This document shows, piece after piece, positions 1 to 64,000 of a DNA stretch of 64,000 nt. Position 1 is the first letter of the stretch. Each line of letters opens with the position of its first letter. The notes under the pieces were generated by a model. That model saw only the letters and a list, made by a program, of their open reading frames with translations. It had not been told where the DNA came from and made no database searches. Origin of the DNA: Desulfuromonadaceae bacterium (GTDB lineage Bacteria; Desulfobacterota; Desulfuromonadia; Geobacterales; Pseudopelobacteraceae); NCBI GenBank assembly GCA_028683435.1, contig JAQUIG010000006.1, forward strand, positions 48,183-112,182, read 5' to 3'. A program made the translations under genes and the position numbers.

Positions 1-590
1 GAGTTAAAGCCGCGTATCCGTACAAATCCTTGATGACCATCTTTTCTTGCTGTAAACTCCAGTTCCGCAGCGACCTCCAGATCGGTCATACCAATACGGA
101 TAATTTCCCTGGCACGATTATATACCCGATCAACCTGATCGGCGGCGTTCTGCATAAGGTGAATCTCGTAATGAGATTTAATCATCCTTACTTTACGAAT
201 CAACGGAGTGGCGTCAGAAAAGTCGGCGTTCGGGTAAATAGTACGGTATCGTTCAAAGAAGTTTACCGGTAGGACGTCAAGCTCCAAACCGACCCGTTTT
301 GGCTCTGCGTATCCGTACCGAGCCAGAATAGCCGGAATATCCCTCATCGTGTTAAATGGTATCACCTCCTTAAGGCCGGACTCCATCCTGGCCCGCCCGG
401 CATCCTTACGAACCATAAAGAGCGGCTGACCGGAGACAGGAACATACAGGTTCCCGCTCTGGACAGTACCGGTAAAATAAAACAGGTCGGCATTCTGGAC
501 TATTATGACTGCATCCAGTGAGTCCGTTATCATCTGTTCCTGAAGTTTTTTGCAGCGATATTCAAGCTCTATTGCAGGTGTTAAATGCAT
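1..590 (-). CDS. M24-family Xaa-Pro peptidase, partial (3' end beyond left edge)
   Basis: This gene is absent from the ORF track because it runs off the left edge. Translating the minus strand from the ATG at 590, which has GGAGAA about 4 bases upstream, gives an open frame of about 196 residues to base 1. It starts MHLTPAIELEYRCKKLQ and contains DAVIIVQNADLFYFTG and then a stretch like the start of the catalytic fold (RMIKSHYEIHLMQNAADQ, followed by IGMTDLEVAAELE). This is the creatinase N-terminal domain followed by the beginning of the M24 pita-bread domain, as in aminopeptidase P/PepQ-type enzymes that remove residues next to proline. The metal-binding residues would lie beyond the window, so activity cannot be judged. 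It lies 39 bases downstream of the SPFH gene on the same strand and may be co-transcribed with it. Confidence 0.85.
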   Translation of the reverse strand, partial: MHLTPAIELEYRCKKLQEQMITDSLDAVIIVQNADLFYFTGTVQSGNLYVPVSGQPLFMVRKDAGRARMESGLKEVIPFNTMRDIPAILARYGYAEPKRVGLELDVLPVNFFERYRTIYPNADFSDATPLIRKVRMIKSHYEIHLMQNAADQVDRVYNRAREIIRIGMTDLEVAAELEFTARKDGHQGFVRIRGFN

Positions 591-629
591 CAAATTCTCC
601 TATTAATTACAGTACATTTCAGTATCCCT

Positions 630-1733
630 TTAACCTGGCGGAACCGGCGGCAGCACAAATCCAAACAGCAGATCCAGCTCGTGCTGCTGCCCGACAGCAA
701 TCCAGGCGGGAAACCCCTGCTTCCAGACCAGTGACTCGCGAGTTAACTGCCCTGAATGTGCCATCTTCCGCATAGCGGACAGGTCGTATGGACCCGACTG
801 CCTGCCGTCCAGAGCAACATAAAACTGTCCATCCGCAGGTAATGGCGGCGGAAGCGGCAAGCGAACCGGAGGAGTATTACCGGCCATGGCACCTGCTATC
901 TGCCCCCCCATGCCAAACCCCATTCCGACGCCTACACCAGCCGCAGCCAGTCCACCCGGATTATTGGCCGCATCGCGAATAGCACTGGCGGTTTCATACT
1001 GGGTATAACTCTGCATATCTCCAATAATTCGCATGGCGCCGGCTTTGTCAATGGCTTTCTCAACCTCCTCAGGCAATCCGATATCCTGAACCTGTACTTC
1101 AACCAGATCGAGGCCTAAACTTTCAAAAGCCGGCACTATCCTGCTTTTGAGCGTTTCACCCAGTTGAACCACCTTGCTTTCGAGGTCGATGATCGGTATG
1201 CCAGCCTCCGGCATAACCTCCTTAATACGGGTGCCGATCTTGCCGCGTAGATTATCTTCAATCGATCCAGTTGAAAATGTGCCGTCGGTGCCGACAACTT
1301 CACGGATAAAAAGCTCAGGAGTCTTTATTTTGATCGAATACAGCCCATAAGCCGTGACCCGCACCACTCCGAACTCCGGATCGCGCATAGTACAGGGGCC
1401 TGGTGTACCCCACTTCAGATTTGTGAATTGACGGGTGCTGCAAAAGTATATTTCAGCCTTGAAAGGGCTTTCAAACCCATATTTCCACGCCTGCAATGTT
1501 GCCAGAACCGGCAGGTTTGCCGTTTCAAGGGTATAGGTGCCAGGCTTGAAAACATCCGCCAGATGCCCTTCATGTATGAACACCGCCACCTGTCCCTCGC
1601 GCACGACCAGCTTGGCATGATGCTTTATCTCGTTGTTATAGCGTTCAAAACGGTAAACAAGCGTATCATCGGAGTCGTCCAGCCATTGGATTATATCCAG
1701 TAATTCACCTTTCACCTTATTAATAAACCCCAT
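630..1733 (-). CDS. SPFH-domain protein with C-terminal GYF_2-like domain
   Basis: About 367 residues. The track ORF begins at 1787, but the ATG at 1733 (MGFINKVKGELLDII) has AGAGGA about 6 bases upstream and is the better start. The N-terminal two thirds resemble the bacterial SPFH (stomatin/prohibitin-like) virion-core-like family: a short amphipathic start, GQVAVFIHEGHLADVF, and the long helical region EVMPEAGIPIIDLESKVVQ. A Gly/Ala/Met-rich segment (about residues 270-300) is followed by a C-terminal GYF_2-like fold (about 312-365: FYVALDGRQSGPYDLSAM, then W-x6-W spacing). Such proteins are thought to form membrane-associated scaffolds and the GYF_2 module is a likely protein-binding tail; substrates are unknown. 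There is no predicted signal peptide. It is followed by the M24 peptidase on the same strand. Confidence 0.8.
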   Translation of the reverse strand: MGFINKVKGELLDIIQWLDDSDDTLVYRFERYNNEIKHHAKLVVREGQVAVFIHEGHLADVFKPGTYTLETANLPVLATLQAWKYGFESPFKAEIYFCSTRQFTNLKWGTPGPCTMRDPEFGVVRVTAYGLYSIKIKTPELFIREVVGTDGTFSTGSIEDNLRGKIGTRIKEVMPEAGIPIIDLESKVVQLGETLKSRIVPAFESLGLDLVEVQVQDIGLPEEVEKAIDKAGAMRIIGDMQSYTQYETASAIRDAANNPGGLAAAGVGVGMGFGMGGQIAGAMAGNTPPVRLPLPPPLPADGQFYVALDGRQSGPYDLSAMRKMAHSGQLTRESLVWKQGFPAWIAVGQQHELDLLFGFVLPPVPPG

Positions 1734-1945
1734 AAGCATCCTCTGTTTCAAATGTATATTCATGTTCAGCGGCCAAGAGTGGATCAATTATAAACAAGTT
1801 ATTACAGGATGCAAGCGATGCAATAAATTTGAAACATTTTTAGCACACCACAGCAAACGATTGACCGACAACTGCAAATTGTCTAGTATCGACTCCCCGA
1901 TGCAGGATGATCAACTCCAACTCTCTTACGGCGGTACCATATTTA

Positions 1946-3346
1946 ATGCATGCCTATCCCTATACCATAACAATCTCTTCCGAAAAAGGGGGCGTCGGCA
2001 AGACAACCCTCGCAACCAATCTGGCAATCTATCTCAAAGCGATGCGCGAGGATCTCCCGGTAACAATATTATCCTTTGACAACCACTTCACAATTGACAA
2101 GATGTTCGAATTAAAAAAACGTCATGGGGAAACTCCCGATGTCCATGCCCTTCTGATGGGTGCAAAAGCAAGCGAAGTCGTTCAGACCGGGCAGTATGGA
2201 GTCGGCTTTATCCGTTCTTCAACAGAACTTGGCGATATCCACGAACGCTTCAAAGGACCGATGACCCTGACCCGGATGCTGGCTGAGTCCGGCATCTCAG
2301 GCATCGTGATCATCGATACGCGCCCTGATCTTAACATCCTGACCCAGAATGCCCTGTATGCCGCCGACCGGGTGCTGATTCCGGTCAAGGATCTACCCAG
2401 CCTTGAAAACTGCAAAAACATTTTTTCCCTGTTCGACCAGCGTGGCATCGACAAAAAGTCACTGGCATTGATCCCCTGCCTGATCGACGAGCGTATAAAG
2501 TTTGAGGGGATATTCAAGGATCAGAAAACGCTCCTGCGTGCAATCGCAGTTAATCTCGGCTATCGTTGCCTGGATTCGTATATTTCAAAAAGCCCGAAAG
2601 TCGAGAGCCTGAATACAAATCCGGATGGTAAAATATATCCGATCCTGACCCACGCCCGCGGCACTGAAGTTCATGGCCAGTTCATGGAAATAACCCGTGA
2701 CATCCTCAGAAGCGTCGATGCGACGAAAGAAACCAGGGCGTGCCTTTATCACACCTGGCTGCTAGAAAAGGAGGCGGGCAAGAAGGAATCATATCTGGCC
2801 CGGCTTGAAGGTTTGGCGGAGCGCTGCCTGATCTGCGGCGCTGTACTGGCAGAACACAGCAATGACCGCAGCTTCTATTTTGAAACGTCTGATCGTTCCG
2901 CCCGCGGTTTCCTGCATGGAAACTGTGTCAGCAGCATGCTCTGTTCGACACTTTATGGCCTAGAGGAAAACGACCCGGCATTCGCTGCGGCCAGGACCCT
3001 GGTTGCCGACAAGGCCGCGAGAGTCGTGTCACTACTGTTGCCACGGATCAGTCCGGAAACATGCAGGCTTGATTATCGTCAGTTCAGCATGACCGGAGAG
3101 CAGCTGCTCCAGAAGAATGTACAAATGCAGGGGTTTGATGCCGGAGAATTCAACGGTGTACACGATCGTTTATATCTGCTGTTAAACGAGGCTCTGGCAG
3201 GTTTTGAAGGCGCCTTACGGAAAGAGAGTTGGCTTTCAGTGTATCCGGTGGACCCGGACAAACCTGAGGCCGTTCTGCATGAAGAGTCGTACAAAAATAT
3301 TTCCCGGTTGCAGAAGCAGCTTGCTGAAGAAATTTCGGCTATCTGA
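1946..3346 (+). CDS. Orphan ParA/MinD-like ATPase with cysteine-containing C-terminal domain
   Basis: About 466 residues from the ATG at 1946; the track starts at 1907, and neither site has a strong RBS. I prefer 1946 because the deviant Walker A motif (SEKGGVGKTTLATN) then sits near the N terminus as is usual for the family. IVIIDTRPDLNILTQNAL is the switch/Walker B region. Residues about 1-240 are a ParA/Soj-type ATPase. The remaining half is not a known ParA tail: it has ERCLICGAVL followed by FLHGNCVSSML, a CxxC plus HxxC arrangement that could bind zinc, and a helical end. No ParB-like gene is next to it, so it is unlikely to be the chromosome partition ATPase; positioning of another cargo is possible. 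Its 3' end overlaps the convergent yibQ-like gene by 8 bases. Confidence 0.75.
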   Translation: MHAYPYTITISSEKGGVGKTTLATNLAIYLKAMREDLPVTILSFDNHFTIDKMFELKKRHGETPDVHALLMGAKASEVVQTGQYGVGFIRSSTELGDIHERFKGPMTLTRMLAESGISGIVIIDTRPDLNILTQNALYAADRVLIPVKDLPSLENCKNIFSLFDQRGIDKKSLALIPCLIDERIKFEGIFKDQKTLLRAIAVNLGYRCLDSYISKSPKVESLNTNPDGKIYPILTHARGTEVHGQFMEITRDILRSVDATKETRACLYHTWLLEKEAGKKESYLARLEGLAERCLICGAVLAEHSNDRSFYFETSDRSARGFLHGNCVSSMLCSTLYGLEENDPAFAAARTLVADKAARVVSLLLPRISPETCRLDYRQFSMTGEQLLQKNVQMQGFDAGEFNGVHDRLYLLLNEALAGFEGALRKESWLSVYPVDPDKPEAVLHEESYKNISRLQKQLAEEISAI

Positions 3347-4310
3347 CGAGCTGTGACGCCGGGACCAACCGCACACCTTGGCCGGCAAGTGCAGGCAGTG
3401 ACGCTGCAAGGGTTGCGATCGTGGCTGGATGTGGATGGCAGATGGCTATTGCCGAACCGTTTTTCCTGGCCAGCCTGACAGCCTGATTGAGCTGGCCAAG
3501 AATGTAGCTCCGCTCCTGTTCGTTATCAAGAAAGACATTCCGCCGTGCCGACCTTATACCTATTCGCTGTGCTACCCTCAAACCTGTGCTATCCGCTGAC
3601 GTTACGCTGTCGATAAAAAACAGATTTTTCCCCTTCAAGGTCTGAAGCGTAGTCGCCATCTGTTCTTCATGTTCGGTAAATTCCGAACCCATATGATTAT
3701 TGACTCCTACCGCCCCAGGAAATTGCTGTATGAACCCTGCCACCCGATTCTGCAAATCATCGTCACTCATGGCGACAAGAAGGCCATTTGCTTCCAGACG
3801 TTTTGCCGGCCATCCCTTCGGCTGCATCGGAATATGGATCATCGTTTCAATATTTTTTGTGGCCGCATAGGCCGCTACCTCCTTGTCGGCCGGTAACCCC
3901 GGTATGATTGCAAAAGTCAGCGGCACTTTGATTGCTGCCAGCGTACTGGCTTCTGACAAACGGCTACCCATATCATCGATAATTATCGCCAAGCGTCCAG
4001 AGGTACCGCCCACCGACCCTCGTTTTTCAGTTTCATGAATTGCAGGCGCCGGATAATCGTACTGATTACCGTGTAGAGGCGGGGAAACGGCTGACTTCTC
4101 CGAAATGGCAGCCTGCGGAATGTGTGCGTCGGGGATGCCCGGCGTAACATGTGAAAGTTCCGGTTTTCCGTGTGTCACACTCGTTTTTGTGGCAGGAGAG
4201 AAAAGAACATAGCCGCCAACTGCTATGGCAATCAGAAACAGCATCACCAGCGCAGCCACCCGGGATCCGGATGGCTGCTTTCGGGATTTCTTTTTGGCGG
4301 GAACGGCCAT
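3339..4310 (-). CDS. Divergent polysaccharide deacetylase family protein (YibQ/DUF610-like)
   Basis: 323 residues. A basic N terminus (AKKKSRKQPSGSR) is followed by one membrane segment (about 19-38, ALVMLFLIAIAVGGYVLF), a low-complexity linker, and from about residue 105 the divergent deacetylase domain: LAIIIDDMGSR, LTFAIIPGLP, GVNNHMGSEFT, FFIDSVTSADS and ICHPHPATIATL. The Asp-Asp pair and histidines match the NodB-like fold family. YibQ-type proteins commonly lie next to the EnvC-CtpA genes, as here, and are presumed to act on cell-wall or envelope glycans in the periplasm; the substrate is not established. It is the last gene of the minus-strand array and lies 41 bases after ctpA. Confidence 0.88.
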   Translation of the reverse strand: MAVPAKKKSRKQPSGSRVAALVMLFLIAIAVGGYVLFSPATKTSVTHGKPELSHVTPGIPDAHIPQAAISEKSAVSPPLHGNQYDYPAPAIHETEKRGSVGGTSGRLAIIIDDMGSRLSEASTLAAIKVPLTFAIIPGLPADKEVAAYAATKNIETMIHIPMQPKGWPAKRLEANGLLVAMSDDDLQNRVAGFIQQFPGAVGVNNHMGSEFTEHEEQMATTLQTLKGKNLFFIDSVTSADSTGLRVAQRIGIRSARRNVFLDNEQERSYILGQLNQAVRLARKNGSAIAICHPHPATIATLAASLPALAGQGVRLVPASQLVR

Positions 4311-4351
4311 TATTTATCCGCTACCATTATGGCGCAATTTCCGATAATCAT

Positions 4352-5737
4352 TTAATATTTATCACTCCCCATTGCCTTGATGAGCTCCCACCCCTTAAGC
4401 AGATCCAGAGCTCTCAGCACCTGATAATCATTTTTCAAATTCTCTTCCATTTTTTGCGGAATATTCTCAGTTTTTTCAATTTTCTCATCTTTTTTATCGA
4501 TCTTCTTCTCATCTTTTTTTACATCATCAACTCCTGGTTTGTCTTCACTTTCAAAATGGTTCTCTAGATCTTTTTCGCTAAGATGCATTGCATCTTTTTT
4601 ACCGGTTGTTTTCGGCAGTTCGACCGCTTCGACCGTAATATCAGGCGTTATACCTTTTGCCTGAATTGAGCGTCCCTTGGGAGTGTAGTAACGGGCGGTT
4701 GTCAAACGGAGTCCAGAATCATCAGACAGTGGAATAATGGTCTGTACCGACCCCTTACCAAAGCTCTGGGTCCCGAGAATAATGGCACGTTTATGGTCCT
4801 GCAGGGCTCCGGCAACGATCTCAGAAGCGCTGGCGCTGCCGCCGTTGATCAAGACAACGATCGGATAATTGGGCTCTTTACCACCTTTATTGGCAGTAAA
4901 CTGCATTTTTGAGTCTTTTTCGCGGCCTTCGGTATAGACGATCATCTGCCCGTCCGGAACAAAATGATCGGCAACCTTGACCGCCTGATCAAGCAGACCT
5001 CCCGGATCGTTGCGCATATCAAGCACCAGACCTTTAAGCTCGCCCTTGTATTCTCCCTTCATGGTCTTAAGGGCCTTCAACAGGTCATTATCGGTTTTTT
5101 CCTGAAACTGGGCAATGCGCACATAACCATAGCCGCCATCCATAAGGTTGAACCGAACGCTCTTGACCTGAATGATATCCCGGACTATCGGGAAATCTTT
5201 CGGCTTATCGAATCCCCCACGCATGATGGTCAGGATGACCTTGGACCCCTTTTGTCCCCGCATACGCTTGACAGCGTCATTGATATTCAAATCCTTGGTG
5301 AATTTGTCGTCTATTTTGAGAATCATGTCACCGGCCTTGATCCCTGCCTTAAATGCAGGTGTATCCTCGATCGGAGAAATAACGGTCAGAACTCCGTCCT
5401 TGACGGATATTTCGATCCCCAGTCCGCCAAAAGCACCCTTAGTATCAATTTTCATCTCTTTATAGGTATCGGGCGGCATAAACGAGCTATGCGGGTCGAG
5501 CGAAGAAAGCATGCCGTTAATAGCACCGTATATCAGCTTTTTGGTATCGACTTCTTCAACGTAACTCTTCTTGACAATCGCCATGACATCCGTAAAGAGT
5601 TCGATAGATTCGTAATCGCTCCCCTTCCCTTCTGCCGAACTGCGACGCTGGGAGCTGATGATAAAGATGGACAAAAATGCCACAACTACTGCGAAACCAA
5701 CGACTATTCTTGTTTTTTTGCTGCCTGGTGTACTCAT
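4352..5737 (-). CDS. ctpA: C-terminal processing peptidase, S41 family (CtpA)
   Basis: 461 residues with a GGAGGAA RBS before ATG 5737. One N-terminal membrane anchor (about 10-28) places the rest in the periplasm. A PDZ domain (about 95-180, GAFGGLGIEISVKDG to MRGQKGSKV) precedes the S41 protease core: VLDMRNDPGG, the catalytic serine region GGSASASEIVAGAL, and the catalytic lysine in FGKGSVQ. The C-terminal tail (about 390-435) is strongly charged (KKDEKKIDKKDEKIEKTE), unusual but consistent with a flexible extension. CtpA proteases degrade or trim periplasmic proteins from the C terminus, including peptidoglycan hydrolases in some bacteria. Being next to the EnvC-like gene suggests control of cell-wall cleavage during division; that link is inference. 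Confidence 0.95.
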   Translation of the reverse strand: MSTPGSKKTRIVVGFAVVVAFLSIFIISSQRRSSAEGKGSDYESIELFTDVMAIVKKSYVEEVDTKKLIYGAINGMLSSLDPHSSFMPPDTYKEMKIDTKGAFGGLGIEISVKDGVLTVISPIEDTPAFKAGIKAGDMILKIDDKFTKDLNINDAVKRMRGQKGSKVILTIMRGGFDKPKDFPIVRDIIQVKSVRFNLMDGGYGYVRIAQFQEKTDNDLLKALKTMKGEYKGELKGLVLDMRNDPGGLLDQAVKVADHFVPDGQMIVYTEGREKDSKMQFTANKGGKEPNYPIVVLINGGSASASEIVAGALQDHKRAIILGTQSFGKGSVQTIIPLSDDSGLRLTTARYYTPKGRSIQAKGITPDITVEAVELPKTTGKKDAMHLSEKDLENHFESEDKPGVDDVKKDEKKIDKKDEKIEKTENIPQKMEENLKNDYQVLRALDLLKGWELIKAMGSDKY

Positions 5738-5774
5738 TTGTTTCCTCCAGATATATTGATGCTTCTATTGCCGA

Positions 5775-6959
5775 TTATCGAACCCATCCGGCAGGGTCTA
5801 CCGGCTTACCCTGATGCCGAATTTCAAAATACAGCATATTACCCTTGGTTGAATCAACATCACCCACAGATCCGATTGTTTCATGCCGTGCCACCTCGGC
5901 TCCAACTTTTTTTGAAAGCCTGGATGCGTGGGCATACAGGGTGAAATAACCGCCCCCATGGTCTACCACCATCATATTACCAAAACCTTTGAAATAATCG
6001 GCAAAAATAACAGTGCCTTCATAAACTGCCTTGATCTCGGTTCCGGATGGAGCAGAAATTGACAGCCCTTTACTGAAGGTATACGAATTAAATTCCGGGT
6101 GTTTATGCTTTCCATATGATTCAATAATTTCGCCGCGAACCGGAAGATTCATACGCCCTTTTTGTGAAGCAAAGCCGCGATCGGGGACCGGTGGCAATTC
6201 TGCAAGCGGTTTAAGCCCGGCTCCAGGCTTTGTATGGCGTGAGGATGCTCTGCGACGACTTAGAGCATTCAGCCGGTTAATCATAACCTGCAGCTTGGAG
6301 GCGTTGACCTGCAATTCCTTTAATGAAGACTCATAACCCTTGCGATCCAGGCGCACCTTGCCAAGATAGGCGGATTTTTTGCTCTTTTCCTTTTCTATCT
6401 CACGTTTTTTTTGCTCGATACCGGTCTTGATGCGTGCTTTTTTTAACGCATCACTTTCAAGATCCGCCTTTAGACCCTTAAGTTGATCAATTTTCTGATT
6501 ATATTCAAGAAAAATCCGCTTGTCGTTTTCAATAATTGATCTCATGTAGCGTATATTTTCGGCAAGTTGAGGAAACGACTCTGCCGAAAAGAACATCCGC
6601 AAGGCGCCAAGCTCACCCGCTTTATATAATGAAGACAAGCGTTGTTCGATCTTCACCCGTTTACGACCTGCTTCTTCAGATACCTTGCTAATCTCGCGCC
6701 CGGTGCGGTCAAGATTCAACTCAACGTCGCTCAGATCACGGTTCAGCCGGCCAAGATCAGATTCTTTCTGTTCAAGATTTCGCAGGATCCCCCGCAACTC
6801 GGTTGAAATCACCGCTTCGACCTTGCGGGTCTTGGTAATGAGTTGTTTTTGAGCCTTGATCTCCCGTTTAACACCACTTAATTCATCTTTGGGGTTTTGA
6901 GCAAAAGTCAGGGAAGCGACCACCATCACCAGAGCACATATAGCTGCAGTTCTCTTCAT
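5775..6959 (-). CDS. envC: EnvC-like murein hydrolase activator (coiled coil plus degenerate LytM)
   Basis: 394 residues. A signal peptide (MKRTAAICALVMVVASLTFA) leads to a long coiled coil (about 25-245, rich in K/E/L heptads) and a C-terminal LytM/M23 domain (about 275-394). The usual zinc ligands of active M23 enzymes are not all present: the HxxxxxxxD site is replaced around SKGLSISAPSGTEIKA, with Ser where the Asp ligand is expected, and LYAHASRL and YFEIRHQG remain. This resembles E. coli EnvC, which does not cut murein itself but activates amidases and is docked by FtsX. The gene lies directly after ftsE and ftsX, 3 bases after the ftsX stop, matching that partnership. It is therefore likely to be an activator rather than an endopeptidase. 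Confidence 0.9.
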   Translation of the reverse strand: MKRTAAICALVMVVASLTFAQNPKDELSGVKREIKAQKQLITKTRKVEAVISTELRGILRNLEQKESDLGRLNRDLSDVELNLDRTGREISKVSEEAGRKRVKIEQRLSSLYKAGELGALRMFFSAESFPQLAENIRYMRSIIENDKRIFLEYNQKIDQLKGLKADLESDALKKARIKTGIEQKKREIEKEKSKKSAYLGKVRLDRKGYESSLKELQVNASKLQVMINRLNALSRRRASSRHTKPGAGLKPLAELPPVPDRGFASQKGRMNLPVRGEIIESYGKHKHPEFNSYTFSKGLSISAPSGTEIKAVYEGTVIFADYFKGFGNMMVVDHGGGYFTLYAHASRLSKKVGAEVARHETIGSVGDVDSTKGNMLYFEIRHQGKPVDPAGWVR

Positions 6960-6962
6960 CAG

Positions 6963-7931
6963 TTACACATTAATAAAACGCTTCAGCGAAGTAAGACTAC
7001 CGAGGAACCCGAGCATGGTACCTGCCAGTAGCAATCCGGCAATGTGCTCTATTGACAGAAAACTCAATCCTGAAGAGGCAGGATTGAAGGTAAGGAAACT
7101 TCCTGCATTTTGTAGAAACCCTTCATACAGACCAAACAGCAGAGCAAGGGAAAGAACCGAACCAACCAGACCCTGTATCAATCCCTCCAGAAGAAAAGGG
7201 GCCTTGATGAAAAAACGCGTCGCCCCGACAAGAGCCATGACCTCCAATTCGTCCCGGCGGGAGTAAATGGTGAGCTTGATCGTATTTGAAACAATGAAGA
7301 TCGCTGCAATCACCAGAAATCCACCCAATAGAATACCGAGAAGTCTCATAAAATTTAAAAACGAGTTAAAGCGGCGTACCCATTCTTCACCATACTGAAC
7401 CTCGGTAATACCGGGAATCCGTTTTAACTCCACAACAAAATTTTCAACTGAGGCCGTATCACGATGGGAACGCTTAAGAGCAATCTCGAACGAAGTGGGA
7501 AGTACCTCGGGGCGTATTCCTTCAAGCAGAGCTTCCTGACCTTGCAAACGAATTTTAAATCGCTTTAGGGCTTCATCTCTCGTCACGTAACTGACGCGGG
7601 ACACCCCGGACAGTGCAGATATTTTCTCACGAAATGCACTCTGATCCTGGCTTGTCAGCTCCTTGTCAAAATAGACGGTTACCTGCACCCGCTCGCTCCA
7701 GCTTTCGGTAGCACTTTCAAGATTGACAAAGACAAGCATAAAGAGGGAAACGATCAGCAGTGCCAGGGTGATCGTACCAACTGTTACGACATTAACAAAA
7801 ATATTTTGACGGATATTGTTTACAGCCCGAGAAAGGAAGAATCCGGCTCTGCCGCCAAAACCATCACCTGCAAGCGTGGGACGCTTAAAGGGTTTGATGG
7901 TCGCTGGCTGTTTCTTTTTCCATTTGTTCAA
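6963..7931 (-). CDS. ftsX: Cell division protein FtsX
   Basis: 322 residues. The start is a TTG at 7931 with AAGGGG about 8 bases upstream, overlapping the 3' end of ftsE by 47 bases. Topology is that of FtsX: cytoplasmic N terminus, membrane segment about 37-65 (VNVVTVGTITLALLIVSLFML), a periplasmic domain of about 110 residues (VQVTVYFDKELTSQDQ to RRFNSFL), then three C-terminal membrane segments (LLGILLGGFLVIAAIFIVSN and two more). FtsX with FtsE forms a type VII ABC mechanotransmission complex that activates a periplasmic murein hydrolase activator, here probably the downstream EnvC-like protein, at the division septum. Confidence 0.95.
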   Translation of the reverse strand: MNKWKKKQPATIKPFKRPTLAGDGFGGRAGFFLSRAVNNIRQNIFVNVVTVGTITLALLIVSLFMLVFVNLESATESWSERVQVTVYFDKELTSQDQSAFREKISALSGVSRVSYVTRDEALKRFKIRLQGQEALLEGIRPEVLPTSFEIALKRSHRDTASVENFVVELKRIPGITEVQYGEEWVRRFNSFLNFMRLLGILLGGFLVIAAIFIVSNTIKLTIYSRRDELEVMALVGATRFFIKAPFLLEGLIQGLVGSVLSLALLFGLYEGFLQNAGSFLTFNPASSGLSFLSIEHIAGLLLAGTMLGFLGSLTSLKRFINV

Positions 7932-8577
7932 CGATTTCCCCTTTATTTAATGTTACCAAGCGTTTATGACCCTGTTCAATCAGACGACGGTCGTGAGTCG
8001 CAACGATCACCGTTGTGCCGCGAATGTTTGCATCTTTGAATATATTGAGAATCTGGTTTTTGTTGGCATCATCCAGGTTTCCGGTCGGCTCGTCCGCAAG
8101 CAGGATTTTCGGATCATTGACCAGAGCCCGGGCCAAAGCCACCCGCTGCTGTTCACCACCGGAAAGACGCTGTGTAGCAAGATTGTATTTGGATTCAATC
8201 CCCATCTGTTTGAGAATGTGCATGGTTTTCTTGCCTATATCCGCCCTGCCCCACCCCAACACTTCCAGCGCTATGGATACATTTTCAAATACGGTGCGAT
8301 TTTGCAGCAGTTTGAAGTCCTGAAAAACAACTCCGATCGAGCGGCGCAGCAGAGGAATCTGAGATCTGGAGATACGGGTTATATTCTGCCCATCGATCAG
8401 AACCTGGCCGCTATTCGGAGTAAGTGCACCATAGAGCAGGCGCAACAGAGACGTTTTTCCAGCACCAGAAGGTCCGGTGAGAAAGACGAACTCCCCCTTG
8501 CCGATGTTAAGATCGATATTATTGAGCGCCGAAGCATCCTGTTGGTATGCAAGTGACACGTTATGCAGCTGAATCAT
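7885..8577 (-). CDS. ftsE: Cell division ATP-binding protein FtsE
   Basis: 230 residues, ABC ATPase. Walker [17 protein letters not shown] (about 35-50), Q-loop in VFQDFKLLQ, signature [15 protein letters not shown] (about 138-152), Walker [13 protein letters not shown] (about 157-168) and the H-loop in [10 protein letters not shown]. The sequence [13 protein letters not shown] and the short length are typical of FtsE. It starts 3 bases after the stop of the pseudopilin gene and overlaps ftsX. It energises FtsX. Its position inside a secretion/pilus operon, rather than near rpoH/ftsY as in enterobacteria, is a feature of this lineage or of this array. Confidence 0.96.
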
Positions 8578-8580
8578 AGA

Positions 8581-9087
8581 TCACCATTCATTATAGGGGG
8601 TCGTACCGTCCGAACTTACCAAATTTGAACCGCTATGGACATCATACACGTTTCCGGGAGAAGTGCTACTGCTACTACCGTCTCCCGGTTGCGAAGCCGA
8701 CTCGGAACCTGATGGGTCGGGAGGAGGCGCCACAATAACCCAGGAATCAGACGTTCGGGTAAATGGGTCCTTGGGGATCTCCCTCATATACTTCTTTTCT
8801 TTCAGCTCGGCAAGCGAGTCAGGATATTTGCCCTGATCTGCATGGAACTGATCAATAACGGACCTGAAATTATACAGATCCTCACGCAAAACTGCTTCTC
8901 TCGCTTTTATGATCCCCCATTGGTAGTTCGGCACGGCGATGGCGGCGAGGATACCGATGATTGAAACAACAATCATCAACTCAATCAGCGTAAAGCCCCG
9001 CCGATCAAGTTTGTATTTTCCTCCGGAACGATGCAGTTGGACACACTGAACCAAAGTATTACCACTGGTTATATTTTGATTTGCCAT
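8581..9087 (-). CDS. Type II secretion GspG-like major pseudopilin
   Basis: 168 residues from ATG 9087 (AAGGAA upstream; the track counts a TTG at 9090). The prepilin peptidase site is DRRG|FTLIELMIVVSIIGILAA, followed by AVPNYQWGIIKAREAVLREDLYNFRSVIDQF, as in GspG/OxpG-like pseudopilins. The C terminus is Ser/Pro rich (PPPDPSGSESASQPGDG). The leader before the cleavage site is about 32 residues, longer than usual; the TTG around residue 12 could be a later start. The product would be the major subunit of the periplasmic pseudopilus of the neighbouring secretion system. Overlaps the next pseudopilin gene by 29 bases. In Geobacter sulfurreducens a GspG-like pseudopilin, OxpG, has been linked to metal-oxide reduction; orthology is not shown here. 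Confidence 0.88.
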   Translation of the reverse strand: MANQNITSGNTLVQCVQLHRSGGKYKLDRRGFTLIELMIVVSIIGILAAIAVPNYQWGIIKAREAVLREDLYNFRSVIDQFHADQGKYPDSLAELKEKKYMREIPKDPFTRTSDSWVIVAPPPDPSGSESASQPGDGSSSSTSPGNVYDVHSGSNLVSSDGTTPYNEW

Positions 9088-9562
9088 CAATTGCGTTTCC
9101 TTCGCTCATCGAATAGACATCAAAAACATCCTCGTTACCCCAGACCGTTGAATCAGGTTTATCCACTGAGGAACGTAAATTCCACCCCCAAGTATCATCA
9201 TTATCACTTTCAGGCGGATGAAATGGATCGTAAATTTTGCGCCGCAGAAATTTGACTTTTCCAGTCCTTGCATCGCCAAAATCGGCACCTTCCAGCAGTA
9301 TTTCGAGTGTTTTTGGATAACTATGCGGCATGCAACTTTCGGGTGGCGGTGCATTCGCAGGTACCTTATCGCACTTCTTTTTAAATTCATCAATGGCGGA
9401 TCGTATAGTGCGAAGATTTCTGCGAAGCTCGATCTCCTTCGTTCTTTGAGCGGTCATGCGTGTCAACGGTATGACTCCAGCCGCCAGAACACCCAGAATT
9501 GTTATGGTCACGACCAGCTCTATGAGTGAAAGCCCCTTGCGAGCTCTTAACGTACTGAACAT
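9059..9562 (-). CDS. Prepilin-type pseudopilin
   Basis: 167 residues. Short leader MFSTLRARKG followed by LSLIELVVTITILGVLAAGVIPLTRM, a class III signal with the conserved Glu at +5 of the mature protein. The next segment (TKEIELRRNLRTIRSAIDEFKKK) closely parallels the GspG-like neighbour, so the two genes probably arose by duplication. The remaining domain (about 60-167) has the Asp/Pro/Cys-containing style of pseudopilins (CDKVPANAPPPESCM). Likely a minor pseudopilin or second major-type subunit of the same system. It overlaps the following gene by 29 bases, suggesting translational coupling. Confidence 0.87.
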   Translation of the reverse strand: MFSTLRARKGLSLIELVVTITILGVLAAGVIPLTRMTAQRTKEIELRRNLRTIRSAIDEFKKKCDKVPANAPPPESCMPHSYPKTLEILLEGADFGDARTGKVKFLRRKIYDPFHPPESDNDDTWGWNLRSSVDKPDSTVWGNEDVFDVYSMSEGNAIDGKSKYNQW

Positions 9563-9584
9563 ATCATCTCGGCGTACTTTGATT

Positions 9585-10124
9585 TTAAGGTAAAGTCTGC
9601 TTTAATTCCCGCGTAAACACCCAGTCACTATAATGCTTCTTTTCATCAAGTAATTTTGAATCATATATCTCCTTAAAACTTTTCCTGAATGGTTCTTCCA
9701 TACTGTCGCTCGCGACACCTGAAAAGCGGGTGGCATCACCGACAGGCGTGATTATCTGCCACTGCTGGTTTGTTGTCGGATCCAGGGACGCAGACGCCCT
9801 GAGACGGAATATTTTGTTGATTCCATTCACACAGCGTTCTTCCTTGCCAATAACCAGATCGTCAAGAATAGTGCCGTTAGGAGAATTAACAGCCCACAGG
9901 TACAGGTTTTCAGTATTTTGTGCCGGTTTAGAATTTTTACACAGGTATCCCTGATTTATTACTTCAGCAACCTGATCTCCCCTGAATATCAACTCTTCTT
10001 CAAGTTCGCGCTGTTTGACAGTTTTCCACGACTGGCCAACCATGCCGAGCATTATCCCCATGATCATCACAACTGTCAGGGCAAAAATGTAGGTGAAACC
10101 ATTTTGATTCGTGATAACGTTCAT
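9585..10124 (-). CDS. Prepilin-like membrane protein of the secretion cluster
   Basis: 179 residues. The start MNVITNQNG|FTYIFALTVVMIMGIMLGMVG resembles a prepilin signal (Gly then Phe-Thr) but lacks the conserved Glu at +5, as in some minor (GspK-type) pseudopilins. It is followed by WKTVKQRELEEELIFRGDQVAEVINQGYL, typical of a family seen downstream of secretin genes in delta-proteobacterial clusters. The C-terminal part (KHYSDWVFTRELKQ) has no motif I recognise. The start ATG at 10124 overlaps the secretin stop region, so translation is probably coupled. Function within the pseudopilus is inferred from position. Confidence 0.75.
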   Translation of the reverse strand: MNVITNQNGFTYIFALTVVMIMGIMLGMVGQSWKTVKQRELEEELIFRGDQVAEVINQGYLCKNSKPAQNTENLYLWAVNSPNGTILDDLVIGKEERCVNGINKIFRLRASASLDPTTNQQWQIITPVGDATRFSGVASDSMEEPFRKSFKEIYDSKLLDEKKHYSDWVFTRELKQTLP

Positions 10125-12640
10125 CAGCGAATATTCACCGCCATACTGAAGGGGAGAATATTCAGGGCAGAGCCGTTTGACGCTCCGAATGCTGCGTTTT
10201 TGAAGGCAAAACTTGCTGACCCCTGTTTTTTTGCCCTGAAAGACGCCGTCGCAAGCGTACCACCACCTGACACGCCTCCGTTTCCCGCTGTTCTGCCCAA
10301 CGTAACCGCCACCGAACCACCGACGGGATCAGCCATGCTGCCGAAAGTCGTCGCTTTGCCGTCACTTTTCATAAATGCACCCTCACTGATCGCTACGAAA
10401 TCAACAAGGGCCGGATCATATGTAAGTACAAACGGGGCCGTGGCAAGGTCCTTTACTTCGCTGATCTTGATCTCCAGAGCGAACTGCTGCCCAACCGTAG
10501 CTGACGAAGGGGCAGCAATCTGCAGCAGGCCACGCTGGGCAGGAACTGCAGACGGCATAGCGGCATCTGGTGGTACTGGAGCAGGTTGAATAACAGCGGG
10601 GTCAGGCATTATTGGAACTGGTGAAACAGGAGCTGGAATAGCAGCGGGAACAGGTATATCCAGGGTTACTGGCGCTTCCGAACCGGATTGTGCTTGAACC
10701 GGCATTTTAGCTTGGGCTGAAGGTGTGCCGTTTTTCTTTTCAAATCCATTTGGCTCGGCTTCACCCTCAAAAACCGGTTCCAGATCAAATGATGCCATCG
10801 CTCTGACGAGCGACGGATGGTCCTCTTTACCGGAACCAAAGGATGAGAGGCCGGGGAGCGGCACCGAAATCCCGCGAACAAGCCGAGGGGTAATAGCCAG
10901 CATCAGTTCGGTCTTGTCTTTGGATGAATTTGTGTTGGTAAAGAGTGACCCGATCAGCGGGATGTCACCCAACAGATATATTTTTGACTTATCATTATTG
11001 GTGCTGTTCTGAATAAGCCCGCCAATAATGCTCGTCTCGCCATCTTTTAAACTGAGCACCGTCTCTACATTACGGGTACCAATCGTCACAACACTGGTAC
11101 TCTTGTCCGCTCCGACGGTTTCTTTCTGCAGTATGGAACTGACCTCAAGGTTGAGTTTGATGGAAATTTCGTTATTGAGCTGAATGGTCGGTTCCGCATT
11201 AACCTTTACACCGACGTCCACATACTGAACGTTTACCTGCGACACAGTGCCGTTCAATGTTGTCGTTGTGATCGGCACCCTTGTCCCGACGTTGAATTTG
11301 GCTTTTTCCTTGTTTTTTACGCGAATTTTAGGATTAGAAAGCACTTCCCCATTGGCAAGGGTTTTACCGAGATTAAAGGTCGCATTCGGCACAGTAACGT
11401 AGCCGCCAAAACCTTTCATGGTAAAAGCACGCACCAGATTTGTAATATCACCGCCACCTGTAGTTATAGTTGTGTCTGTGCCTGAAGCAACCGTTGTCGT
11501 CACTCCTGCAAGAGTCGTAGAGAGCAACTTGTTATTTGGTGGAGGGGAGAATGCCCCCAACTGGACATTATAGTTGCTCAGCAGCATCCCGATATTTGCG
11601 GCGTTCTTGTCACTTATCTCTATAACTTCAATATCAAGAACGACTTCCGCCTCGGGCAGATCGTTGGCATCAAGGATCTTTTCAACCACCGCAACAACAT
11701 CTTCCGTATCCCGAACGACAAGCGAGTTTGATTCTTCGTTTACATATATCTTGCGTACCTGGATCATGGTACGGATCATGTTGATGGCTTTTTTTGCATC
11801 CATGTAGTTGAGGTGAAAGGTGCGCAGCACCATGTCATCATACTGTTTGTTCTTCTCCGGCGTATTCATGTAAACCAGCACGGATGTTTCGTTGAGATTT
11901 TTTGTGCCGAGCTTGTTCATATTGCAGAGCAGATCAAGCGCCTGCTGGAACGACGCGTTTTCAAGAAAAATTGAGACCGGTGCGTCCTTGATGCCATCGT
12001 CAAAGATAAAGTTAATCCCTGAAAGCTGGGTCAGTATACTGAAGACATCCTTTATTTTGGCTTCTTTAAACTTGAGGGTAAACGGCTTGGCTGATTTCAG
12101 GCGCAGTTCATACCCCTCCAGTTTGCTCTTGCGCAGTTGGGTTATCCGTTCAAGAGCAGCCTGATATTCTCTGTTTTCCGGAAACAGCTCAGCGGCCTTG
12201 ATGAATTGCCGATGGGCATCCTTAAGCTTGTTTCCCTTCTCAAATTCACTCCCCTCTTGGTAAGCCAACTGGGCATCCCTGTACCGGGTCGATATCTCTA
12301 TCTGCTGCATGAAGCGCCCCTGGGTCGGGTCAATACCCTGTGCCGCCTGGAATTCCGGCAGCGCATCGACATGATTTCCATTTTCCACCAACGCCATCCC
12401 GCGCTTGAACCGCTGCTCAGCCGCTTTCTGGCGGGTTTTGAGGAATCTGATCCTCGGCTCATTAACCGTCGGATCACTTTTAAATGAGTCTGCATACCTG
12501 TACATTGCCTCTTCATATTTCCCCTCCGCCTCCATTTTTTCAGCAGCACTGAATGAGCGCGAAGCTGGGGAGGCGCAGGCAGAAAGCAGGCCCAGAGCGA
12601 GTAATAAAGAAATAGCTGAAATCAGGTTCAGGTAGCGCAT
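10124..12640 (-). CDS. gspD: GspD/PilQ-type secretin lipoprotein with C-terminal cohesin-like domain
   Basis: 838 residues, RBS GAGGAG 8 bases before ATG 12640. A lipoprotein signal with lipobox LLSAC (Cys about 22) is followed by TPR-like helices (about 30-170), an N0/STN-like domain (FTLKFKEAKIKDVFSIL, about 187-265), one secretin NHR domain (LRTFHLNYMDAKKAINM, about 270-345), and the secretin core (about 350-600, with VPNATFNLGKTLANGEVLSNP and the final DGETSIIGGLI to LMLAITPRLVRG). After a Pro/Ala-rich linker (about 640-705) comes a cohesin-like domain (LLQIAAPSSATVGQQFALEI to the end). The protein would form the outer-membrane channel of the system; the cohesin-like module is unusual for a secretin and may bind exported proteins or partner subunits. 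Confidence 0.93.
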   Translation of the reverse strand: MRYLNLISAISLLLALGLLSACASPASRSFSAAEKMEAEGKYEEAMYRYADSFKSDPTVNEPRIRFLKTRQKAAEQRFKRGMALVENGNHVDALPEFQAAQGIDPTQGRFMQQIEISTRYRDAQLAYQEGSEFEKGNKLKDAHRQFIKAAELFPENREYQAALERITQLRKSKLEGYELRLKSAKPFTLKFKEAKIKDVFSILTQLSGINFIFDDGIKDAPVSIFLENASFQQALDLLCNMNKLGTKNLNETSVLVYMNTPEKNKQYDDMVLRTFHLNYMDAKKAINMIRTMIQVRKIYVNEESNSLVVRDTEDVVAVVEKILDANDLPEAEVVLDIEVIEISDKNAANIGMLLSNYNVQLGAFSPPPNNKLLSTTLAGVTTTVASGTDTTITTGGGDITNLVRAFTMKGFGGYVTVPNATFNLGKTLANGEVLSNPKIRVKNKEKAKFNVGTRVPITTTTLNGTVSQVNVQYVDVGVKVNAEPTIQLNNEISIKLNLEVSSILQKETVGADKSTSVVTIGTRNVETVLSLKDGETSIIGGLIQNSTNNDKSKIYLLGDIPLIGSLFTNTNSSKDKTELMLAITPRLVRGISVPLPGLSSFGSGKEDHPSLVRAMASFDLEPVFEGEAEPNGFEKKNGTPSAQAKMPVQAQSGSEAPVTLDIPVPAAIPAPVSPVPIMPDPAVIQPAPVPPDAAMPSAVPAQRGLLQIAAPSSATVGQQFALEIKISEVKDLATAPFVLTYDPALVDFVAISEGAFMKSDGKATTFGSMADPVGGSVAVTLGRTAGNGGVSGGGTLATASFRAKKQGSASFAFKNAAFGASNGSALNILPFSMAVNIR

Positions 12641-12664
12641 TGAGGGAGTCTCCTCGAAACATGG

Positions 12665-13258
12665 TTATCTCGGCATGGCAAGCGCACGATTTTCTATCAA
12701 TGGGATAATAATTACGGCGCCGGTATCGGTGACCGTCAGAGTTAACGCCTGATCTGAAATATCGGTCGCTTCATAACGGTCGGCGAACTTGTCCCCTTTT
12801 TTTACCAGCAGAATATCATTATCTTTCGCCAGAAAAATAGTTTTCACAGCTCCCTTTTTTAAATACCCCAGAAAGGTGAAGCGCGCCAGCGGGGCGACTT
12901 CAGGTTGAATTATGGCCGGCACCACGGGAGGCATCGGCACCTGGGGGGACGGCTTGATTTCTATGGGTCGCTGTTTGACAGTTTTCACCTCATCGACAAA
13001 AACAGGCTTGAAAAGGTTGCGACGATACCCCTTGAATCCGGTCGGTTCCTGGTCAAGCAGGCTGATTTTAACTCTTCTGCCATCGTCTGCAGTACGGGCT
13101 TGTTTATCCGCTGCAGCGGCAGCCGGCTTTGACTGATGACCCGGCTTAAAGGTCAAACTGCTGACCGTTCTGGGCCTGGGTACAGCTCTGTAGCTCCAGA
13201 ATACGGCGATAGCAAATAATATCACCAGGACCAGCAGAATCAAGCGTTGGCGATTCAC
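12665..13258 (-). CDS. PilP/GspC-like bitopic membrane protein
   Basis: 197 residues. The start is probably the GTG at 13258, forming a GTGA overlap with the preceding gene. One membrane segment (about 5-22, LILLVLVILFAIAVFWSY), a disordered Pro-rich stretch, and a C-terminal beta domain (about 120-190) with FTFLGYLKKGAVKTIFLAKDNDILLVKKGD. This layout is that of GspC and PilP, which link the inner-membrane platform to the secretin periplasmic domains. It directly precedes the secretin gene and follows the PilO-like gene, supporting a connector role. Sequence similarity is weak, so the family call rests on architecture and position. Confidence 0.75.
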   Translation of the reverse strand: MNRQRLILLVLVILFAIAVFWSYRAVPRPRTVSSLTFKPGHQSKPAAAAADKQARTADDGRRVKISLLDQEPTGFKGYRRNLFKPVFVDEVKTVKQRPIEIKPSPQVPMPPVVPAIIQPEVAPLARFTFLGYLKKGAVKTIFLAKDNDILLVKKGDKFADRYEATDISDQALTLTVTDTGAVIIIPLIENRALAMPR

Positions 13259-13800
13259 ACACCCTCCCGGAGATAAACCGTAATGTGCAGAGCCATGACC
13301 ACATTCTCGACGAAAGGATCGCTGTTTGAAAAAGAAACGGTGTCGACCACTATCAATTCAGGATTTCCCTGAAGATCAGCAAGGTAACTTTTTACGGCAG
13401 CATACCCACCACTGACAGAGAACGACAGCTGATAGGAAAGCAGAGCTTCTTCCTTGACCTGCTGAGGTTTATAACTGATGGCGCCGACTTCGACTCCGCT
13501 GCTTGCCGCCGCTTCCAGCAAATCACTCAATACCCGGGCAAACTCCCTTTTCTCAGGTATCTTTCCCTTTACCGTTTCGAGATCAGCTGACCCCTGCTGA
13601 TAGAGGGCAGCGGGATCCATCTGTCCGGCACCGGCAACCCTCCGGCGCAGGCTGCCCCACTTAGTTTGCAGATCTGCCAAAACAGGGAGTTGATAGGTAG
13701 AGACTACGACAGCGAGGATCATGTTGAGCAGCAGCAGGATCAGGATAATGCTCAAAAAGCGCCATTTCTGACGGACTATTTCGAAAATAAGCTGTTTCAT
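13255..13800 (-). CDS. PilO/GspM-like inner-membrane protein
   Basis: About 181 residues from ATG 13800 in a TGATG overlap with the previous gene (the track counts the TTG one codon earlier). One membrane segment (about 14-35, FLSIILILLLLNMILAVVVSTY), a coiled region (LADLQTKWGSLRRRV), and a ferredoxin-like alpha-beta domain (about 90-181, FARVLSDLLEAAASSGVEV, LSFSVSGGYAAVKSYLADL). This is the PilO/GspM fold that pairs with PilN/GspL in the inner-membrane platform of type IV pili and type II secretion. It sits in the canonical M-N-O-P order. Confidence 0.82.
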   Translation of the reverse strand: MKQLIFEIVRQKWRFLSIILILLLLNMILAVVVSTYQLPVLADLQTKWGSLRRRVAGAGQMDPAALYQQGSADLETVKGKIPEKREFARVLSDLLEAAASSGVEVGAISYKPQQVKEEALLSYQLSFSVSGGYAAVKSYLADLQGNPELIVVDTVSFSNSDPFVENVVMALHITVYLREGV

Positions 13801-14336
13801 CAATTCACTACCTTGCAGGAGATCGTAAATTGTACGCCGTGCATATTTTCACCGAGGGTCAGTTTTTGATGTGACAGCAGCAAAATATTTGAAAAACTTT
13901 CCGATGCTTCCAACCTTTCAAGATACTGCTGCAGTGACTTGAAAGTTCTGGCGCGCCCCTCCAGCTTCCACTCACCCTGATCCTTCCCCTGAGAGAGCGA
14001 TGAGAGCGATATCCCCTCCGGCGTGGCATTCTCAAACGTCTCAAGCTGCTTGAGCCAGTTTAGGCTCTTGCGCTCAATAATTTCGTTATAAAAGCGAATC
14101 CGAGCCTTCTGACGACTGAAATCAGTCTCGGATATACCGCCCGGCTTACTCTCGAATCTGCTTTGGATAGCGGCAATTTCAGCACTCATCCGGCTCTGTT
14201 CACCCATATTTGATGATACCCGGCTGACATTCCATCCCGCCATGACAAGCAGTACTGCGATGACACAATATGCGAGCATGTTCAGCACGCGATGGTCAAG
14301 ATAGGTGCGTGTCGCAAGATTAATAGTGAAACGCAT
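13800..14336 (-). CDS. PilN-like (GspL C-terminal-like) inner-membrane protein
   Basis: 178 residues. The N terminus MRFTINLATRTYLDHR is a PilN-type motif (INL near the start contacts the PilM groove), then one membrane segment (about 19-37, MLAYCVIAVLLVMAGWNV), a coiled coil and a ferredoxin-like domain (LNWLKQLETFENATPEGISL to the end, including KLEGRARTFKSLQQYLERLE). RBS GAGGAG precedes a TGATG junction with the PilM-like gene. It would bind the PilM-like protein in the cytoplasm and the PilO-like protein in the periplasm. Confidence 0.85.
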   Translation of the reverse strand: MRFTINLATRTYLDHRVLNMLAYCVIAVLLVMAGWNVSRVSSNMGEQSRMSAEIAAIQSRFESKPGGISETDFSRQKARIRFYNEIIERKSLNWLKQLETFENATPEGISLSSLSQGKDQGEWKLEGRARTFKSLQQYLERLEASESFSNILLLSHQKLTLGENMHGVQFTISCKVVN

Positions 14337-15283
14337 CAGAGACTCCTCAGAGCCGCACCGATGGCAACAGTGCAGGGAAATAGCCGCTCTTGGTCGCCCG
14401 GTGCAGAATTTCCCGGCGTGACAGCACCTTTTGTCTCGAGCAGAGTCGGCGTGGTTCCGGTCGCTTCGGCGACCATCACCTGATAGTTTTGAGCAATATC
14501 TGGTGATGCCATACAGAAAACCGTCTGCACCGGCCGTTCAGGAAACCGCTCCTTATAAACCAGCAGGGAACTGTTTATTTCCATGTAGACCCGGCTGTCA
14601 GTCGCCAGCGTACCAGCCAGGTACTTGACGCGGATAAACTCCGGAATCCCCTGTGCAAAGGCCACGATTGACAAGGTACTGCCGTAAAACGATATCAGGA
14701 TGCAGTCATCATGGAGCGACAGGCGGCGATCAAAAAGCCGGCAGATATTGAATGTATGACAATCGATACGAACAGGAGAAAGCCCCGCCTCCGTAATCAG
14801 ATCTTCATACTGAGAGAGCACCGTACGAGAGGCAATCGCTACCAAAAGCGCCAGATCGCCATTTTCCCGAACCATCAGTTGCTGATAATCAAGATGGGTA
14901 TCGGCGCTGTCAAGCGGTATACTTTTTTTCAACTTCCAACGAATCAGATCCAGAGCTTCCGGACGGCTTTTGAAACGTCCTTCCAGGTCGAGCAGCATAA
15001 TCCTGCAGACCGCATCAGGCAAAGAGACCGCAACCCTCGGTGATCGGCAGAGCAACTGGTTATAGGCCGATTTCAAACCGGCAACGAATGCTTCGGGATC
15101 AAGAACGTTCTGCTCACGGAGTGAAATCTGAATAGTCTGCGCAGAAAAGGGGGCATAGGCTACACGCTCGACACGTGGAGAGGCGACGCTGCCGCCAGTC
15201 AAGGCGCACGTCACTCCGTGCTGGCTGATTTCAACTCCGATTGGATTTCTAGTAAACAACATGGCGTATCCTGTTCCGGTCAT
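14336..15283 (-). CDS. PilM-like actin-fold cytoplasmic protein
   Basis: 315 residues. It starts at ATG 15283 overlapping the gspE stop (ATGA), or at ATG 15262 with AGGA 6 bases upstream. The sequence IGVEISQHGVTCAL is the first phosphate-loop strand of the actin-like (ASKHA) fold; VAVSLPDAVCRIMLLDLEG, IRWKLKKSIPLDSADTHLDYQQL and the Cys/His stretch RIDCHTFNICRLFD follow the PilM/GspL-cytoplasmic pattern. It is shorter than typical PilM (about 350), and the final nucleotide-binding strand is divergent (TVAIGAALRSL). It would link the GspE ATPase to the PilN/O platform. In this cluster PilM-like and PilN-like parts are separate genes rather than fused as in GspL. Confidence 0.82.
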   Translation of the reverse strand: MTGTGYAMLFTRNPIGVEISQHGVTCALTGGSVASPRVERVAYAPFSAQTIQISLREQNVLDPEAFVAGLKSAYNQLLCRSPRVAVSLPDAVCRIMLLDLEGRFKSRPEALDLIRWKLKKSIPLDSADTHLDYQQLMVRENGDLALLVAIASRTVLSQYEDLITEAGLSPVRIDCHTFNICRLFDRRLSLHDDCILISFYGSTLSIVAFAQGIPEFIRVKYLAGTLATDSRVYMEINSSLLVYKERFPERPVQTVFCMASPDIAQNYQVMVAEATGTTPTLLETKGAVTPGNSAPGDQERLFPCTVAIGAALRSL

Positions 15284-17004
15284 TCAACAAACGTGACGCG
15301 GTTTATCTCCTTGAGTGTCGTTATACCGGCCGCCAGCTTTTCTTCAGCTGAATCGCGCAAAAACATGACACCTGCCTCACGGGCAGCTTTTTTAAGCTGA
15401 GTGGCGGGAACTTTGGCAATAATGAGATCCCGTATCTGGTCATTAAGTTCCAGAAGTTCGACAATGGCAACACGACCGCGATAGCCGGTGCCGTGACACA
15501 GATCGCATCCGTGCGACTCATACAGCGTCATGCCCCGAAAGCGTTCCGGATCGACGCCGCCGTCGATCAACTGTTCATCGCTGTACCGTACCGGACGCCG
15601 ACAGGCGGTACAGACCTTTCTCACCAGCCTTTGCGCCAGGACGCAGTTAAGGCATGATACGAAATTATAGGGATCTATCCCCATATGGATGAAACGTCCG
15701 ATAACGTCAAAAACGTTGTTGGCATGAACCGTAGTGAACACCAGGTGGCCGGTCAGGGCGGACTGGACGGCGATCTGAGCGGTCTCCGAATCCCGTATTT
15801 CTCCGACCATGATCTTGTCCGGGTCATGGCGCAGGATTGAGCGCAATCCTTTGGCAAAGGTCAGCCCCTTCTTTTCATTAACCGGAATCTGCAGCACGCC
15901 GCGCAACATGTATTCAACAGGATCTTCAATCGTGATGATTTTATCCTCACCGGTATGAATCTCGGTCAAAGCGGCGTAGAGCGTCGTTGTTTTACCGGAA
16001 CCGGTCGGGCCGGTCACCAGCACCATACCATACGGTTCGCGGATTTTTCTCCGTAGACGCTTGATCTCCCGTTCACTGATTCCCAGATTTTCCAACGTCA
16101 ATCCCTTCAGATCGCTGGCGATGCTCTCCTTGTCGAGAATACGGATAACGGCATCCTCACCCATGGAGCTCGGCATGATCGAAACGCGAAAGTCGATCGA
16201 TTTTTCTCCAAAACGGATTTTAAAGCGCCCATCCTGCGGGACACGCCGCTCGGAAATATCCAGCTCGCTCATGACTTTCAGCCGTGAAATAATCGGGGCC
16301 TGAAAGTGCTGGTCGATCGTGTCATTCGCTTTATAGAGCACGCCGTCAATGCGATACTTGATATCGACTCCGTCAGGACCGGTTTCAATATGGATATCGC
16401 TCGCCCGGCGGCTCAGCGCGTCAAGAATAGTTGTATTGATCAGCTTGATAATCGGACTCGTGTCATCGGACAGAGTCTCAACTGATAACACCTCTTCACC
16501 CCGGTCGGTTTCCTTGACCAGCTGAAGCATAAAGTCTTCGGATACTTCGCGCAGAACACGGCGCGTTCCCTCACCGGCTTTTGTTACCGCGGCAATCGCG
16601 GAGTCGGATGCGATGCGGATCTCAACCTGGCGGTCCAGCAGCAGTTCAAGCTCATCCAGCTTGACAACGTCGGTCGGGTCAGCCACGGCGACAACAATGG
16701 CATGCGGATGAATTTCAAGCGGCACAAAATGAAACCGGTAGATTGCATCCGGTGGCAATTGATTGAGCAGTTCGGAGTCCATTTTGAAATTAAGCAAATC
16801 CACATATTCAAGGTTGAATTGTTCCGCCAAAGCCCGCGCCAGAGCTTCTTCCGTTATAAACCCTTCGTGAATGGCAATTTCGCCAAAACGCTGCCTGGTT
16901 GTCGTCTGGATTTCAATGATAGCAGGGAGCTGATCGGGATTCAGGCTTCCCCGTTCTATCAGAATAACCCCGATATTTTTTCTTCTGAAGGGTTGCATCG
17001 CCAT
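15280..17004 (-). CDS. gspE: Type II secretion/type IV pilus assembly ATPase GspE
   Basis: 574 residues (ATG 17004, or ATG 16998 with AGGA better spaced). An N-terminal MshEN/T2SSE_N domain (about 5-150, IGVILIERGSLNPDQL and FGEIAIHEGFITEEALARALAEQF) precedes the ATPase core: Walker A GPTGSGKTTT (about 334), the Asp box EDPVEY, Walker B LRHDPDKIMVGEIRD (about 397-411) and the His box TTVHANN. A tetracysteine zinc site is seen as CTAC and CDLC (about 463-510). It powers pseudopilus assembly by acting on the inner-membrane GspF. It stops in an ATGA overlap with the PilM-like gene and follows gspF after 6 bases, so the unit is one operon. Confidence 0.95.
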   Translation of the reverse strand: MAMQPFRRKNIGVILIERGSLNPDQLPAIIEIQTTTRQRFGEIAIHEGFITEEALARALAEQFNLEYVDLLNFKMDSELLNQLPPDAIYRFHFVPLEIHPHAIVVAVADPTDVVKLDELELLLDRQVEIRIASDSAIAAVTKAGEGTRRVLREVSEDFMLQLVKETDRGEEVLSVETLSDDTSPIIKLINTTILDALSRRASDIHIETGPDGVDIKYRIDGVLYKANDTIDQHFQAPIISRLKVMSELDISERRVPQDGRFKIRFGEKSIDFRVSIMPSSMGEDAVIRILDKESIASDLKGLTLENLGISEREIKRLRRKIREPYGMVLVTGPTGSGKTTTLYAALTEIHTGEDKIITIEDPVEYMLRGVLQIPVNEKKGLTFAKGLRSILRHDPDKIMVGEIRDSETAQIAVQSALTGHLVFTTVHANNVFDVIGRFIHMGIDPYNFVSCLNCVLAQRLVRKVCTACRRPVRYSDEQLIDGGVDPERFRGMTLYESHGCDLCHGTGYRGRVAIVELLELNDQIRDLIIAKVPATQLKKAAREAGVMFLRDSAEEKLAAGITTLKEINRVTFVE

Positions 17005-17010
17005 CCTGTC

Positions 17011-18219
17011 CTATCCTACCGTGCCGGCAATTTTAAAAATCGGAAGGTACATCGCAATAATGATGACACCGATAACGACACCCATAATCAGCATGATGGC
17101 CGGTTCGATGGCGGTAGTCAGCAGATGCATCCGCTCCTCAAGTTCATCTTCCAGATAATTGGAAATATCAATCAGCATATCTTCGAGCGCGCCGGTGGTT
17201 TCACCCACCCCCAGCATGCGCAGTGCCAACGGCGGCATGATGTTAATACGTTCAAGTGCTACCGAGAGACGGCCCCCCTCTTCAATAAAACGGATCGCCT
17301 CAAACAGACGTTTCTCCATGAATACGTTATTCAGGGTGCCGATCGACATTCGCAGTGATTCAATGATCGGAATTCCGCTTCCCAGAACAGTTGCCAGGGT
17401 ACGGGTAAAACCGGCCACTGAATACTTGGTAAAAACATCCCCGGCTACCGGTACTGATAGCTTGAAACGATCGAGTGCATATCGCCCCGCTTCGGTACTC
17501 TTCCACGATCTGAATGCGGCAAGTAAACCAATGCAGACGATTATCACAAAAACAAAATAACGCCTGAGCAAGGAAGTAAATGTAATCAGTAACTGTGTCA
17601 GGGCGGGGAGTTGCGACCCTGAATCGGCGTACACCTGACTGAAGGTAGGAACGACATAAACCAGCAGAAGCGTAATCGCAAGAAAGGCGAAGACAACAAG
17701 GATGGCGGGGTAGAATATGGCCGCCACTATTTTTTTCCGCAGCGTGCCGACCCGCTTTAAATATTCGATATACCGCCTGATGGTTTGCGGAAGATCGCCC
17801 GTCCGTTCACCGGCACGAATAGAAGCTACGTAGAGATAGGGGAAGGCCCGACCATGTTTTTCCATCGCAACCGACAGTGCGGCACCCGCCTTTACATCTT
17901 CACGCAGCTGGACCAGAACTTCATACAACGCGCCCGAATCATGACGCTCCAGAATCGCATCAAGAACCTGCATGATCGGCATACCGGCCTTAATCAGCAC
18001 GAGCATTTCCTGATTAAAGGTCAGAAGAGCCCTGTTGTCTATTTTTCTGCGTTTAAGGCCCTTATCAAACAGAAACTGAAACGGCTTCTTTTTAACTTCA
18101 AAAACAAAAAAGCCCTGATCCTCCAGGTTTTTGCGCAAAATTCCACCATCTGCGGCCTCAAAATCCCTGATGAGAATTTTTCCGTCTGATGCGCCAAGTT
18201 TGCATGAATAGAGTGCCAT
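17011..18219 (-). CDS. gspF: Type II secretion platform protein GspF/PilC
   Basis: 402 residues. Short cytoplasmic N terminus (YSCKLGASDGKILIRDFEAADG), then two T2SSF domains (about 67-190 and 270-395). Conserved pieces include LLTFNQEMLVLIKAGMPIMQVLDAI, GRAFPYLYVASIRAGERTG and its repeat counterpart LPPLALRMLGVGETTGALEDML. Three membrane segments: about 160-190 (AAIFYPAILVVFAFLAITLLLVYV), 215-235 and 370-395 (AIEPAIMLIMGVVIGVIIIAMYLPIF). It is the inner-membrane adaptor on which GspE acts. It is the first gene of the secretion operon; 85 bases separate it from the upstream small membrane gene. Confidence 0.94.
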   Translation of the reverse strand: MALYSCKLGASDGKILIRDFEAADGGILRKNLEDQGFFVFEVKKKPFQFLFDKGLKRRKIDNRALLTFNQEMLVLIKAGMPIMQVLDAILERHDSGALYEVLVQLREDVKAGAALSVAMEKHGRAFPYLYVASIRAGERTGDLPQTIRRYIEYLKRVGTLRKKIVAAIFYPAILVVFAFLAITLLLVYVVPTFSQVYADSGSQLPALTQLLITFTSLLRRYFVFVIIVCIGLLAAFRSWKSTEAGRYALDRFKLSVPVAGDVFTKYSVAGFTRTLATVLGSGIPIIESLRMSIGTLNNVFMEKRLFEAIRFIEEGGRLSVALERINIMPPLALRMLGVGETTGALEDMLIDISNYLEDELEERMHLLTTAIEPAIMLIMGVVIGVIIIAMYLPIFKIAGTVG

Positions 18220-18304
18220 AGTCTTATTCTAATACCACAGTATGCAAGATAGTAAAGTATAGCCTGTAGCCTTGATCCTAGAGTCATGACAACAGCTTAA
18301 AGAA

Positions 18305-18490
18305 TCAGGCATTTAGCATTCCTATAATCCATATAAAGAATGAAATTATCGCGGCCGATCCCCAGCGGATTCCGATCGACGCTATAAAAATATCTTTTTG
18401 GGGAAAGGCCTTCAGCATCAACATGATGCTGGAGAATAACCATCCGGTTAAACCGGTTATGAGAATGACTGACCAAGTATCGTGCGACAT
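18305..18490 (-). CDS. Small two-pass membrane protein, unrecognised
   Basis: 61 residues, MSHDTWSVILITGLTGWLF followed by a basic loop (KAFPQKDIF) and a second hydrophobic stretch (WGSAAIISFFIWIIGML). Two membrane segments with a short connecting loop are clear. The gene begins 7 bases after the stop of the glycosyltransferase gene on the same strand, so the two are probably co-transcribed. I do not recognise a family; a small accessory subunit for lipid-linked sugar handling is possible only by position. Confidence 0.65.
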   Translation of the reverse strand: MSHDTWSVILITGLTGWLFSSIMLMLKAFPQKDIFIASIGIRWGSAAIISFFIWIIGMLNA

Positions 18491-18497
18491 AGTACTA

Positions 18498-19220
18498 TTA
18501 TTTCCCCAGCAGTCGTGAATAAATAGTGTGCAGTCGAAGCTTCCAGACCATTGTTACCGCTTCCCGGACGATGGAACCGGACATTTTAGAACTGCCGGCA
18601 TGGCGATCAATAAAAATAATCGGAATTTCGGTTATGCGAAACCCTTTTTCCATGCAGCGGTAATTCATCTCTATCTGAAATGAATAGCCGTCCGATGTAA
18701 CATGAGACAGATTAATTGCTTCGATGGTAGAGCGGCGGAAACATTTAAAGCCGCTTGTGCAGTCACGCAGCTGCAAGCCGGTAACCCACCGTGTATAGAC
18801 ACTCGCAAAATAACTTAAAATCAGGCGCCTGATCGGCCAGTTGACAACACTGACTCCATTCAGGTAGCGGGAACCAATAACCAGATCGCTATCCTTGATT
18901 GCAGAGAGAAAAAGCGGCAACGTAGCCGGATCATGAGAAAAATCAGCATCCATTTCCAGCAGACAATCCGCACCCATCGCAAGTACAGTCTTGAACCCCT
19001 CTCGATATGCTGAACCCAAACCAAGCTTACCTGGACGATGGAGCACATGGACACGGTCATTCACTGACACCAGATCATCAATAATAGAACCGGTGCCGTC
19101 CGGAGAATTATCATCGACAAACAGAATCTGGAGGTCAGGATGTTGTGCAAGGACGGCGCTTGCCAAAGATCTGACATTATCCTTTTCGTTATAGGTTGGT
19201 ATGACAACAAATGCCTTCAA
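18498..19220 (-). CDS. Polyprenol-phosphate mannosyltransferase-like GT2 (Dpm1-like)
   Basis: About 240 residues from the TTG at 19220, which has GGAGAG 8 bases upstream and starts LKAFVVIPTYNEKDN; the track begins 12 codons earlier at another TTG. The GT2 fold is shown by VVIPTYNE, FVDDNSPDGTG, LEMDADFSHDP (DxD metal site) and VIGSRYLNG. The C-terminal part FKCFRRSTIEAINL to IEMNYRCMEKGFRITEIPIIF is typical of dolichol-phosphate mannose synthase-like enzymes that load a sugar on a polyprenyl phosphate at the inner membrane. There is no C-terminal membrane domain. The sugar donor cannot be read from the sequence. Confidence 0.88.
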   Translation of the reverse strand: MKAFVVIPTYNEKDNVRSLASAVLAQHPDLQILFVDDNSPDGTGSIIDDLVSVNDRVHVLHRPGKLGLGSAYREGFKTVLAMGADCLLEMDADFSHDPATLPLFLSAIKDSDLVIGSRYLNGVSVVNWPIRRLILSYFASVYTRWVTGLQLRDCTSGFKCFRRSTIEAINLSHVTSDGYSFQIEMNYRCMEKGFRITEIPIIFIDRHAGSSKMSGSIVREAVTMVWKLRLHTIYSRLLGK

Positions 19221-19373
19221 ATGATTTCTCTCCACGTGACGTTCATCGAACGCCAAAGACTTCGGGGCTTATTATCCCACATATTTCAAACAGTTTCATG
19301 AAACAATACAAGATTAAAACAATAAAAGTCAAGATCGGCAGGAAACAGGTAAACAAGTGGAGGTACCGATTTG

Positions 19374-20636
19374 CTACAATGAAACCGCCCGGCGTTTTTT
19401 AGCCGTGATAAGCCGGACCTGCCGTTCGTGGAACCAGTATGCATACGTCCAGTTCATCATGACGACCAATCGGTTCCGAAACCCGATCAGATAGTACAGA
19501 TGGAGCAGCAGCCAGGCGAGCCAGGCGATATAGCCGCGGAATTTGAAACCTGCGGCGGCAGCTACGGCACAACTCCTGCCGATAGTCGCCATCGAACCCT
19601 TGTCATAATAATGAAAGGGTGGTAGAGACCGCCCCTGTTCACGCGCAAGAATGGCCCTGGCAACATAAGCACCCTGCTGTGTCGCCACCGGCGCTATCAT
19701 AGGTAATGGCGCCCCCTCCTCAAGAAAGCAGGCCATATCGCCAACGACAAACACCTCCGGATGCCCTTTAATGCTGAGATCCGGCTGAACCACGATCCTC
19801 CCGGCAGCGCCACGCTCAACCCCTTGAAGGTATTCCGCCACTTCTGCGGCAGACACCCCGGCAGACCAGAACAGCGTATGTGATGCAATGACGGCTCCAC
19901 CATCCATCTCAACTGTTTCAGCTGTCGCTCCGACGACCCGGTTCTCAAGCAGCACTTCAACTCCCATGGAGAGCAGTTTCTGACATGCGTACCGTCGGAG
20001 ATCTAACGGCATGGCTCCCAGCAATGAACCGGCAGCCTCAACCAGAATTATCCTGCTTTCTGTGACCGAAATGGCCGGATAATCTTGCGAAAGAACGTAT
20101 ACTATCAACTCTCTCAGCGCTCCGGCAAATTCGACTCCGGTCGGACCGCCACCGACGATCACGAACGTCAGCAAAGCCGATCTTCGCTCCGGATCCGGCT
20201 CACGGGAAGCTCGTTCGAACATTAACAGAATATGGTTGCGCAAATCTTCTGCCTGATCAAGACGCTTGAGATCAAAGGCATGTGCTGCGATGCTTTCCAT
20301 GCCGAAAAAATTGGTGCGGCTGCCGGCTGCGATGACCAGATAATCATAAGGAACCATGCCGGCATCGGTCAGGACGCATTTTCCAGTCAGATCGATGCCG
20401 CTGATTTCAGCGAGCAGAAACGAAGCGTCCCGCCATCGGCGGGTCAAGCCACGCAGAGGATAAGCTATTGCTTCCTGTTCAAGCCCGGCGGTTGCCACCT
20501 GATACAGCAGCGGCTGGAAAAGATGATAATTATTACGGTCAACCATGGTCAATTCAACAGCGTTTTCAGCCAGTGCTTTAGCGGCTCGTAATCCGCCAAA
20601 TCCCATTCCGGCAACGACAACACGTTTTTTGGACAT
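19374..20636 (-). CDS. Type II NADH dehydrogenase-like FAD oxidoreductase
   Basis: 420 residues. Two Rossmann motifs: VVVAGMGFGGLRAAKAL (about 5-21, FAD) and VIVGGGPTGVEFAGAL (about 160-175, NADH). NYHLFQPLLYQVATAGLEQEAIAYPLR is the conserved region near FAD; VFVVGDMACF is the FAD-binding Asp motif and PPVATQQG-like PVATQQGAYVARAI is the NDH-2 quinone-site region (AQxAxQQ). The C-terminal hydrophobic stretch (IAWLAWLLLHLYYLIGFRNRL) is the usual membrane-binding tail. NDH-2 passes electrons from NADH to quinone without pumping protons. The gene is divergent from the kinase gene across a 127-base region. Confidence 0.92.
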   Translation of the reverse strand: MSKKRVVVAGMGFGGLRAAKALAENAVELTMVDRNNYHLFQPLLYQVATAGLEQEAIAYPLRGLTRRWRDASFLLAEISGIDLTGKCVLTDAGMVPYDYLVIAAGSRTNFFGMESIAAHAFDLKRLDQAEDLRNHILLMFERASREPDPERRSALLTFVIVGGGPTGVEFAGALRELIVYVLSQDYPAISVTESRIILVEAAGSLLGAMPLDLRRYACQKLLSMGVEVLLENRVVGATAETVEMDGGAVIASHTLFWSAGVSAAEVAEYLQGVERGAAGRIVVQPDLSIKGHPEVFVVGDMACFLEEGAPLPMIAPVATQQGAYVARAILAREQGRSLPPFHYYDKGSMATIGRSCAVAAAAGFKFRGYIAWLAWLLLHLYYLIGFRNRLVVMMNWTYAYWFHERQVRLITAKKRRAVSL

Positions 20637-20763
20637 TTATACCCTTGACAGCGGATTTATTGCGCGGCAATAAACTCTCATACCTTGCCGCTATTGCTTT
20701 TAGCTCAGACATACCTTATAAACCGAAACACATTGAAGAGGCAAATTTCAAATAAGAGGCGCA

Positions 20764-22719
20764 ATGTACTCATTCCTCAATAAATTTAAACTTCGTGGAA
20801 AATTGCTGGCGCTGGTCTTGCCGCTTGTTATAATCCCGATTTTAGTCGTTGCCGGAGTAATCGGCCTCATCGCCAATCAGCAGGCCTATCTGGGTATAAC
20901 CAAAACCAGCAAGGACGACCTGCAGCACCTTTCCGCATTCTGCATCGACCTGCTTAATTCACACTATCAGCAGTTCCAGGTCTATAAACAGGACAAAGCT
21001 CAGAATCTCAACAATGAATTGGCGACTTTGACCGCACTTTCCTACAACCTTGTTGCCGCCGAGCACCACCTGTATGCGCAGGGAAAAATTGATCTGAAAA
21101 CAGCCAAGAATGAGGCACGGCAGGCGTTAAAAAAAATAAACGTCGGCGAAAGTGGTTATATATATGCCATGACCAGCCGGGGTGACCTCCAGGCCCATAT
21201 CGCTCGTGAAGGTGAAAATGTATTTGACGAGCGAGATGAGAACGGCCGCTACTTCATCCGTGAAATGTGTGCGGCTGCCCTGGCCAGCAAACCGGGTGAA
21301 ACACTGTTCATAACCTACCCTTGGCGCAATGCTGTCTTGGGGGATACAAAAGCGCGCACCAAAGTTGTTGCATACAAATATTTCCGCCAATGGGACTGGA
21401 TAGTTGCATCCGGCAGTTATCCGAGTGAAGCTATCGGAGATGCCGCCTTTGAACGACAGGCATTTGCCAAACTTAAAGAGAGCATACGAGCCAAAAAAGT
21501 CGGTATGACCGGCTACATATTCTGTATGGACAGTAAAGGCACCTTTACAATCCATCCCGATTCCGAAGGGAAAAACCGGATCAACGAGAAGGATCTGGAT
21601 GGAAACAGCTTTATCAGGGAAATGTGCACTAATAAAAGCGGCTGGATTCGCTATCCCTGGAAAAACAGTGGTGACAAAGCGGCCCGGATGAAAATTGTAC
21701 GGTATGAATACTTTGAACCATGGGACTGGATTGTTGCTGTCGGATCGTACGAGGACGAATTTTATCAGGAAGCAAACAAGATCAAAACATATATTCTCCT
21801 TATCATGACACTTCTGATTCTGGTGGTAGGTGCGGCAGCAACGGCAATGGTTGTTAGAGCCTCAAAAGTTTTTACCGACCCTATTACACACATGATGACC
21901 GTCATAAAAAGTATTAAACGGGGCAATCTGGACGAACGGATCACCGCCAGCGGTGAAGACGAACTTGCCGAACTTGCGAGTGCCTTTAATCGCATGACTG
22001 ACATTATTCAGCGCAACAAGGCTATGGAATCCAATCTTGCTCAACAAGGGAAAATGGCCTCGCTGGGTGTACTGTCATCTGGCGTAGCCCATGAGATAAA
22101 TAACCCGCTGGGGGTGATTATGGGCTATGCAGGCTACCTGGAAAGCAAGATAAGTGAAGATGATCCCAACTATCAGTACATCCACGAAATCAAGCGAGAA
22201 AGCAAGCGGTGCAAAAAAATTGTTCAGGACCTGCTATCCTACGCCCGTACGCCACGCCCGATCCTTGAACCAACTGATCTCAATGCTCTTCTGCAGCAGA
22301 TTGTTGATTTTGCCGCCAATCATACCGATATGCGCGGGGTGACGATCAGCACCGATCTTGCAAAGAATCTGCCTCTGGTTGAACTGGATGGTGACCAGAT
22401 GCGCCAGGTCGCTATAAACCTTATCCTGAATGCCGGAGGGGCCATGCCGGACGGCGGAAACCTGACCCTCAGCACCGAAGCACTTGATTCCACACATGTA
22501 AACATAATATTCAGCGACAGCGGCGGCGGTATCCCGGCAGAAAGTCTGGAAAAAATTTTCGAGCCATTCTACACGACTAAAGCTAGCGGCACCGGACTGG
22601 GTCTGGCCATCACCCGGCAGATCATAGAGCAGCATCATGGCGAGATCCATATCGACAGCACAGTCGGCAGTGGTACGCGCGTCACCGTCACGCTGCCAAC
22701 AGAGCGAGAGGAACTTTAG
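20764..22719 (+). CDS. Sensor histidine kinase with two Cache_2-type domains
   Basis: 651 residues, AGAGG RBS 6 bases before ATG. Membrane segment about 14-37, then a periplasmic region with two successive Cache_2-like units (about 100-220 and 230-340). They share the pattern GYIYAM/GYIFCM, then FIREMC, then TYPW/RYPW, then WDWIVASGSY/WDWIVAVGSY, so the second looks like a duplicate. A second membrane segment (about 341-363) leads to HAMP (ITHMMTVIKSIKRGNL), HisKA with phospho-accepting His in SSGVAHEINNPL and a HATPase with the N box NLILNAGGAMP, DSGGGIP and GTGLGLAITRQI. Cache_2 proteins often bind short organic acids. The stop codon abuts the regulator start, so they form a pair. Confidence 0.94.
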   Translation: MYSFLNKFKLRGKLLALVLPLVIIPILVVAGVIGLIANQQAYLGITKTSKDDLQHLSAFCIDLLNSHYQQFQVYKQDKAQNLNNELATLTALSYNLVAAEHHLYAQGKIDLKTAKNEARQALKKINVGESGYIYAMTSRGDLQAHIAREGENVFDERDENGRYFIREMCAAALASKPGETLFITYPWRNAVLGDTKARTKVVAYKYFRQWDWIVASGSYPSEAIGDAAFERQAFAKLKESIRAKKVGMTGYIFCMDSKGTFTIHPDSEGKNRINEKDLDGNSFIREMCTNKSGWIRYPWKNSGDKAARMKIVRYEYFEPWDWIVAVGSYEDEFYQEANKIKTYILLIMTLLILVVGAAATAMVVRASKVFTDPITHMMTVIKSIKRGNLDERITASGEDELAELASAFNRMTDIIQRNKAMESNLAQQGKMASLGVLSSGVAHEINNPLGVIMGYAGYLESKISEDDPNYQYIHEIKRESKRCKKIVQDLLSYARTPRPILEPTDLNALLQQIVDFAANHTDMRGVTISTDLAKNLPLVELDGDQMRQVAINLILNAGGAMPDGGNLTLSTEALDSTHVNIIFSDSGGGIPAESLEKIFEPFYTTKASGTGLGLAITRQIIEQHHGEIHIDSTVGSGTRVTVTLPTEREEL

Positions 22720-24111
22720 ATGGGCGATAAAAAACGTATCCTACTTATTGATAATGAAGCTGGACTTTGCCGGATGATGGAACAGATTCTGCTGGATCAT
22801 GGTTATTTGACAAGATCCTTCACATCACCCCGCCAGGCGGTCGAAGAGTTCAAGGCCGCCGCATGGGATCTGGTCATCAGTGACATTAAAATGCCCGGCA
22901 TGAGCGGAATTGAGGTATTGCAGGCGATTAAAGCCAAGCAGCATGATATTCCGGTCATCATGATCACCGCATACGCAACCGTTGAGATGTCAATCCAGGC
23001 ACTTCGCAAGGGTGCGTACGACATGCTTACCAAGCCGTTCGAGCCTGACGAACTTGTCTACAGGGTAAAAAACGCCCTGCAGCAACGACAGCTGCTCGAG
23101 GAAAACCGTGAACTGCGAGCAGAACTTGAAAAAAAGTTTCGTTTTGAAAATATCATCGGAGCCTGCGAAGGGCTGAAGAGTGTTTTGGAACGTGTCGGCA
23201 AAATCGCCGTCAGGGATACGTCAATCCTGGTTACCGGTGAATCCGGAACCGGTAAAGAGTTGATCGCACAGGCGATCCATTATAACTCTCCACGCCATGA
23301 GAAAAGATTCGTTGCCATTAATTGCGGCGCTCTACCTGAAAACCTGTTGGAAAGTGAACTGTTCGGCTATAAAAAGGGGGCCTTCACCGGAGCGACGGAG
23401 AGTCGCTGCGGACTTTTGGAGACGGCCAACGGCGGCACCCTCTTTCTGGATGAAGTTGGCAACCTGCCGATGAATGTGCAAAAAACACTGCTCCGGTTTC
23501 TTCAGGAAAAGGAGTTCAACCGGCTTGGAGATACAACCCCTACACGTGTGGATGTAAGGATTCTCTCGGCTACCAACTCGGATATTAAAGAAGCCATAAA
23601 ACAGGGAGTTTTCCGTGAAGACCTCTACTATCGCCTGAATGTTGTCAATATCCATCTTCCCCCCCTGCGGGAACGACGCAGCGATATCCCGCTTCTAGCT
23701 GCCCACTTTATACTCCTTCAGAACCAGCAGTTTAAAACTGCGGTCAAAGGGTTTGAGAGCGAAGCCATGAGAATATTAAGCGAGTACGGGTGGCCGGGTA
23801 ATATCCGTCAGCTTAAAAATGTCATTGAAGCCTGTATGGCAATGGAAACGGGAGAATATATAGCCAGAGATACACTTGCCCAGTTTATTGAGGCTGGCCC
23901 AGACCGGCGTGCTGTTTCATGCGAAGCGCTACTGGCGAGCGATGACATACCGTATACAACGGCTTTGGAGCATTTCGAAGCAGATTTATTGGCAGGACTT
24001 CTGAAAAGACATAGAGGTAACATTGACCTGGCCGCGCGTGAAGCCGGCATGAACATGGCGACCATGTACCGAAAGATAAAGAGGTATGGCATTAAAAAGG
24101 AAAATTACTGA
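22720..24111 (+). CDS. NtrC-family sigma-54-dependent response regulator
   Basis: 463 residues starting at the base after the kinase stop. REC domain (about 5-120; phospho-acceptor Asp in DLVISDIKMPG), AAA+ domain (about 145-380; Walker A TGESGTGKELIA, sigma-54 contact loop GAFTGA, Walker B GGTLFLDEVGN, arginine-containing FREDLYYRLNVV) and a Fis-type helix-turn-helix (about 420-463, RHRGNIDLAAREAGMNMATMYRKIKRYGI). Such activators bind enhancer sites 80-250 bases upstream of -24/-12 promoters and open them after phosphorylation. The TTTGCA-N4-TGCAAA palindromes found upstream of the sigma-54 promoters of the neighbouring membrane operon and satP are the likely targets; this assignment is inference from position. 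Confidence 0.95.
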   Translation: MGDKKRILLIDNEAGLCRMMEQILLDHGYLTRSFTSPRQAVEEFKAAAWDLVISDIKMPGMSGIEVLQAIKAKQHDIPVIMITAYATVEMSIQALRKGAYDMLTKPFEPDELVYRVKNALQQRQLLEENRELRAELEKKFRFENIIGACEGLKSVLERVGKIAVRDTSILVTGESGTGKELIAQAIHYNSPRHEKRFVAINCGALPENLLESELFGYKKGAFTGATESRCGLLETANGGTLFLDEVGNLPMNVQKTLLRFLQEKEFNRLGDTTPTRVDVRILSATNSDIKEAIKQGVFREDLYYRLNVVNIHLPPLRERRSDIPLLAAHFILLQNQQFKTAVKGFESEAMRILSEYGWPGNIRQLKNVIEACMAMETGEYIARDTLAQFIEAGPDRRAVSCEALLASDDIPYTTALEHFEADLLAGLLKRHRGNIDLAAREAGMNMATMYRKIKRYGIKKENY

Positions 24112-24133
24112 TGTTTAGTTAACAGCTATTACG

Positions 24134-24176
24134 TGCAAAGAGAAAGCCCGGATTAAATCCGGGCTTTCTCTTTGCA
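24134..24176. terminator. Perfect 20-bp stem hairpin between convergent genes
   Basis: TGCAAAGAGAAAGCCCGGAT, a 3-base loop TAA, then the exact complement. On the plus strand it is followed by AAAAAT rather than T, and on the minus strand the stem end TGCAAAGAG lies next to ...CACGTAATAGC, so neither side has a strong U tract outside the stem, although the stem itself ends in CTTTCTCTTT. It lies between the activator stop (24111) and the membrane-protein stop (24208), fitting a bidirectional terminator or a 3'-end stabiliser. Confidence 0.8.
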
Positions 24177-24207
24177 AAAATACAAGCTCTATTAATGGTG
24201 ATTACAA

Positions 24208-25254
24208 TTATTTCTTTGCAATAGCTGCTTTGAGAGGACCATTCATACGGATTGCTGTAGCAAACTCCATCCAGAAGACAAGATAGATTGAAATCATCAG
24301 CGAAAGGCCGATGTTCTGATTCTCAGCACCCAATGCTTTGGCCAATATTGGCGAAGCAAACCCAGCTCCATGAGTTCCAGTCACATGCTCAAGTATATAA
24401 AAAAGTGGCAATGTCAAAGCAGTCCCTACAAACATGATGGCGATACCAACAGGTCTCTTGACCCAATACTTCGGTGAGAAGCCGTACATACGCATAAAGA
24501 TGACAACCCAGATGATCCAGACGGAATAATCAACAGCCGCATCCGGCAGGGCCAGCTTGTTTTTTACCAGCACCACTTCCAGAACCGTTACGATGCCGAG
24601 CAGGGTAAACATCCAGTTAAACTTTTCATTGGCCTGGGTCTGCCAGTTACGGCTGTCCGGTGCCTGAACCTCTTTGAAGGAGTGGCTGTGAGTTCCGAGG
24701 GCAGAGAAAAGTATCGCAAACCAGATACCGGCGTTATGGAACAGGAGCGAGGCATGATTACCGGCTACGTTGGCAATACGTGACATCGGATCCCTGGCAA
24801 AATCACCGGCAATTCGCATCAGGAAGAGATTGGCTATAACGGAACAACCGATGATCACAGCAATGGTGAATAACCGTCGCGGAAGCAGGTACGGGTCAAC
24901 CTTGTCCGGAAAACCGATAATAAAAGCGAACCAGATCAGGAACATGATCAGCGGAATTCCGAAGGTTATCCCGTACACAGAGTTACCGGCAAAGTCTCCG
25001 CTCTGCGCATAAATGATATAATCATTTTTTGGATCAGCATCTGTATTAACAGCTTTGACAACATCTTTAGGCACTTTACCAACATGCGGCAGCAGCCCCA
25101 TGGCGTACCAGCCATGCTCACCCTGGTGCGTATCTATAACCCAGTACTGATCTCCCATCATTTCATCAAGACCAGCGAAGAGTTGCATACTGAAAGCGGC
25201 ACTGATGACGCAGGCAAGCAGCAGCAGAATAATATTGGGCATTTTCATTGGCAT
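24208..25254 (-). CDS. Polytopic membrane protein, unrecognised
   Basis: 348 residues with about eight hydrophobic segments: about 6-26 (IILLLLACVISAAFSMQLFAG), 98-117, 128-148, 170-187, 212-230, 240-258, 268-290 and 315-335. A periplasm-sized loop between the first two (about 27-95) carries DQYWVIDTHQGEHGWYAMG. Conserved-looking polar residues lie in or near membranes (NVAGNHASLLFHNAGIWF, GTHSHSF). I cannot assign it to a transporter, oxidase or sensor family. It is the last gene of a minus-strand unit with two small membrane genes and a Cys-rich gene, probably transcribed from the sigma-54 promoter at 25931-25947. The His-rich membrane loops could bind a cofactor; this is a guess. Confidence 0.8.
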   Translation of the reverse strand: MPMKMPNIILLLLACVISAAFSMQLFAGLDEMMGDQYWVIDTHQGEHGWYAMGLLPHVGKVPKDVVKAVNTDADPKNDYIIYAQSGDFAGNSVYGITFGIPLIMFLIWFAFIIGFPDKVDPYLLPRRLFTIAVIIGCSVIANLFLMRIAGDFARDPMSRIANVAGNHASLLFHNAGIWFAILFSALGTHSHSFKEVQAPDSRNWQTQANEKFNWMFTLLGIVTVLEVVLVKNKLALPDAAVDYSVWIIWVVIFMRMYGFSPKYWVKRPVGIAIMFVGTALTLPLFYILEHVTGTHGAGFASPILAKALGAENQNIGLSLMISIYLVFWMEFATAIRMNGPLKAAIAKK

Positions 25255-25318
25255 TTTTAATTCCCCCTATAAATAAGTATCTGAAATCATTCCCTGACAG
25301 CATAAAAGCGGGGTTTAA

Positions 25319-25570
25319 TCATTCTTTATGCGTAGTCCAGAACATTGAAACCGCATTAGCTGCAAAAAGTCCATACAGCCACATAGTGTTCCAGGCTGGA
25401 CCTGACCAGTGGCTACCGCGCCCACCACCAACAACTCCCGAAGCTATGACAATACCGATAATTGCGGTAAATGCCACCATCGCCACCGACCTCAGAATAG
25501 CGCTGTTTCGCCAGGTATGACGTTCAAGATCTTCAATCCGTCCCAGTAGTTCAAGCTCTCTTTCGCTCAT
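25319..25570 (-). CDS. Small two-pass membrane protein, unrecognised
   Basis: 83 residues from ATG 25570, which has AAGGAG 7 bases upstream; the track's TTG start six codons earlier reads through that RBS and is rejected. An amphipathic start (MSERELELLGRIEDLERHTWRN) is followed by two membrane segments (about 28-47, VAMVAFTAIIGIVIASGVVGG; 62-78, TMWLYGLFAANAVSMFW) joined by a Gly/Trp-rich loop (GRGSHWSGPAW). It overlaps the preceding 40-residue ORF by 20 bases and is followed by the 348-residue membrane protein after 64 bases. A subunit of a complex with these neighbours is likely by arrangement; function unknown. Confidence 0.75.
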   Translation of the reverse strand: MSERELELLGRIEDLERHTWRNSAILRSVAMVAFTAIIGIVIASGVVGGGRGSHWSGPAWNTMWLYGLFAANAVSMFWTTHKE

Positions 25571-25673
25571 TTCTTTTCTCCTTGGCAATTAGTAGTACAA
25601 CAAAAAGTGTGCTGACAAATACAGCCGGTGCAATAGGTACGTGACTATAATTAAGTGCGAAATGATACAGCAT
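25551..25673 (-). CDS. 40-residue single-pass membrane peptide (not in ORF track)
   Basis: Read directly from the minus strand: ATG at 25673 with AGGGAG 6 bases upstream, stop TGA at 25553-25551. The product begins MLYHFALNYSHVPIAP, has one hydrophobic helix (AVFVSTLFVVLLIA) and ends in a strongly basic tail (KEKRNERKRA), predicting the C terminus in the cytoplasm. It overlaps the next gene, whose RBS lies inside it, so the two are probably translationally coupled. Small single-helix proteins like this are often accessory subunits of membrane complexes. It lies 28 bases after the stop of the Cys-rich gene. The good RBS, coupling and hydrophobic pattern support it as a real gene; no family is recognised. 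Confidence 0.65.
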   Translation of the reverse strand: MLYHFALNYSHVPIAPAVFVSTLFVVLLIAKEKRNERKRA

Positions 25674-25701
25674 AGCGTTCTCCCTTTACCTGTATTATTT
25701 A

Positions 25702-25896
25702 TTAGTACGTTCCTGCACAACACCGGCCTTCTGCAGGAAAGCGGTCAGACAGCTCAAGATATTTGATACAATGGAGATGGCGCCCATGGCAGTAGCGGAT
25801 GATCATATTGACATCGTGCGGAGATATGTACCCGCATCCGACATCACATTGATCGTCATTTTTTCCATAAAACGGGCAGATAGTTTCGGATATCAT
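25702..25896 (-). CDS. Small cysteine-rich protein, unrecognised
   Basis: 64 residues from ATG 25896 (GAGGAA about 5 bases upstream). The track's ATG at 25914 would leave only a 6-base leader after the predicted sigma-54 transcription start near 25920 and has a weaker RBS. The sequence holds seven cysteines: ETICPFYGKNDDQCDVGCGYISP, then YCHGRHLHCIKYLELS and CCAGTY. The CPF(Y)..C...C and C-x5-C spacing suggests a metal or iron-sulphur site. It is soluble, with no membrane segment. It is the first gene of the membrane operon and could be a small redox or metal-binding partner or sensor; this is inference. Confidence 0.7.
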   Translation of the reverse strand: MISETICPFYGKNDDQCDVGCGYISPHDVNMIIRYCHGRHLHCIKYLELSDRFPAEGRCCAGTY

Positions 25897-25930
25897 ATGT
25901 TCCTCAATTGACATAATTCACCATATACTT

Positions 25931-25947
25931 TGCACATGCTGTGCCAA
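25931..25947 (-). promoter_or_regulatory. Sigma-54 (-24/-12) promoter for the membrane operon
   Basis: Minus strand TTGGCACAGCATGTGCA. It matches YTGGCACR-N4-TTGCW at all positions but one (GTGCA for TTGCA), with GG and GC exactly 10 bases apart. The predicted start point is about 25920, giving a 24-base leader to the ATG at 25896. Palindromes at 26020-26184 lie about 80-240 bases upstream, where an NtrC-type activator would bind. Confidence 0.7.
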
Positions 25948-26019
25948 ACAGCCAATATTCGTATTTTACTATTAAATACAATGTGTTATATAATATTGAA
26001 TCTTTATTTAATAAATGCT

Positions 26020-26042
26020 TTTGCAAACATGCAAATTTGCAT
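26020..26042. promoter_or_regulatory. TTTGCA-N4-TGCAAA palindrome with adjoining inverted copy (putative UAS 1)
   Basis: TTTGCAAACATGCAAA (26020-26035) fits the shared 16-base palindrome. It continues into a second perfect palindrome, ATGCAAATTTGCAT (26029-26042), so three half-sites TTTGCA/TGCAAA are packed together. About 85-100 bases upstream of the sigma-54 promoter of the membrane operon. Probable activator site; see the findings. Confidence 0.6.
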
Positions 26043-26145
26043 CAATCCACTGAAATATTTTAACCTCACTGCAGACGAACATATAAATTTATATGCCTAA
26101 TATTTACAGTTACATGGAGCCATATACAGTCACTTAACCGCTTAT

Positions 26146-26184
26146 TTTGCATATCTGCAAATTACGTTTTTGCATTTTTGCAAG
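26146..26184. promoter_or_regulatory. Tandem TTTGCA-N4-TGCAAA palindromes (putative UAS 2)
   Basis: TTTGCATATCTGCAAA (26146-26161) and TTTGCATTTTTGCAAG (26169-26184) have centres 23 bases apart, about two helical turns. The pair lies in the 530-base gap between the divergent Cys-rich operon and the 153-residue membrane gene, about 205-240 bases from the promoter of the former and 235-260 from the weaker candidate promoter of the latter, so it may serve both. Confidence 0.65.
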
Positions 26185-26403
26185 CCATGTATATTCATTT
26201 CTTTTGCCTGCCAGCAATGATCTTAGATGCCGGGTCAGTTACAAACTCTCTAACCGTAGAAGGAAAATAGTGAACTCATCTTGCACGAGGCCCGGTATTC
26301 TGTTAATACACAATGATATATTTTTAGAATGACGTAGAAGAAAGCATATCTGTGTCGAGCAGAACGGCGGTGCCGGTAATGGCCGTGACTTTTCGGCAGC
26401 CTG

Positions 26404-26420
26404 CAGGTGCATTCCCTGCA
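26404..26420 (+). promoter_or_regulatory. Possible sigma-54 promoter for the 153-residue membrane gene
   Basis: CAGGTGCATTCCCTGCA has GG and GC 10 bases apart and a good -12 element (CTGCA) but a poor -24 element (AGGTGC for TGGCAC). Predicted start near 26431 leaves a 17-base leader holding GGAGGG before the TTG at 26448. The call leans on its distance from the tandem palindromes at 26146-26184. Confidence 0.35.
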
Positions 26421-26447
26421 TTAACGGGCAGATAAAGGAGGGATACC

Positions 26448-26909
26448 TTGAAAGAAACGGATCACAAGGCCGTGGTAGTGTCGGATGAGAGGTGGAGGCA
26501 CTTTGTGCTGGTCCCATTGGTCGGCGTCTACCTCTTTTCCATGCTCATAACTCTTTCCCACCTTGGTGAACCGTTTCCCTTTATGGGGGAATTATTCTCA
26601 GAAGAGACCAGCGAATCCTTAATCTTTGCCGACAGCGTTATCTCTTTATACCTCATTGTCGGAATACTGAAGCGGCAACGACTCACCCTCTGGCTGCTCA
26701 TCGCCTACAATTTTGTCGTAAGTTTTAATGGGATCGCCAACCTCTTTCTGCTCCCTATCCAGCAGATAGTCACAGCTTCGGGAACCATCGCCCCCGACCA
26801 CCACTACCGCCTCAATGCTTTCGGCGTGTTCGTTTTGTTCCTGATGCTGAACGTGTTCCTATATTTCAACCGGCGCCACTTCGACAATAAATCCATTTAC
26901 CTGTGGTAG
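26448..26909 (+). CDS. Four-pass membrane protein, unrecognised
   Basis: 153 residues from a TTG start with GGAGGG about 6 bases upstream. Hydrophobic segments at about 19-38 (FVLVPLVGVYLFSMLITL), 60-77 (FADSVISLYLIVGIL), 83-108 (LTLWLLIAYNFVVSFNGIANLFLL) and 124-143 (AFGVFVLFLMLNVFLYF). Short charged ends (MKETDHKAVVVSDERWRH, NRRHFDNKSIYLW). No family recognised. It is divergent from the Cys-rich/membrane operon across a 530-base region containing putative activator sites, so it is probably part of the same regulon. It faces satP, with a hairpin between the two stops. Confidence 0.75.
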   Translation: MKETDHKAVVVSDERWRHFVLVPLVGVYLFSMLITLSHLGEPFPFMGELFSEETSESLIFADSVISLYLIVGILKRQRLTLWLLIAYNFVVSFNGIANLFLLPIQQIVTASGTIAPDHHYRLNAFGVFVLFLMLNVFLYFNRRHFDNKSIYLW

Positions 26910-26965
26910 CCGACCGTCGATTGCCGGCCCCAACAGTATTCGCCCTGCCGGGCGCACACACAGAA

Positions 26966-26995
26966 GAAGGGCCATGCTGGTTGCCATGGCCCTTC
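26966..26995. terminator. Hairpin between convergent membrane gene and satP
   Basis: GAAGGGCCATG, loop CTGGTTGC, then CATGGCCCTTC. The plus-strand arm is followed by AGACTTTTC. It lies between the stops of the 153-residue membrane gene (26909) and satP (27063) and probably ends both transcripts. Confidence 0.75.
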
Positions 26996-27062
26996 AGACT
27001 TTTCACAATTCAATTGGATGTTCCCCCAACCCCGGTTCGAGGGATGTGGCCAGAGAGGGTGT

Positions 27063-27692
27063 TTATGCGGTAACCTCTTTAGCAGCGAGGACTTCCTCAG
27101 TTTGGGCCTTGTCCTTGAGCCAGGCCTCTCCGACAGGGAGCTTAATGCCTGATTCAGCATACACGGTGACTGCCATCAGGTACAGCGCGGAGAAACCGCA
27201 AATAAGCAGGTCATACGCTGCAAAGGTTCCGGCAAGGGCGCTGCCGGCAAGTTCTTTCAGGTCAAGACCGATAAATCCAAGGAGCAAGGTAAGGAAGATA
27301 AAGGCCAGTGTCGCGTTATGCTTCATCGAGGCGATAAAGAGGATGAAGGTGAAGAGGGTCCATGCTACCAGGAAGAATCCGAGATCGTTTGCGGTGAAGG
27401 CGAGAGTTGGATAGGCCTTGGCCAGATCCGGGCTCTTCCCGAATATCACCATAAGACAAAGGGAGATCCAAAAAGCTCCATAACCGGTAAAGGCACAAAA
27501 ACCGAAGTTGTTGCCGGTTTTAAACTCCATCAGGCCGGCGATGAGTTGAGCTGAACCACCGAAGCAGAGCCCGAGCCAGAGGACGGGGGCGATACCGCAC
27601 CATCCCAAGTTATGACATTGAAGCACCAATGTTGTCATTCCGAAACCAGCGAGTCCGACTACCGCAGGATTTCCAAGTTTTAATTCACCCAT
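27063..27692 (-). CDS. satP: Acetate/succinate transporter SatP (GPR1/FUN34/YaaH family)
   Basis: 209 residues with a GGAGGAA RBS. Six membrane segments span about 10-180. The family signature near the N terminus is NPAVVGLAGFGMTT (NPA-x-GL), followed by GGSAQLIAGLMEFKTGNNFGFCAFTGYGAFW, a region conserved in YaaH/SatP channels, and FIASMKHNATLAFIFLTLL. A charged C-terminal tail (KAEEVLAAKEVTA-like) follows. These channels move protonated acetate and related short acids across the inner membrane. A sigma-54 promoter and tandem palindromes lie upstream, like the neighbouring membrane operon, so acetate uptake is probably co-regulated with it. Confidence 0.94.
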   Translation of the reverse strand: MGELKLGNPAVVGLAGFGMTTLVLQCHNLGWCGIAPVLWLGLCFGGSAQLIAGLMEFKTGNNFGFCAFTGYGAFWISLCLMVIFGKSPDLAKAYPTLAFTANDLGFFLVAWTLFTFILFIASMKHNATLAFIFLTLLLGFIGLDLKELAGSALAGTFAAYDLLICGFSALYLMAVTVYAESGIKLPVGEAWLKDKAQTEEVLAAKEVTA

Positions 27693-27745
27693 TTCTTCCT
27701 CCTATTTCACTTTGCTTTATTTTATTTTGCTACTTTATTATCTAC

Positions 27746-27762
27746 AGCAAGTAACATACCAA
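27746..27762 (-). promoter_or_regulatory. Sigma-54 (-24/-12) promoter for satP
   Basis: Minus strand TTGGTATGTTACTTGCT: -24 TTGGTATG (two mismatches to TTGGCACR), N4, -12 TTGCT (exact), GG and GC 10 bases apart. Predicted start about 27735, giving a 43-base leader before the ATG with its GGAGGAA RBS. The paired palindromes at 27950-27986 are about 190-240 bases upstream. Confidence 0.65.
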
Positions 27763-27949
27763 TGTTATATAATTTTGTATTCTCAAAAAAAACGCAAATT
27801 ATCGAGGTGTTACATCCAACTGCACAAAAGCTCACACTCCTGCCAGTTTCGCAGCATTGCAAAAATATTCTTTGACGGTTTACTCAATGGGAGGGTGAAA
27901 AAGACTAAAATCCTGCTAGTTCAGGCTGTGCGGGGTAACATGGTGGATG

Positions 27950-27986
27950 TTTGCAAAAATGCAAATTAGATTTGCAAATATGCAAA
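27950..27986. promoter_or_regulatory. Tandem TTTGCA-N4-TGCAAA palindromes upstream of satP (putative UAS 3)
   Basis: TTTGCAAAAATGCAAA (27950-27965) and TTTGCAAATATGCAAA (27971-27986), both exact matches to the 16-base palindrome, centres 21 bases apart (two helical turns). The same spacing and promoter distance as the 26146-26184 pair argues for a common regulator. Confidence 0.7.
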
Positions 27987-28059
27987 GACTGTTTGTTCTC
28001 TACGAGAGGCCATGACGGGAACCAGGTTCTTTCATATTATGCAGGAGCAAATATTCCAT

Positions 28060-28098
28060 AAAAAAGCGAGCTATCGCGGTGAAATGCAACAGCTCGCC
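28060..28098 (-). terminator. Rho-independent terminator of the acyl-CoA synthetase gene
   Basis: On the minus strand GCGAGCT, an 18-base loop, AGCTCGC, then TTTTTTATGG. It lies 23 bases after the stop codon at 28121. The stem is only 7 bp but GC rich and followed by a clear T run. Confidence 0.65.
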
Positions 28099-28120
28099 TT
28101 ATGATATCAGGACGTTAGAT

Positions 28121-29779
28121 CTACACCGTTTCGCCCATATCCTCCAACTGCAGCTCCTTGATCGCCATTTCCCTCATTTTGAATTTCTGGATCTTTCCGG
28201 AGGCGGTCATCGGGTAGCCGTCTACGAATTTGATGTATTTTGGGATCTTGTAGTTGGCAATCTTTCCCCGGCAGAAGCTGCGAACCTCTTCTACGCTCAT
28301 TTCCACCCCCTTTTTAAGGATGATGGCGGCCATAACCTGCTCCCCGTATTTCCTGTCGGGGACGCCGTAAACCTGAATATCGGAGACTTTGGGGTGAGTA
28401 TAAAGGAATTCTTCGATTTCACGCGGGTAAATGTTTTCGCCGCCACGGATAATCATCTGTTTAATACGTCCGGTGATTTTGCAGTAGCCGTTTTCATCCA
28501 TGATGGCGAGATCCCCGGTATGTAGCCAACTGTCAGCGTCGATCACGCTGGCAGTTTCCTCCGGCATCTTGTAATACCCCTTCATCACCATGTAGCCCCG
28601 GGCACAGAGCTCCCCCTGCTTCCCAGGAGGGAGAGTCGCTCCGGTTTCAATGTCCACTATCTTTACCTCTGCACCTGGTAGAGCACGACCCACCGTCGCT
28701 ACCCTCAGCTCAATAGCATCATCGGTACGGGTCTGGGTAATACCGGGGGAAGACTCGGTCTGCCCATAGACGCTGGTTATCTCAGTGACATGCATATCCC
28801 TGACGGCACGTTTCATCACCTCGATCGGGCAGACTGAGCCGGCCATAATACCGGTCCTCATGCTGGAGAGATCGAATTTTGCAAAGTCCGGATGTTCCAG
28901 CTCGGCAATGAACATGGTGGGGACGCCGTGAACGGCCGTACACTTCTCTTTCTCGATGGTCTGCAGCACCTTCAGCGGATCAAATATCTCTACCGGCACC
29001 ATGGTTGATCCGTGAGTAACACAGGCCATCACCCCGAGCACACAGCCGAAACAGTGGAAAAACGGCACTGGAATACAGAGCCGGTCATGTTCGGTAAACT
29101 TCATACATTCACCGATCTGAAATCCGTTATTCACCAGATTGTAATGGGTGAGCATGACCCCTTTTGGAAAGCCGGTGGTGCCTGATGTATATTGCATGTT
29201 GATGGTTTCATAGCAGTTTAGGCTGGCTTCGACGGCGGCCAGTTCTGAGTCCGGCACCACCTCCCCCATCTGCACGATACTATCGAAGTTGAGCATGCCG
29301 ACGGGAGTTTCCTCGCCGATGAAGACGATGTTTTTCAGATACGGGAGGTTGGGACTTACCAGTTGTCCCGGTTCAGAGGTCCCCAGCTCCGGGACAACGC
29401 TGGCTAGGGTTTCAACGTAGTCTGTATCTTTAAAGGAGCCGACCATAAAGAGCGATGTGGAGTCGGATTGCCTGAGTATATAGTCAAGTTCGGCTGACTT
29501 GTAGCTGGTGTTTACGGTGACGAGGACGGCACCGATTTTGGCGGAAGCAAATTGCAACAGAACCCATTCCGGTACGTTGTAGGCCCATACGGCAATGTTG
29601 TCCCCTTTTTTGATTCCCAGACGCAGCAGTCCTTTGGCTGTCTGGCGGCAGAGATCGTTAAACTGACTGTAGCTGTAGCGGAGGTTGCGCTCGGGATAGA
29701 CCAGTGCTTCGTTGTCGGGATAGCGGCGAGCCATTTCATCCAGCAGGTTGCCGACGGTGTAATTGAGTTGTTGGGACAT
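28121..29779 (-). CDS. AMP-dependent acyl-CoA synthetase
   Basis: 552 residues. Class I adenylate-forming enzyme: P-loop-like YTSGTTGFPKGVMLTH (about 195-210), the A5 region VYGQTESSPGITQT, the A7 Asp in WLHTGDLAIMDENGYCKITGRIKQMI and the catalytic Lys in TASGKIQKFKMRE near the C terminus. It converts a carboxylic acid, ATP and CoA to acyl-CoA, AMP and PPi. Length and sequence style resemble medium-chain/FadD-type ligases rather than the 650-residue acetyl-CoA synthetase, so the chain length preference is open. It ends at the terminator at 28060-28098. It is divergent from the DUF294 gene. No TTTGCA palindrome lies directly upstream, so it may not belong to the satP regulon. Confidence 0.93.
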   Translation of the reverse strand: MSQQLNYTVGNLLDEMARRYPDNEALVYPERNLRYSYSQFNDLCRQTAKGLLRLGIKKGDNIAVWAYNVPEWVLLQFASAKIGAVLVTVNTSYKSAELDYILRQSDSTSLFMVGSFKDTDYVETLASVVPELGTSEPGQLVSPNLPYLKNIVFIGEETPVGMLNFDSIVQMGEVVPDSELAAVEASLNCYETINMQYTSGTTGFPKGVMLTHYNLVNNGFQIGECMKFTEHDRLCIPVPFFHCFGCVLGVMACVTHGSTMVPVEIFDPLKVLQTIEKEKCTAVHGVPTMFIAELEHPDFAKFDLSSMRTGIMAGSVCPIEVMKRAVRDMHVTEITSVYGQTESSPGITQTRTDDAIELRVATVGRALPGAEVKIVDIETGATLPPGKQGELCARGYMVMKGYYKMPEETASVIDADSWLHTGDLAIMDENGYCKITGRIKQMIIRGGENIYPREIEEFLYTHPKVSDIQVYGVPDRKYGEQVMAAIILKKGVEMSVEEVRSFCRGKIANYKIPKYIKFVDGYPMTASGKIQKFKMREMAIKELQLEDMGETV

Positions 29780-30023
29780 GAGAATCTCCGATCAAAAAAT
29801 ATTCAGTATGCTGAAACATGATAACAAGTATAACAGTTCGTATTTACAGGTTTTTTTAGATAGCACGAGCAGAGTGGTGAGTCAAGCGGGAAAACGCCCT
29901 GTTTTGTGAGCGGCTAAGGCTGCTAAATAATAAAACAAGGAAAGACATTAAATTCAGCGAAGGTTATGATATAGTCTATTATGGCCTCGGCCGGTTTATC
30001 TATTCATCTGGAGCCTAAAATAA

Positions 30024-31226
30024 ATGAGCTTGGCTGCGTACCCTACCCCTCCGGAATTGCCGGACCTGACTGATATCACAAGATATTGCCGGTTTGAAGA
30101 TATTGAACCGTTCCTGCAGATGATTTCGGCAACTGTTGAAAACGACAACAACCGCATTATTGAGTGGCGCTGCAAAAAAGAGCAACTTGTTGCGTCGATA
30201 CAACAAACGGAAGGTCCCCCGCTCAAAACTATTCACGAGAGCCTCAACCAGATTGAAATGGAACTCTTCCTGCTGGTTCCTTCTGTTAATGGATTGCACC
30301 GGTCATGCACAGAATATCGAGATCGTCTATCGTCTCGGGTCATGGATACGGTTATTTCAGGTATGGACGCAGCCGGATTCGTGCGCCCGCCGGTACCTTT
30401 TGCACTCATCAGCATGGGTAGCGACGGCCGTGAAGAGCAGACCCTCATTACAGATCAGGACAACCTGCTTGTCTATGGCGATGGCGGTGGTGAAGAGGCT
30501 GACAGCTACTTTATAGAATTTGCAACCCGTTTGGTCGACAGACTGGAAGAGGCAGGTTTCAAACGCTGCACAGGCGATATCATGCCGACCAATCAGACTT
30601 GGCGCGGTTCGTTCAGCCAGTGGCGCAAGCGACTATTTTCTACTGTCAGGTATGAGGTAGAGGACATCGGCAAGAACACCATGGATCTGATCGTACTCTC
30701 AGATGCCCGTTATGTTGCCGGCGATCAAGGGTTGGCCTCTAAATTGATCGAAATGATAAGAGATATGGAACGTGATTATTTTCAGGTTCTCTGGGGAATG
30801 GCCAAGACGGCAACGGAGATGAAACTGGCCCTCGGCTTTATGAAGCGCATCTGGACTGAGGGAACCGGCGAACATAAAGGTGAATTTAATGTAAAATTGC
30901 TGGCTTGGGCTCCACTCGTTATGAATGTCAGGATTCTGGCAATAAACCAGAGTATTCCTGCTACGAGCACGTTGGAGCGTATTTCGCGTCTGGAAGCGGA
31001 GGGGAGTTTTTCCTCGTCCTTTGCAGGCGATCTTATCGACGCCTATCACGTCCTCACCAGGCAGCGAATCCTGATCCAAATAAAGGCCCTTAAAGGAATT
31101 CAGAACGATTCTTACTACCTTAATCCCTATCAACTTTCAACAGCAGAGCGTGAGCAGATCCGCCACGCCATGATCAAGATCGAAGAGCTGCAGAAAATCA
31201 TTCATGCCAACTTTCATATTGTATAG
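30024..31226 (+). CDS. DUF294-type putative nucleotidyltransferase
   Basis: 400 residues. The central part (about 105-240) has a GlnD-like nucleotidyltransferase core: FALISMGSDGREEQTLITDQDNLLVY with Gly-Ser and the Asp-x-Asp metal pair, then GFKRCTGDIMPTNQTWRGSFSQWR. The C-terminal helical DUF294 domain (about 255-395) contains DAYHVLTRQRILIQI. Most family members carry N-terminal CBS or cyclic-nucleotide domains; this one has only an N-terminal helical segment. The target is unknown; similar proteins are often next to acetate transporters, and here it is near satP and an acyl-CoA synthetase. It may uridylylate or adenylylate a regulator, as inference. Confidence 0.85.
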   Translation: MSLAAYPTPPELPDLTDITRYCRFEDIEPFLQMISATVENDNNRIIEWRCKKEQLVASIQQTEGPPLKTIHESLNQIEMELFLLVPSVNGLHRSCTEYRDRLSSRVMDTVISGMDAAGFVRPPVPFALISMGSDGREEQTLITDQDNLLVYGDGGGEEADSYFIEFATRLVDRLEEAGFKRCTGDIMPTNQTWRGSFSQWRKRLFSTVRYEVEDIGKNTMDLIVLSDARYVAGDQGLASKLIEMIRDMERDYFQVLWGMAKTATEMKLALGFMKRIWTEGTGEHKGEFNVKLLAWAPLVMNVRILAINQSIPATSTLERISRLEAEGSFSSSFAGDLIDAYHVLTRQRILIQIKALKGIQNDSYYLNPYQLSTAEREQIRHAMIKIEELQKIIHANFHIV

Positions 31227-31378
31227 GATAAAACTTTTTTGCGGTCAAATCATCCCCGTGTCATCTATTTATGTACAATTTTATGTGAGGAACCATTTTT
31301 TACTTGGTTACAACCGCTGAATAGGTGATATTGCGGCTGACAGCCGCTTTAATGAAGATTTGCGGAAGGAATGCTTGC

Positions 31379-33055
31379 ATGAAAAAGTTGAAAACAGGTA
31401 CAAACCTTATCCGAACACTCCTGGCTCTTGGGATTATCCTTTCCCTGATCGGCCTCTTCACCTCACTGACGCTGGAAACGCCCAATCGGGCTTTTCTTGC
31501 ACTCCTCTACGCATTCAACATCGCCTTCATTGTGGCGGTGGTCTGGATTCTGGCGGCCCGCAAACTGGTTGTCCGCATCAAACAGATCGCCGGCGCAATG
31601 AACAGGGCTGCCGATGGGGAGTTAACGGAACGGGTCAGTTTCATGGGTGAATCGGAGATGTCACTACTGGCCGAAAACTTCAACTCCATGATGGAGCGGT
31701 TGGCCGGGGCGATCGCCAAGGTACATTCATCGCTGCATGAACTCAGGAGCATCTCCGGGACCATCAGTCAACTATCCGAGAAGGGGGTATCCTCGGCCGC
31801 CGTACAATCAGAGGGACTCAAACGAACTTCCACGGCAATTCGGGAAATCAACCATTCAATAACGGATATCTCAGAATCCGTTGTCACCATGTCCAGCCTG
31901 TCGTCAAGCAATACCGACTCCATGACCGGCATGTCGCAAAGTCTTGAATCAACTACGCTGCATCTTGAATCTCTCGTACTTTCGGTTGAAGAGGTCAGCT
32001 CATCAATCATAGAAATGGCGGCGGCCGTACGTCAGATCGAGGAAAATGCCGCCATCCTCGCAAAAGACACCACCAAAACTGCGGAATTTGTAAACGGGAT
32101 GGACTGCGCCATCAAACAGATAGGGTCCCAAGCTGCTGATACCTCCCGCATAGCCGAGGCGGTCAGAAATGATGCCGAGGAAGGGTGGAAGGCGGTCGAT
32201 GCGACGATTGCCGGTATCAACGAGATCCGATCATCATCAGCCATCACCTTTGACGCCATAGAAAATCTTTCCAAAAGGGTGGCAAATATCGGTACGATAC
32301 TCTCTGTTATTGATGAGGTCGCCGAACAGACAAATCTTCTCGCTCTTAACGCATCAATAATCGCCGCGCAGGCCGGAGAAAGCGGTAAAAGCTTTTCGGT
32401 GGTTGCCGGAGAAATAAAAAACCTGGCGAAGCGGACCGGAAGCAACACCAGGGAGATATCCGAAATAATATTGGGAATCAGACAAGAGACAGATCGGGCG
32501 GTAAAGGCCATTACACTTTCTGAAAAGCGCATTTCCGAGGGGAGTGAGCTATCGCAACGATCCGGCGAGGCTCTGCTGAAGATTGTTGACAGTATTCAGG
32601 CTGCCAGCAGCCAGATGATGGAAATAAACCGTACGGCTGTCAATCAGGCGGAAGCGAGCAAGGCCATGAGAGCGGCAATGGACCGTGTTGCCGAAATGGT
32701 GGAGCAGATCGCTCGCGCGACACAGGAACAGAGCCACGGCAGCGAGTTGATAACCTCGGCAGTTGAACGCATGAGAGAACTCACCCGGGAGGTTATGCAT
32801 TCCATAAGTACCCATAAGAATTCTGCGGCCCAGGTTGTTAACGCCAATGAAGAAATCAATATTATGGTTGCGGAGATTTGTGAAGCATCCGTACTCCAGA
32901 CAGCCAGCGCCGAGAGGATCGGCGAATCACTGAAGGATTTTGAGGAATCAACCGATGTGCACGTTACCTCAACCCTGGTCATTGACGAGGTTCTGGTTAA
33001 ACTGGCCCGGCAGATAGATGCGCTTCAGGAAGAAATAGAGCGATTCAAGACATGA
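31379..33055 (+). CDS. Methyl-accepting chemotaxis protein without periplasmic sensor domain
   Basis: 558 residues from ATG 31379 (MKKLKTGTNLIRTL), with GGAAGGA about 9 bases upstream; the track start 18 codons earlier lacks an RBS. Two membrane helices (about 9-30 and 39-60) are joined by a loop of roughly ten residues (TLETPNRA), too short for a ligand domain. A HAMP domain follows (about 62-115) and then the long MCP signalling coiled coil. The hairpin tip is EVAEQTNLLALNASIIAAQAGESGKSF, with Ile where most MCPs have Glu in NAAIEAARAGE; this variant is known in a subgroup. It may sense internal or membrane state. Three bases past its stop begins the 3' end of nudC. Confidence 0.9.
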   Translation: MKKLKTGTNLIRTLLALGIILSLIGLFTSLTLETPNRAFLALLYAFNIAFIVAVVWILAARKLVVRIKQIAGAMNRAADGELTERVSFMGESEMSLLAENFNSMMERLAGAIAKVHSSLHELRSISGTISQLSEKGVSSAAVQSEGLKRTSTAIREINHSITDISESVVTMSSLSSSNTDSMTGMSQSLESTTLHLESLVLSVEEVSSSIIEMAAAVRQIEENAAILAKDTTKTAEFVNGMDCAIKQIGSQAADTSRIAEAVRNDAEEGWKAVDATIAGINEIRSSSAITFDAIENLSKRVANIGTILSVIDEVAEQTNLLALNASIIAAQAGESGKSFSVVAGEIKNLAKRTGSNTREISEIILGIRQETDRAVKAITLSEKRISEGSELSQRSGEALLKIVDSIQAASSQMMEINRTAVNQAEASKAMRAAMDRVAEMVEQIARATQEQSHGSELITSAVERMRELTREVMHSISTHKNSAAQVVNANEEINIMVAEICEASVLQTASAERIGESLKDFEESTDVHVTSTLVIDEVLVKLARQIDALQEEIERFKT

Positions 33056-33062
33056 TTACTGA

Positions 33063-33932
33063 TTAAACAGATGTCCCACTTTTACTGTAACTCTCCATAA
33101 TCCAGCGGGAAATACTCCGCTTGCTGCCGGGTGACGCAGGCAGGGTATCTTCACTAAACCACTCCGCTTCGACAACTTCCACACCGTCAGGCCTGACTTC
33201 CCCCCCGGCATAGTCGGCCAGAAACCCGATCATCTGTTGGCTGGGAAAAGGCCAGCACTGGCTCCCCACATAGCGGATATTTTCAACCTCTATCCCGGCC
33301 TCTTCGCGCACCTCCCGCTGCACACACTCCTCAAGGGATTCTCCGAAATCTACAAATCCTGCTACCAGGCTGAAACGCCCCGGATTCCAGGCGGCATTGC
33401 GGATCAGCAACAGTTCGTCACCTCTCCTGACCAGTACAATGATGCAGGGGTGAATATGAGGGAAATGGACATCACTACACGACGGACAACGCTTGCCCCA
33501 ACTGGCCGTAATTCTGGTCAGCTCACCTCCGCAGTGGGAACAGAAGCGGCTGCGCCGCTCCCAATGGAGTATCTGGGCAGCCCGACCGGCTATGGTTGCC
33601 AGAGTGTTGTCCAAACGGGTATCCTGACCCTGGAATGGAAGCGCTTCATACCCCGCCGGCAATATAGCGCCAGCGACTATACTTACAGCCCGTAACGGTT
33701 TCCCCTGCCAGAGGCCGATCCTCAACGGCGCTGCTTCTGCAGTAATATCTGCCGGCAGCGATCCCTCCGGAAGCTGCGCCTGCCGCGATTCCACAAGCAC
33801 CAAGAGAGAATACCCCTGTAAAACAGCCCAGAATCCGGGAGTATCGTCCAGCTCCTGTTCTGGTGGAAGCGGCGTGAATAAGCCGCGGACCGTGGATGTG
33901 TTAAAAGGCAAAGAACTCGACATCTTGCTCAT
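33063..33932 (-). CDS. nudC: NADH pyrophosphatase NudC
   Basis: 289 residues (or 286 from ATG 33923, whose AGAGG spacing is better). An N-terminal domain is followed by a zinc ribbon (FCSHCGG and KRCPSCSD, four Cys at about 131-152) and the Nudix domain with the Nudix box GFVDFGESLEECVQREVREEAG (about 193-215). The NudC motif after the box is GSQCWPFPSQ (the usual form is SQPWPFP-x-S). It hydrolyses NADH and, in other bacteria, removes NAD caps from RNA. The zinc ligands and catalytic Glu residues are all present. Confidence 0.94.
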   Translation of the reverse strand: MSKMSSSLPFNTSTVRGLFTPLPPEQELDDTPGFWAVLQGYSLLVLVESRQAQLPEGSLPADITAEAAPLRIGLWQGKPLRAVSIVAGAILPAGYEALPFQGQDTRLDNTLATIAGRAAQILHWERRSRFCSHCGGELTRITASWGKRCPSCSDVHFPHIHPCIIVLVRRGDELLLIRNAAWNPGRFSLVAGFVDFGESLEECVQREVREEAGIEVENIRYVGSQCWPFPSQQMIGFLADYAGGEVRPDGVEVVEAEWFSEDTLPASPGSKRSISRWIMESYSKSGTSV

Positions 33933-34039
33933 CCTCTTGCAATTGCAGCTGATTCAACAATTCCCATAAAACAGAGAGAACGGCGCTATGCGGGTGAGTG
34001 CCGCAGCTGCTTGGCAAATTACAACCCTGTTTATCAGGA

Positions 34040-34705
34040 TCAGGTGTTCATCGTTTTAATTGCCGGTATCATTTTATTCCGATCCATAACAATTGCTGCA
34101 GGTATAAACAGATCAACCTCATTGAGTGCAGTTCCGGTCAGGAGGAGAAGAAGCTCCCGAAACTGGTGAAGTTCCCGGGTGAACAATTGTGTGAAGCCGA
34201 AACGTAGATCGGTGAGATGCCGCGGATCTTCTTCGGTGAAATTCATGGTACACCACTCATCAAACAACTCTTCTCCGGAAACATCAATCAAAGGGATACC
34301 ATTCAGACGACAGGTCATCGGTCGATGTGCATAGACCAGACACCCGCCGGTTTTTGACAGCAGCAGGCAGGGAGTTTCGTCCTCTTCCGGCATGAGTGCA
34401 TCCCAATCATTCTCCGGAATGCCGTTCAACAGCCATGGCTCGACAAATGCGGGATTAATTCCTGACAAAAGTTCCAGACGCTGAGACGCCGCAGCAACTA
34501 TTTCCGCTTTCAACGGTTCGGGGAGCCTGTCAAAGCCGCGTTTAAGATAGAATGCATCCAGCAGGGTAATATCAAACAGGCCACGACAGCAGGCAGAGCA
34601 GCCGTGATGACACGAAATCAGATCGGAGTGCAGTTCAGTACATCTCCGGAACCAGGCATCCACCTCGTCCAATAATATGCCATAACGATCCAGAAGCGCT
34701 TCCAT
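34040..34705 (-). CDS. YkgJ-family CxxxCxxCC protein
   Basis: About 221 residues from ATG 34705 (MEALLDRYGILLDEVD), which lies 4 bases after the cheX stop; the track's start at 34750 is inside cheX. The family signature is CHHGCSACCRG (about 47-57) and later CLVYAHRPMTCRLNG and WCTMN, cysteines thought to bind zinc or an iron-sulphur cluster. The function of this family is not established. Co-transcription with cheX is likely from the tight spacing. Confidence 0.85.
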   Translation of the reverse strand: MEALLDRYGILLDEVDAWFRRCTELHSDLISCHHGCSACCRGLFDITLLDAFYLKRGFDRLPEPLKAEIVAAASQRLELLSGINPAFVEPWLLNGIPENDWDALMPEEDETPCLLLSKTGGCLVYAHRPMTCRLNGIPLIDVSGEELFDEWCTMNFTEEDPRHLTDLRFGFTQLFTRELHQFRELLLLLTGTALNEVDLFIPAAIVMDRNKMIPAIKTMNT

Positions 34706-34709
34706 GGTG

Positions 34710-35207
34710 CTACATGTACACCATGACGGTAATCGAAATTGAGCCGTCAATCGTCTTGAAAGGTATTGTTACCCCTTTGCACTGCACATTAATGCTCGAT
34801 GATTCATTTGCATCGGGAGGTTCCGAGATGGCCCGCAGTCGGCCGGAGACAACCAGCGGCAGACCGAGAGCAACACTGCCGTACTGTTCGTGATATTTAG
34901 TTTTAAAAACCCCGGCAATATTGTTTGCCAGCTCCCCCATAGCATCACGAATACACTCTTCATCGGCCTCATCCACCATCAGCAGCTCTTTGGCAACACA
35001 TTGGGCACTTGCCTTGTCAGTAGCGATAATAATGTAGCCAACCCGGTCACCGGCGATGCCGACAATACCGGTGACATCCGAATCAACAGGTTCCACTTTT
35101 TTTTCAACCTTGCCGGCCAGCAGGTCGATATTCATATAACTTTTGAACGTATCCTGAGTCGCTGACATGATGGTAAACATGATCTCTTCAAACGAAATAG
35201 TAGCCAA
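34710..35207 (-). CDS. cheX: CheX-like CheY-P phosphatase
   Basis: 165 residues. CheC/CheX/FliY fold: the catalytic E-x2-N pair in DAMGELANNIAGVFK (about 87-102), with VTGIVGIAGDRVGYIIIAT and the basic end KTIDGSISITVMVYM typical of CheX. CheX removes phosphate from CheY or other receivers, ending a chemotaxis or motility signal. The MCP at 31379 lies nearby, but no CheY, CheA or CheW gene is in this part of the window. Confidence 0.88.
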   Translation of the reverse strand: MATISFEEIMFTIMSATQDTFKSYMNIDLLAGKVEKKVEPVDSDVTGIVGIAGDRVGYIIIATDKASAQCVAKELLMVDEADEECIRDAMGELANNIAGVFKTKYHEQYGSVALGLPLVVSGRLRAISEPPDANESSSINVQCKGVTIPFKTIDGSISITVMVYM

Positions 35208-35310
35208 ACCGACACCCTCCAGAATAAATTTATGTATAATTTCGGTATTCTATTTCACCGCGAGCACAAATTCAACAAGACTTTTAACCTTGGGCGCATT
35301 TATCCTGCCA

Positions 35311-35350
35311 TAAAACAGGACAGGCGCAGGATATTATCCCGCGCCTGCCT
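35311..35350 (-). terminator. Terminator downstream of the cyd operon
   Basis: Minus strand CAGGCGCGGGATAATATCCT followed by GCGCCTG, a long stem with one mismatch, then TCCTGTTTTATGG. It lies about 25 bases after the stop of the 30-residue ORF (35373) and ends the cyd transcript. Confidence 0.7.
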
Positions 35351-35372
35351 GGACTACGTAGTTGGTTGTTGG

Positions 35373-35465
35373 TTACAGCAGGTCGGTCTTTTTGAGTATA
35401 ATAATGGCTCCCTGGTACGATATAATCAGCACCAGCAGCCAGCTTACAAGAAGAATCGTATTCAT
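35373..35465 (-). CDS. 30-residue membrane peptide after cydB (candidate small bd-oxidase subunit)
   Basis: Too short for the ORF track. ATG at 35465 has AGGAG about 8 bases upstream; the stop is TAA at 35375-35373. The product is MNTILLVSWLLVLIISYQGA plus IIILKKTDLL: one hydrophobic helix with a basic C-terminal end. It starts 19 bases after the cydB stop and precedes the terminator, so it is in the cyd transcript. E. coli bd oxidases carry small single-helix subunits (CydX, CydH/CydY) that stabilise haem; this peptide does not match the CydX WYFAWILG motif, so it would be a distinct small subunit. The clear RBS and position make a real gene likely. Confidence 0.65.
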   Translation of the reverse strand: MNTILLVSWLLVLIISYQGAIIILKKTDLL

Positions 35466-35484
35466 TTTAGAACTCCTTTTTTGT

Positions 35485-36621
35485 TTAGTACATTTCGTTG
35501 GCATCTTCGCTCGTCAACTCGGCCAGTGTCAGTTTTTTAGCATCCATCAGCTTCCAGACATAGGCAATATAGCCAAGAACAAAAGGAACAGCCAAGGCCA
35601 CATAGCTCATGACGGTGAGGGTATACTTGCTGCTTGAGGCGTTGTAGATGGTAAGGCTTGATTGCAGATCGGTCACGGACGGATAAAAGGCGGTATTGTT
35701 GTAGCCGGCCAGGAAAAAAATAGCCAGACCAACAAGTACCGTTCCAAGGCCCCCAAACCAGATACCATAATTTTTACCAAGAAAGCCGGTGGCAAGCACT
35801 CCGTAAATAACTGAAACCAGTCCGCCCAGCAGCATGATCAGCACAGCAGGCATACCCAGCAGATTGTGAAGGTATTTACCCTTCTCCATGAAGATGTTAC
35901 CTGTGACCGAATCAACTGCAAAGCCGTCCATGGTGGCAAGGCTGATCAGGATAACCAGCAGAAAGGGGAGGGCCAGCACAAGGTTTATCCAGGTCGCCTT
36001 GCGAGCCCGCAAAACCAGGGCATCATGGTCAACATGGTTGACGATGTACATGGCTCCCAGGGTCCGGGCCAGAAAAACCAGGAACAGACCGAAGGAAAGA
36101 TTGAACAGGTTGAACGCCGCTTCCAGTCCGTGGTACGAAGTACCCCATTTGACAGAGTTGAACATATCGAGGCTGAAACGGGAACCGGTAAAAAAGGTGC
36201 CCACCGCTGCACCGATCAGGAGAATCCCTACGCTGCCGTTAATGAACATGAAGATCTCATAGGTACGCGCGCCGAGAAAATTATCCGGTTTCTTGCGGTA
36301 TTCATAACTGACCGCCTGGAGGATAAAGGTAAAGAGAATAAGCATCCACACCCAGTAGGCACCGCCGAAGCTCGTGGCGTAAAAGAGCGGGAAGGCCGCG
36401 AACAGGGCGCCTCCAAAAAGGACCAGTGTGGTGAAGGTCAATTCCCATTTGCGTCCCATGGTGTTGATGATCAGAGATTTTTCCTCTTCAGTAGTCGCCG
36501 TAGTAAAAATCAGCGTCTGCCCCCCCTGAACAAAAGTCAGGAAGAGAAAGAGTGAGCCGACAACTGAAGTAATCAACCACCAGAGTTGCTGCAGGGTTGT
36601 GTGATCCAGATTTCCTATCAT
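35485..36621 (-). CDS. cydB: Cytochrome bd quinol oxidase subunit II (CydB)
   Basis: 378 residues with about eight membrane segments. It starts LDHTTLQQLWWLITSVVGSLFLFLTFVQGGQTL and has the CydB-typical GRKWELTFTTLVLFGGALFAAFPLFYATSFGG, followed by LRARKATWINLVLALP. It begins 2 bases after the cydA stop. CydB is the partner of CydA that supports the oxygen channel and stabilises the haems. Together they reduce oxygen at high affinity with quinol, useful for a mainly anaerobic organism meeting low oxygen. Confidence 0.95.
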   Translation of the reverse strand: MIGNLDHTTLQQLWWLITSVVGSLFLFLTFVQGGQTLIFTTATTEEEKSLIINTMGRKWELTFTTLVLFGGALFAAFPLFYATSFGGAYWVWMLILFTFILQAVSYEYRKKPDNFLGARTYEIFMFINGSVGILLIGAAVGTFFTGSRFSLDMFNSVKWGTSYHGLEAAFNLFNLSFGLFLVFLARTLGAMYIVNHVDHDALVLRARKATWINLVLALPFLLVILISLATMDGFAVDSVTGNIFMEKGKYLHNLLGMPAVLIMLLGGLVSVIYGVLATGFLGKNYGIWFGGLGTVLVGLAIFFLAGYNNTAFYPSVTDLQSSLTIYNASSSKYTLTVMSYVALAVPFVLGYIAYVWKLMDAKKLTLAELTSEDANEMY

Positions 36622-36623
36622 TT

Positions 36624-38153
36624 TTATGCCTCCGGTCCGGTCTTGATTTGCTTCAGCATAATACGAATTTCAGCCAGCAGCAGTGCAGTAAACAGGGTCA
36701 GGAAGATGAAAAAGGTGGCCTGCACGTTGCTCGTGGCAATGTTAGTACTTGCCACATTCACCGGCAGCAGTCCCTGAATAGCCCACGGTTGCCGACCTAC
36801 CTCAGCCACCACCCATCCAGCCTGTTGCGCCACATAGCCTAAAAAGATGGAAAGAAGACACGCCAGGTTCAGCCAGCGTTGGTTCTCGAGGGTCCCCTTG
36901 AAAGCAAAAAAGAGTACCAGCAGAAAGATCAGCGGAAACAGGGTTCCCAGCACCACCATAATATGGAAACTGTAGAATGCAATGGCCACAGGCGGTACGG
37001 CCTGAGCCGGGCTTTTCAGATAACCGTAACCAAGATCTCCCTTGTGCTGGTTAAAGAGGACCAGAGCGGATGCGGCATCTGCCGCATCCCCACTATTCTT
37101 GGCATTCTTGTAGCGGGTCAGTTCGGCTACGGCGATCTTGCCGGTGACCATGCGCTGTTCGGCGCCGACAATATTACGCTCGGTATTGCCGAAGACCAGA
37201 TCGTTGATCCCGGGAACATAGCTGTCAACATCCCGATTGGCGAGGAGCGAAAGCAGACCGGGGATTTTCACCTCCTGGTGAAATGCAGGGAGGTCATCGC
37301 CCGGTTTCTTGCTGGAGTTGATGATACCTGCGGCGATGATCGGAGCCTTTTCCTGCCCTACATATAATCCTTCTATGGCCGCCAGTTTCATCGGCTGCCT
37401 GTGCGCTACGTTGAAGGCGGCCTCATCACCGGTAAAGGCGCAAAAGATCGAAGCAATGAAACCAAATACTGCGGCGACCACCATGCTCCGCTTGGCCATT
37501 TTCTGATGGCGTTTCTGCAGCAGGAAGAGAGAGGAGATGCCCACAACGAAGAGCGAAGCGAGCAGAAAGGCAGAGCTTGTGGTGTGAGTGAACTTGTGGA
37601 CAGCCACAGGAGAGAGGGCAACGTCCCAGAAGCTTTGCATTTCAAAGCGGGCCCTGTCGGGGTTAAAGGCCATGCCTGTCGGAAACTGCATCCAGGCATT
37701 GGCGACCAGAATCCAGACCGCCGAGAGGCTGGAGCCCACCGCCACCATCCAGGTGGAAAAGAGATGAAAACCCTTGGAAACCCTATGCCAGCCGAAAAAC
37801 ATCACGGCAAAGAAAGCGGCTTCGAGAAAGAAGGCAAAAATCCCCTCGATGGCCAAGGGCGCACCGAAGATGTCTCCCACCATCCAGGAGTAATTGGACC
37901 AGTTGGTGCCGAATTGGAACTCAAGAATGATGCCGGTAGCTATACCGATGGCAAAATTGACGCCGAAGAGCGTCATCCAGAACTTGGTCAGTTTCTTCCA
38001 CTCTTCGTTGCCTGTTTTGACATAGATCGACTCAAAAAAGGCAACAAGAAAGGAGAGTCCCAGTGTCAACGGCACGAAAATCCAGTGATACATGGCGGTC
38101 AGCGCAAATTGCGCCCTCGCCCAATCTACCGTGCTTAAAATTTGATCTTCCAA
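36624..38153 (-). CDS. cydA: Cytochrome bd quinol oxidase subunit I (CydA)
   Basis: 509 residues. The early motif WARAQFALTAMYHWIFVPLTLGLS holds the His ligand of haem b595; GWHRVSKGFHLFSTWMVAVGSSLSAVWILVANAWMQ and FTGDEAAFN with HRQPMKLAAIEG (Q-loop start) follow. The insert between about 255 and 370 (PGLLSLLANRDVDSYVPGINDL) is long, so this is a long-Q-loop (E. coli-type) enzyme. The conserved GRQPWAIQGLLP lies near 445-456. It oxidises quinol on the periplasmic side and forms water at haem d. Genes run DUF4492 protein, cydA, cydB, small peptide. Confidence 0.96.
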   Translation of the reverse strand: MEDQILSTVDWARAQFALTAMYHWIFVPLTLGLSFLVAFFESIYVKTGNEEWKKLTKFWMTLFGVNFAIGIATGIILEFQFGTNWSNYSWMVGDIFGAPLAIEGIFAFFLEAAFFAVMFFGWHRVSKGFHLFSTWMVAVGSSLSAVWILVANAWMQFPTGMAFNPDRARFEMQSFWDVALSPVAVHKFTHTTSSAFLLASLFVVGISSLFLLQKRHQKMAKRSMVVAAVFGFIASIFCAFTGDEAAFNVAHRQPMKLAAIEGLYVGQEKAPIIAAGIINSSKKPGDDLPAFHQEVKIPGLLSLLANRDVDSYVPGINDLVFGNTERNIVGAEQRMVTGKIAVAELTRYKNAKNSGDAADAASALVLFNQHKGDLGYGYLKSPAQAVPPVAIAFYSFHIMVVLGTLFPLIFLLVLFFAFKGTLENQRWLNLACLLSIFLGYVAQQAGWVVAEVGRQPWAIQGLLPVNVASTNIATSNVQATFFIFLTLFTALLLAEIRIMLKQIKTGPEA

Positions 38154-38241
38154 AATACCCTCCTTGTGTGTGATGACGGCGACACTCTGTCCCGCCTTGA
38201 TTTATAACTGCCCAGATAAAACGGATATAGGCCGGTAAGCA

Positions 38242-38466
38242 TCAACGGATTGGCGAAGTTCTGGTAAGATTTTCCAGAACATGCCCGGCACGCTCGCGCT
38301 CGGTGTTAAAATTATTTTGGAGATAATTGGGGAATAAAAAAAACTTAAGGACGGCAAAAATAATAAACAGCTTTATGACAATGATCTTCCATAGGGTTCG
38401 CCCGACGACCATGGATCGGAAGCCGTCTCGATAAAAAAGATACAGCTGTTTTGACAGTGACAACAT
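38242..38466 (-). CDS. DUF4492 family small membrane protein upstream of cydA
   Basis: 74 residues from ATG 38466 (AAGG upstream); the track's GTG start is two codons earlier. The family pattern is LYLFYRDGFRSMVVGRTLW followed by one membrane helix (IIVIKLFIIFAVLKFFLF) and NYLQNNF. DUF4492 proteins are typically encoded just upstream of cytochrome bd genes and are thought to assist the oxidase; the mechanism is not known. It is 88 bases from cydA and is the first gene of the operon. Confidence 0.8.
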   Translation of the reverse strand: MLSLSKQLYLFYRDGFRSMVVGRTLWKIIVIKLFIIFAVLKFFLFPNYLQNNFNTERERAGHVLENLTRTSPIR

Positions 38467-38507
38467 GCACACCTTCTTTCACAAGACTAATTAGGTCCGA
38501 TTGCTCT

Positions 38508-38536
38508 GTTGTATATGGAGTCATTTACTCTGTCAA
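38508..38536 (-). promoter_or_regulatory. Sigma-70-type promoter of the cyd operon with internal inverted repeat
   Basis: Minus strand: -35 TTGACA (38536-38531), 17-base spacer, -10 TACAAC (38513-38508). The spacer contains GAGTAAATGACTC, an inverted repeat of GAGT/ACTC, well placed to be an operator. The predicted start is about 38500, leaving a leader of about 35 bases to the DUF4492 start. Confidence 0.45.
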
Positions 38537-38678
38537 GCTATTTTTCCCAGGAACAGGTGTGAAATAGGTATATATGGCGTGAGATCGAAGCGATCACAGC
38601 CGTTTTTGCGAAGTTTTGAGCCGGTTATCCCGTCTATTTTCCGAATAATGCCAGCGATAATTGAATGAAAAATCAAAG

Positions 38679-40238
38679 TTATTCCCACTCAATCGTTGCC
38701 GGGGGCTTGCTGGAAATATCGTAAACGACCCGATTAATACCCTTCACCTCGTTTATAATACGGCCGCTGATGCGGGCAAGGTCTTCATACGGCATCGGGT
38801 ACCAGCCGGCGGTCATAAAATCCTTGGTCTCCACCGCCCGCAGCGCTACAACATACTCATAGGTGCGGCCATCGCCCATGACGCCGACGCTCTTGACCGG
38901 CAGGAACACCGCAAAGGCTTGACTGATCTTGTCATAATGCCCTGAGGCATAAAGCTCCTCAATATAAATGGCATCAGCCCGCCTTAAGATATCGCAGTAC
39001 TCCTTTTTCACTTCTCCCAGAATCCGCACACCAAGACCGGGGCCGGGAAACGGGTGACGCCAGACCATCTGGCGAGGCAGGCCGAGCTCTTCACCGATGG
39101 CCCGCACCTCATCCTTGAACAGCTCCCTGAGCGGCTCCAGCAGCTTTAATTTCATATACTCAGGCAGACCGCCGACATTATGATGGCTTTTTATATTATG
39201 AGCTTTGCCGGTCTTTGCGCCGGCGGATTCGATGACATCCGGATAGATGGTACCCTGGGCCAGCCAGTTTGCATCCGCTATAAGCTTAGACTGCTCTTCA
39301 AAAATGTCAACAAACAGACCGCCGATGATTTTGCGCTTCTTTTCAGGATCAGAAACACCGGCCAGCGCGGACAAAAAGCGCTCCTCGGCATCGACACGTA
39401 TCACCTTGACTCCCAGATTCCTGGCAAAGGTTGCCATAACCTGATCCCCCTCCCCCAGACGCAGCAGCCCGTTATCGACGAAGACGCAGGTCATCTGGTC
39501 GCCGATGGCACGGTGGATCAGCGCTGCGGCAACAGATGAGTCAACACCGCCTGAGAGTCCGAGAATGACAGTATCACTACCTACCTGGCTACGAATCCGT
39601 TCAATGGAATCTTCGATAATTTGACCGGGAGTCCATTGTCCGCTGCAGCCGCAAACTTTCCGAACAAACATATCGATGAACTGTTCGCCGCGCGGCGTAT
39701 GGTTGACCTCGGGATGGAACTGCACGCCGTAGAGATTTCTGCCGACATTCTGAATGGCGCAGACCGGGGCGTTGGCTGTTGCAGCAACGATCTCAAAACC
39801 GTCCGGCACCTTGGCAACATGGTCACCGTGGCTCATCCAGACCGGACTGGATCCATCAACAAAGAATCCGTCAAAAAGCGGTCCCGGAACCCCGACAGAG
39901 AGCAGTTCGGCGTGGCCGAATTCGCGTTTGCCGGCAGGCACAACCTCACCGCCGAAATGGCGGCTCATCAGCTGCATGCCGTAGCAGATGCCAAGCACCG
40001 GGACACCGAGCTCGAACAGCTCCTCAGCGACGCCAGGAGCACCCGTGTCATACACCGAGCAGGGGCCACCCGAAAGAATGATCCCGCTTGGAGCAAAGGT
40101 GCGTATTGCCGCGAGATCCATATCGAAGGGGTGCAGCTCACAATAGACATGGGCTTCACGAACACGGCGCGCGATCAGCTGGGTGTATTGGGAACCGAAA
40201 TCGAGGATCAGAATTTTCTGGCTGTGAATATCAGACAT
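38679..40238 (-). CDS. guaA: GMP synthase (glutamine-hydrolysing)
   Basis: 519 residues. Class I amidotransferase domain (about 8-200): nucleophile Cys in GICYGMQLM, His and Glu in [11 protein letters not shown]-pyrophosphatase domain with P-loop [14 protein letters not shown] (about 230). Dimerisation domain ends with [25 protein letters not shown]. It converts XMP, ATP and glutamine to GMP. Next to guaB on the same strand (205 bases apart), forming the usual guaBA purine unit. Confidence 0.98.
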
Positions 40239-40398
40239 AAGAATACCTTTAGATTGAATTATTTATGCAACTCGTTGAATGTCAATATGAATCGGACTGG
40301 GAATGTGTTTACGGCATGAGGAAAGTGCGATTCTCTGTATGTCGTTTCGATATACCGTTGCGACCTGGATGTCAACCATTGAAACCGAGCAACGACGA

Positions 40399-40431
40399 GA
40401 AATGCCCCGCTTGTACGACCCGGGGCATTTC
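40399..40431 (-). terminator. Hairpin between guaB and guaA
   Basis: GAAATGCCCCG, an 11-base loop, then CGGGGCATTTC, a perfect 11-bp stem just after the guaB stop (40444). The T run is weak, so readthrough into guaA by part of the transcripts is possible. Confidence 0.65.
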
Positions 40432-40443
40432 CGTTCAGGAGTG

Positions 40444-41913
40444 TCAGCTGCCTACGCGATAATTTGGCGCTTCTTTTGTGATGGTAACGTCGTGAACGTG
40501 AGATTCCTTGAGTCCGGCACCGGTGATGCGGATAAAGCGCCCCTTATCCTGCAACTCCTTGATAGTCCCGCAACCGGTGTACCCCATTCCGGAGCGCAAA
40601 CCACCGAGCAATTGGTGAATGTTGGCCGAGAGCGGCCCGCGCAGCGGCACCATCCCTTCGATCCCCTCCGGAACCAGCTTGACGTCCTCACCGACATCGG
40701 ACTGAAAATAACGATCCTTGCTGCCGTCCTTCATCGCTCCGATGGAACCCATACCGCGATAACTTTTATAGGTCCGCCCCTGATACAGCACCGTATCGCC
40801 GGGAGATTCCTCGGTTCCGGCAAACAGCGAGCCGATCATGATGCAGTCGGCGCCGGCCGTTACGGCCTTGGGAAGATCACCGGAATATTTGATACCACCA
40901 TCGGCAATAACCGGAATGCCGTACTTATGAGCCATACGGGAGCACTCATGGATAGCGGTAATCTGAGGGACTCCGACACCAGCCACGATGCGGGTCGTAC
41001 AGATCGAGCCGGGGCCGATTCCGACCTTGATACCATCGACACCGGCTTTGATCAAAGCCTCAGCCGCCTCGGCAGTGGCGATGTTGCCGGCGATTATTTC
41101 ACATCCAGGAAATGTTGACTTCGCCCGCTGCACCGCATCTATTACCCCCTGGGAATGACCGTGCGCAGTGTCGATCACGATTACGTCCACTCCGGCCCTG
41201 ATCAGCGCCTCCATGCGTGCTTCCATTTCATCAGTTGGCCCGACCGCCGCACCGACCCGCAGACGTCCCAGACTGTCCTTGCAGGCAAAGGGGTATTTTT
41301 TAACCTTTTCGATATCCTTGATAGTGATCAGCCCCTTCAAAAAACGGGCGTCATCGACCACCAGCAGCTTTTCCACCCGAGTGTGCTTGAGAATCTCTTT
41401 AGCTTGCTCCAGTGTTGTGCCGACGGCAACAGTCACCAGATTACGTTTGGTCATGCGGGCCGAGATCGGCAGATCGAAATCGGTTTCAAAGCGAAGATCC
41501 CGGTTGGTCAAAATACCCACCAGTTTGCCGTTGGCCTTGGTAACCGGCACACCGGAGATGCGATAGCGCTGCATGATATCGAGCGCTTCGCTTATTTTCT
41601 GCGTCGGACGCATGGTAATCGGGTCAACGATCATACCGGACTCGCTTTTTTTCACCTTGTCTACTTCATACGCGTGAGCCTCAATCGAGAGGTTCTTGTG
41701 AATGATGCCAAGACCACCTTCACGAGCCATGCAAATAGCGCTGCGAGCTTCAGTAACGGTATCCATGGCCGCACTCACCAGCGGGATATTCAGATGTATG
41801 TTTCGGGAGATTCGGGTTGTCAGGTCGGCATCGCGGGGGAGAATCAGTGAATGGGCAGGAACAAGCAGTACGTCATCGAAGGTCAGCCCTTCGGTTAGTT
41901 TGTCTAATTGCAT
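40444..41913 (-). CDS. guaB: Inosine-5'-monophosphate dehydrogenase
   Basis: 489 residues from ATG 41913 ([17 protein letters not shown]) with AAGGAG 6 bases upstream; the track extends 24 codons too far. CBS pair at about 95-205 ([19 protein letters not shown] is one CBS motif). Catalytic loop [20 protein letters not shown] carries the active-site Cys, [19 protein letters not shown] and [10 protein letters not shown] complete the IMP site. It makes XMP from IMP, the first committed step to guanine nucleotides. Confidence 0.98.
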
Positions 41914-42032
41914 GGACAACTCCTTGCTGATGTAAATTTTAAAGAAGTTAGTACGGCACACCGGCCAAGTCAAGGGAAATGGCATGGATGACGTGTATAC
42001 TTTTATCTATAATCAAATATGCACCAATTAAA

Positions 42033-43118
42033 TCATTGCGGTATAAATTCCTCCCTGGAGCTAATGCGGCCAAGCGTTGCGACAATCAATCTTGCGGCAT
42101 CTTCCAGATCGGCCAGCGAAAGGGTCTCGATCGGTGTGTGCATATAACGGAGCGGTATCTTTACCAGCGCCGTCGCAACTCCACCGCGCGAAATCTGCAT
42201 GACATTGGCATCGGTGCCGGTGGCACGGGGGGTGGCGGTGTGCTGGATCGCAATCTTTTCTTTCCCTGCTGTTGCCGACAGCAGCTCAAACAGGTGCGGG
42301 TTGATATTGGCACCTCGGGCAAGAATCGGCCCCTTGCCCAGTGCTACTTCACCGTTATGTTTTTTCTCCACATCCGGCTGATCAGTGGCGAAATCCACCT
42401 CAACACAGATGCCGACGTCGGGGCTGACCGTGTAGCAGCTTGTAGTCCCGCCCCGCAGACCAATTTCCTCCTGAACCGAAGAAACGCCATACAGGTCGAC
42501 TGCCAGTTTTTTACCGGAAGCCGCCACCAGTCGCAGCACCTCGGCAACAACAAAGCAGCCGGCCTTATCATCAAAGCCGCGTGAAGCAACCCGGTCACCC
42601 TGCAGACGGGTAAAGGAACTCTCAAAAGTCACCGCATCCCCTACCCTGACCAGCTTCTGTGCCTCCTTCTTGCCCGCAGCACCGATATCAATATACTGTG
42701 CTTCAAGCTTGACGACCGTTTCACGATCCTTGGCATCCATCAGATGGATCGGCTTTTTGCCGATCACCCCTGACAGAGCTCCGTTTTCTGTATGAACCGC
42801 AACCCGCTTGCCCGGTGTCAGATGGGCATCCACCCCGCCGACAGCGGCGAAATAGAGAAAACCGTGATCGTCAATATACTTGATCTGGAGTCCTATCTCG
42901 TCGGTATGACCGACAATCATCACCCGCGGAAGAGCCTTCCCCTTGCCGCTGCCCTTACCACTGATATAGCCGAAAACATTGCCCATGACATCGGTTGTCA
43001 GCTCGTCGCAAAACGGGGCGACATAACTTCTGAAAACACGCTGGGCGGGCTGTTCATACCCGGAGGGACTGGGGGCATCAAGCAGTTGTTCAAGAAATTT
43101 GAGTGATTCTTTGCGCAT
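42033..43118 (-). CDS. M42 family aminopeptidase (FrvX-like)
   Basis: 361 residues, GAGGTG RBS. M42 metallopeptidase: first metal-binding His in MIVGHTDEIGLQI, catalytic-site Asp in FDDKAGCFVVAEVL, catalytic Glu in SSVQEEIGLRGG, later metal ligands in VEVDFATDQPD and HTATPRATGTDAN. The PDZ-like dimerisation insert (about 75-150) is present. Cytosolic tetrahedral aminopeptidases of this family trim short peptides. Usually annotated also as endoglucanase-like by old similarity; the peptidase call is better. It follows the radical SAM gene by 3 bases. Confidence 0.9.
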   Translation of the reverse strand: MRKESLKFLEQLLDAPSPSGYEQPAQRVFRSYVAPFCDELTTDVMGNVFGYISGKGSGKGKALPRVMIVGHTDEIGLQIKYIDDHGFLYFAAVGGVDAHLTPGKRVAVHTENGALSGVIGKKPIHLMDAKDRETVVKLEAQYIDIGAAGKKEAQKLVRVGDAVTFESSFTRLQGDRVASRGFDDKAGCFVVAEVLRLVAASGKKLAVDLYGVSSVQEEIGLRGGTTSCYTVSPDVGICVEVDFATDQPDVEKKHNGEVALGKGPILARGANINPHLFELLSATAGKEKIAIQHTATPRATGTDANVMQISRGGVATALVKIPLRYMHTPIETLSLADLEDAARLIVATLGRISSREEFIPQ

Positions 43119-43121
43119 CGG

Positions 43122-44171
43122 TTACACCTCGTGAATGGAATAGTGAATATCATTAATAATTGAATAGATAATACTTGAACCTTCCGTTTCTACTTTAAGT
43201 TCTTCCCGAGTGAGAGCAGCGTCCGGAGCAACCCGCATCCGTACCCCTCGCTCGGCCTGGCTCTGCAGACCGCCCCGCTTCACCCCCACCACATCAGAGA
43301 GCCGCGCGGGGTGACAATACACCGTCACATGCTGACCGGGCGTTACAAAACGGCTGATGAGATCCGCATAAAGCTGCGAACGGACCAGCTGCCCCAAGGC
43401 TGGATGCCAGCAACCAGCCAGCACACTTTCGGCATTAAGACCCTCATCGGCCTGCAGCCCGATGCGGATAACCGGTATGCCCGCCTGCATGGCACGCTGC
43501 AGCAGCAGCTTGCAGAGAGATACGCCACGATCGAGAGATAAAGGGGTGAAGTCGCCAGCTGTATAACGCCGCGCCAACTCGGTTTCCTGCAGCACTACCG
43601 TCGGATAGATGCGGATAAAATCGGCACCGGCAGTAATGACCTGTTCCAGTGATGATAGTGAAGAGAGCGGCGTATCACCCGGCAGCCCCGGCATAAGCTG
43701 GGCTCCGGCGCGGAGCCCCAGGCTTTTGACACAGCTGATGGCAGCGTGTGACTCTGCCGCAGAATGGCCGCGCCCGGATGCCGTCAGGACTGTATCGTCC
43801 ATAGACTGCACTCCCAGTTCGATCGTACGCACGCCCTTTCCTGACAGCCACTCCACACGACCGACATCTATACAGTCGGGACGGGTCGAAATCCGCACAG
43901 AGTCAATCGTGCCGCTCTCCAGAAGCGGCTGCAGTGGAGCCAGCAGCGCGGCCTGGATTTTTTCAGGAAGAGCGGTAAAGGTGCCGCCGAAAAAAGCGAT
44001 CTCCAGAGGGTGCTTCCCCGCTGTCGACCGCCAGAGATCAATCTTGGCAGTTATCTGCCCGGCGGTTGGAAGAGTGCCGTTCGCACCGGAAATCGCGCGT
44101 TGATCGCAAAAAATGCAGGTGTGCGGACACCCCTGATGACTGATGAAGAAGGGAACGGTAACCCGTTTCAC
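43122..44171 (-). CDS. ELP3-like radical SAM protein
   Basis: 349 residues, GTG start overlapping the rnc stop (GTGA). The radical SAM cluster is FFISHQGCPHTCIFCDQRAI (CxxxCxxC), followed by EIAFFGGTFTALP, SIRISTRPDCI-like VRISTRPDCID and TIELGVQSMDD, as in the Elp3/YhcC-type family. The C-terminal part (about 260-349) is a TRAM-like tail rather than an acetyltransferase domain. The product likely modifies a macromolecule, but the substrate is unknown. It lies in an operon with rnc and the M42 peptidase. Confidence 0.88.
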   Translation of the reverse strand: MKRVTVPFFISHQGCPHTCIFCDQRAISGANGTLPTAGQITAKIDLWRSTAGKHPLEIAFFGGTFTALPEKIQAALLAPLQPLLESGTIDSVRISTRPDCIDVGRVEWLSGKGVRTIELGVQSMDDTVLTASGRGHSAAESHAAISCVKSLGLRAGAQLMPGLPGDTPLSSLSSLEQVITAGADFIRIYPTVVLQETELARRYTAGDFTPLSLDRGVSLCKLLLQRAMQAGIPVIRIGLQADEGLNAESVLAGCWHPALGQLVRSQLYADLISRFVTPGQHVTVYCHPARLSDVVGVKRGGLQSQAERGVRMRVAPDAALTREELKVETEGSSIIYSIINDIHYSIHEV

Positions 44172-44878
44172 ACTGTCTGCCCGGCATTCTGCTTAAGCGT
44201 ATCGAGTGCCCCGGATGCGGCAGTCTGCTGGGCAATTTTCTTCGATTTTCCCTGGCCAATGCCGGCACTCTTGTCGCCGACCATAATCTGAAAAACAAAA
44301 GTACGGTCGTGAGGCGGACCGGACTCCTCCACCAGTAGATATTCCGGAGCAGGATAGCCGCGTGCTGATAGATATTCCTGCAGTTCACTCTTTGCATCGC
44401 GTCCCAGAACAAGTGACTCCGGAGCTGCCGCCAGCTCTTCAAACATCAGCTCAACCAGAGCGCGAGCTGCCTGAAGGCCGCCATCCTGATACAGAGCTGC
44501 TATCAGAGCCTCCATGACATCGGCAAGAATCGAATCCTTTTCGCGACCGGCGCTCTGTTCCTCACCACGCCCGAGCAGGATAAAGCTGCCGATTCCCAAT
44601 ATCCGCGCCCGATCGGCCAATAAATCCTGACCAGCCAGCCGGGAGCGCAATTGCGACAGTGCACCTTCATTCCAATCCGGATAGCGGATATACAGCATTT
44701 CAGCCAACAGCAGCCCCAATACAGCATCTCCCAGAAATTCAAGGCGCTGGTAGTCACCCCCATCGTTTCCACCGACTTCATGCAGATAAGATGGGTGTGT
44801 CAGCGCTTGAAGGAGAAGGCTCTGATCACGAAACGGGTATTGGAGCTGTTGCTCTAGTTGTTGAACATTGATAGTCAT
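44168..44878 (-). CDS. rnc: Ribonuclease III
   Basis: 236 residues from ATG 44878 with GAGGTG upstream; the track's start is four codons earlier. Catalytic motif RLEFLGDAVLGLLLAE (about 45-60) with the metal-binding Glu/Asp, a second acidic cluster DVMEALIAALYQDGG (about 118-132), and a C-terminal dsRNA-binding domain (about 158-230, DAKSELQEYLSARG, GKSKKIAQQTAASGAL). It processes rRNA precursors and cuts structured RNAs. First gene of the operon with the radical SAM and M42 genes. Confidence 0.97.
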   Translation of the reverse strand: MTINVQQLEQQLQYPFRDQSLLLQALTHPSYLHEVGGNDGGDYQRLEFLGDAVLGLLLAEMLYIRYPDWNEGALSQLRSRLAGQDLLADRARILGIGSFILLGRGEEQSAGREKDSILADVMEALIAALYQDGGLQAARALVELMFEELAAAPESLVLGRDAKSELQEYLSARGYPAPEYLLVEESGPPHDRTFVFQIMVGDKSAGIGQGKSKKIAQQTAASGALDTLKQNAGQTV

Positions 44879-45042
44879 AGAACACCTCAAAACTGTATGA
44901 CTATAGCCACCAGATCAGTTTTTGGCAACCGAAAGTCATTGAAAGTAGGAGAAGTGTGGGAATTTAGGTTGATAATTCAGGGGCGCTTGCCTATAATCCT
45001 GCATTTAAATTAGCCGTAGAATCGACTCTGCAGATCAAGGCG

Positions 45043-45705
45043 ATGCACGTGGGTTATTTCATTACATTTGAAGGGATTGAAGGGTGCGGTAAAACCACCC
45101 AGATCAAGCTGCTGTCAGAGTTCCTCTCGGCTCACGGTATAGACACTGTTCTGACCCGCGAACCGGGTGGCTGCCCGATTGCTGATAAAATCCGCTCAAT
45201 CCTGCTTGATGCCGAAAACCGCGCTCTTTCTCCTCTCGCCGAACTGATGCTGTATGCCGCAGCCAGAGCCCAGCATGTCAGCGAGGTTATCGCTCCGGCC
45301 TTGAATATGGGAAAGGTAGTGCTCTGCGACCGCTTCAGCGATGCAACGGTGGCGTATCAGAGCTTCGGGCGCGGCATCGACCGGGGCGTTATCGACACGC
45401 TTAATCTTCAGGCGTGCCTGGGGATTTCACCCGACCTGACGGTTCTTGTCGATTGTGACCCACGCGTTGGCCTGGATAGGGCTCGCCGCAGAATAGAGGC
45501 AACCAGCGGCCCCCGTGAGGAGCGCTTTGAGTTGGAAGAGTTGGCCTTTCATCAACGAGTCCGCGCCGGATACCAACAGCTGGCGGCTGACGAACCGGAT
45601 CGTTTTTTGATTATCAACGGTGCTGATACAATTGAAGAGATATTTTCCACTATTTCGACACAACTGCTGGCACGGATCCCGGAGGCAGCGAGTGCCTTTT
45701 GCTGA
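45043..45705 (+). CDS. tmk: Thymidylate kinase
   Basis: 220 residues (or 218 from a GTG at 45049 with AAGG at better spacing). P-loop FEGIEGCGKTTQ, DR motif in LCDRFSDATVAYQSFGRG (about 93-110), LID LDRARRRIEATSGPREERFE. It phosphorylates dTMP to dTDP. Its 3' end overlaps the true start of holB by 14 bases, forming a tmk-holB pair followed by ricT and metG. Confidence 0.97.
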   Translation: MHVGYFITFEGIEGCGKTTQIKLLSEFLSAHGIDTVLTREPGGCPIADKIRSILLDAENRALSPLAELMLYAAARAQHVSEVIAPALNMGKVVLCDRFSDATVAYQSFGRGIDRGVIDTLNLQACLGISPDLTVLVDCDPRVGLDRARRRIEATSGPREERFELEELAFHQRVRAGYQQLAADEPDRFLIINGADTIEEIFSTISTQLLARIPEAASAFC

Positions 45706-46672
45706 TATCTCCGGACATGATCGAATCATTGAGGTTCTGCGCCGCTCACTGCGTGGAGGCAAAACTGCCCACTCCTACCTGTTTGAGGGTGTACCCGGAT
45801 GTGGACGGAAAAAAACCGCTCTGACACTGATTCAGGCTCTTTTCTGTACGGTTCTGCCGGATGATGCCTGCGGGGCCTGCCCTTCATGCCGTAAAATTGA
45901 CGGCGGCAACCATCCTGACATACATCTGATCGCACCATTGCCGGATAAACGCGACATCAGCATAGAGCAGTTACGGGAGATGCAGCACGATCTGTCGTTA
46001 CGCCCTTACGAAGCCCCCCGCAAGGCGTGCATAATCGATCCGGCTGAACGGATGAGTGTGAGCGCTGCCAACTCCCTGCTGAAAACATTGGAAGAGCCGC
46101 CCGGCAATGCCCTGATTATACTGCTGACCGAAAACGCCGGGCTGCTGCTGCCGACGGTCCGTTCCCGTTGTCAACTGATCAGATTTGCCCCGCTTTCTCC
46201 CGAACATATGCTGTCACTCCTCCAACTGGGCGGGATGGGGGCTGATACAGCCGCACTTGTTGCACCGATGTCCGGAGGGAGTCTGCAGAGAGCAGTGGAG
46301 CTGGACAACGAATCACTGGTCGCGCGCCGTGAAGCGGTATTGTCCAGGGTGTCCCAGCTGAATATTCACCAGATATCTACCGTTTTTGATGCCGCTGAGG
46401 AGTTGTCCGGCAACCGGGACACGACACTCGAACTGCTCGACATGCTGCTCTCCTTCTATCGTGATGCGGTTCATCTGGGAGCGGGGAGCGGGGAAATTGT
46501 CAACCGCTCGGTCAGACCAGCAATCGAATCCATCGCAACCAGGCGATCACTGCGTCGCAACCTTGAACTTCTGGAACGGATCTATGAAACCAAACGTGAC
46601 GTCCAGCGCAATGCAAATCCCAAGCTGGCTCTGGATCACCTCTTTATGAGCATGGCCGGCAGCAGCAGGTAA
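45692..46672 (+). CDS. holB: DNA polymerase III delta prime subunit
   Basis: 326 residues from a GTG at 45692 with GGAGG 6 bases upstream; the track's start inside tmk is rejected. AAA+ clamp-loader fold: FADISGHDRIIEVLRRSLRGGKTAHSYLFEGVPGCGRKKTAL (P-loop degenerate, GCGRKKT), a Cys-rich zinc module CGACPSCRKIDGGNHPD and the sensor arginine region KAC-x-IDPAERMSVSAANSLLKTLEEPPGNALIILLTE. It loads the sliding clamp. Coupled translation from the tmk overlap. Confidence 0.95.
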   Translation: MPFADISGHDRIIEVLRRSLRGGKTAHSYLFEGVPGCGRKKTALTLIQALFCTVLPDDACGACPSCRKIDGGNHPDIHLIAPLPDKRDISIEQLREMQHDLSLRPYEAPRKACIIDPAERMSVSAANSLLKTLEEPPGNALIILLTENAGLLLPTVRSRCQLIRFAPLSPEHMLSLLQLGGMGADTAALVAPMSGGSLQRAVELDNESLVARREAVLSRVSQLNIHQISTVFDAAEELSGNRDTTLELLDMLLSFYRDAVHLGAGSGEIVNRSVRPAIESIATRRSLRRNLELLERIYETKRDVQRNANPKLALDHLFMSMAGSSR

Positions 46673-46707
46673 CCCGGGAATAAACATACTACTTTCAGGA
46701 GGTCTTT

Positions 46708-47817
46708 TTGTCACATATCGTAACCATCCAATTTACCAAAGCCGGCAAGATGTTTGACTTTGACGCCGGATCGCTTGAACTTGCCAAGGGAGATCACGTT
46801 GTCGTTGAAACAGAGCGTGGCGTAGGGGTCGGCCAACTGGTCAAACCGCCGGTAGAAAAAGAGGCCGGCACGACCGGTTCTCTGGCGATTGTCAAGCGCA
46901 AGGCTACCGCCGAAGACATGGCGACAGTTGAGCGTATTTCCCAGAAAGAACAGGAGGCGTACCGCTTCTGCGTTAACCGGATTATCGAACGGTCCATGCC
47001 GATGAAACTGGTACGGGTCGAATACCAGTTCGATAGCAGCAAGGCGGTATTTTTCTTTACTGCCGATGGCCGAGTCGACTTCCGTGATCTGGTAAAAGAT
47101 CTTGCCCACTCTTTTCATACCCGTATCGAAATGCGCCAGATTGGGGTGCGCGATGAAGCCAAGATGACCGGAGGCATAGGGATCTGCGGCCGCGAACTCT
47201 GCTGCAGCTCGTTCCTGCGGGAATTCCAGCCGGTTTCAGTCAAGATGGCCAAAGAGCAGAATCTGGCCTTGAATCCCAACAAGATATCGGGACAATGCGG
47301 GCGGCTGCTCTGCTGCCTTGATTATGAATACGAGACCTATTGCTGCCTGCGCAAAAACTTCCCGAAATCAGGAAAACGGGTCCGCACCGTCAACGCGGTC
47401 GGAGTAGTTGATAAAGTCAATATCCTGACCGGAAACATCACACTCAAGCTTGACGACAACAAGATAATAGTCATCAAACGTGATGAAATTCTTGGTGATG
47501 GCGCTCCCGCTGCGGTTCCGGTTGCAGCTGCTCCCCCGGCAGCTCCCCGTGCCCCCCAGCGCACCCGCGAACGGCGCCCCGATCAGCGCCGCAAACAGGA
47601 AAAAACTTCTCTGGAATCATACACTCAAGCTGAAAACGCCGCTAAAGCAGCACCTGCGCCACCAGTCCGCCAGGAAAACACGGCTGAGACAACTCCCACT
47701 GATGCAGCTAAAACAGGGCAACCACGCAAAAAGCATCGTTCCCGCAAGCACAGCAATCGCAAACCGACCGGCACCACACCGGACAGCGGCACACCGACAC
47801 CATCATCAGGAGCCTGA
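46708..47817 (+). CDS. ricT: PSP1-domain protein RicT (YaaT-like)
   Basis: 369 residues from a TTG at 46708 with AGGAGG upstream. PSP1 domain (about 10-235) with the cysteine pairs in GICGRELCCSSFL and SGQCGRLLCCLDYEYETY; in Bacillus YaaT/RicT these cysteines help hold a Fe-S cluster in the Y-complex, which tunes RNase Y activity. RicA and RicF partners are not in this window. The C-terminal third (about 260-369) is a low-complexity Pro/Ala/Lys/Thr tail (RKKHRSRKHSNRKPTGTT), an extension typical of delta-proteobacterial homologues. The gene sits between holB and metG, a common neighbourhood. Confidence 0.9.
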   Translation: MSHIVTIQFTKAGKMFDFDAGSLELAKGDHVVVETERGVGVGQLVKPPVEKEAGTTGSLAIVKRKATAEDMATVERISQKEQEAYRFCVNRIIERSMPMKLVRVEYQFDSSKAVFFFTADGRVDFRDLVKDLAHSFHTRIEMRQIGVRDEAKMTGGIGICGRELCCSSFLREFQPVSVKMAKEQNLALNPNKISGQCGRLLCCLDYEYETYCCLRKNFPKSGKRVRTVNAVGVVDKVNILTGNITLKLDDNKIIVIKRDEILGDGAPAAVPVAAAPPAAPRAPQRTRERRPDQRRKQEKTSLESYTQAENAAKAAPAPPVRQENTAETTPTDAAKTGQPRKKHRSRKHSNRKPTGTTPDSGTPTPSSGA

Positions 47818-47818
47818 T

Positions 47819-49339
47819 ATGAAACCGACCTTTTATGTAACTACCCCGATTTATTATGTGAACGATGTACCGCATATCGGCCACGCCTATACCACGGTTG
47901 CCGGCGATGTCCTCGCACGGTACAAGCGTTTGATGGGCTACGATGTTTATTTTCTGACCGGCAGCGATGAACATGGTCAGAAGGTGGAAAAAGCCGCCAC
48001 TACCGCAGGAGAGACGCCGCTGGAACTGGCAGACCGTGTGGTCAAGCGCTTTCAGGCACTCTGGGAGCGGCTGGGGATATCCAATAACGACTTTATCCGT
48101 ACGACCCAGGAGCGCCACAAAAACGGTGTCAGCCAAATTTTTAAAGACATCCTCGACAAGGGTGACATCTACCTCGGCGAGTATGAAGATTGGTACTGCA
48201 CTCCCTGCGAAACCTTCTGGACCGAGACCCAGCTGAATGAGGGGCGCTGCCCCGACTGCAACCGGCCGGTAGAAAAGCTCAAGGAAGAATCGTACTTTTT
48301 CCGCATGAGCAAATACCAGGAGCAACTGGTGGCGCACATCGAAGCCAATCCCGACTTCATCCAGCCAAAGAGCAAGCGCAACGAGATCATCTCCTTTATC
48401 AAGGAAGGGCTGCGCGACCTGTCGGTGTCCCGCACCACCTTTACCTGGGGCATCCCGGTGCCGGGTAACGACCGCCATATCATCTACGTCTGGTTCGATG
48501 CCCTGACCAACTACATCACCGCCCTCGGCTACCCCGATGAGTCCGGCAATTACGGCCGCTACTGGCCGGTCGATGTCCACCTGCTCGGCAAGGATATCCT
48601 CCGTTTCCACGCCGTTTACTGGCCGACATTTTTGATGGCGGCCGGGCTGCCGCTTCCCAAGAAGGTCTTTGCCCACGGCTGGTGGACGGTCGAAGGGCAG
48701 AAGATGAGCAAGAGCCTGCAGAACGTGGTCGAACCGAACATGCTGATCGACAAATACGGCGTCGACGCGGTCAGATACTTCCTGCTGCGCGAAGTACCAT
48801 TCGGCCTGGATGGCGATTTTTCCCATACCGCCCTCGTTCAGCGGATCAATTCCGACCTGGCCAACGACATCGGCAACCTCCTCAGCCGCTCGACCGCCAT
48901 GGCGGTAAAATACTTTGGCGGCATCCTTCCCGTCGCGACTCAGCTGACGGAAACAGATCAGGCTCTGAAGCTGAAAACAGAGGAGATGGTAACGATCGTC
49001 GACAAGTTCATCGATGAGCTGGCCTTCAGCAAGGCGCTGCAGGCGATTTGGGAGGTCATCTCCGCCGGCAACAAATACATCGACGAAACTGCCCCATGGA
49101 CACTGGCCAAGGATCCGGCCAACAGCGGGCGTCTCGCCACGGTCATGTACTGCCTGCTCGAATCACAACGGGTCACACAATGCATCCTGTCGGCTTTCCT
49201 GCCGGCAACATCGGAAAAGGCACTGGCATCTCTGGGGTGGAATGAAGCGGTGTCTAAAGATGGGCTCGTCTGGGGCGGTTTGAAAGAGGGAACGATTATA
49301 ACCAAAGCTGAAGCGCTCTTTCCGAGGATAGAAGAGTAA
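47819..49339 (+). CDS. metG: Methionyl-tRNA synthetase, short form
   Basis: 506 residues from ATG 47819 with CAGGAG upstream, 1 base after the ricT stop; the track's start at 47480 is ricT read in another frame. HIGH-type motif in YYVNDVPHIGHAYTT, zinc knuckle YCTPCETFW and GRCPDCNRPV (four Cys, about 125-148), KMSKS loop in GQKMSKSLQNVV, and the anticodon-binding helical domain after about 350. There is no C-terminal tRNA-binding domain, so this is the short type. It charges initiator and elongator tRNA-Met. The stop is only 2 bases from the convergent ligB-like stop. Confidence 0.96.
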   Translation: MKPTFYVTTPIYYVNDVPHIGHAYTTVAGDVLARYKRLMGYDVYFLTGSDEHGQKVEKAATTAGETPLELADRVVKRFQALWERLGISNNDFIRTTQERHKNGVSQIFKDILDKGDIYLGEYEDWYCTPCETFWTETQLNEGRCPDCNRPVEKLKEESYFFRMSKYQEQLVAHIEANPDFIQPKSKRNEIISFIKEGLRDLSVSRTTFTWGIPVPGNDRHIIYVWFDALTNYITALGYPDESGNYGRYWPVDVHLLGKDILRFHAVYWPTFLMAAGLPLPKKVFAHGWWTVEGQKMSKSLQNVVEPNMLIDKYGVDAVRYFLLREVPFGLDGDFSHTALVQRINSDLANDIGNLLSRSTAMAVKYFGGILPVATQLTETDQALKLKTEEMVTIVDKFIDELAFSKALQAIWEVISAGNKYIDETAPWTLAKDPANSGRLATVMYCLLESQRVTQCILSAFLPATSEKALASLGWNEAVSKDGLVWGGLKEGTIITKAEALFPRIEE

Positions 49340-49341
49340 AC

Positions 49342-51159
49342 CTACAGAATTTCCAATATACGAAATCTCACCAGCAACTCTTGGCCTCCTGGTGACGTAA
49401 AGAACGTGCGGAGGGCTCTTGCTGCCCGTCTATCGGTAGCAGCAAGAGCGGCCAGTTGCTCATCCTCAACCGCCAGCAGCTTATCCAGTGAGGAAAACCG
49501 TCGTGCCAGACGCTGCACCGTCTTCGGCCCGACACCTTGGACACCAAGTGCGGCAGCAAGTTGAAAAGAATCGGGCTGACTGGCGGAACGGATTGCCGCC
49601 GTCAGATGCCGCGCCGTTTTCATACCAAACCCCGGAACAGCAGCCACCGCCTCTTCTTTCAATAAATATAACGAGGGGATATCAGTAACCAGACCCGCCT
49701 CAACCAACTTTTGCAGACGCCCTCGCCCCAATCCATCAATATTAAGCCCTGACTTCGACGTAAAATAAGCTGTTTTACTCAGGAACTGATCCCGGCAAAC
49801 GGGTGAGTCGCGCAGACACGCATCCAAGGAAGACTCCGGAACCTCTCTTGCAGCTGATCCGGCAACGGATTTCCGTGGGATTCTCCCAACCACCTCCTGC
49901 ACCTGGGGAATAACATCTCCCACCAGCGCAATCACCACCTGATCCCCGGCCGCAATATCAAGCCTGGCAATTTCGGCAGCACTGTGCAGCGAAACCCGTG
50001 AAACCTGTATGCCGCCAAGGCGCACCGGTGTCACCTCGGCTATTGGAGTTCGGCGGCCGGTACGACCGACCGTCCAGTTAATTCCAAGCACCTGGGTTCG
50101 AGCTGTATCCGGCGGATATTTCCATGCCGCCGCCCAGAAAGGCGCACGTCCCCCCTCCCCCAACCGCCGGCGTAGAGACAGATCATCCACTTTTACCACG
50201 ATCCCGTCCATGGCAAATGGCAGCTGATCACGATTAGCCAGGTATGTCCGGTAAACAGCCTGCACATCGGCAAAACTTTTCACTGTCTGGGTCTGTTCAA
50301 GTTCAACCGGAAATCCCCAACCTGAGAGCAACTGCAGTGCCGCACGGTCGGAACGCACCGAACCGGTGGTTACCAGTTCAAAGGGGAACAGGCGCAGAAC
50401 CGCCACAACCGCCGGATCAGGTTTTTGCGCTTTCAACACTCCCGCCGCAACATGGCGTGGATGGCGCGCATACTTTTCTTCAGCGCTCCCCGCCCTGTAA
50501 TTTTGCAGCAACCTCAGAGCCGCATAGATCTCGCCACGAACCACCACCCGATGTGGATACAAACCGGTCAACCGGTGAGGAATACCCTGAATTTCGCGAA
50601 CCTGCTCCGTTACATTCTCGCCGAAACGGCCATCCCCGCGCGTCGATGCAGAAACAAGACGGCCGGCATCATAAATCAGCTCCACCGGCAGACCGTCTAC
50701 CTTCGGCTGGACCAGTAACGTTACTTCACCCGCGGTCGCAACTCTTTTCAGCAGCGCTTCTACCGCCTCCGGACCGGTGGCGGAGGTCAAACTGAGCATC
50801 GGCTGTTCATGCTTTACCTTCTGCGTGCCGTCACCAACGCCGTCCCCCACCCTCCTGGTCGGTGAATCTGCAGCGACCAGCGCAGGAAAGCACCCCTCAA
50901 GCTGAACGAGCCTTGCAAACAGCCGGTCATACTCAGCATCACTGATAGCCGGTTGCGCTTTTTCATAATACAGACGATTGTGGTAACGGATCTCGTTTCC
51001 CAAAGTGGTCATCTGTTGTTTGGCTTCAAGGATGGAAATTTTGGGACAGGTAAAAGACAGGACGGGTGAGCAGAGCGTTGAAATCAGGAAAAATAATAGA
51101 AGGGCAAGAACAGGGGGTGGTGTGATATAGTACCATCTTTTCTTCATATATAGATTCAT
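49342..51159 (-). CDS. ligB: LigB-like NAD-dependent DNA ligase with N-terminal signal-like segment
   Basis: 605 residues. The N terminus has a basic start and a hydrophobic segment (about 13-36, TPPPVLALLLFFLISTLCSPVLSF), then an Ia-like helix (ISDAEYDRLFARLVQLEGCFP). The nucleotidyltransferase domain has the catalytic Lys in LLVQPKVDGLPVELIYD, then VVRGEIYAALR, FAMDGIVVKVDD and FWAAAWKYPPD. OB region, a Cys pair like that of LigB (CLRDSPVCRDQF) and tandem helix-hairpin-helix (VPGFGMKTARHL, GVQGVGPKTVQRL) follow; there is no BRCT domain. This layout matches E. coli LigB rather than LigA. Whether the hydrophobic start exports it is unknown. The gene overlaps the previous glycosyltransferase stop (ATGA). 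Confidence 0.85.
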   Translation of the reverse strand: MNLYMKKRWYYITPPPVLALLLFFLISTLCSPVLSFTCPKISILEAKQQMTTLGNEIRYHNRLYYEKAQPAISDAEYDRLFARLVQLEGCFPALVAADSPTRRVGDGVGDGTQKVKHEQPMLSLTSATGPEAVEALLKRVATAGEVTLLVQPKVDGLPVELIYDAGRLVSASTRGDGRFGENVTEQVREIQGIPHRLTGLYPHRVVVRGEIYAALRLLQNYRAGSAEEKYARHPRHVAAGVLKAQKPDPAVVAVLRLFPFELVTTGSVRSDRAALQLLSGWGFPVELEQTQTVKSFADVQAVYRTYLANRDQLPFAMDGIVVKVDDLSLRRRLGEGGRAPFWAAAWKYPPDTARTQVLGINWTVGRTGRRTPIAEVTPVRLGGIQVSRVSLHSAAEIARLDIAAGDQVVIALVGDVIPQVQEVVGRIPRKSVAGSAAREVPESSLDACLRDSPVCRDQFLSKTAYFTSKSGLNIDGLGRGRLQKLVEAGLVTDIPSLYLLKEEAVAAVPGFGMKTARHLTAAIRSASQPDSFQLAAALGVQGVGPKTVQRLARRFSSLDKLLAVEDEQLAALAATDRRAARALRTFFTSPGGQELLVRFRILEIL

Positions 51160-52286
51160 GCTGTTTCAATCCAATCCCGTTTGCAGCACTGTGATGGCAT
51201 GGCTCCCACGCTGGTTAACAGCATGGTGACGGCATTGACCACTTCATCAACGGTGATATCCCGCATGCATTGGTCGTTTATCGGACAGGGTGGCGTTGTT
51301 CCAAACGTGGTACAGGGGGAGCAGGGCAATTCCTTGTTGATCACGATATGACGATCCCCTCGTGGAGCCCATTTTTTAGCCCTTCCTGGTCCGAACAGGG
51401 ATACCGTCGGCACCCCCAGCCCAACAGCAATATGCAGCACCCCGGAGTCACCACTCAGCATCAGAGAACTCTTTTGAATCACGGCAGCGGTTTCAGATAA
51501 CGAAGTCAATCCGGCAAGATTAAGTCCCAATCCTCCGCCAGCAATCACTTCGCCCTGCTGGTTATCCTCTTTCCCCCCCACGGCAACCGTCCTGATTCCA
51601 AAAATAGACAGCATTTCAGCAACTCGTCGGAACCGATCCGCACCCCAGCGCCGCTCCGCAATACTGGCCCCAGGAAAAAGTGTCACAAATGGTTCATTAT
51701 TCAGTGATTCCAGCAGACCAGCAATTTTGGCAGAGGCTGCATCCGGAACAGACAGAAACGGAGACTCCATCTCCACTTCCCCCGCTTCGATCCCCAGCGG
51801 CTTCAGGAGGTGAGCAAAATTGACCGCCTCATAATCATCATGCGAATAAGGTATCGGATAGGTGAACATCCGTCGGCGCTCGTTAGTATCGAAACCAATT
51901 TTGACCGGTGCCGCTGCGATTCGCGCCACCACCGCCGACAGCCGATGCCACTGCTCAGTATCGATCACGACATCGTAGCTGCAGCGCAAAACCTGAAGCA
52001 ATTCCATGGGACGATCATAACAGAGCAGCCTGTCAACACCGCAAATCAGCAAAAAAGCACCGGCATTTCGCTGCTCGGCCAGGACCGTGACATGAATAGA
52101 TGGATAGATCTTTTTGAGGGAGCGAATGACGGGAGCCAGGAGCACAGCATCACCGATGCCGCCAGGACGGATGAGGAGGACGGAGGTAACAGGGGAAGCC
52201 AAGTCTCTGTGCGCCGGCACAGGTAATGCGGAGGCTGAGATGTATCCAATAGCAGCATCCAGCTTTTTAAGCAGACGTATATTCAC
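51156..52286 (-). CDS. GT9 heptosyltransferase-like glycosyltransferase
   Basis: About 376 residues from the GTG at 52286, which overlaps the stop of the flavoprotein gene as GTGA; the track uses ATG at 52310 eight codons earlier and that remains possible. SVLLIRPGGIGDAVLLAPVIRSLKKIYP is the family's N-terminal motif; VTLFPGASIAERRW and MLSGDSGVLHIAVGLGVPTVSLFGPG are the ADP-heptose-binding motifs. CTTFGTTPPCPINDQCMRDI is the C-terminal Cys-containing signature of many GT9 members. It transfers a heptose or related sugar to LPS core or another glycolipid. Confidence 0.9.
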   Translation of the reverse strand: MNIRLLKKLDAAIGYISASALPVPAHRDLASPVTSVLLIRPGGIGDAVLLAPVIRSLKKIYPSIHVTVLAEQRNAGAFLLICGVDRLLCYDRPMELLQVLRCSYDVVIDTEQWHRLSAVVARIAAAPVKIGFDTNERRRMFTYPIPYSHDDYEAVNFAHLLKPLGIEAGEVEMESPFLSVPDAASAKIAGLLESLNNEPFVTLFPGASIAERRWGADRFRRVAEMLSIFGIRTVAVGGKEDNQQGEVIAGGGLGLNLAGLTSLSETAAVIQKSSLMLSGDSGVLHIAVGLGVPTVSLFGPGRAKKWAPRGDRHIVINKELPCSPCTTFGTTPPCPINDQCMRDITVDEVVNAVTMLLTSVGAMPSQCCKRDWIETA

Positions 52287-53638
52287 CCTGCAACACCGTT
52301 CAAGGTACATTCATCGTTGCCAGTCAACAACCGGTCAGCGACCTCTACCCCTTGCATAAAAGAATGATCCATATTGCCAACTTCGTATTTCCAGGCACCA
52401 AAACGGCCCCGAGAGTAGATGGATCTGGATTCAAGGTACGGCTGAATTGTGGCAAGCGCCTTGTCACGCCCTAACGTCGGCACAGGATAGGAATACGGAA
52501 TATCGATAAGGTAACGACTTGCAATGTGTGCCTTTTGCCCCTCATCAATCATGCCACTGTTCGCAAGCCCCTGGATTGTAGCTTCAACAATTCTTGTTTT
52601 GTCTTCAGGCTTATGTGACGAATAGGTAGTTTCGCACATCAGCGAGAAATACCGTTCTGTACCGCCATCGGGGACATTGAAACGGGAATAGTTGTGAAAA
52701 TTGGTTACCCGGTAGAAGGGGGAATTGTTTTCAGGAAAATACATCCAGCACTTTGAGTCATCACGCCTGCCTTCAAAACCTAGCCCGACGATCAGGCCGC
52801 TATTGTGAATCAGGTTACCGGCGGCAGCTGCTATCGGTTCAGGAATCACACGACATTTCGCCACCAACAGGTCAAGCGGTGATGTATTGATCAGGACATC
52901 ATAGCGTTCGACCCTTCCGTTTGAAAAGGTCACCGTCTTCTGATCAAGATCTATTTCCCTCATCTCATGATGTAGATGAATTTTCTCCTGTAATGGTTTA
53001 GCAATGCCTTCATAAATTGCTCCCGTGCCCCCATATTTTGGAAACTTGAATACGTTATTCGGCCCCCAGCTCAGGTCGTCGCTCCCCTCGGCAATGTTTT
53101 GTTCTATGCGGTCAAGATCCACCACACTCACCCGTTCGGCAATCCAGGCTTTGCTCATAGACTCCAGCGGCACGCCCCATACCTTACTGTTGTAGGGTTC
53201 CATGAAGTACTTGACGATACCGCGGCCGAAGACCGTATCCATCCACCCCCTGAAGTTTGTCGTTTGGTCGGGGAAACCTGACAACTCCCGCAAACCGGCA
53301 ACACATTCACGGAGCGCGTCATCCGGAAGATATCTGATATTGTTCTGAAAAGGATACGGTACCCAACGTTGCAGGATACGGATCCAGCTTTCCCGCTGAT
53401 GCTCGTAGTAGTTATCTCCAAGTGACTCGGCAACGGCTTGGTCGAAGTAGTCATAATGGGAGAAGACAACATGACCGCCAACATCCCAGGTGAAACCGTT
53501 GTCATCACGAAACGAAGCGGACAGACCACCGACATGGTCGTTACGTTCAAAAAGCTGCCAGTCCGTATGGCCAAGTTTGCTGAGATGATGGGCAGCGCCC
53601 AGGCCACAGGGACCGGCACCGAGGATGAGAATTTTCAT
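52283..53638 (-). CDS. FAD-dependent amine-oxidase/UDP-galactopyranose-mutase-like protein
   Basis: 451 residues. FAD-binding Rossmann motif ILILGAGPCGLGAAHHLS at the start, then LFERNDHVGGLSASFRD and DVGGHVVFSHYDYFD, which match the protoporphyrinogen-oxidase/UGM-like group found in surface polysaccharide clusters. The C-terminal half has SIYSRGRFGAWKYEVGNMDHSFMQG, the FAD-anchoring motif. It likely acts on a nucleotide sugar or lipid-linked sugar; the exact substrate is not readable. It overlaps the GT9 gene and is the first gene of this minus-strand trio with ligB. Confidence 0.85.
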   Translation of the reverse strand: MKILILGAGPCGLGAAHHLSKLGHTDWQLFERNDHVGGLSASFRDDNGFTWDVGGHVVFSHYDYFDQAVAESLGDNYYEHQRESWIRILQRWVPYPFQNNIRYLPDDALRECVAGLRELSGFPDQTTNFRGWMDTVFGRGIVKYFMEPYNSKVWGVPLESMSKAWIAERVSVVDLDRIEQNIAEGSDDLSWGPNNVFKFPKYGGTGAIYEGIAKPLQEKIHLHHEMREIDLDQKTVTFSNGRVERYDVLINTSPLDLLVAKCRVIPEPIAAAAGNLIHNSGLIVGLGFEGRRDDSKCWMYFPENNSPFYRVTNFHNYSRFNVPDGGTERYFSLMCETTYSSHKPEDKTRIVEATIQGLANSGMIDEGQKAHIASRYLIDIPYSYPVPTLGRDKALATIQPYLESRSIYSRGRFGAWKYEVGNMDHSFMQGVEVADRLLTGNDECTLNGVAG

Positions 53639-53735
53639 AGATGTTTACGGCCTTTCAATACAAAGATCCAAACCGCCACAACGGAATTCTGATTCCGGAA
53701 CAAATCTCAATACCATTCATAATCTCGGGTTGCGA

Positions 53736-54974
53736 TTAATTCCTGTCCCACAAAGAGCTGATAGGCATAGCAAGAAGGTTACTGCCAAAGGATACGATGT
53801 CGCTGCCACCATACAAAACAATACCTCTCAGAAACTGCTTTCCGGAAGCCTCCGCAAGTGATTGGAGTCCCCGAAAATCGTGTCCTCTGACACTTTTTGC
53901 CGATTTAATTTCTATACCGATAATCCTTCCGGCACGATCTTCAAGAACAACGTCAACCTCCTGCCCTGCCTGTGTGCGAAAATGGAGCATCGCAGGTTTT
54001 GTATCACTCCATGAAATCTGTTTTTTCAGCTCCATTATCACAAAATTTTCTACTACAGCGCCGCATAACGGCGTGTTTTCAAGCCTGACGGCATCAACAG
54101 CAAGCAATGTTGTCAGTAGACCGGTGTCACTCATAATCAGCTTGGAGGTTTTAAAAAGCCTCTTCCCGAGGTTTGAATACCAGGCAGGAAGATGATCAAT
54201 CAGAAATATCGTCTCAAAAAGGGACATATAGCGCTTCAACGTACTTTGGGGAAGACCGGTCGTTCTTGAAAGTTCCGAATAATTTAGCAGCGATGGAGAT
54301 CTGGTTGCAAGCATGGCAAGGAGACGCGGCATTGCGGCAAGACCGTCAATATTAGCTATGTCACGCACATCACGCTGCAAAATAGTGGTGATATAGGATT
54401 CGAACCAGGCACGACGACGTGACTCTGAAGTTCTTGCAGCCGCCTCCGGATACCCTCCCCTTATGGCTCTTTCAATGAGGGTTGCGTCGTTATCACCACT
54501 GTTCAATACTTGAGTGGGTACGTTTTCAGAAAACAGAGTATCAATAAATCTTTCCCTGAGACCCGAAAACTCTCCTTGAGACAGCGGCCATAAGGTAAAT
54601 ATCTCCATCCTGCCTGCCAAAGATTCCGAAAGGCGAGGCAGAAGAAGTACGTTTGCCGATCCGGTAAGCAGATAGCGCCCAGGTTTGCGATTCTGATCAA
54701 CATCTGCCTTGATAGCAACAAAAAGCTCCGGCGCACGCTGAATCTCATCAATCACAACAGATTCGCCCAACCCGGAAAGAAACCCCACAGGATCGTGCTT
54801 TGCCGCAGCAAGCACAGTAGCATCATCCAAAGTTACATAGCGTTCAATATGCTTTTGGTTAATGATGGCTTTTGCCAGGGTACTTTTCCCGGTCTGCCTC
54901 GCTCCGTTTAGCATGACGACAGGAGTATCAGAAAGAGCTTCGATAATTTTAGGGGTAATATTTCTTGTTATCAT
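53736..54974 (-). CDS. AAA ATPase with DUF4143 (AAA_14) domain
   Basis: 412 residues. Walker A NGARQTGKSTLAKAI (about 22-36), Walker B VVIDEIQRAPELF, sensor strand YLLTGSANVLLL, and after about 200 the DUF4143 domain (NYSELSRTTGLPQSTLKRYMSLFETIFLIDHLPAW) with a C-terminal nuclease-like strand set (VDVVLEDRAGRIIGIEIKSAKS). This family is widespread and multi-copy in accessory DNA; the function is not established. The preceding 269 bases (54975-55243) contain no convincing gene. Confidence 0.88.
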   Translation of the reverse strand: MITRNITPKIIEALSDTPVVMLNGARQTGKSTLAKAIINQKHIERYVTLDDATVLAAAKHDPVGFLSGLGESVVIDEIQRAPELFVAIKADVDQNRKPGRYLLTGSANVLLLPRLSESLAGRMEIFTLWPLSQGEFSGLRERFIDTLFSENVPTQVLNSGDNDATLIERAIRGGYPEAAARTSESRRRAWFESYITTILQRDVRDIANIDGLAAMPRLLAMLATRSPSLLNYSELSRTTGLPQSTLKRYMSLFETIFLIDHLPAWYSNLGKRLFKTSKLIMSDTGLLTTLLAVDAVRLENTPLCGAVVENFVIMELKKQISWSDTKPAMLHFRTQAGQEVDVVLEDRAGRIIGIEIKSAKSVRGHDFRGLQSLAEASGKQFLRGIVLYGGSDIVSFGSNLLAMPISSLWDRN

Positions 54975-55243
54975 AACCAGATATTAGCCATTCAGTTGCT
55001 AAATATCAACCATAAAATTGCTCATTGAGTAATCCTGTAGTTACAAGCTTGAAAGGTTTTAAAAAACAGACGTTTCTGAATACAATCGCAATCACCTTGG
55101 CCGGAACATGGGGTAAAGATGATGGAAACCTAGTGTCAGGCTTGTAAGATTGCAAGATTAAGTTCCTGCCGGTGGCTTTACCGTAAAAGACTTCTCGATG
55201 GCCATCATTACTGCGATCAGAAACGTATCGGGAAAAATATTCA
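54975..55243. other. Intergenic region, no supported gene
   Basis: 269 bases between the AAA/DUF4143 gene and the GNAT toxin. A short plus-strand frame reading GFKKQTFLNTIAITLAGTWG lacks a convincing start and RBS and is probably chance or a remnant. I see no terminator with a good T run and no repeat. Confidence 0.5.
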
Positions 55244-55750
55244 TCAGATACAAGCGTTGATTAGAGTTTTGAGAGGCAGAAAAAGTTTAAGGGGGTCATC
55301 TTGCAGTGGTATAAAATTAAATTGAAGATAAAAACTTTTAGCCTGTTCATCTTTAGCGTCCACAAAAAAACCGGTAATTGCCCCTGACTCGCGAGCAGCA
55401 GAAACAACCCGTTTAACTGCTTCTGCCAGCATCAAAGCACCGTATCCTCTGCCTTGACAGCTCTTTTCAACAGCAAGCCGGGCAAGCTTTGCAGCTGGCA
55501 GACGTGAGGATTTTGGCAATTTATGGGAATATTGTTCAGGCAGAGTCTGAATGCTGACCTCAAAAAAAGCCAGAGTAAAATAGCCCACTATTTTTTCGGG
55601 ACTTTCTTCATCGAGCAACACGTATGTGTTGGAAAGACCTTTTTCTCTGTGCTGCCGAGCAGTTTTCTGCAGGAATTCGTTCAGTATCAGCACGCCGCAA
55701 TCAAACGACTTTCGATCGTGCGATGATGAAAGAACCTGAAATATCAGCAT
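55244..55750 (-). CDS. GNAT acetyltransferase toxin (TacT-like)
   Basis: 168 residues. GNAT fold with acetyl-CoA-binding EKSCQGRGYGALMLAEAV (Q/R-x-x-G-x-G/A, about 92-109), preceded by FDCGVLILNEFLQKTARQHREKGLSNTYVL (the N-terminal block of the TA subfamily) and ending FIPLQDDPLKLFLPLKTL, the characteristic C-terminal motif of TacT/AtaT-like toxins. These acetylate the amino group of charged tRNA and stop translation. It overlaps the antitoxin gene by 7 bases, the usual TA order (antitoxin first). Confidence 0.9.
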   Translation of the reverse strand: MLIFQVLSSSHDRKSFDCGVLILNEFLQKTARQHREKGLSNTYVLLDEESPEKIVGYFTLAFFEVSIQTLPEQYSHKLPKSSRLPAAKLARLAVEKSCQGRGYGALMLAEAVKRVVSAARESGAITGFFVDAKDEQAKSFYLQFNFIPLQDDPLKLFLPLKTLINACI

Positions 55751-56037
55751 TTGACGAGCCTGGTATGTTTATTAATCGCTTCAATAAGCTTTTCATTGGG
55801 AAGAGGCGGTTTATCCAAAGCATTTAAAAAAAACTGTGCATCCTGTTCTGAAAGCCGTAACAACTCTTCACGCTCCAGGATTTCACTAGCGCGATCAAGA
55901 GCAGACTGTACAATAAACTGGTTAATGGTAGCGCCGTAAACCGCAGCTGCTTTCTCAATAACAGCCCTGTTTGACCGTGGAATTCGGGAAACTATCCGGT
56001 CATCAGATGGTATTCTTTTTGTTGCTGTTGCTTGCAT
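55744..56037 (-). CDS. DUF1778 ribbon-helix-helix antitoxin (TacA-like)
   Basis: 97 residues from ATG 56037 (MQATATKRIPSDDR) with AGGAGG 6 bases upstream; the track's start at 56079 lies in the operator palindrome. IVSRIPRSNRAVIEKAAAVYGATINQFIVQSALDRASEIL is the RHH DUF1778 domain (about 12-52), and the C-terminal tail (SEQDAQFFLNALDKPPLPNEKL) is the part that wraps the GNAT toxin. It neutralises the toxin and represses the operon through the palindrome upstream. Confidence 0.92.
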   Translation of the reverse strand: MQATATKRIPSDDRIVSRIPRSNRAVIEKAAAVYGATINQFIVQSALDRASEILEREELLRLSEQDAQFFLNALDKPPLPNEKLIEAINKHTRLVKC

Positions 56038-56071
56038 GGCTGCCTCCTGTTTTTTACCATTCAAACAGAAA

Positions 56072-56088
56072 GTTGCCATTTTGGCAAC
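56072..56088. promoter_or_regulatory. Perfect palindrome upstream of the TA operon (autoregulatory operator)
   Basis: GTTGCCATTTTGGCAAC: a 6-base inverted repeat with a 5-base centre. On the minus strand it overlaps a possible -35 (TTGCCA) with TTGAAT as a -10 after 17 bases. It is 35 bases from the antitoxin start. RHH antitoxins of this type bind such repeats, so it is the likely self-repression site. Confidence 0.65.
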
Positions 56089-56154
56089 AATTTAATCACA
56101 CAACACCGCGAATTGTTATACTTTTAATCTTTAAAGCCTGATAATCATCTAAAA

Positions 56155-56239
56155 GGCACCTCCTGAATCAACGGATGCAAAAACCTTCCGATATGCTCAG
56201 TAAGACGTCCAATCTTGCAAAGCACAATCAGGAGGTGCC
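56155..56239 (+). repeat. 12-bp inverted repeat enclosing the transposase RBS (IS110 left end)
   Basis: GGCACCTCCTGA (56155-56166) and TCAGGAGGTGCC (56228-56239), exact inverted copies 61 bases apart. The right copy contains the AGGAGGT RBS of the transposase at 56242, so pairing in the transcript would hide it. The region is in the IS110-family left end, where structured non-coding RNA has been described in related elements. Confidence 0.7.
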
Positions 56240-56241
56240 CG

Positions 56242-57178
56242 ATGAAACTGTACTCTGGAATCGATCTGCATTCAAGCAACAGCTATTTGGCAATCGTTGA
56301 TGAAGCCGGCAAACGCATCTTCAAAGAGAAAGCTGCTAACGACATAAGGGCAATTGTCCGTGCGTTTGAGCCGTTTCGAAATGATCTTGCCGGTATTGTC
56401 GTAGAATCCACCTACAACTGGTATTGGCTTATCGATGGGCTGATGGCTGAAGGATTCACCCTACACCTGGCGAATCCTTCAGCCATCCAGAAATATTCAG
56501 GCATGAGGTATGCCGACGACAAGCACGATGCCTTCTGGTTGGCCGAGATGCTGCGACTGAATATTTTACCGACGGGTTACATTTACCGAAGGATACCAGG
56601 CCGATCCGCGACCTGCTCAGGAAACGGGGGCACTTGGTATCATTGAGATCATCGCTTTTGATCAGCCTTCAGAACATTATCACCAGAAATTGCGGTGAAA
56701 ACCAACGATATAAAGCGCCTTCGTGAAAACCGTGTTCAGCCGTATCTGGCAGACAACGAGGATCTGGCTCTTGCCGGCCAGGTAAGTAAAGACTCTATAG
56801 ATTTCTTGGCAGATTTACACGATTGAGAGCTTTCTTGAGAAGAAGCTTGAGCTTACAGATACCTACAAGAAGCTAATCACGATTCCCGGCATCGGTAAAA
56901 TTCTGGGACTGACCATCATGCTTGAAACCGGCCCAATTGAACGATTCGAAAAAGTCGGCAACTATGCATCATATTGTCGGGCGGTCTCTACGCAATGGAT
57001 AAGCAACGGCAAATCCAAGGGAAAGGGGAACAAGAAAAACGGCAACAAGTACCTTTGTTGGGCGTTCTCCGAGGCTGCGGAATTTGCAAGGCGTTACGAT
57101 AACAAGGCCAGAGCCGTTGCCAGCAGCCTTTTAATGGGTGACCCGCTTTTTTTCTTAGCCAAAATACCATCATATTAG
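56242..57178 (+). pseudogene. IS110-family transposase, frameshifted
   Basis: The first 110 residues (MKLYSGIDLHSSNSYLAIVDEAG ... ADDKHDAFWLAEML) are an IS110 DEDD domain. Near 56577 a missing base shifts the frame; a second frame carries RPIRDLLRKRGHLV and RSSLLISLQNIITRN. Another shift near 56700 leads to DIKRLRENRVQPYL, and a third near 56808 to the Tnp C-terminal half (IESFLEKKLELTDTYKKL, IPGIGKILGL) ending at 57178. At least three frameshifts mean it is inactive. The C-terminal part contains SNGKSKGKGNKKNGNKYL, the catalytic-Ser region of the family. IS110 elements insert without target duplications, so ends are not marked by repeats. Confidence 0.85.
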
Positions 57179-57181
57179 TTG

Positions 57182-57505
57182 TTATTTCGGTTGATTGTGA
57201 AATCCGACCAAGTTCGCCAGTTTCAGAATACAGGATTTAGCACAGTATCTAAGACGTATAAGAAAGTGAATAATACGTAAAGCAAAGAAAGGTGGAAGTA
57301 GCGATAAAGTTTTAAGCATGACATTTATCGAAATCATGTAGATTACTTCAAAAACAAAAGTCAGTCTCAGCGCAAGAATATCAAATATTTGAGGGTAACG
57401 AGCAGCAACTTTGGTCGAGGCTTCCCAATCATTTAGCTTTAACCAACGGATACTCAGTCCATCAACAATTCTTCGTATAATCTGTATTCTAAGCGGATAT
57501 GTCAT
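57182..57505 (-). CDS. Hypothetical protein, probably truncated by the IS element
   Basis: 107 residues from ATG 57505 (GAGG 11 bases upstream; the track has a TTG at 57529). The sequence MTYPLRIQIIRRIVDGLSIRWLKLN is followed by LTFVFEVIYMISINVMLKTLSLLPPFFALRIIHFL, hydrophobic and partly membrane-like. It overlaps the end of the HAD gene by 17 bases, so it once followed it in an operon. Its final residues lie 4 bases from the IS transposase stop and are probably IS-derived, so the original gene was likely longer. No family recognised. Confidence 0.5.
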   Translation of the reverse strand: MTYPLRIQIIRRIVDGLSIRWLKLNDWEASTKVAARYPQIFDILALRLTFVFEVIYMISINVMLKTLSLLPPFFALRIIHFLIRLRYCAKSCILKLANLVGFHNQPK

Positions 57506-59561
57506 TGTTCTCGATAACCTCTGGTGCAATTCTCTTCCAGCAGACGAATCGTTTTAGTGCAAAGTAAGCATCTTTCAGAAACGGAATACGCGACTTGGCC
57601 AGCAAAGCCTCACGCCAAGGAGTGTTGATAAAATTCCTTAGTGTTGTGCTCGGTCTAAATAAGGAGAAGATTGACAAACTCCCGACTATTCCTCTCTTTT
57701 CTTCAGACCCAAAATCTTCACTATTCTCCATCATTGACAACACATCTATAATTTCAAAATTCGGAAAGCTGATTTTTGAATCGTAATACTGAACTGCAAA
57801 TTGAGACATCGCATGTGAAGTGATACCGGTCATTTTAACCATTGAAGCGTACTCTGCGAGATAGTGCATTACTCCTTTTTGTATTTCTAGTATTCCACTC
57901 GCTATCCGGTGACGTTCATTTAAGCTTGTATTATTGCTTGAAAAAACAGGCATCATTTTGCCTCTGGAGTTTCGCTGGTAACCCATTGTGGTTTCATGAA
58001 GCGATCTGCACGTGAATTCAAGTGATTCGCGGAAAAGACCAATTGCCATTTCCTCGGGTAATGCATGACGGTAATCATAGATCAAACCGGCCTTTCTGTT
58101 CGCAACATTGTATACAGGCGAATTGAGTCCTAAATAGGCTCCTTCAAGATTAGGAAACGATGCATCATCTCTGAACGCATGCTCAAGAGAGTCCTGAATT
58201 GTGCCAAGCCATCCAATATCTACAAGCATAGACGTTCCTCTGTTGTCGGTAAAAAAGCCATGTTCTTTCAAATAAGCCCTGAGCGCGCTTCGCATATTTT
58301 TAGCCCTAGATAAAAGCATCCCAAGAAAACGGTCATCACCAAAGAGCAAATCCATTTTTCTCATGATATATTTATCTGTGCAATCATCTGAGAGCTTGAG
58401 ATTAAATTCTTCAAGCAAACCGGCCAATCTGGTCATATCTCTAAGTCCCAGACGAGTTAAAAAAGACTCCACTTTTCGCACGCCATTAAATGCAAGTATC
58501 CTTTCACGATCACCCATTTCTCTTATGGACGATATAAATGCAGTATAACGACTGATACATAGATATACCGTCCGGGGAGGTTCATCCGGATACATGGATT
58601 GCCAGAATACGTCAAACATTTTCTTGAGAAGAAAACCCTCTCTCGCCATAAAGTAGAGGCTATCAACAGAACCTGTTCTCACCTTTTCAGCTAACCCATG
58701 AATAAAACTGACAAGCAAAGGGGCAACAATTCCCCTCCCCCATTCCTCGTAAAAACCATATTTCTCACTTGCATTGATTTTTTCACTACCCTCAGACAGA
58801 GATGAATGCACCGAAAATCCAAACCAGTAATCAGACTTATGTTCGCGTGATGTAATACTATTCAATCTAAAACGTCGCTGTAGATTCCATTGGTCATAAA
58901 GAAGATGTGACAAAATTCCTTTGGATTTTGGAATAAAATAATCACTTATGAAGTTGTCACCGATATGAAGCATCTGATGAGGCCCAATTCCCATCTTTTC
59001 CATGACAGTTCCGAACAGCCTTCCGCTACCCTTGTTAAGCAAGTAATCGGACGAGCAAAAAACCATTTCAAGAGCATCATCATAGCCAGCTTTACGCAGC
59101 AATCTTTCAACAAACGACCTCGGCAGATAAGTATCTGAAATTGCAATTATTCGACACCGTCCTGCCAAAGCACGGAGAACGCTTAGCATGCCAGGCATCG
59201 GTCTGATAAGCATGCTCTCCACCTCAAACTCAACAGCAATCAGTTTTTCGGTCAACGATGCGTTGTGGATCAGCATTTGTGACAGCTCAGAAAATATTTC
59301 TTGAACAGAGACTTCCGCGTCAAACCCAATCCTTCTGTTTTGCTCACGTAGCTGCTTTTCGATCTGATTTCTTGCTGTAAGCAGATCAACAATAGAAATG
59401 TCAACTAGTTTTCTTTCAACAGCAATTCGGGCTGCAAATCGCTTTGTATTCTCCGGTGGATCCGTCTTACGAATCAGCAGAGTATCAAAAACATCAAATG
59501 AAACGATGTCCGGCACCGCACCATTTAATATTTTAGTTATTTTTTCAGTCGAAGTTAACAT
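57489..59561 (-). CDS. HAD-superfamily protein of surface polysaccharide clusters (COG5610-like)
   Basis: 690 residues. An N-terminal HAD domain (about 15-225) with all four motifs: SFDVFDTLLIRK, IAISDTYLPRSF, GSGRLFGTVMEK region with Lys, and HIGDNFISDYFIP. The long C-terminal part (about 240-690) has no motif I recognise but contains YFMAREGFLLKKMFD and LVDIGWLGTIQDSLEHAF, seen in COG5610 proteins. These large HAD proteins are encoded with glycosyltransferases and Wzm/Wzt and probably act on phosphorylated sugars or glycans, as inference. Its ATG overlaps the GT4 stop by a few bases. Confidence 0.85.
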   Translation of the reverse strand: MLTSTEKITKILNGAVPDIVSFDVFDTLLIRKTDPPENTKRFAARIAVERKLVDISIVDLLTARNQIEKQLREQNRRIGFDAEVSVQEIFSELSQMLIHNASLTEKLIAVEFEVESMLIRPMPGMLSVLRALAGRCRIIAISDTYLPRSFVERLLRKAGYDDALEMVFCSSDYLLNKGSGRLFGTVMEKMGIGPHQMLHIGDNFISDYFIPKSKGILSHLLYDQWNLQRRFRLNSITSREHKSDYWFGFSVHSSLSEGSEKINASEKYGFYEEWGRGIVAPLLVSFIHGLAEKVRTGSVDSLYFMAREGFLLKKMFDVFWQSMYPDEPPRTVYLCISRYTAFISSIREMGDRERILAFNGVRKVESFLTRLGLRDMTRLAGLLEEFNLKLSDDCTDKYIMRKMDLLFGDDRFLGMLLSRAKNMRSALRAYLKEHGFFTDNRGTSMLVDIGWLGTIQDSLEHAFRDDASFPNLEGAYLGLNSPVYNVANRKAGLIYDYRHALPEEMAIGLFRESLEFTCRSLHETTMGYQRNSRGKMMPVFSSNNTSLNERHRIASGILEIQKGVMHYLAEYASMVKMTGITSHAMSQFAVQYYDSKISFPNFEIIDVLSMMENSEDFGSEEKRGIVGSLSIFSLFRPSTTLRNFINTPWREALLAKSRIPFLKDAYFALKRFVCWKRIAPEVIENNDISA

Positions 59562-60787
59562 GACATGACCGATTGAATGGTTTCTTTATATTGTTGCGCC
59601 ATTTTTTTGAGACTGTAGTCTTGAACACGTTTAAGCGATTTTTGCGCCATCAACTTACGATGTGCGAGATCAATGCCGCAATAAATAATTGCATTTTCCA
59701 GGGCATGCACATCTTTTGGCGGCACAAGTATTCCGTATTTTCCGTCATCAAGGATCTCATCCGGGCCGCTTTGACATTTTGACGCTATAACTGGCAAACC
59801 AAGTGCCATGGCTTCGAGCAGAACATTCGGAAATCCCTCCCAGAGTGAACTCAAGACAAAAAGATGGCATCGTGCCATCAAAGAGTAAGGATTCGCTTGC
59901 CATCCTAAAAAGAATATGTAATCTGCTATACCCAACTCGTGCGCCAATGTCTTTAGATTACCCTCTTCCTCTCCACACCCCAGAAGCAACAATCGCCAAG
60001 ACAGCCTGTCCTTAATATTGCCAAGGGCGCGTAAAAGATATTCATGTCCCTTCTGCTTGGTTAATCTACCAACCGCCACAATAAGAAGAGCGCCATCCGG
60101 TCGAATTGTTTCCGAAACAACAGGAGAAATCTCTTCATGCGAAATAGCCTCAATCCGTTTAAAATCAATTCCATTGTATATGGTTGTTATTAAACCGATT
60201 GGAACCTGGAATCTTTCATGGAGATCGTCAGCAGCATCTTTTGAAACAGAAACATGCATGTCGGCTAATCGGTACAACTCAAGTATCTTGATTTTATACC
60301 AGTAAGGGTAAGGCAGTGATTTGATCTCGCGCGACAGATAGTTGCGATCAGAACAAATAACAGGAGGGAAAACACCGGATATTTTCTTTGCTTTAAGTAC
60401 AATAAGGTTGGTATTGGGTAGGAAACTGATAATGCAATCGGGGTTAATGTTCTTTACAAACTGAGCAAACTTCCCGGCAACAGATCTGATAACCATGATG
60501 TGATTAAAAAACATCTTAAAGTATCTTAGTGTTACATAATCAATAAACCTTACCAATTTGCATTTTGTATCAGTACTTGAGTAAAACATATCAAGATCGT
60601 TAATCTTGACTATCTTAATATTTTTATCAATTTTATAAGCTATATGATCACCAAGAGTTAATACTATTGTGATTTCAAAATCATCATCAATCAAAACTTT
60701 TGACAGGTTTGCCATAACTCTTTCGGCGCCACCACCTGTCAATGAGTCAATCACAAATAATAACTTTGGTTTTGATTTAATACTCAA
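59555..60787 (-). CDS. GT4-family glycosyltransferase
   Basis: About 410 residues from a TTG at 60787 in a TTGA overlap with the preceding stop (GAGAG 8 bases upstream); the track starts 12 codons earlier. LLFVIDSLTGGGAERVMANLSKVL is the GT4 acceptor domain start; IVAVGRLTKQKGHEYLLRAL, FLGWQANPYSLMARCHLFVLSSLWEGFPNVLLEAMALGLPVIAS (E-x7-E) is the donor-binding site. It uses a nucleotide sugar to extend a surface glycan. AT-rich, suggesting horizontal acquisition of the block. Confidence 0.88.
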   Translation of the reverse strand: MSIKSKPKLLFVIDSLTGGGAERVMANLSKVLIDDDFEITIVLTLGDHIAYKIDKNIKIVKINDLDMFYSSTDTKCKLVRFIDYVTLRYFKMFFNHIMVIRSVAGKFAQFVKNINPDCIISFLPNTNLIVLKAKKISGVFPPVICSDRNYLSREIKSLPYPYWYKIKILELYRLADMHVSVSKDAADDLHERFQVPIGLITTIYNGIDFKRIEAISHEEISPVVSETIRPDGALLIVAVGRLTKQKGHEYLLRALGNIKDRLSWRLLLLGCGEEEGNLKTLAHELGIADYIFFLGWQANPYSLMARCHLFVLSSLWEGFPNVLLEAMALGLPVIASKCQSGPDEILDDGKYGILVPPKDVHALENAIIYCGIDLAHRKLMAQKSLKRVQDYSLKKMAQQYKETIQSVMSC

Positions 60788-61911
60788 CCTAAAACTCTCA
60801 TTTGTACAGTATGACCATTCCATACTCTCTCAATTTGAGCGTATCGTTTGCATAAACTTGATTTTTTTAATCTGAAATATTTTTTTGTAGCTAACTCAAT
60901 TGGATATGCATAGCGAATGTACATTAATATGGCACGAAGCTCATGATGAACGGCCATTTTTCTTGCTTCAAGTACAATGTCCAGAAAGTTCATTGTTATT
61001 TTATCGATATGAAATTTAGAGTTTACAACCTGCTGTGCCTTGGAAATATATGCATTTCTTTCAATCGGGTCTTTTAATTTTTCAAGACATAAATTAAGAG
61101 TAAGTTCATCATCATAAATCCAATCATCTAATCCAGCAAGATGTGCAACACGTTGATAATCTGGAGTACTGCTTGCGACCACTGGGAGTCCATGTACAAT
61201 GGCAGTAACCATTTTGTTTGCACTTTTTGCATTTAGAATCTCTGAGCCCTGATGACTTAGCAAACAAACGTCGAATTTAGAAAGCATGTCAGAAAAAGAG
61301 TTATAGCTCCACTCATGGAAATGGCAGTGAGGATACCGATCAACATCACATGCGGAAGCATTAGTGATTGCATGAAACTCAAAAGATCTGGGTATACTCT
61401 CCCGACTTAAAATATAATTCGGGAAATTTTCAATATTACCAAACCAAACTATCTTCAGCGATTGACTCATCTCATGGAACTTATTTATTGGTTCCAAAAG
61501 ATTATAGTCTATAGGATTTGGTAAACAGAATATTCTATCTTTTGATAAACCGTGAAATAGCTTACCTGCCAAAATTCCTTGTTCAGGAGTTGCTGTTGTC
61601 ACAACATCAGCAAGAGAAACTAATAGCTGGGCTTTATACAGGAACTCAGGGCAGTCAAAAAAATCATCTATATCAAAGATCAAAACCCGAGATTTTCGTT
61701 TGCACGCAAATGCGGCATCAATTGCAATATCTCCTGTGTTTTTTTGGATAATCAAAATATCACAAGATGTATCAAACCCAATTATACTATTAAATCCAGC
61801 TCGTTCCAAACCTTCTCGCAGTTTATAACACCTAAGACGAGAACTGGCTAAATTTTCATCTCCCAACGGAATGAATGAAAATTTAAATTTATTTAGTTCT
61901 TTATACACCAT
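60784..61911 (-). CDS. Glycosyltransferase of GT-B fold (GT4-like)
   Basis: 375 residues. FSFIPLGDENLASSRLRCYKL is an N-terminal motif of polysaccharide-cluster GTs; DILIIQKN, VLIFDIDDFFDCPEF and VTTATPEQGILAGKLF follow the N-terminal fold. IVWFGNIENFPNYI and HQGSEILNAKSANKMVTAIVHGLPVVAS hold the donor-binding Glu/Lys region. The N-terminal half is more divergent than its neighbour's. It probably adds a sugar to the same glycan. GGAG RBS upstream; the next gene starts in the last 4 bases. Confidence 0.78.
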   Translation of the reverse strand: MVYKELNKFKFSFIPLGDENLASSRLRCYKLREGLERAGFNSIIGFDTSCDILIIQKNTGDIAIDAAFACKRKSRVLIFDIDDFFDCPEFLYKAQLLVSLADVVTTATPEQGILAGKLFHGLSKDRIFCLPNPIDYNLLEPINKFHEMSQSLKIVWFGNIENFPNYILSRESIPRSFEFHAITNASACDVDRYPHCHFHEWSYNSFSDMLSKFDVCLLSHQGSEILNAKSANKMVTAIVHGLPVVASSTPDYQRVAHLAGLDDWIYDDELTLNLCLEKLKDPIERNAYISKAQQVVNSKFHIDKITMNFLDIVLEARKMAVHHELRAILMYIRYAYPIELATKKYFRLKKSSLCKRYAQIERVWNGHTVQMRVLG

Positions 61912-61914
61912 GCG

Positions 61915-63189
61915 TCAAAAACTCCAATCAGCTATAAAAACAACAACACCATGTACACTTGATGGAATTACCCCCGTACCGTATATATCGTTATCCACAA
62001 TATGCAGATCGGTAGTTTTTTCTAAACAGTACGCTTCCGTGAAACCTGGTATTTCAAAATGAATATTAAGGAAATAATCACCTGACATCAGATTTAAACA
62101 TGGGACCTTACACGAAATTGTACCAATATTCTTAAGTGAGGAGATAAAATTGGGATACTGTTGATTGGGGCTCAACACACTAATTACGGTTCCTAGTGAG
62201 TCAACAATATGTATTCCTAATTTTAAGTACTTAGTTAATTTTTTTCTGTAATAATGGATTACTACCTCAAGATTGCTCCCCATACCAACGACATTAGTAT
62301 AGCAACCAGCACTTAGTAACTCTATCTTTAGTGGCATAAAAAATTCATTGTACATATAGGGGTAACAAAAAGTTAAATCAGCCCCCACAGCATGCACAGT
62401 TTGACATTGTTTCATATACTCCGCAATAACGGTTCCAGTTTCGCCCTGCGACTTGACATGACCATCACTTATAAGTATGGAATGATTACAAAAACTGCTT
62501 ACAACACCCAAGTTATGACTTACAAACATTACTGTTCGTCCGCTGGCAGATACACGTTTCATTTTCTCAAGACATTTTGCTTGAAACTGCGCATCCCCAA
62601 CCGCCAGCACTTCATCAACAATCAGAATTTCAGGTTCCAAATGCGCAGCCACGGCAAAGGCCAGCCGCACATACATCCCAGATGAATACCGCTTCACCGG
62701 CGTATCAAGAAACTTCTCTATCTCGGCAAAATCAACAATCTCATCAAACTTCTTCCTAATCTCAGCCCTGCCCATCCCCAGAATAGCACCATTAAGAAAG
62801 ATATTTTCCCGCCCGGTCAACTCAGGATGAAAGCCAGTCCCAACCTCCAGCAAACTGGCTACTCGCCCCTTTATCCTGATAGAACCGGTAGTTGGTTCGG
62901 TAATCCGGCTGAGTATTTTGAGAAGTGTGGACTTACCAGCGCCGTTACGGCCGATGATGCCTACCCGGTCGCCTTGTTTAACTTCGAAGGAGACATCTTT
63001 AAGTGCCCAGAAATCTTCTTGAGAAGCAGTTAAGGGTGAAGAGTGAGGAGTGAATGGTGATAAGATTTTTTTTGAAAGGTTCCTGACGCCGTTGGTTATG
63101 ACATCACGTAAGGCGGTGTACTGTTCTCGCTGCTGATGCTGCAAGGTGTACTTTTTACCCAGGTTTTCTACGGTGATGACGGTTGACAT
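61915..63189 (-). CDS. wzt: Polysaccharide ABC transporter ATPase Wzt
   Basis: 424 residues from ATG 63189 (MSTVITVENLGKKY), 1 base after the kinase stop; the track starts six codons earlier. ABC core: Walker A IGRNGAGKSTLLKIL, signature KRYSSGMYVRLAFAVAAHL, Walker B ILIVDEVLAVGD, H-loop in FVSHNLGVV. A C-terminal Wzt_C-type beta domain (about 265-424) would recognise the glycan's terminal sugar. A low-complexity stretch (SPFTPHSSPLTAS, about 42-56) lies before EDFWALKDVSFEV. The C-terminal half is AT-rich (GC much lower than the ATPase part), a sign of mosaic origin. The permease Wzm is not in the window. Confidence 0.9.
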   Translation of the reverse strand: MSTVITVENLGKKYTLQHQQREQYTALRDVITNGVRNLSKKILSPFTPHSSPLTASQEDFWALKDVSFEVKQGDRVGIIGRNGAGKSTLLKILSRITEPTTGSIRIKGRVASLLEVGTGFHPELTGRENIFLNGAILGMGRAEIRKKFDEIVDFAEIEKFLDTPVKRYSSGMYVRLAFAVAAHLEPEILIVDEVLAVGDAQFQAKCLEKMKRVSASGRTVMFVSHNLGVVSSFCNHSILISDGHVKSQGETGTVIAEYMKQCQTVHAVGADLTFCYPYMYNEFFMPLKIELLSAGCYTNVVGMGSNLEVVIHYYRKKLTKYLKLGIHIVDSLGTVISVLSPNQQYPNFISSLKNIGTISCKVPCLNLMSGDYFLNIHFEIPGFTEAYCLEKTTDLHIVDNDIYGTGVIPSSVHGVVVFIADWSF

Positions 63190-63190
63190 A

Positions 63191-63802
63191 CTATTTACCG
63201 AACCCACGTAACTGTTTAAGTATTTCTTTTGCCCAGTCGTGCTTATTCAGGTCTGAATACTTTTTGTATAACTTACCATCGCGAGTCCTAAAAAGCAGCT
63301 CCGGTGAACAACCTTCAACAGAGTTATCGTTTGCATAAAGCCTATCAGAAAGAGCAGATGCATATACACACATTTGCATTGAACTGAAGTAGCGCTTGAT
63401 AATTTTGCCAATAGGAACCTCGTGCCCACCCTCCAAAATACGGCGAGCAACACGAGCAGCATTTATTTCAGGTGTATCTGTACCAATAAAAAAAACTCTT
63501 ATAAAAAAGCCCGCTTCCTTAGCCCTCCGAATAAAATCTATCTTTTCTTCAGTAGAAAGGACTGTTTCGACAAGCATGCTTCTCTTATTACGTAGACACT
63601 CTTCGCGAAGTTCTGCTGCACGATTCGCAGCCTTATAAACGGCGTCAGGTGAATTCCAGTCACCAAATTCGTTTTGGGCAATATCGTCCGGATTTATGAA
63701 CAGGCAATCTTCAGACCAATGATGCCCCAAAAGCAACCTGGTAAAGGTCGTTTTACCAGATCCATTGGGACCTGCTATGATAAGCAGCTTAGGCTTTTCC
63801 AT
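63191..63802 (-). CDS. Zeta-toxin-like P-loop kinase
   Basis: 203 residues from ATG 63802 (MEKPKLLIIAGPNGSGKTT); the track starts 6 codons earlier. Walker A GPNGSGKTTF, FINPDDIAQNEFGDW and LVETVLSTEEKIDFIRRAKEAGFFIRVFFIGTDTPEINAARVARRILEGGHEVP match the zeta-toxin/predicted ABC-type ATPase family, including the Asp of the P-loop neighbourhood and the Arg of the LID. Zeta toxins phosphorylate UDP-GlcNAc. The preceding small gene overlaps its start, so a toxin-antitoxin-like pair is likely. Whether it is toxic is not shown. Confidence 0.8.
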   Translation of the reverse strand: MEKPKLLIIAGPNGSGKTTFTRLLLGHHWSEDCLFINPDDIAQNEFGDWNSPDAVYKAANRAAELREECLRNKRSMLVETVLSTEEKIDFIRRAKEAGFFIRVFFIGTDTPEINAARVARRILEGGHEVPIGKIIKRYFSSMQMCVYASALSDRLYANDNSVEGCSPELLFRTRDGKLYKKYSDLNKHDWAKEILKQLRGFGK

Positions 63803-63992
63803 GTATAAGACGGACTCCATTCTCGTTTACATGGCTTAGTTCTTTATGCAACGTAGCTTTCACCATTTTCTTTACGGCTAAACTATTTGAACGAACTATT
63901 TTTCTAAATTCAATCGAGATTTTAGAGAAATCTTTCTCTGTCTCATCCATTTTTGAATACACCACTCGTTTTTTTTCAGCGATGTTCTTCAT
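63789..63992 (-). CDS. Small protein upstream of the zeta-like kinase (candidate antitoxin)
   Basis: 67 residues (or about 53 from an ATG at 63950). MKNIAEKKRVVYSKMDETEKDFSKISIEFRKIV is charged and helical, as expected of a small partner protein; there is no DNA-binding motif I can name. The C-terminal end overlaps the kinase start, which suggests coupling. The upstream RBS cannot be seen because the window ends 8 bases later. Antitoxin function is inference from position. Confidence 0.5.
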   Translation of the reverse strand: MKNIAEKKRVVYSKMDETEKDFSKISIEFRKIVRSNSLAVKKMVKATLHKELSHVNENGVRLIHGKA

Positions 63993-64000
63993 ACAGAGCT

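Follow-up and report, generated by a model that had tools for sequence, protein, structure and literature searches.

Related systems

DctBD and MifSR couple a periplasmic acid sensor and an NtrC-family regulator to the sigma-54 promoter of a carrier gene. The sensor-regulator-promoter set analysed here follows the same logic, but DctBD/MifSR-type systems act on C4-dicarboxylates or α-ketoglutarate and drive known carriers, whereas the main conserved target in the present case is an unnamed membrane cassette. For the sensor itself, the closest described proteins are Cache chemoreceptors. The ligands of PscD are acetate, glycolate, propionate and pyruvate; Y90, H103, Y143 and K156 bind them, and W92 and W145 stack on the ligand (PMC5062169). 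Structure 4k08 contains acetate, and the ligand modelled in 4exo is pyruvate (PMC5062169, PMC3831638). The four carboxylate-binding residues of these PscD/McpP-type sensors (5g4y/5g4z, 4k08, 4exo; PMC5062169) are shared by each module of the kinase that adjoins the cassette. However, PscD/McpP-type proteins are single-Cache chemoreceptors, whereas the present kinase has a double module, with F or Y in place of W92 and I in place of F126.

Two described carriers are also relevant. SatP/AceTr (NF038013) has the palindrome and sigma-54 site in common with the cassette operon, but its sequence is unrelated to those of the 83- and 348-aa cassette proteins. In the L-lactate/H+ symporter SfMCT, Arg280 serves the substrate and H250, R256 and D257 form the proton site (PMC6573034). 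The MFS protein of the present regulon keeps Arg280, whereas the proton-site residues are not conserved in the aligned proteins. Such SfMCT-type genes often lie in the cassette's own operon, but as neighbors and not as the cassette itself. A literature search found no paper on the gene set, its palindrome or a matching acetate-uptake regulon.

The operon and its first gene

The DNA analysed (the window) is a 64,000-nucleotide stretch from a Desulfuromonadaceae bacterium. A check of its ORFs gives an operon of four minus-strand genes in the order cys, 40 aa, 83 aa, 348 aa, spanning 25896-24208 (Table 1). There are gaps of 28 nt between the cys and 40-aa genes and 64 nt between the 83- and 348-aa genes; the 40-aa gene runs 20 nt into the 83-aa gene, and the spacing of the two starts is near-constant at 103 nt across loci.

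Table 1. Features of the cassette locus, the adjoining two-component system and satP (positions in the window)
Feature	Position	Strand	Remarks
Sensor histidine kinase	20764..22719	+	Two periplasmic Cache modules, C2/C3-carboxylate-binding residues in each
NtrC/AtoC-type sigma-54 response regulator	22720..24111	+	Presumed palindrome reader; sigma-54 interaction domain and HTH
Perfect inverted repeat GCAAAGAGAAAGCCCGGATTAAATCCGGGCTTTCTCTTTGC	24135..24175	.	Between operon and convergent regulator gene; terminator-like; read directly from sequence
348-aa membrane protein, core cassette gene	24208..25254	-	About 8 predicted TM helices; 70-93% identity across order; no known family
83-aa protein, core with 348-aa gene	25319..25570	-	Charged N-terminal helix and two hydrophobic stretches; best-conserved member, 73-98% identity
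40-aa single-span protein, accessory	25551..25673	-	Basic C-terminus; 20-nt overlap with 83-aa gene; 46 loci
64-aa Cys-rich soluble protein	25702..25896	-	Start at 25896 instead of 25914; five invariant Cys; first gene behind sigma-54 promoter
Sigma-54 promoter TGGCACAGCATGTGC of operon	25932..25946	-	-24/-12, GG-N10-GC; position kept in about 70 of 73 loci
Exact enhancer palindrome TTTGCAAACATGCAAA	26020..26035	.	Upstream of operon
Exact enhancer palindrome TTTGCATATCTGCAAA	26146..26161	.	Upstream of operon
One-mismatch enhancer palindrome TTTGCATTTTTGCAAG	26169..26184	.	Upstream of operon
SatP/AceTr acetate uptake transporter	27063..27692	-	NF038013, 143 bits, cut-off 50; second regulon target in window's genome
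Sigma-54-type site TGGTATGTTACTTGC of satP	27747..27761	-	Upstream of satP
One-mismatch enhancer palindrome	27848..27863	.	Upstream of satP
Exact enhancer palindrome TTTGCAAAAATGCAAA	27950..27965	.	Upstream of satP
Exact enhancer palindrome TTTGCAAATATGCAAA	27971..27986	.	Upstream of satP

A sequence-only reading of this DNA had proposed these four ORFs as one operon; all four are present, and the set recurs in the same order in about 79 loci. The same reading described a soluble protein with seven Cys residues starting at 25914. Its soluble, Cys-rich character stands, with five of the seven Cys invariant in the alignment across loci, but the start does not. With the sigma-54 site at 25946-25932, transcription is predicted to start near 25920, about 6 nt from the ATG at 25914, which leaves no room for a ribosome site and makes that start unlikely. 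The ATG at 25896 is preceded by GAGGA and gives a 64-aa protein, in agreement with the other loci. The large protein, which had been called His-rich, has nine His residues, two of them invariant and three at least 90% conserved.

Conservation of the cassette

Of 77 genomes from the order, in which sampling is uneven in relatedness, 67 encode the 348-aa protein, at 70-93% identity. A count over 58 genomes, the window's own included, gave 50 (75-93% identity bar one fragment). Named genomes supply 79 cassette loci, in Geomonas, Geotalea, Oryzomonas, Trichlorobacter, Citrifermentans, Pelotalea and others; G. sulfurreducens and G. metallireducens are absent from these named matches, which come from a scan with just two peptide patterns. 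Against close relatives, dN/dS is 0.01-0.08 for the 348-, 83- and 64-aa proteins (about 0.05 for the 348-aa and 0.02 for the 83-aa protein). Low dN/dS and recurrence of the set in order in about 79 loci together indicate that the operon genes are more than chance ORFs. The values for the 40-aa gene, 0.2-1.0 on few sites, amount to weak constraint.

Do the four genes form a fixed unit? The 83-aa gene accompanies the 348-aa gene in 78 of 79 loci, and the 40-aa gene is recognisable in 46. Three genomes (G037, G043, G045) keep the 348-aa gene and have neither the Cys gene nor the kinase; the two of these loci that were read (G037 and G043) have the 83+348 pair and no palindrome. Joint conservation of all four, on which the sequence-only reading had staked its complex, thus holds for the 83- and 348-aa genes, a constant pair, but not for the Cys and 40-aa genes, which are sometimes absent. 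From these comparisons the 83+348 pair is the inseparable core of the cassette, the Cys protein goes with regulation, and the 40-aa protein is a fast-changing accessory, so that a fixed four-subunit complex is unlikely. Since the Cys protein is absent from some pair-keeping genomes and the 40-aa protein is found in part of the loci, neither would be an obligatory subunit.

Second copies of the Cys gene occur in two genomes. One (G457, L148:7428-7243, minus strand) stands alone with its own palindrome; the other (G480, L149:8061-7921, minus strand) is next to satP and divergent from a 153-aa gene described below. In a further genome (G003) two cassette starts (L145, L146) both run off their contigs at residue 36 of the 83-aa protein, and another contig (L152) breaks off within the 348-aa gene; this is probably a duplicated cassette that was collapsed in assembly.

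Among about 400 genomes of the phylum, the 348-aa protein occurs beyond the order only in one family of another class (G083 and G258). A profile search of 247 phylum genomes likewise gave no distant relatives, its matches being the order and one other family, and a plasmid search gave no match. The loci in the other class (L125, L126) have the order kinase - regulator - Cys - 83 - 348 at 63-86% identity, and in L126 an MFS gene follows the 348-aa gene. The cassette system has therefore crossed classes. The genomes G083 and G258 have zero exact TTTGCA-N4-TGCAAA sites, and the binding motif may have changed there.

Family and structure searches

The sequence-only reading could assign no family to any of the four proteins, and neither could we: searches of Pfam, NCBIfam, PHROG and PDB with single sequences and with alignments of 12-54 members gave no significant match. 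Weak Pfam matches to MSL2_3, SYS1, Zip and DUF4229 fell far under the cut-offs and were discarded as hydrophobic-stretch noise. Among curated families and solved structures, the 348- and 83-aa proteins thus have no significant match to a known transporter family. Structure prediction, which had been suggested as a check, gave about eight predicted helices for the 348-aa protein but no link to a known fold: the AlphaFold2 model has a mean pLDDT of 51 (59 for the Cys protein), and Foldseek with this low-confidence model returned no match. Only helix counts and positions were taken from such models. On this basis, combined with the alignment, the predicted TM helices of the 348-aa protein carry three conserved charged residues, R147, E226 and E330, which would suit carboxylate or proton movement.

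The sigma-54 promoter and the palindrome

The control region fared well under comparison. In about 70 of 73 loci the proposed sigma-54 promoter recurs as a -24/-12 site at a conserved place ahead of the Cys gene; single sites of this type barely beat shuffled sequence, and the weight lies in recurrence at one place. The enhancer-like palindromes, also noted from the sequence, have the consensus TTTGCA-N4-TGCAAA and are present upstream of the cassette in 69 of 72 loci, with 180 sites at up to one mismatch. Over the 400 bp that precede the cassette their density is 6.25/kb, versus 0.025/kb elsewhere in the same loci, a difference of about 250-fold. The window's 3.17-Mb genome has just four exact copies, of which one pair precedes the operon and the other pair satP. 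A search of 16 further genomes gave 52 exact palindromes versus 1 for a reversed control. When the flanks were read, 46 of the 52 were found to precede the cassette (30), an SfMCT-type MFS gene (7), satP (7), the kinase (1) or a second Cys copy (1); the others precede a GSU0071-family gene (3) or have no evident target (3). The locus thus has the marks of a sigma-54/NtrC-type regulon: GG-N10-GC at a conserved position, a specific conserved palindrome, and a linked regulator with a sigma-54 domain and an HTH.

The three GSU0071-family-like genes with an upstream palindrome are L173:3074-3511 (minus), L175:3776-4222 (plus) and L178:3342-3788 (minus); family membership was shown for one of them, and the other two were assigned by sequence resemblance. 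A gene of this family is likely to be a further regulon target of uncharacterised role, and with 3 of the 52 palindromes preceding it, not every target is a transporter. In genome G457 an exact palindrome (L147:11421) lies about 64 bp ahead of the kinase gene, which suggests that the two-component system is autoregulated there.

The kinase and its probable signal

The periplasmic part of the kinase matches Cache chemoreceptor domains of solved structure (2qhk/4exo, 5g4y, 4k08). In all 37 kinases compared, the four hydrogen-bonding pocket residues, Y90, H103, Y143 and K156, together with W145, are invariant in both Cache modules. Each module therefore has the pocket residues for C2/C3 carboxylates, and the signal is likely to be a C2/C3 monocarboxylate. 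The kinase and the 348-aa gene also go together: in 77 genomes, 63 have both, 4 + 2 are discordant and 8 have neither (P = 1e-6, a value that is only a guide because related genomes are not independent). The two genomes with the kinase and without the 348-aa gene are only 78-81% complete.

Carriers under the same predicted control

The sequence-only reading tied the operon to satP and acetate metabolism through a common palindrome. This tie is general: the palindrome precedes satP here and 19 of 20 satP orthologs in cassette genomes, nearly all of which also have a sigma-54-type site 64-80 nt ahead of the gene. It is missing from three orthologs (74-87% identical) in genomes without kinase and cassette, and from five distant satP homologs. 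The second carrier is an MFS protein that passes the SfMCT L-lactate transporter equivalog NF049980 (401 bits, cut-off 320) and matches PDB 6g9x (SfMCT) with E = 1.5e-47. MFS genes unlinked to the cassette have their own palindrome in 14 of 15 cases, those within the cassette locus in 0 of 15; two MFS homologs in genomes without kinase and cassette also have none. In 28 of 66 loci an MFS gene lies directly 3' of the 348-aa gene, on the same strand every time. The window's genome has no copy of the SfMCT-type gene and its co-regulated carrier is SatP, which stands in place of the MFS in G449, G465 and G469 as well; of the 67 cassette genomes, 10 lack both the MFS and a close satP. In Geomonas-type loci the cassette is often followed by a further conserved gene pair, which we take to resemble a DUF485 + solute-symporter pair.

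Several neighboring genes deserve comment. A 153-aa membrane-like protein of no family is encoded at 26448-26909 (plus strand) of the window, with a TTG start at 26448. Its gene is convergent to satP in G469, G038, G055 and G449 and beside satP in G480 (60-88% identity), and from this arrangement the protein appears to be an unnamed satP partner. An acyl-CoA ligase gene (28121-29779) was considered as a regulon member and set aside: it recurs near some loci but has no palindrome of its own. In clade f2 topA lies upstream of the pair; it was dropped as a partner because it is a housekeeping neighbor. Two adjacent genes at 35485-38153 (minus strand), read by eye and presumably encoding the cytochrome bd oxidase subunits cydB and cydA, sit in an apparently anaerobic organism.

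What does the cassette do?

The explanation that we put forward is that the operon is a target of a dedicated short-monocarboxylate two-component regulon and that the 83+348 pair is a transporter or an uptake partner; we consider this, taken whole, about evenly balanced between right and wrong. The adjoining kinase would bind a periplasmic C2/C3 carboxylate of the acetate, propionate or pyruvate type and phosphorylate the NtrC-type regulator, which would bind TTTGCA-N4-TGCAAA and drive sigma-54 promoters. These would turn on the cassette along with importers, namely SatP in this genome and, in most relatives, a lactate/H+ symporter of the SfMCT type. The 83+348 pair would then form a unit in the membrane that either transports short monocarboxylates or is a partner required for their uptake; the 40-aa protein would be a small subunit and the Cys protein a soluble metal- or thiol-binding modulator, both of them optional. 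The regulatory steps, i.e. sensing, palindrome binding and promoter activation, are well supported as predictions by strong comparative evidence; the biochemical activities assigned to the cassette proteins we infer.

The sequence-only reading had suggested a membrane complex for transport or redox chemistry. Transport is the plausible half, as the remaining palindrome targets of known function encode monocarboxylate transporters or belong to the regulatory system; redox chemistry found no support. A redox complex would have a metal cluster in the Cys protein and haem or quinone in the membrane proteins, and the five invariant Cys of the small protein, the two invariant and three nearly invariant His of the 348-aa protein and a host order of respiratory acetate oxidisers are what such a complex might lead one to expect. 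Yet the conserved His in or near helices (H167, H173, H191) sit on one helix and its flank in the low-confidence model, the other predicted helices having none, so there is no bis-His haem arrangement across helices. Alignments and model gave no His ligands on two helices, no CxxCH, no conserved Cys pair or cluster Cys in either membrane protein, and no cofactor motif. The Cys gene is, moreover, missing in three pair-keeping genomes, and the co-regulated targets of known function are carriers. The Cys protein is dispensable, even though it may bind metal, and a redox complex is very improbable.

The pair could also be an accessory or regulatory membrane complex, one that serves SfMCT-type carriers or SatP as a stabilising chaperone, coupling or signalling partner, or that feeds back on the kinase. 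It adjoins an MFS gene in the 28 of 66 loci noted above and stays when the carrier switches from MFS to SatP, and the small cassette subunits are similar in size to transporter accessory peptides. Nevertheless, genomes with neither carrier keep the cassette, a few pair-keeping genomes lack kinase and regulator, and an eight-helix protein of 348 residues with dN/dS of about 0.05 is big for a chaperone. We rate this role as unlikely, though worth keeping in mind; persistence of the cassette across the MFS/SatP swap and in the 10 of 67 genomes with neither favors a transport role of its own over that of a subunit of one carrier. Because three genomes (G037, G043, G045) keep the pair without the kinase, and the two checked have no palindrome, its function need not depend on the regulon. 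Survival of the pair without the regulon in clade f2 would also fit a role unrelated to carboxylates, for example in envelope or ion homeostasis, that is needed for pH or counter-ion balance during growth on acids; one regulon target, the GSU0071-family protein, is likewise without transport annotation. Such a role is improbable, however, since the pair is in one operon with a lactate-type carrier in many genomes and is co-lost with the carboxylate kinase.

Implications

Our preferred reading thus remains a role in monocarboxylate uptake: the cassette is predicted to be co-induced with lactate and acetate transporters and therefore probably aids uptake or handling of these acids. A bolder version, which we offer tentatively and think somewhat doubtful, is that the 83+348 pair represents a novel family of transporters for monocarboxylates, energy-coupled and with a two-helix partner unlike those of known carriers, and is possibly a main entry for acetate or propionate in many Geobacterales.

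Metal reduction and current production by Geobacter-type bacteria are fuelled by acetate and related acids, whose uptake routes are poorly assigned. For most of the order, the regulon prediction supplies a class of inducers, their sensor, the promoters and a DNA motif. This motif, TTTGCA-N4-TGCAAA, can serve as an annotation marker of regulon members genome-wide, with almost no background. As the most conserved target of the regulon is an unnamed membrane cassette, four hypothetical proteins become directly testable.
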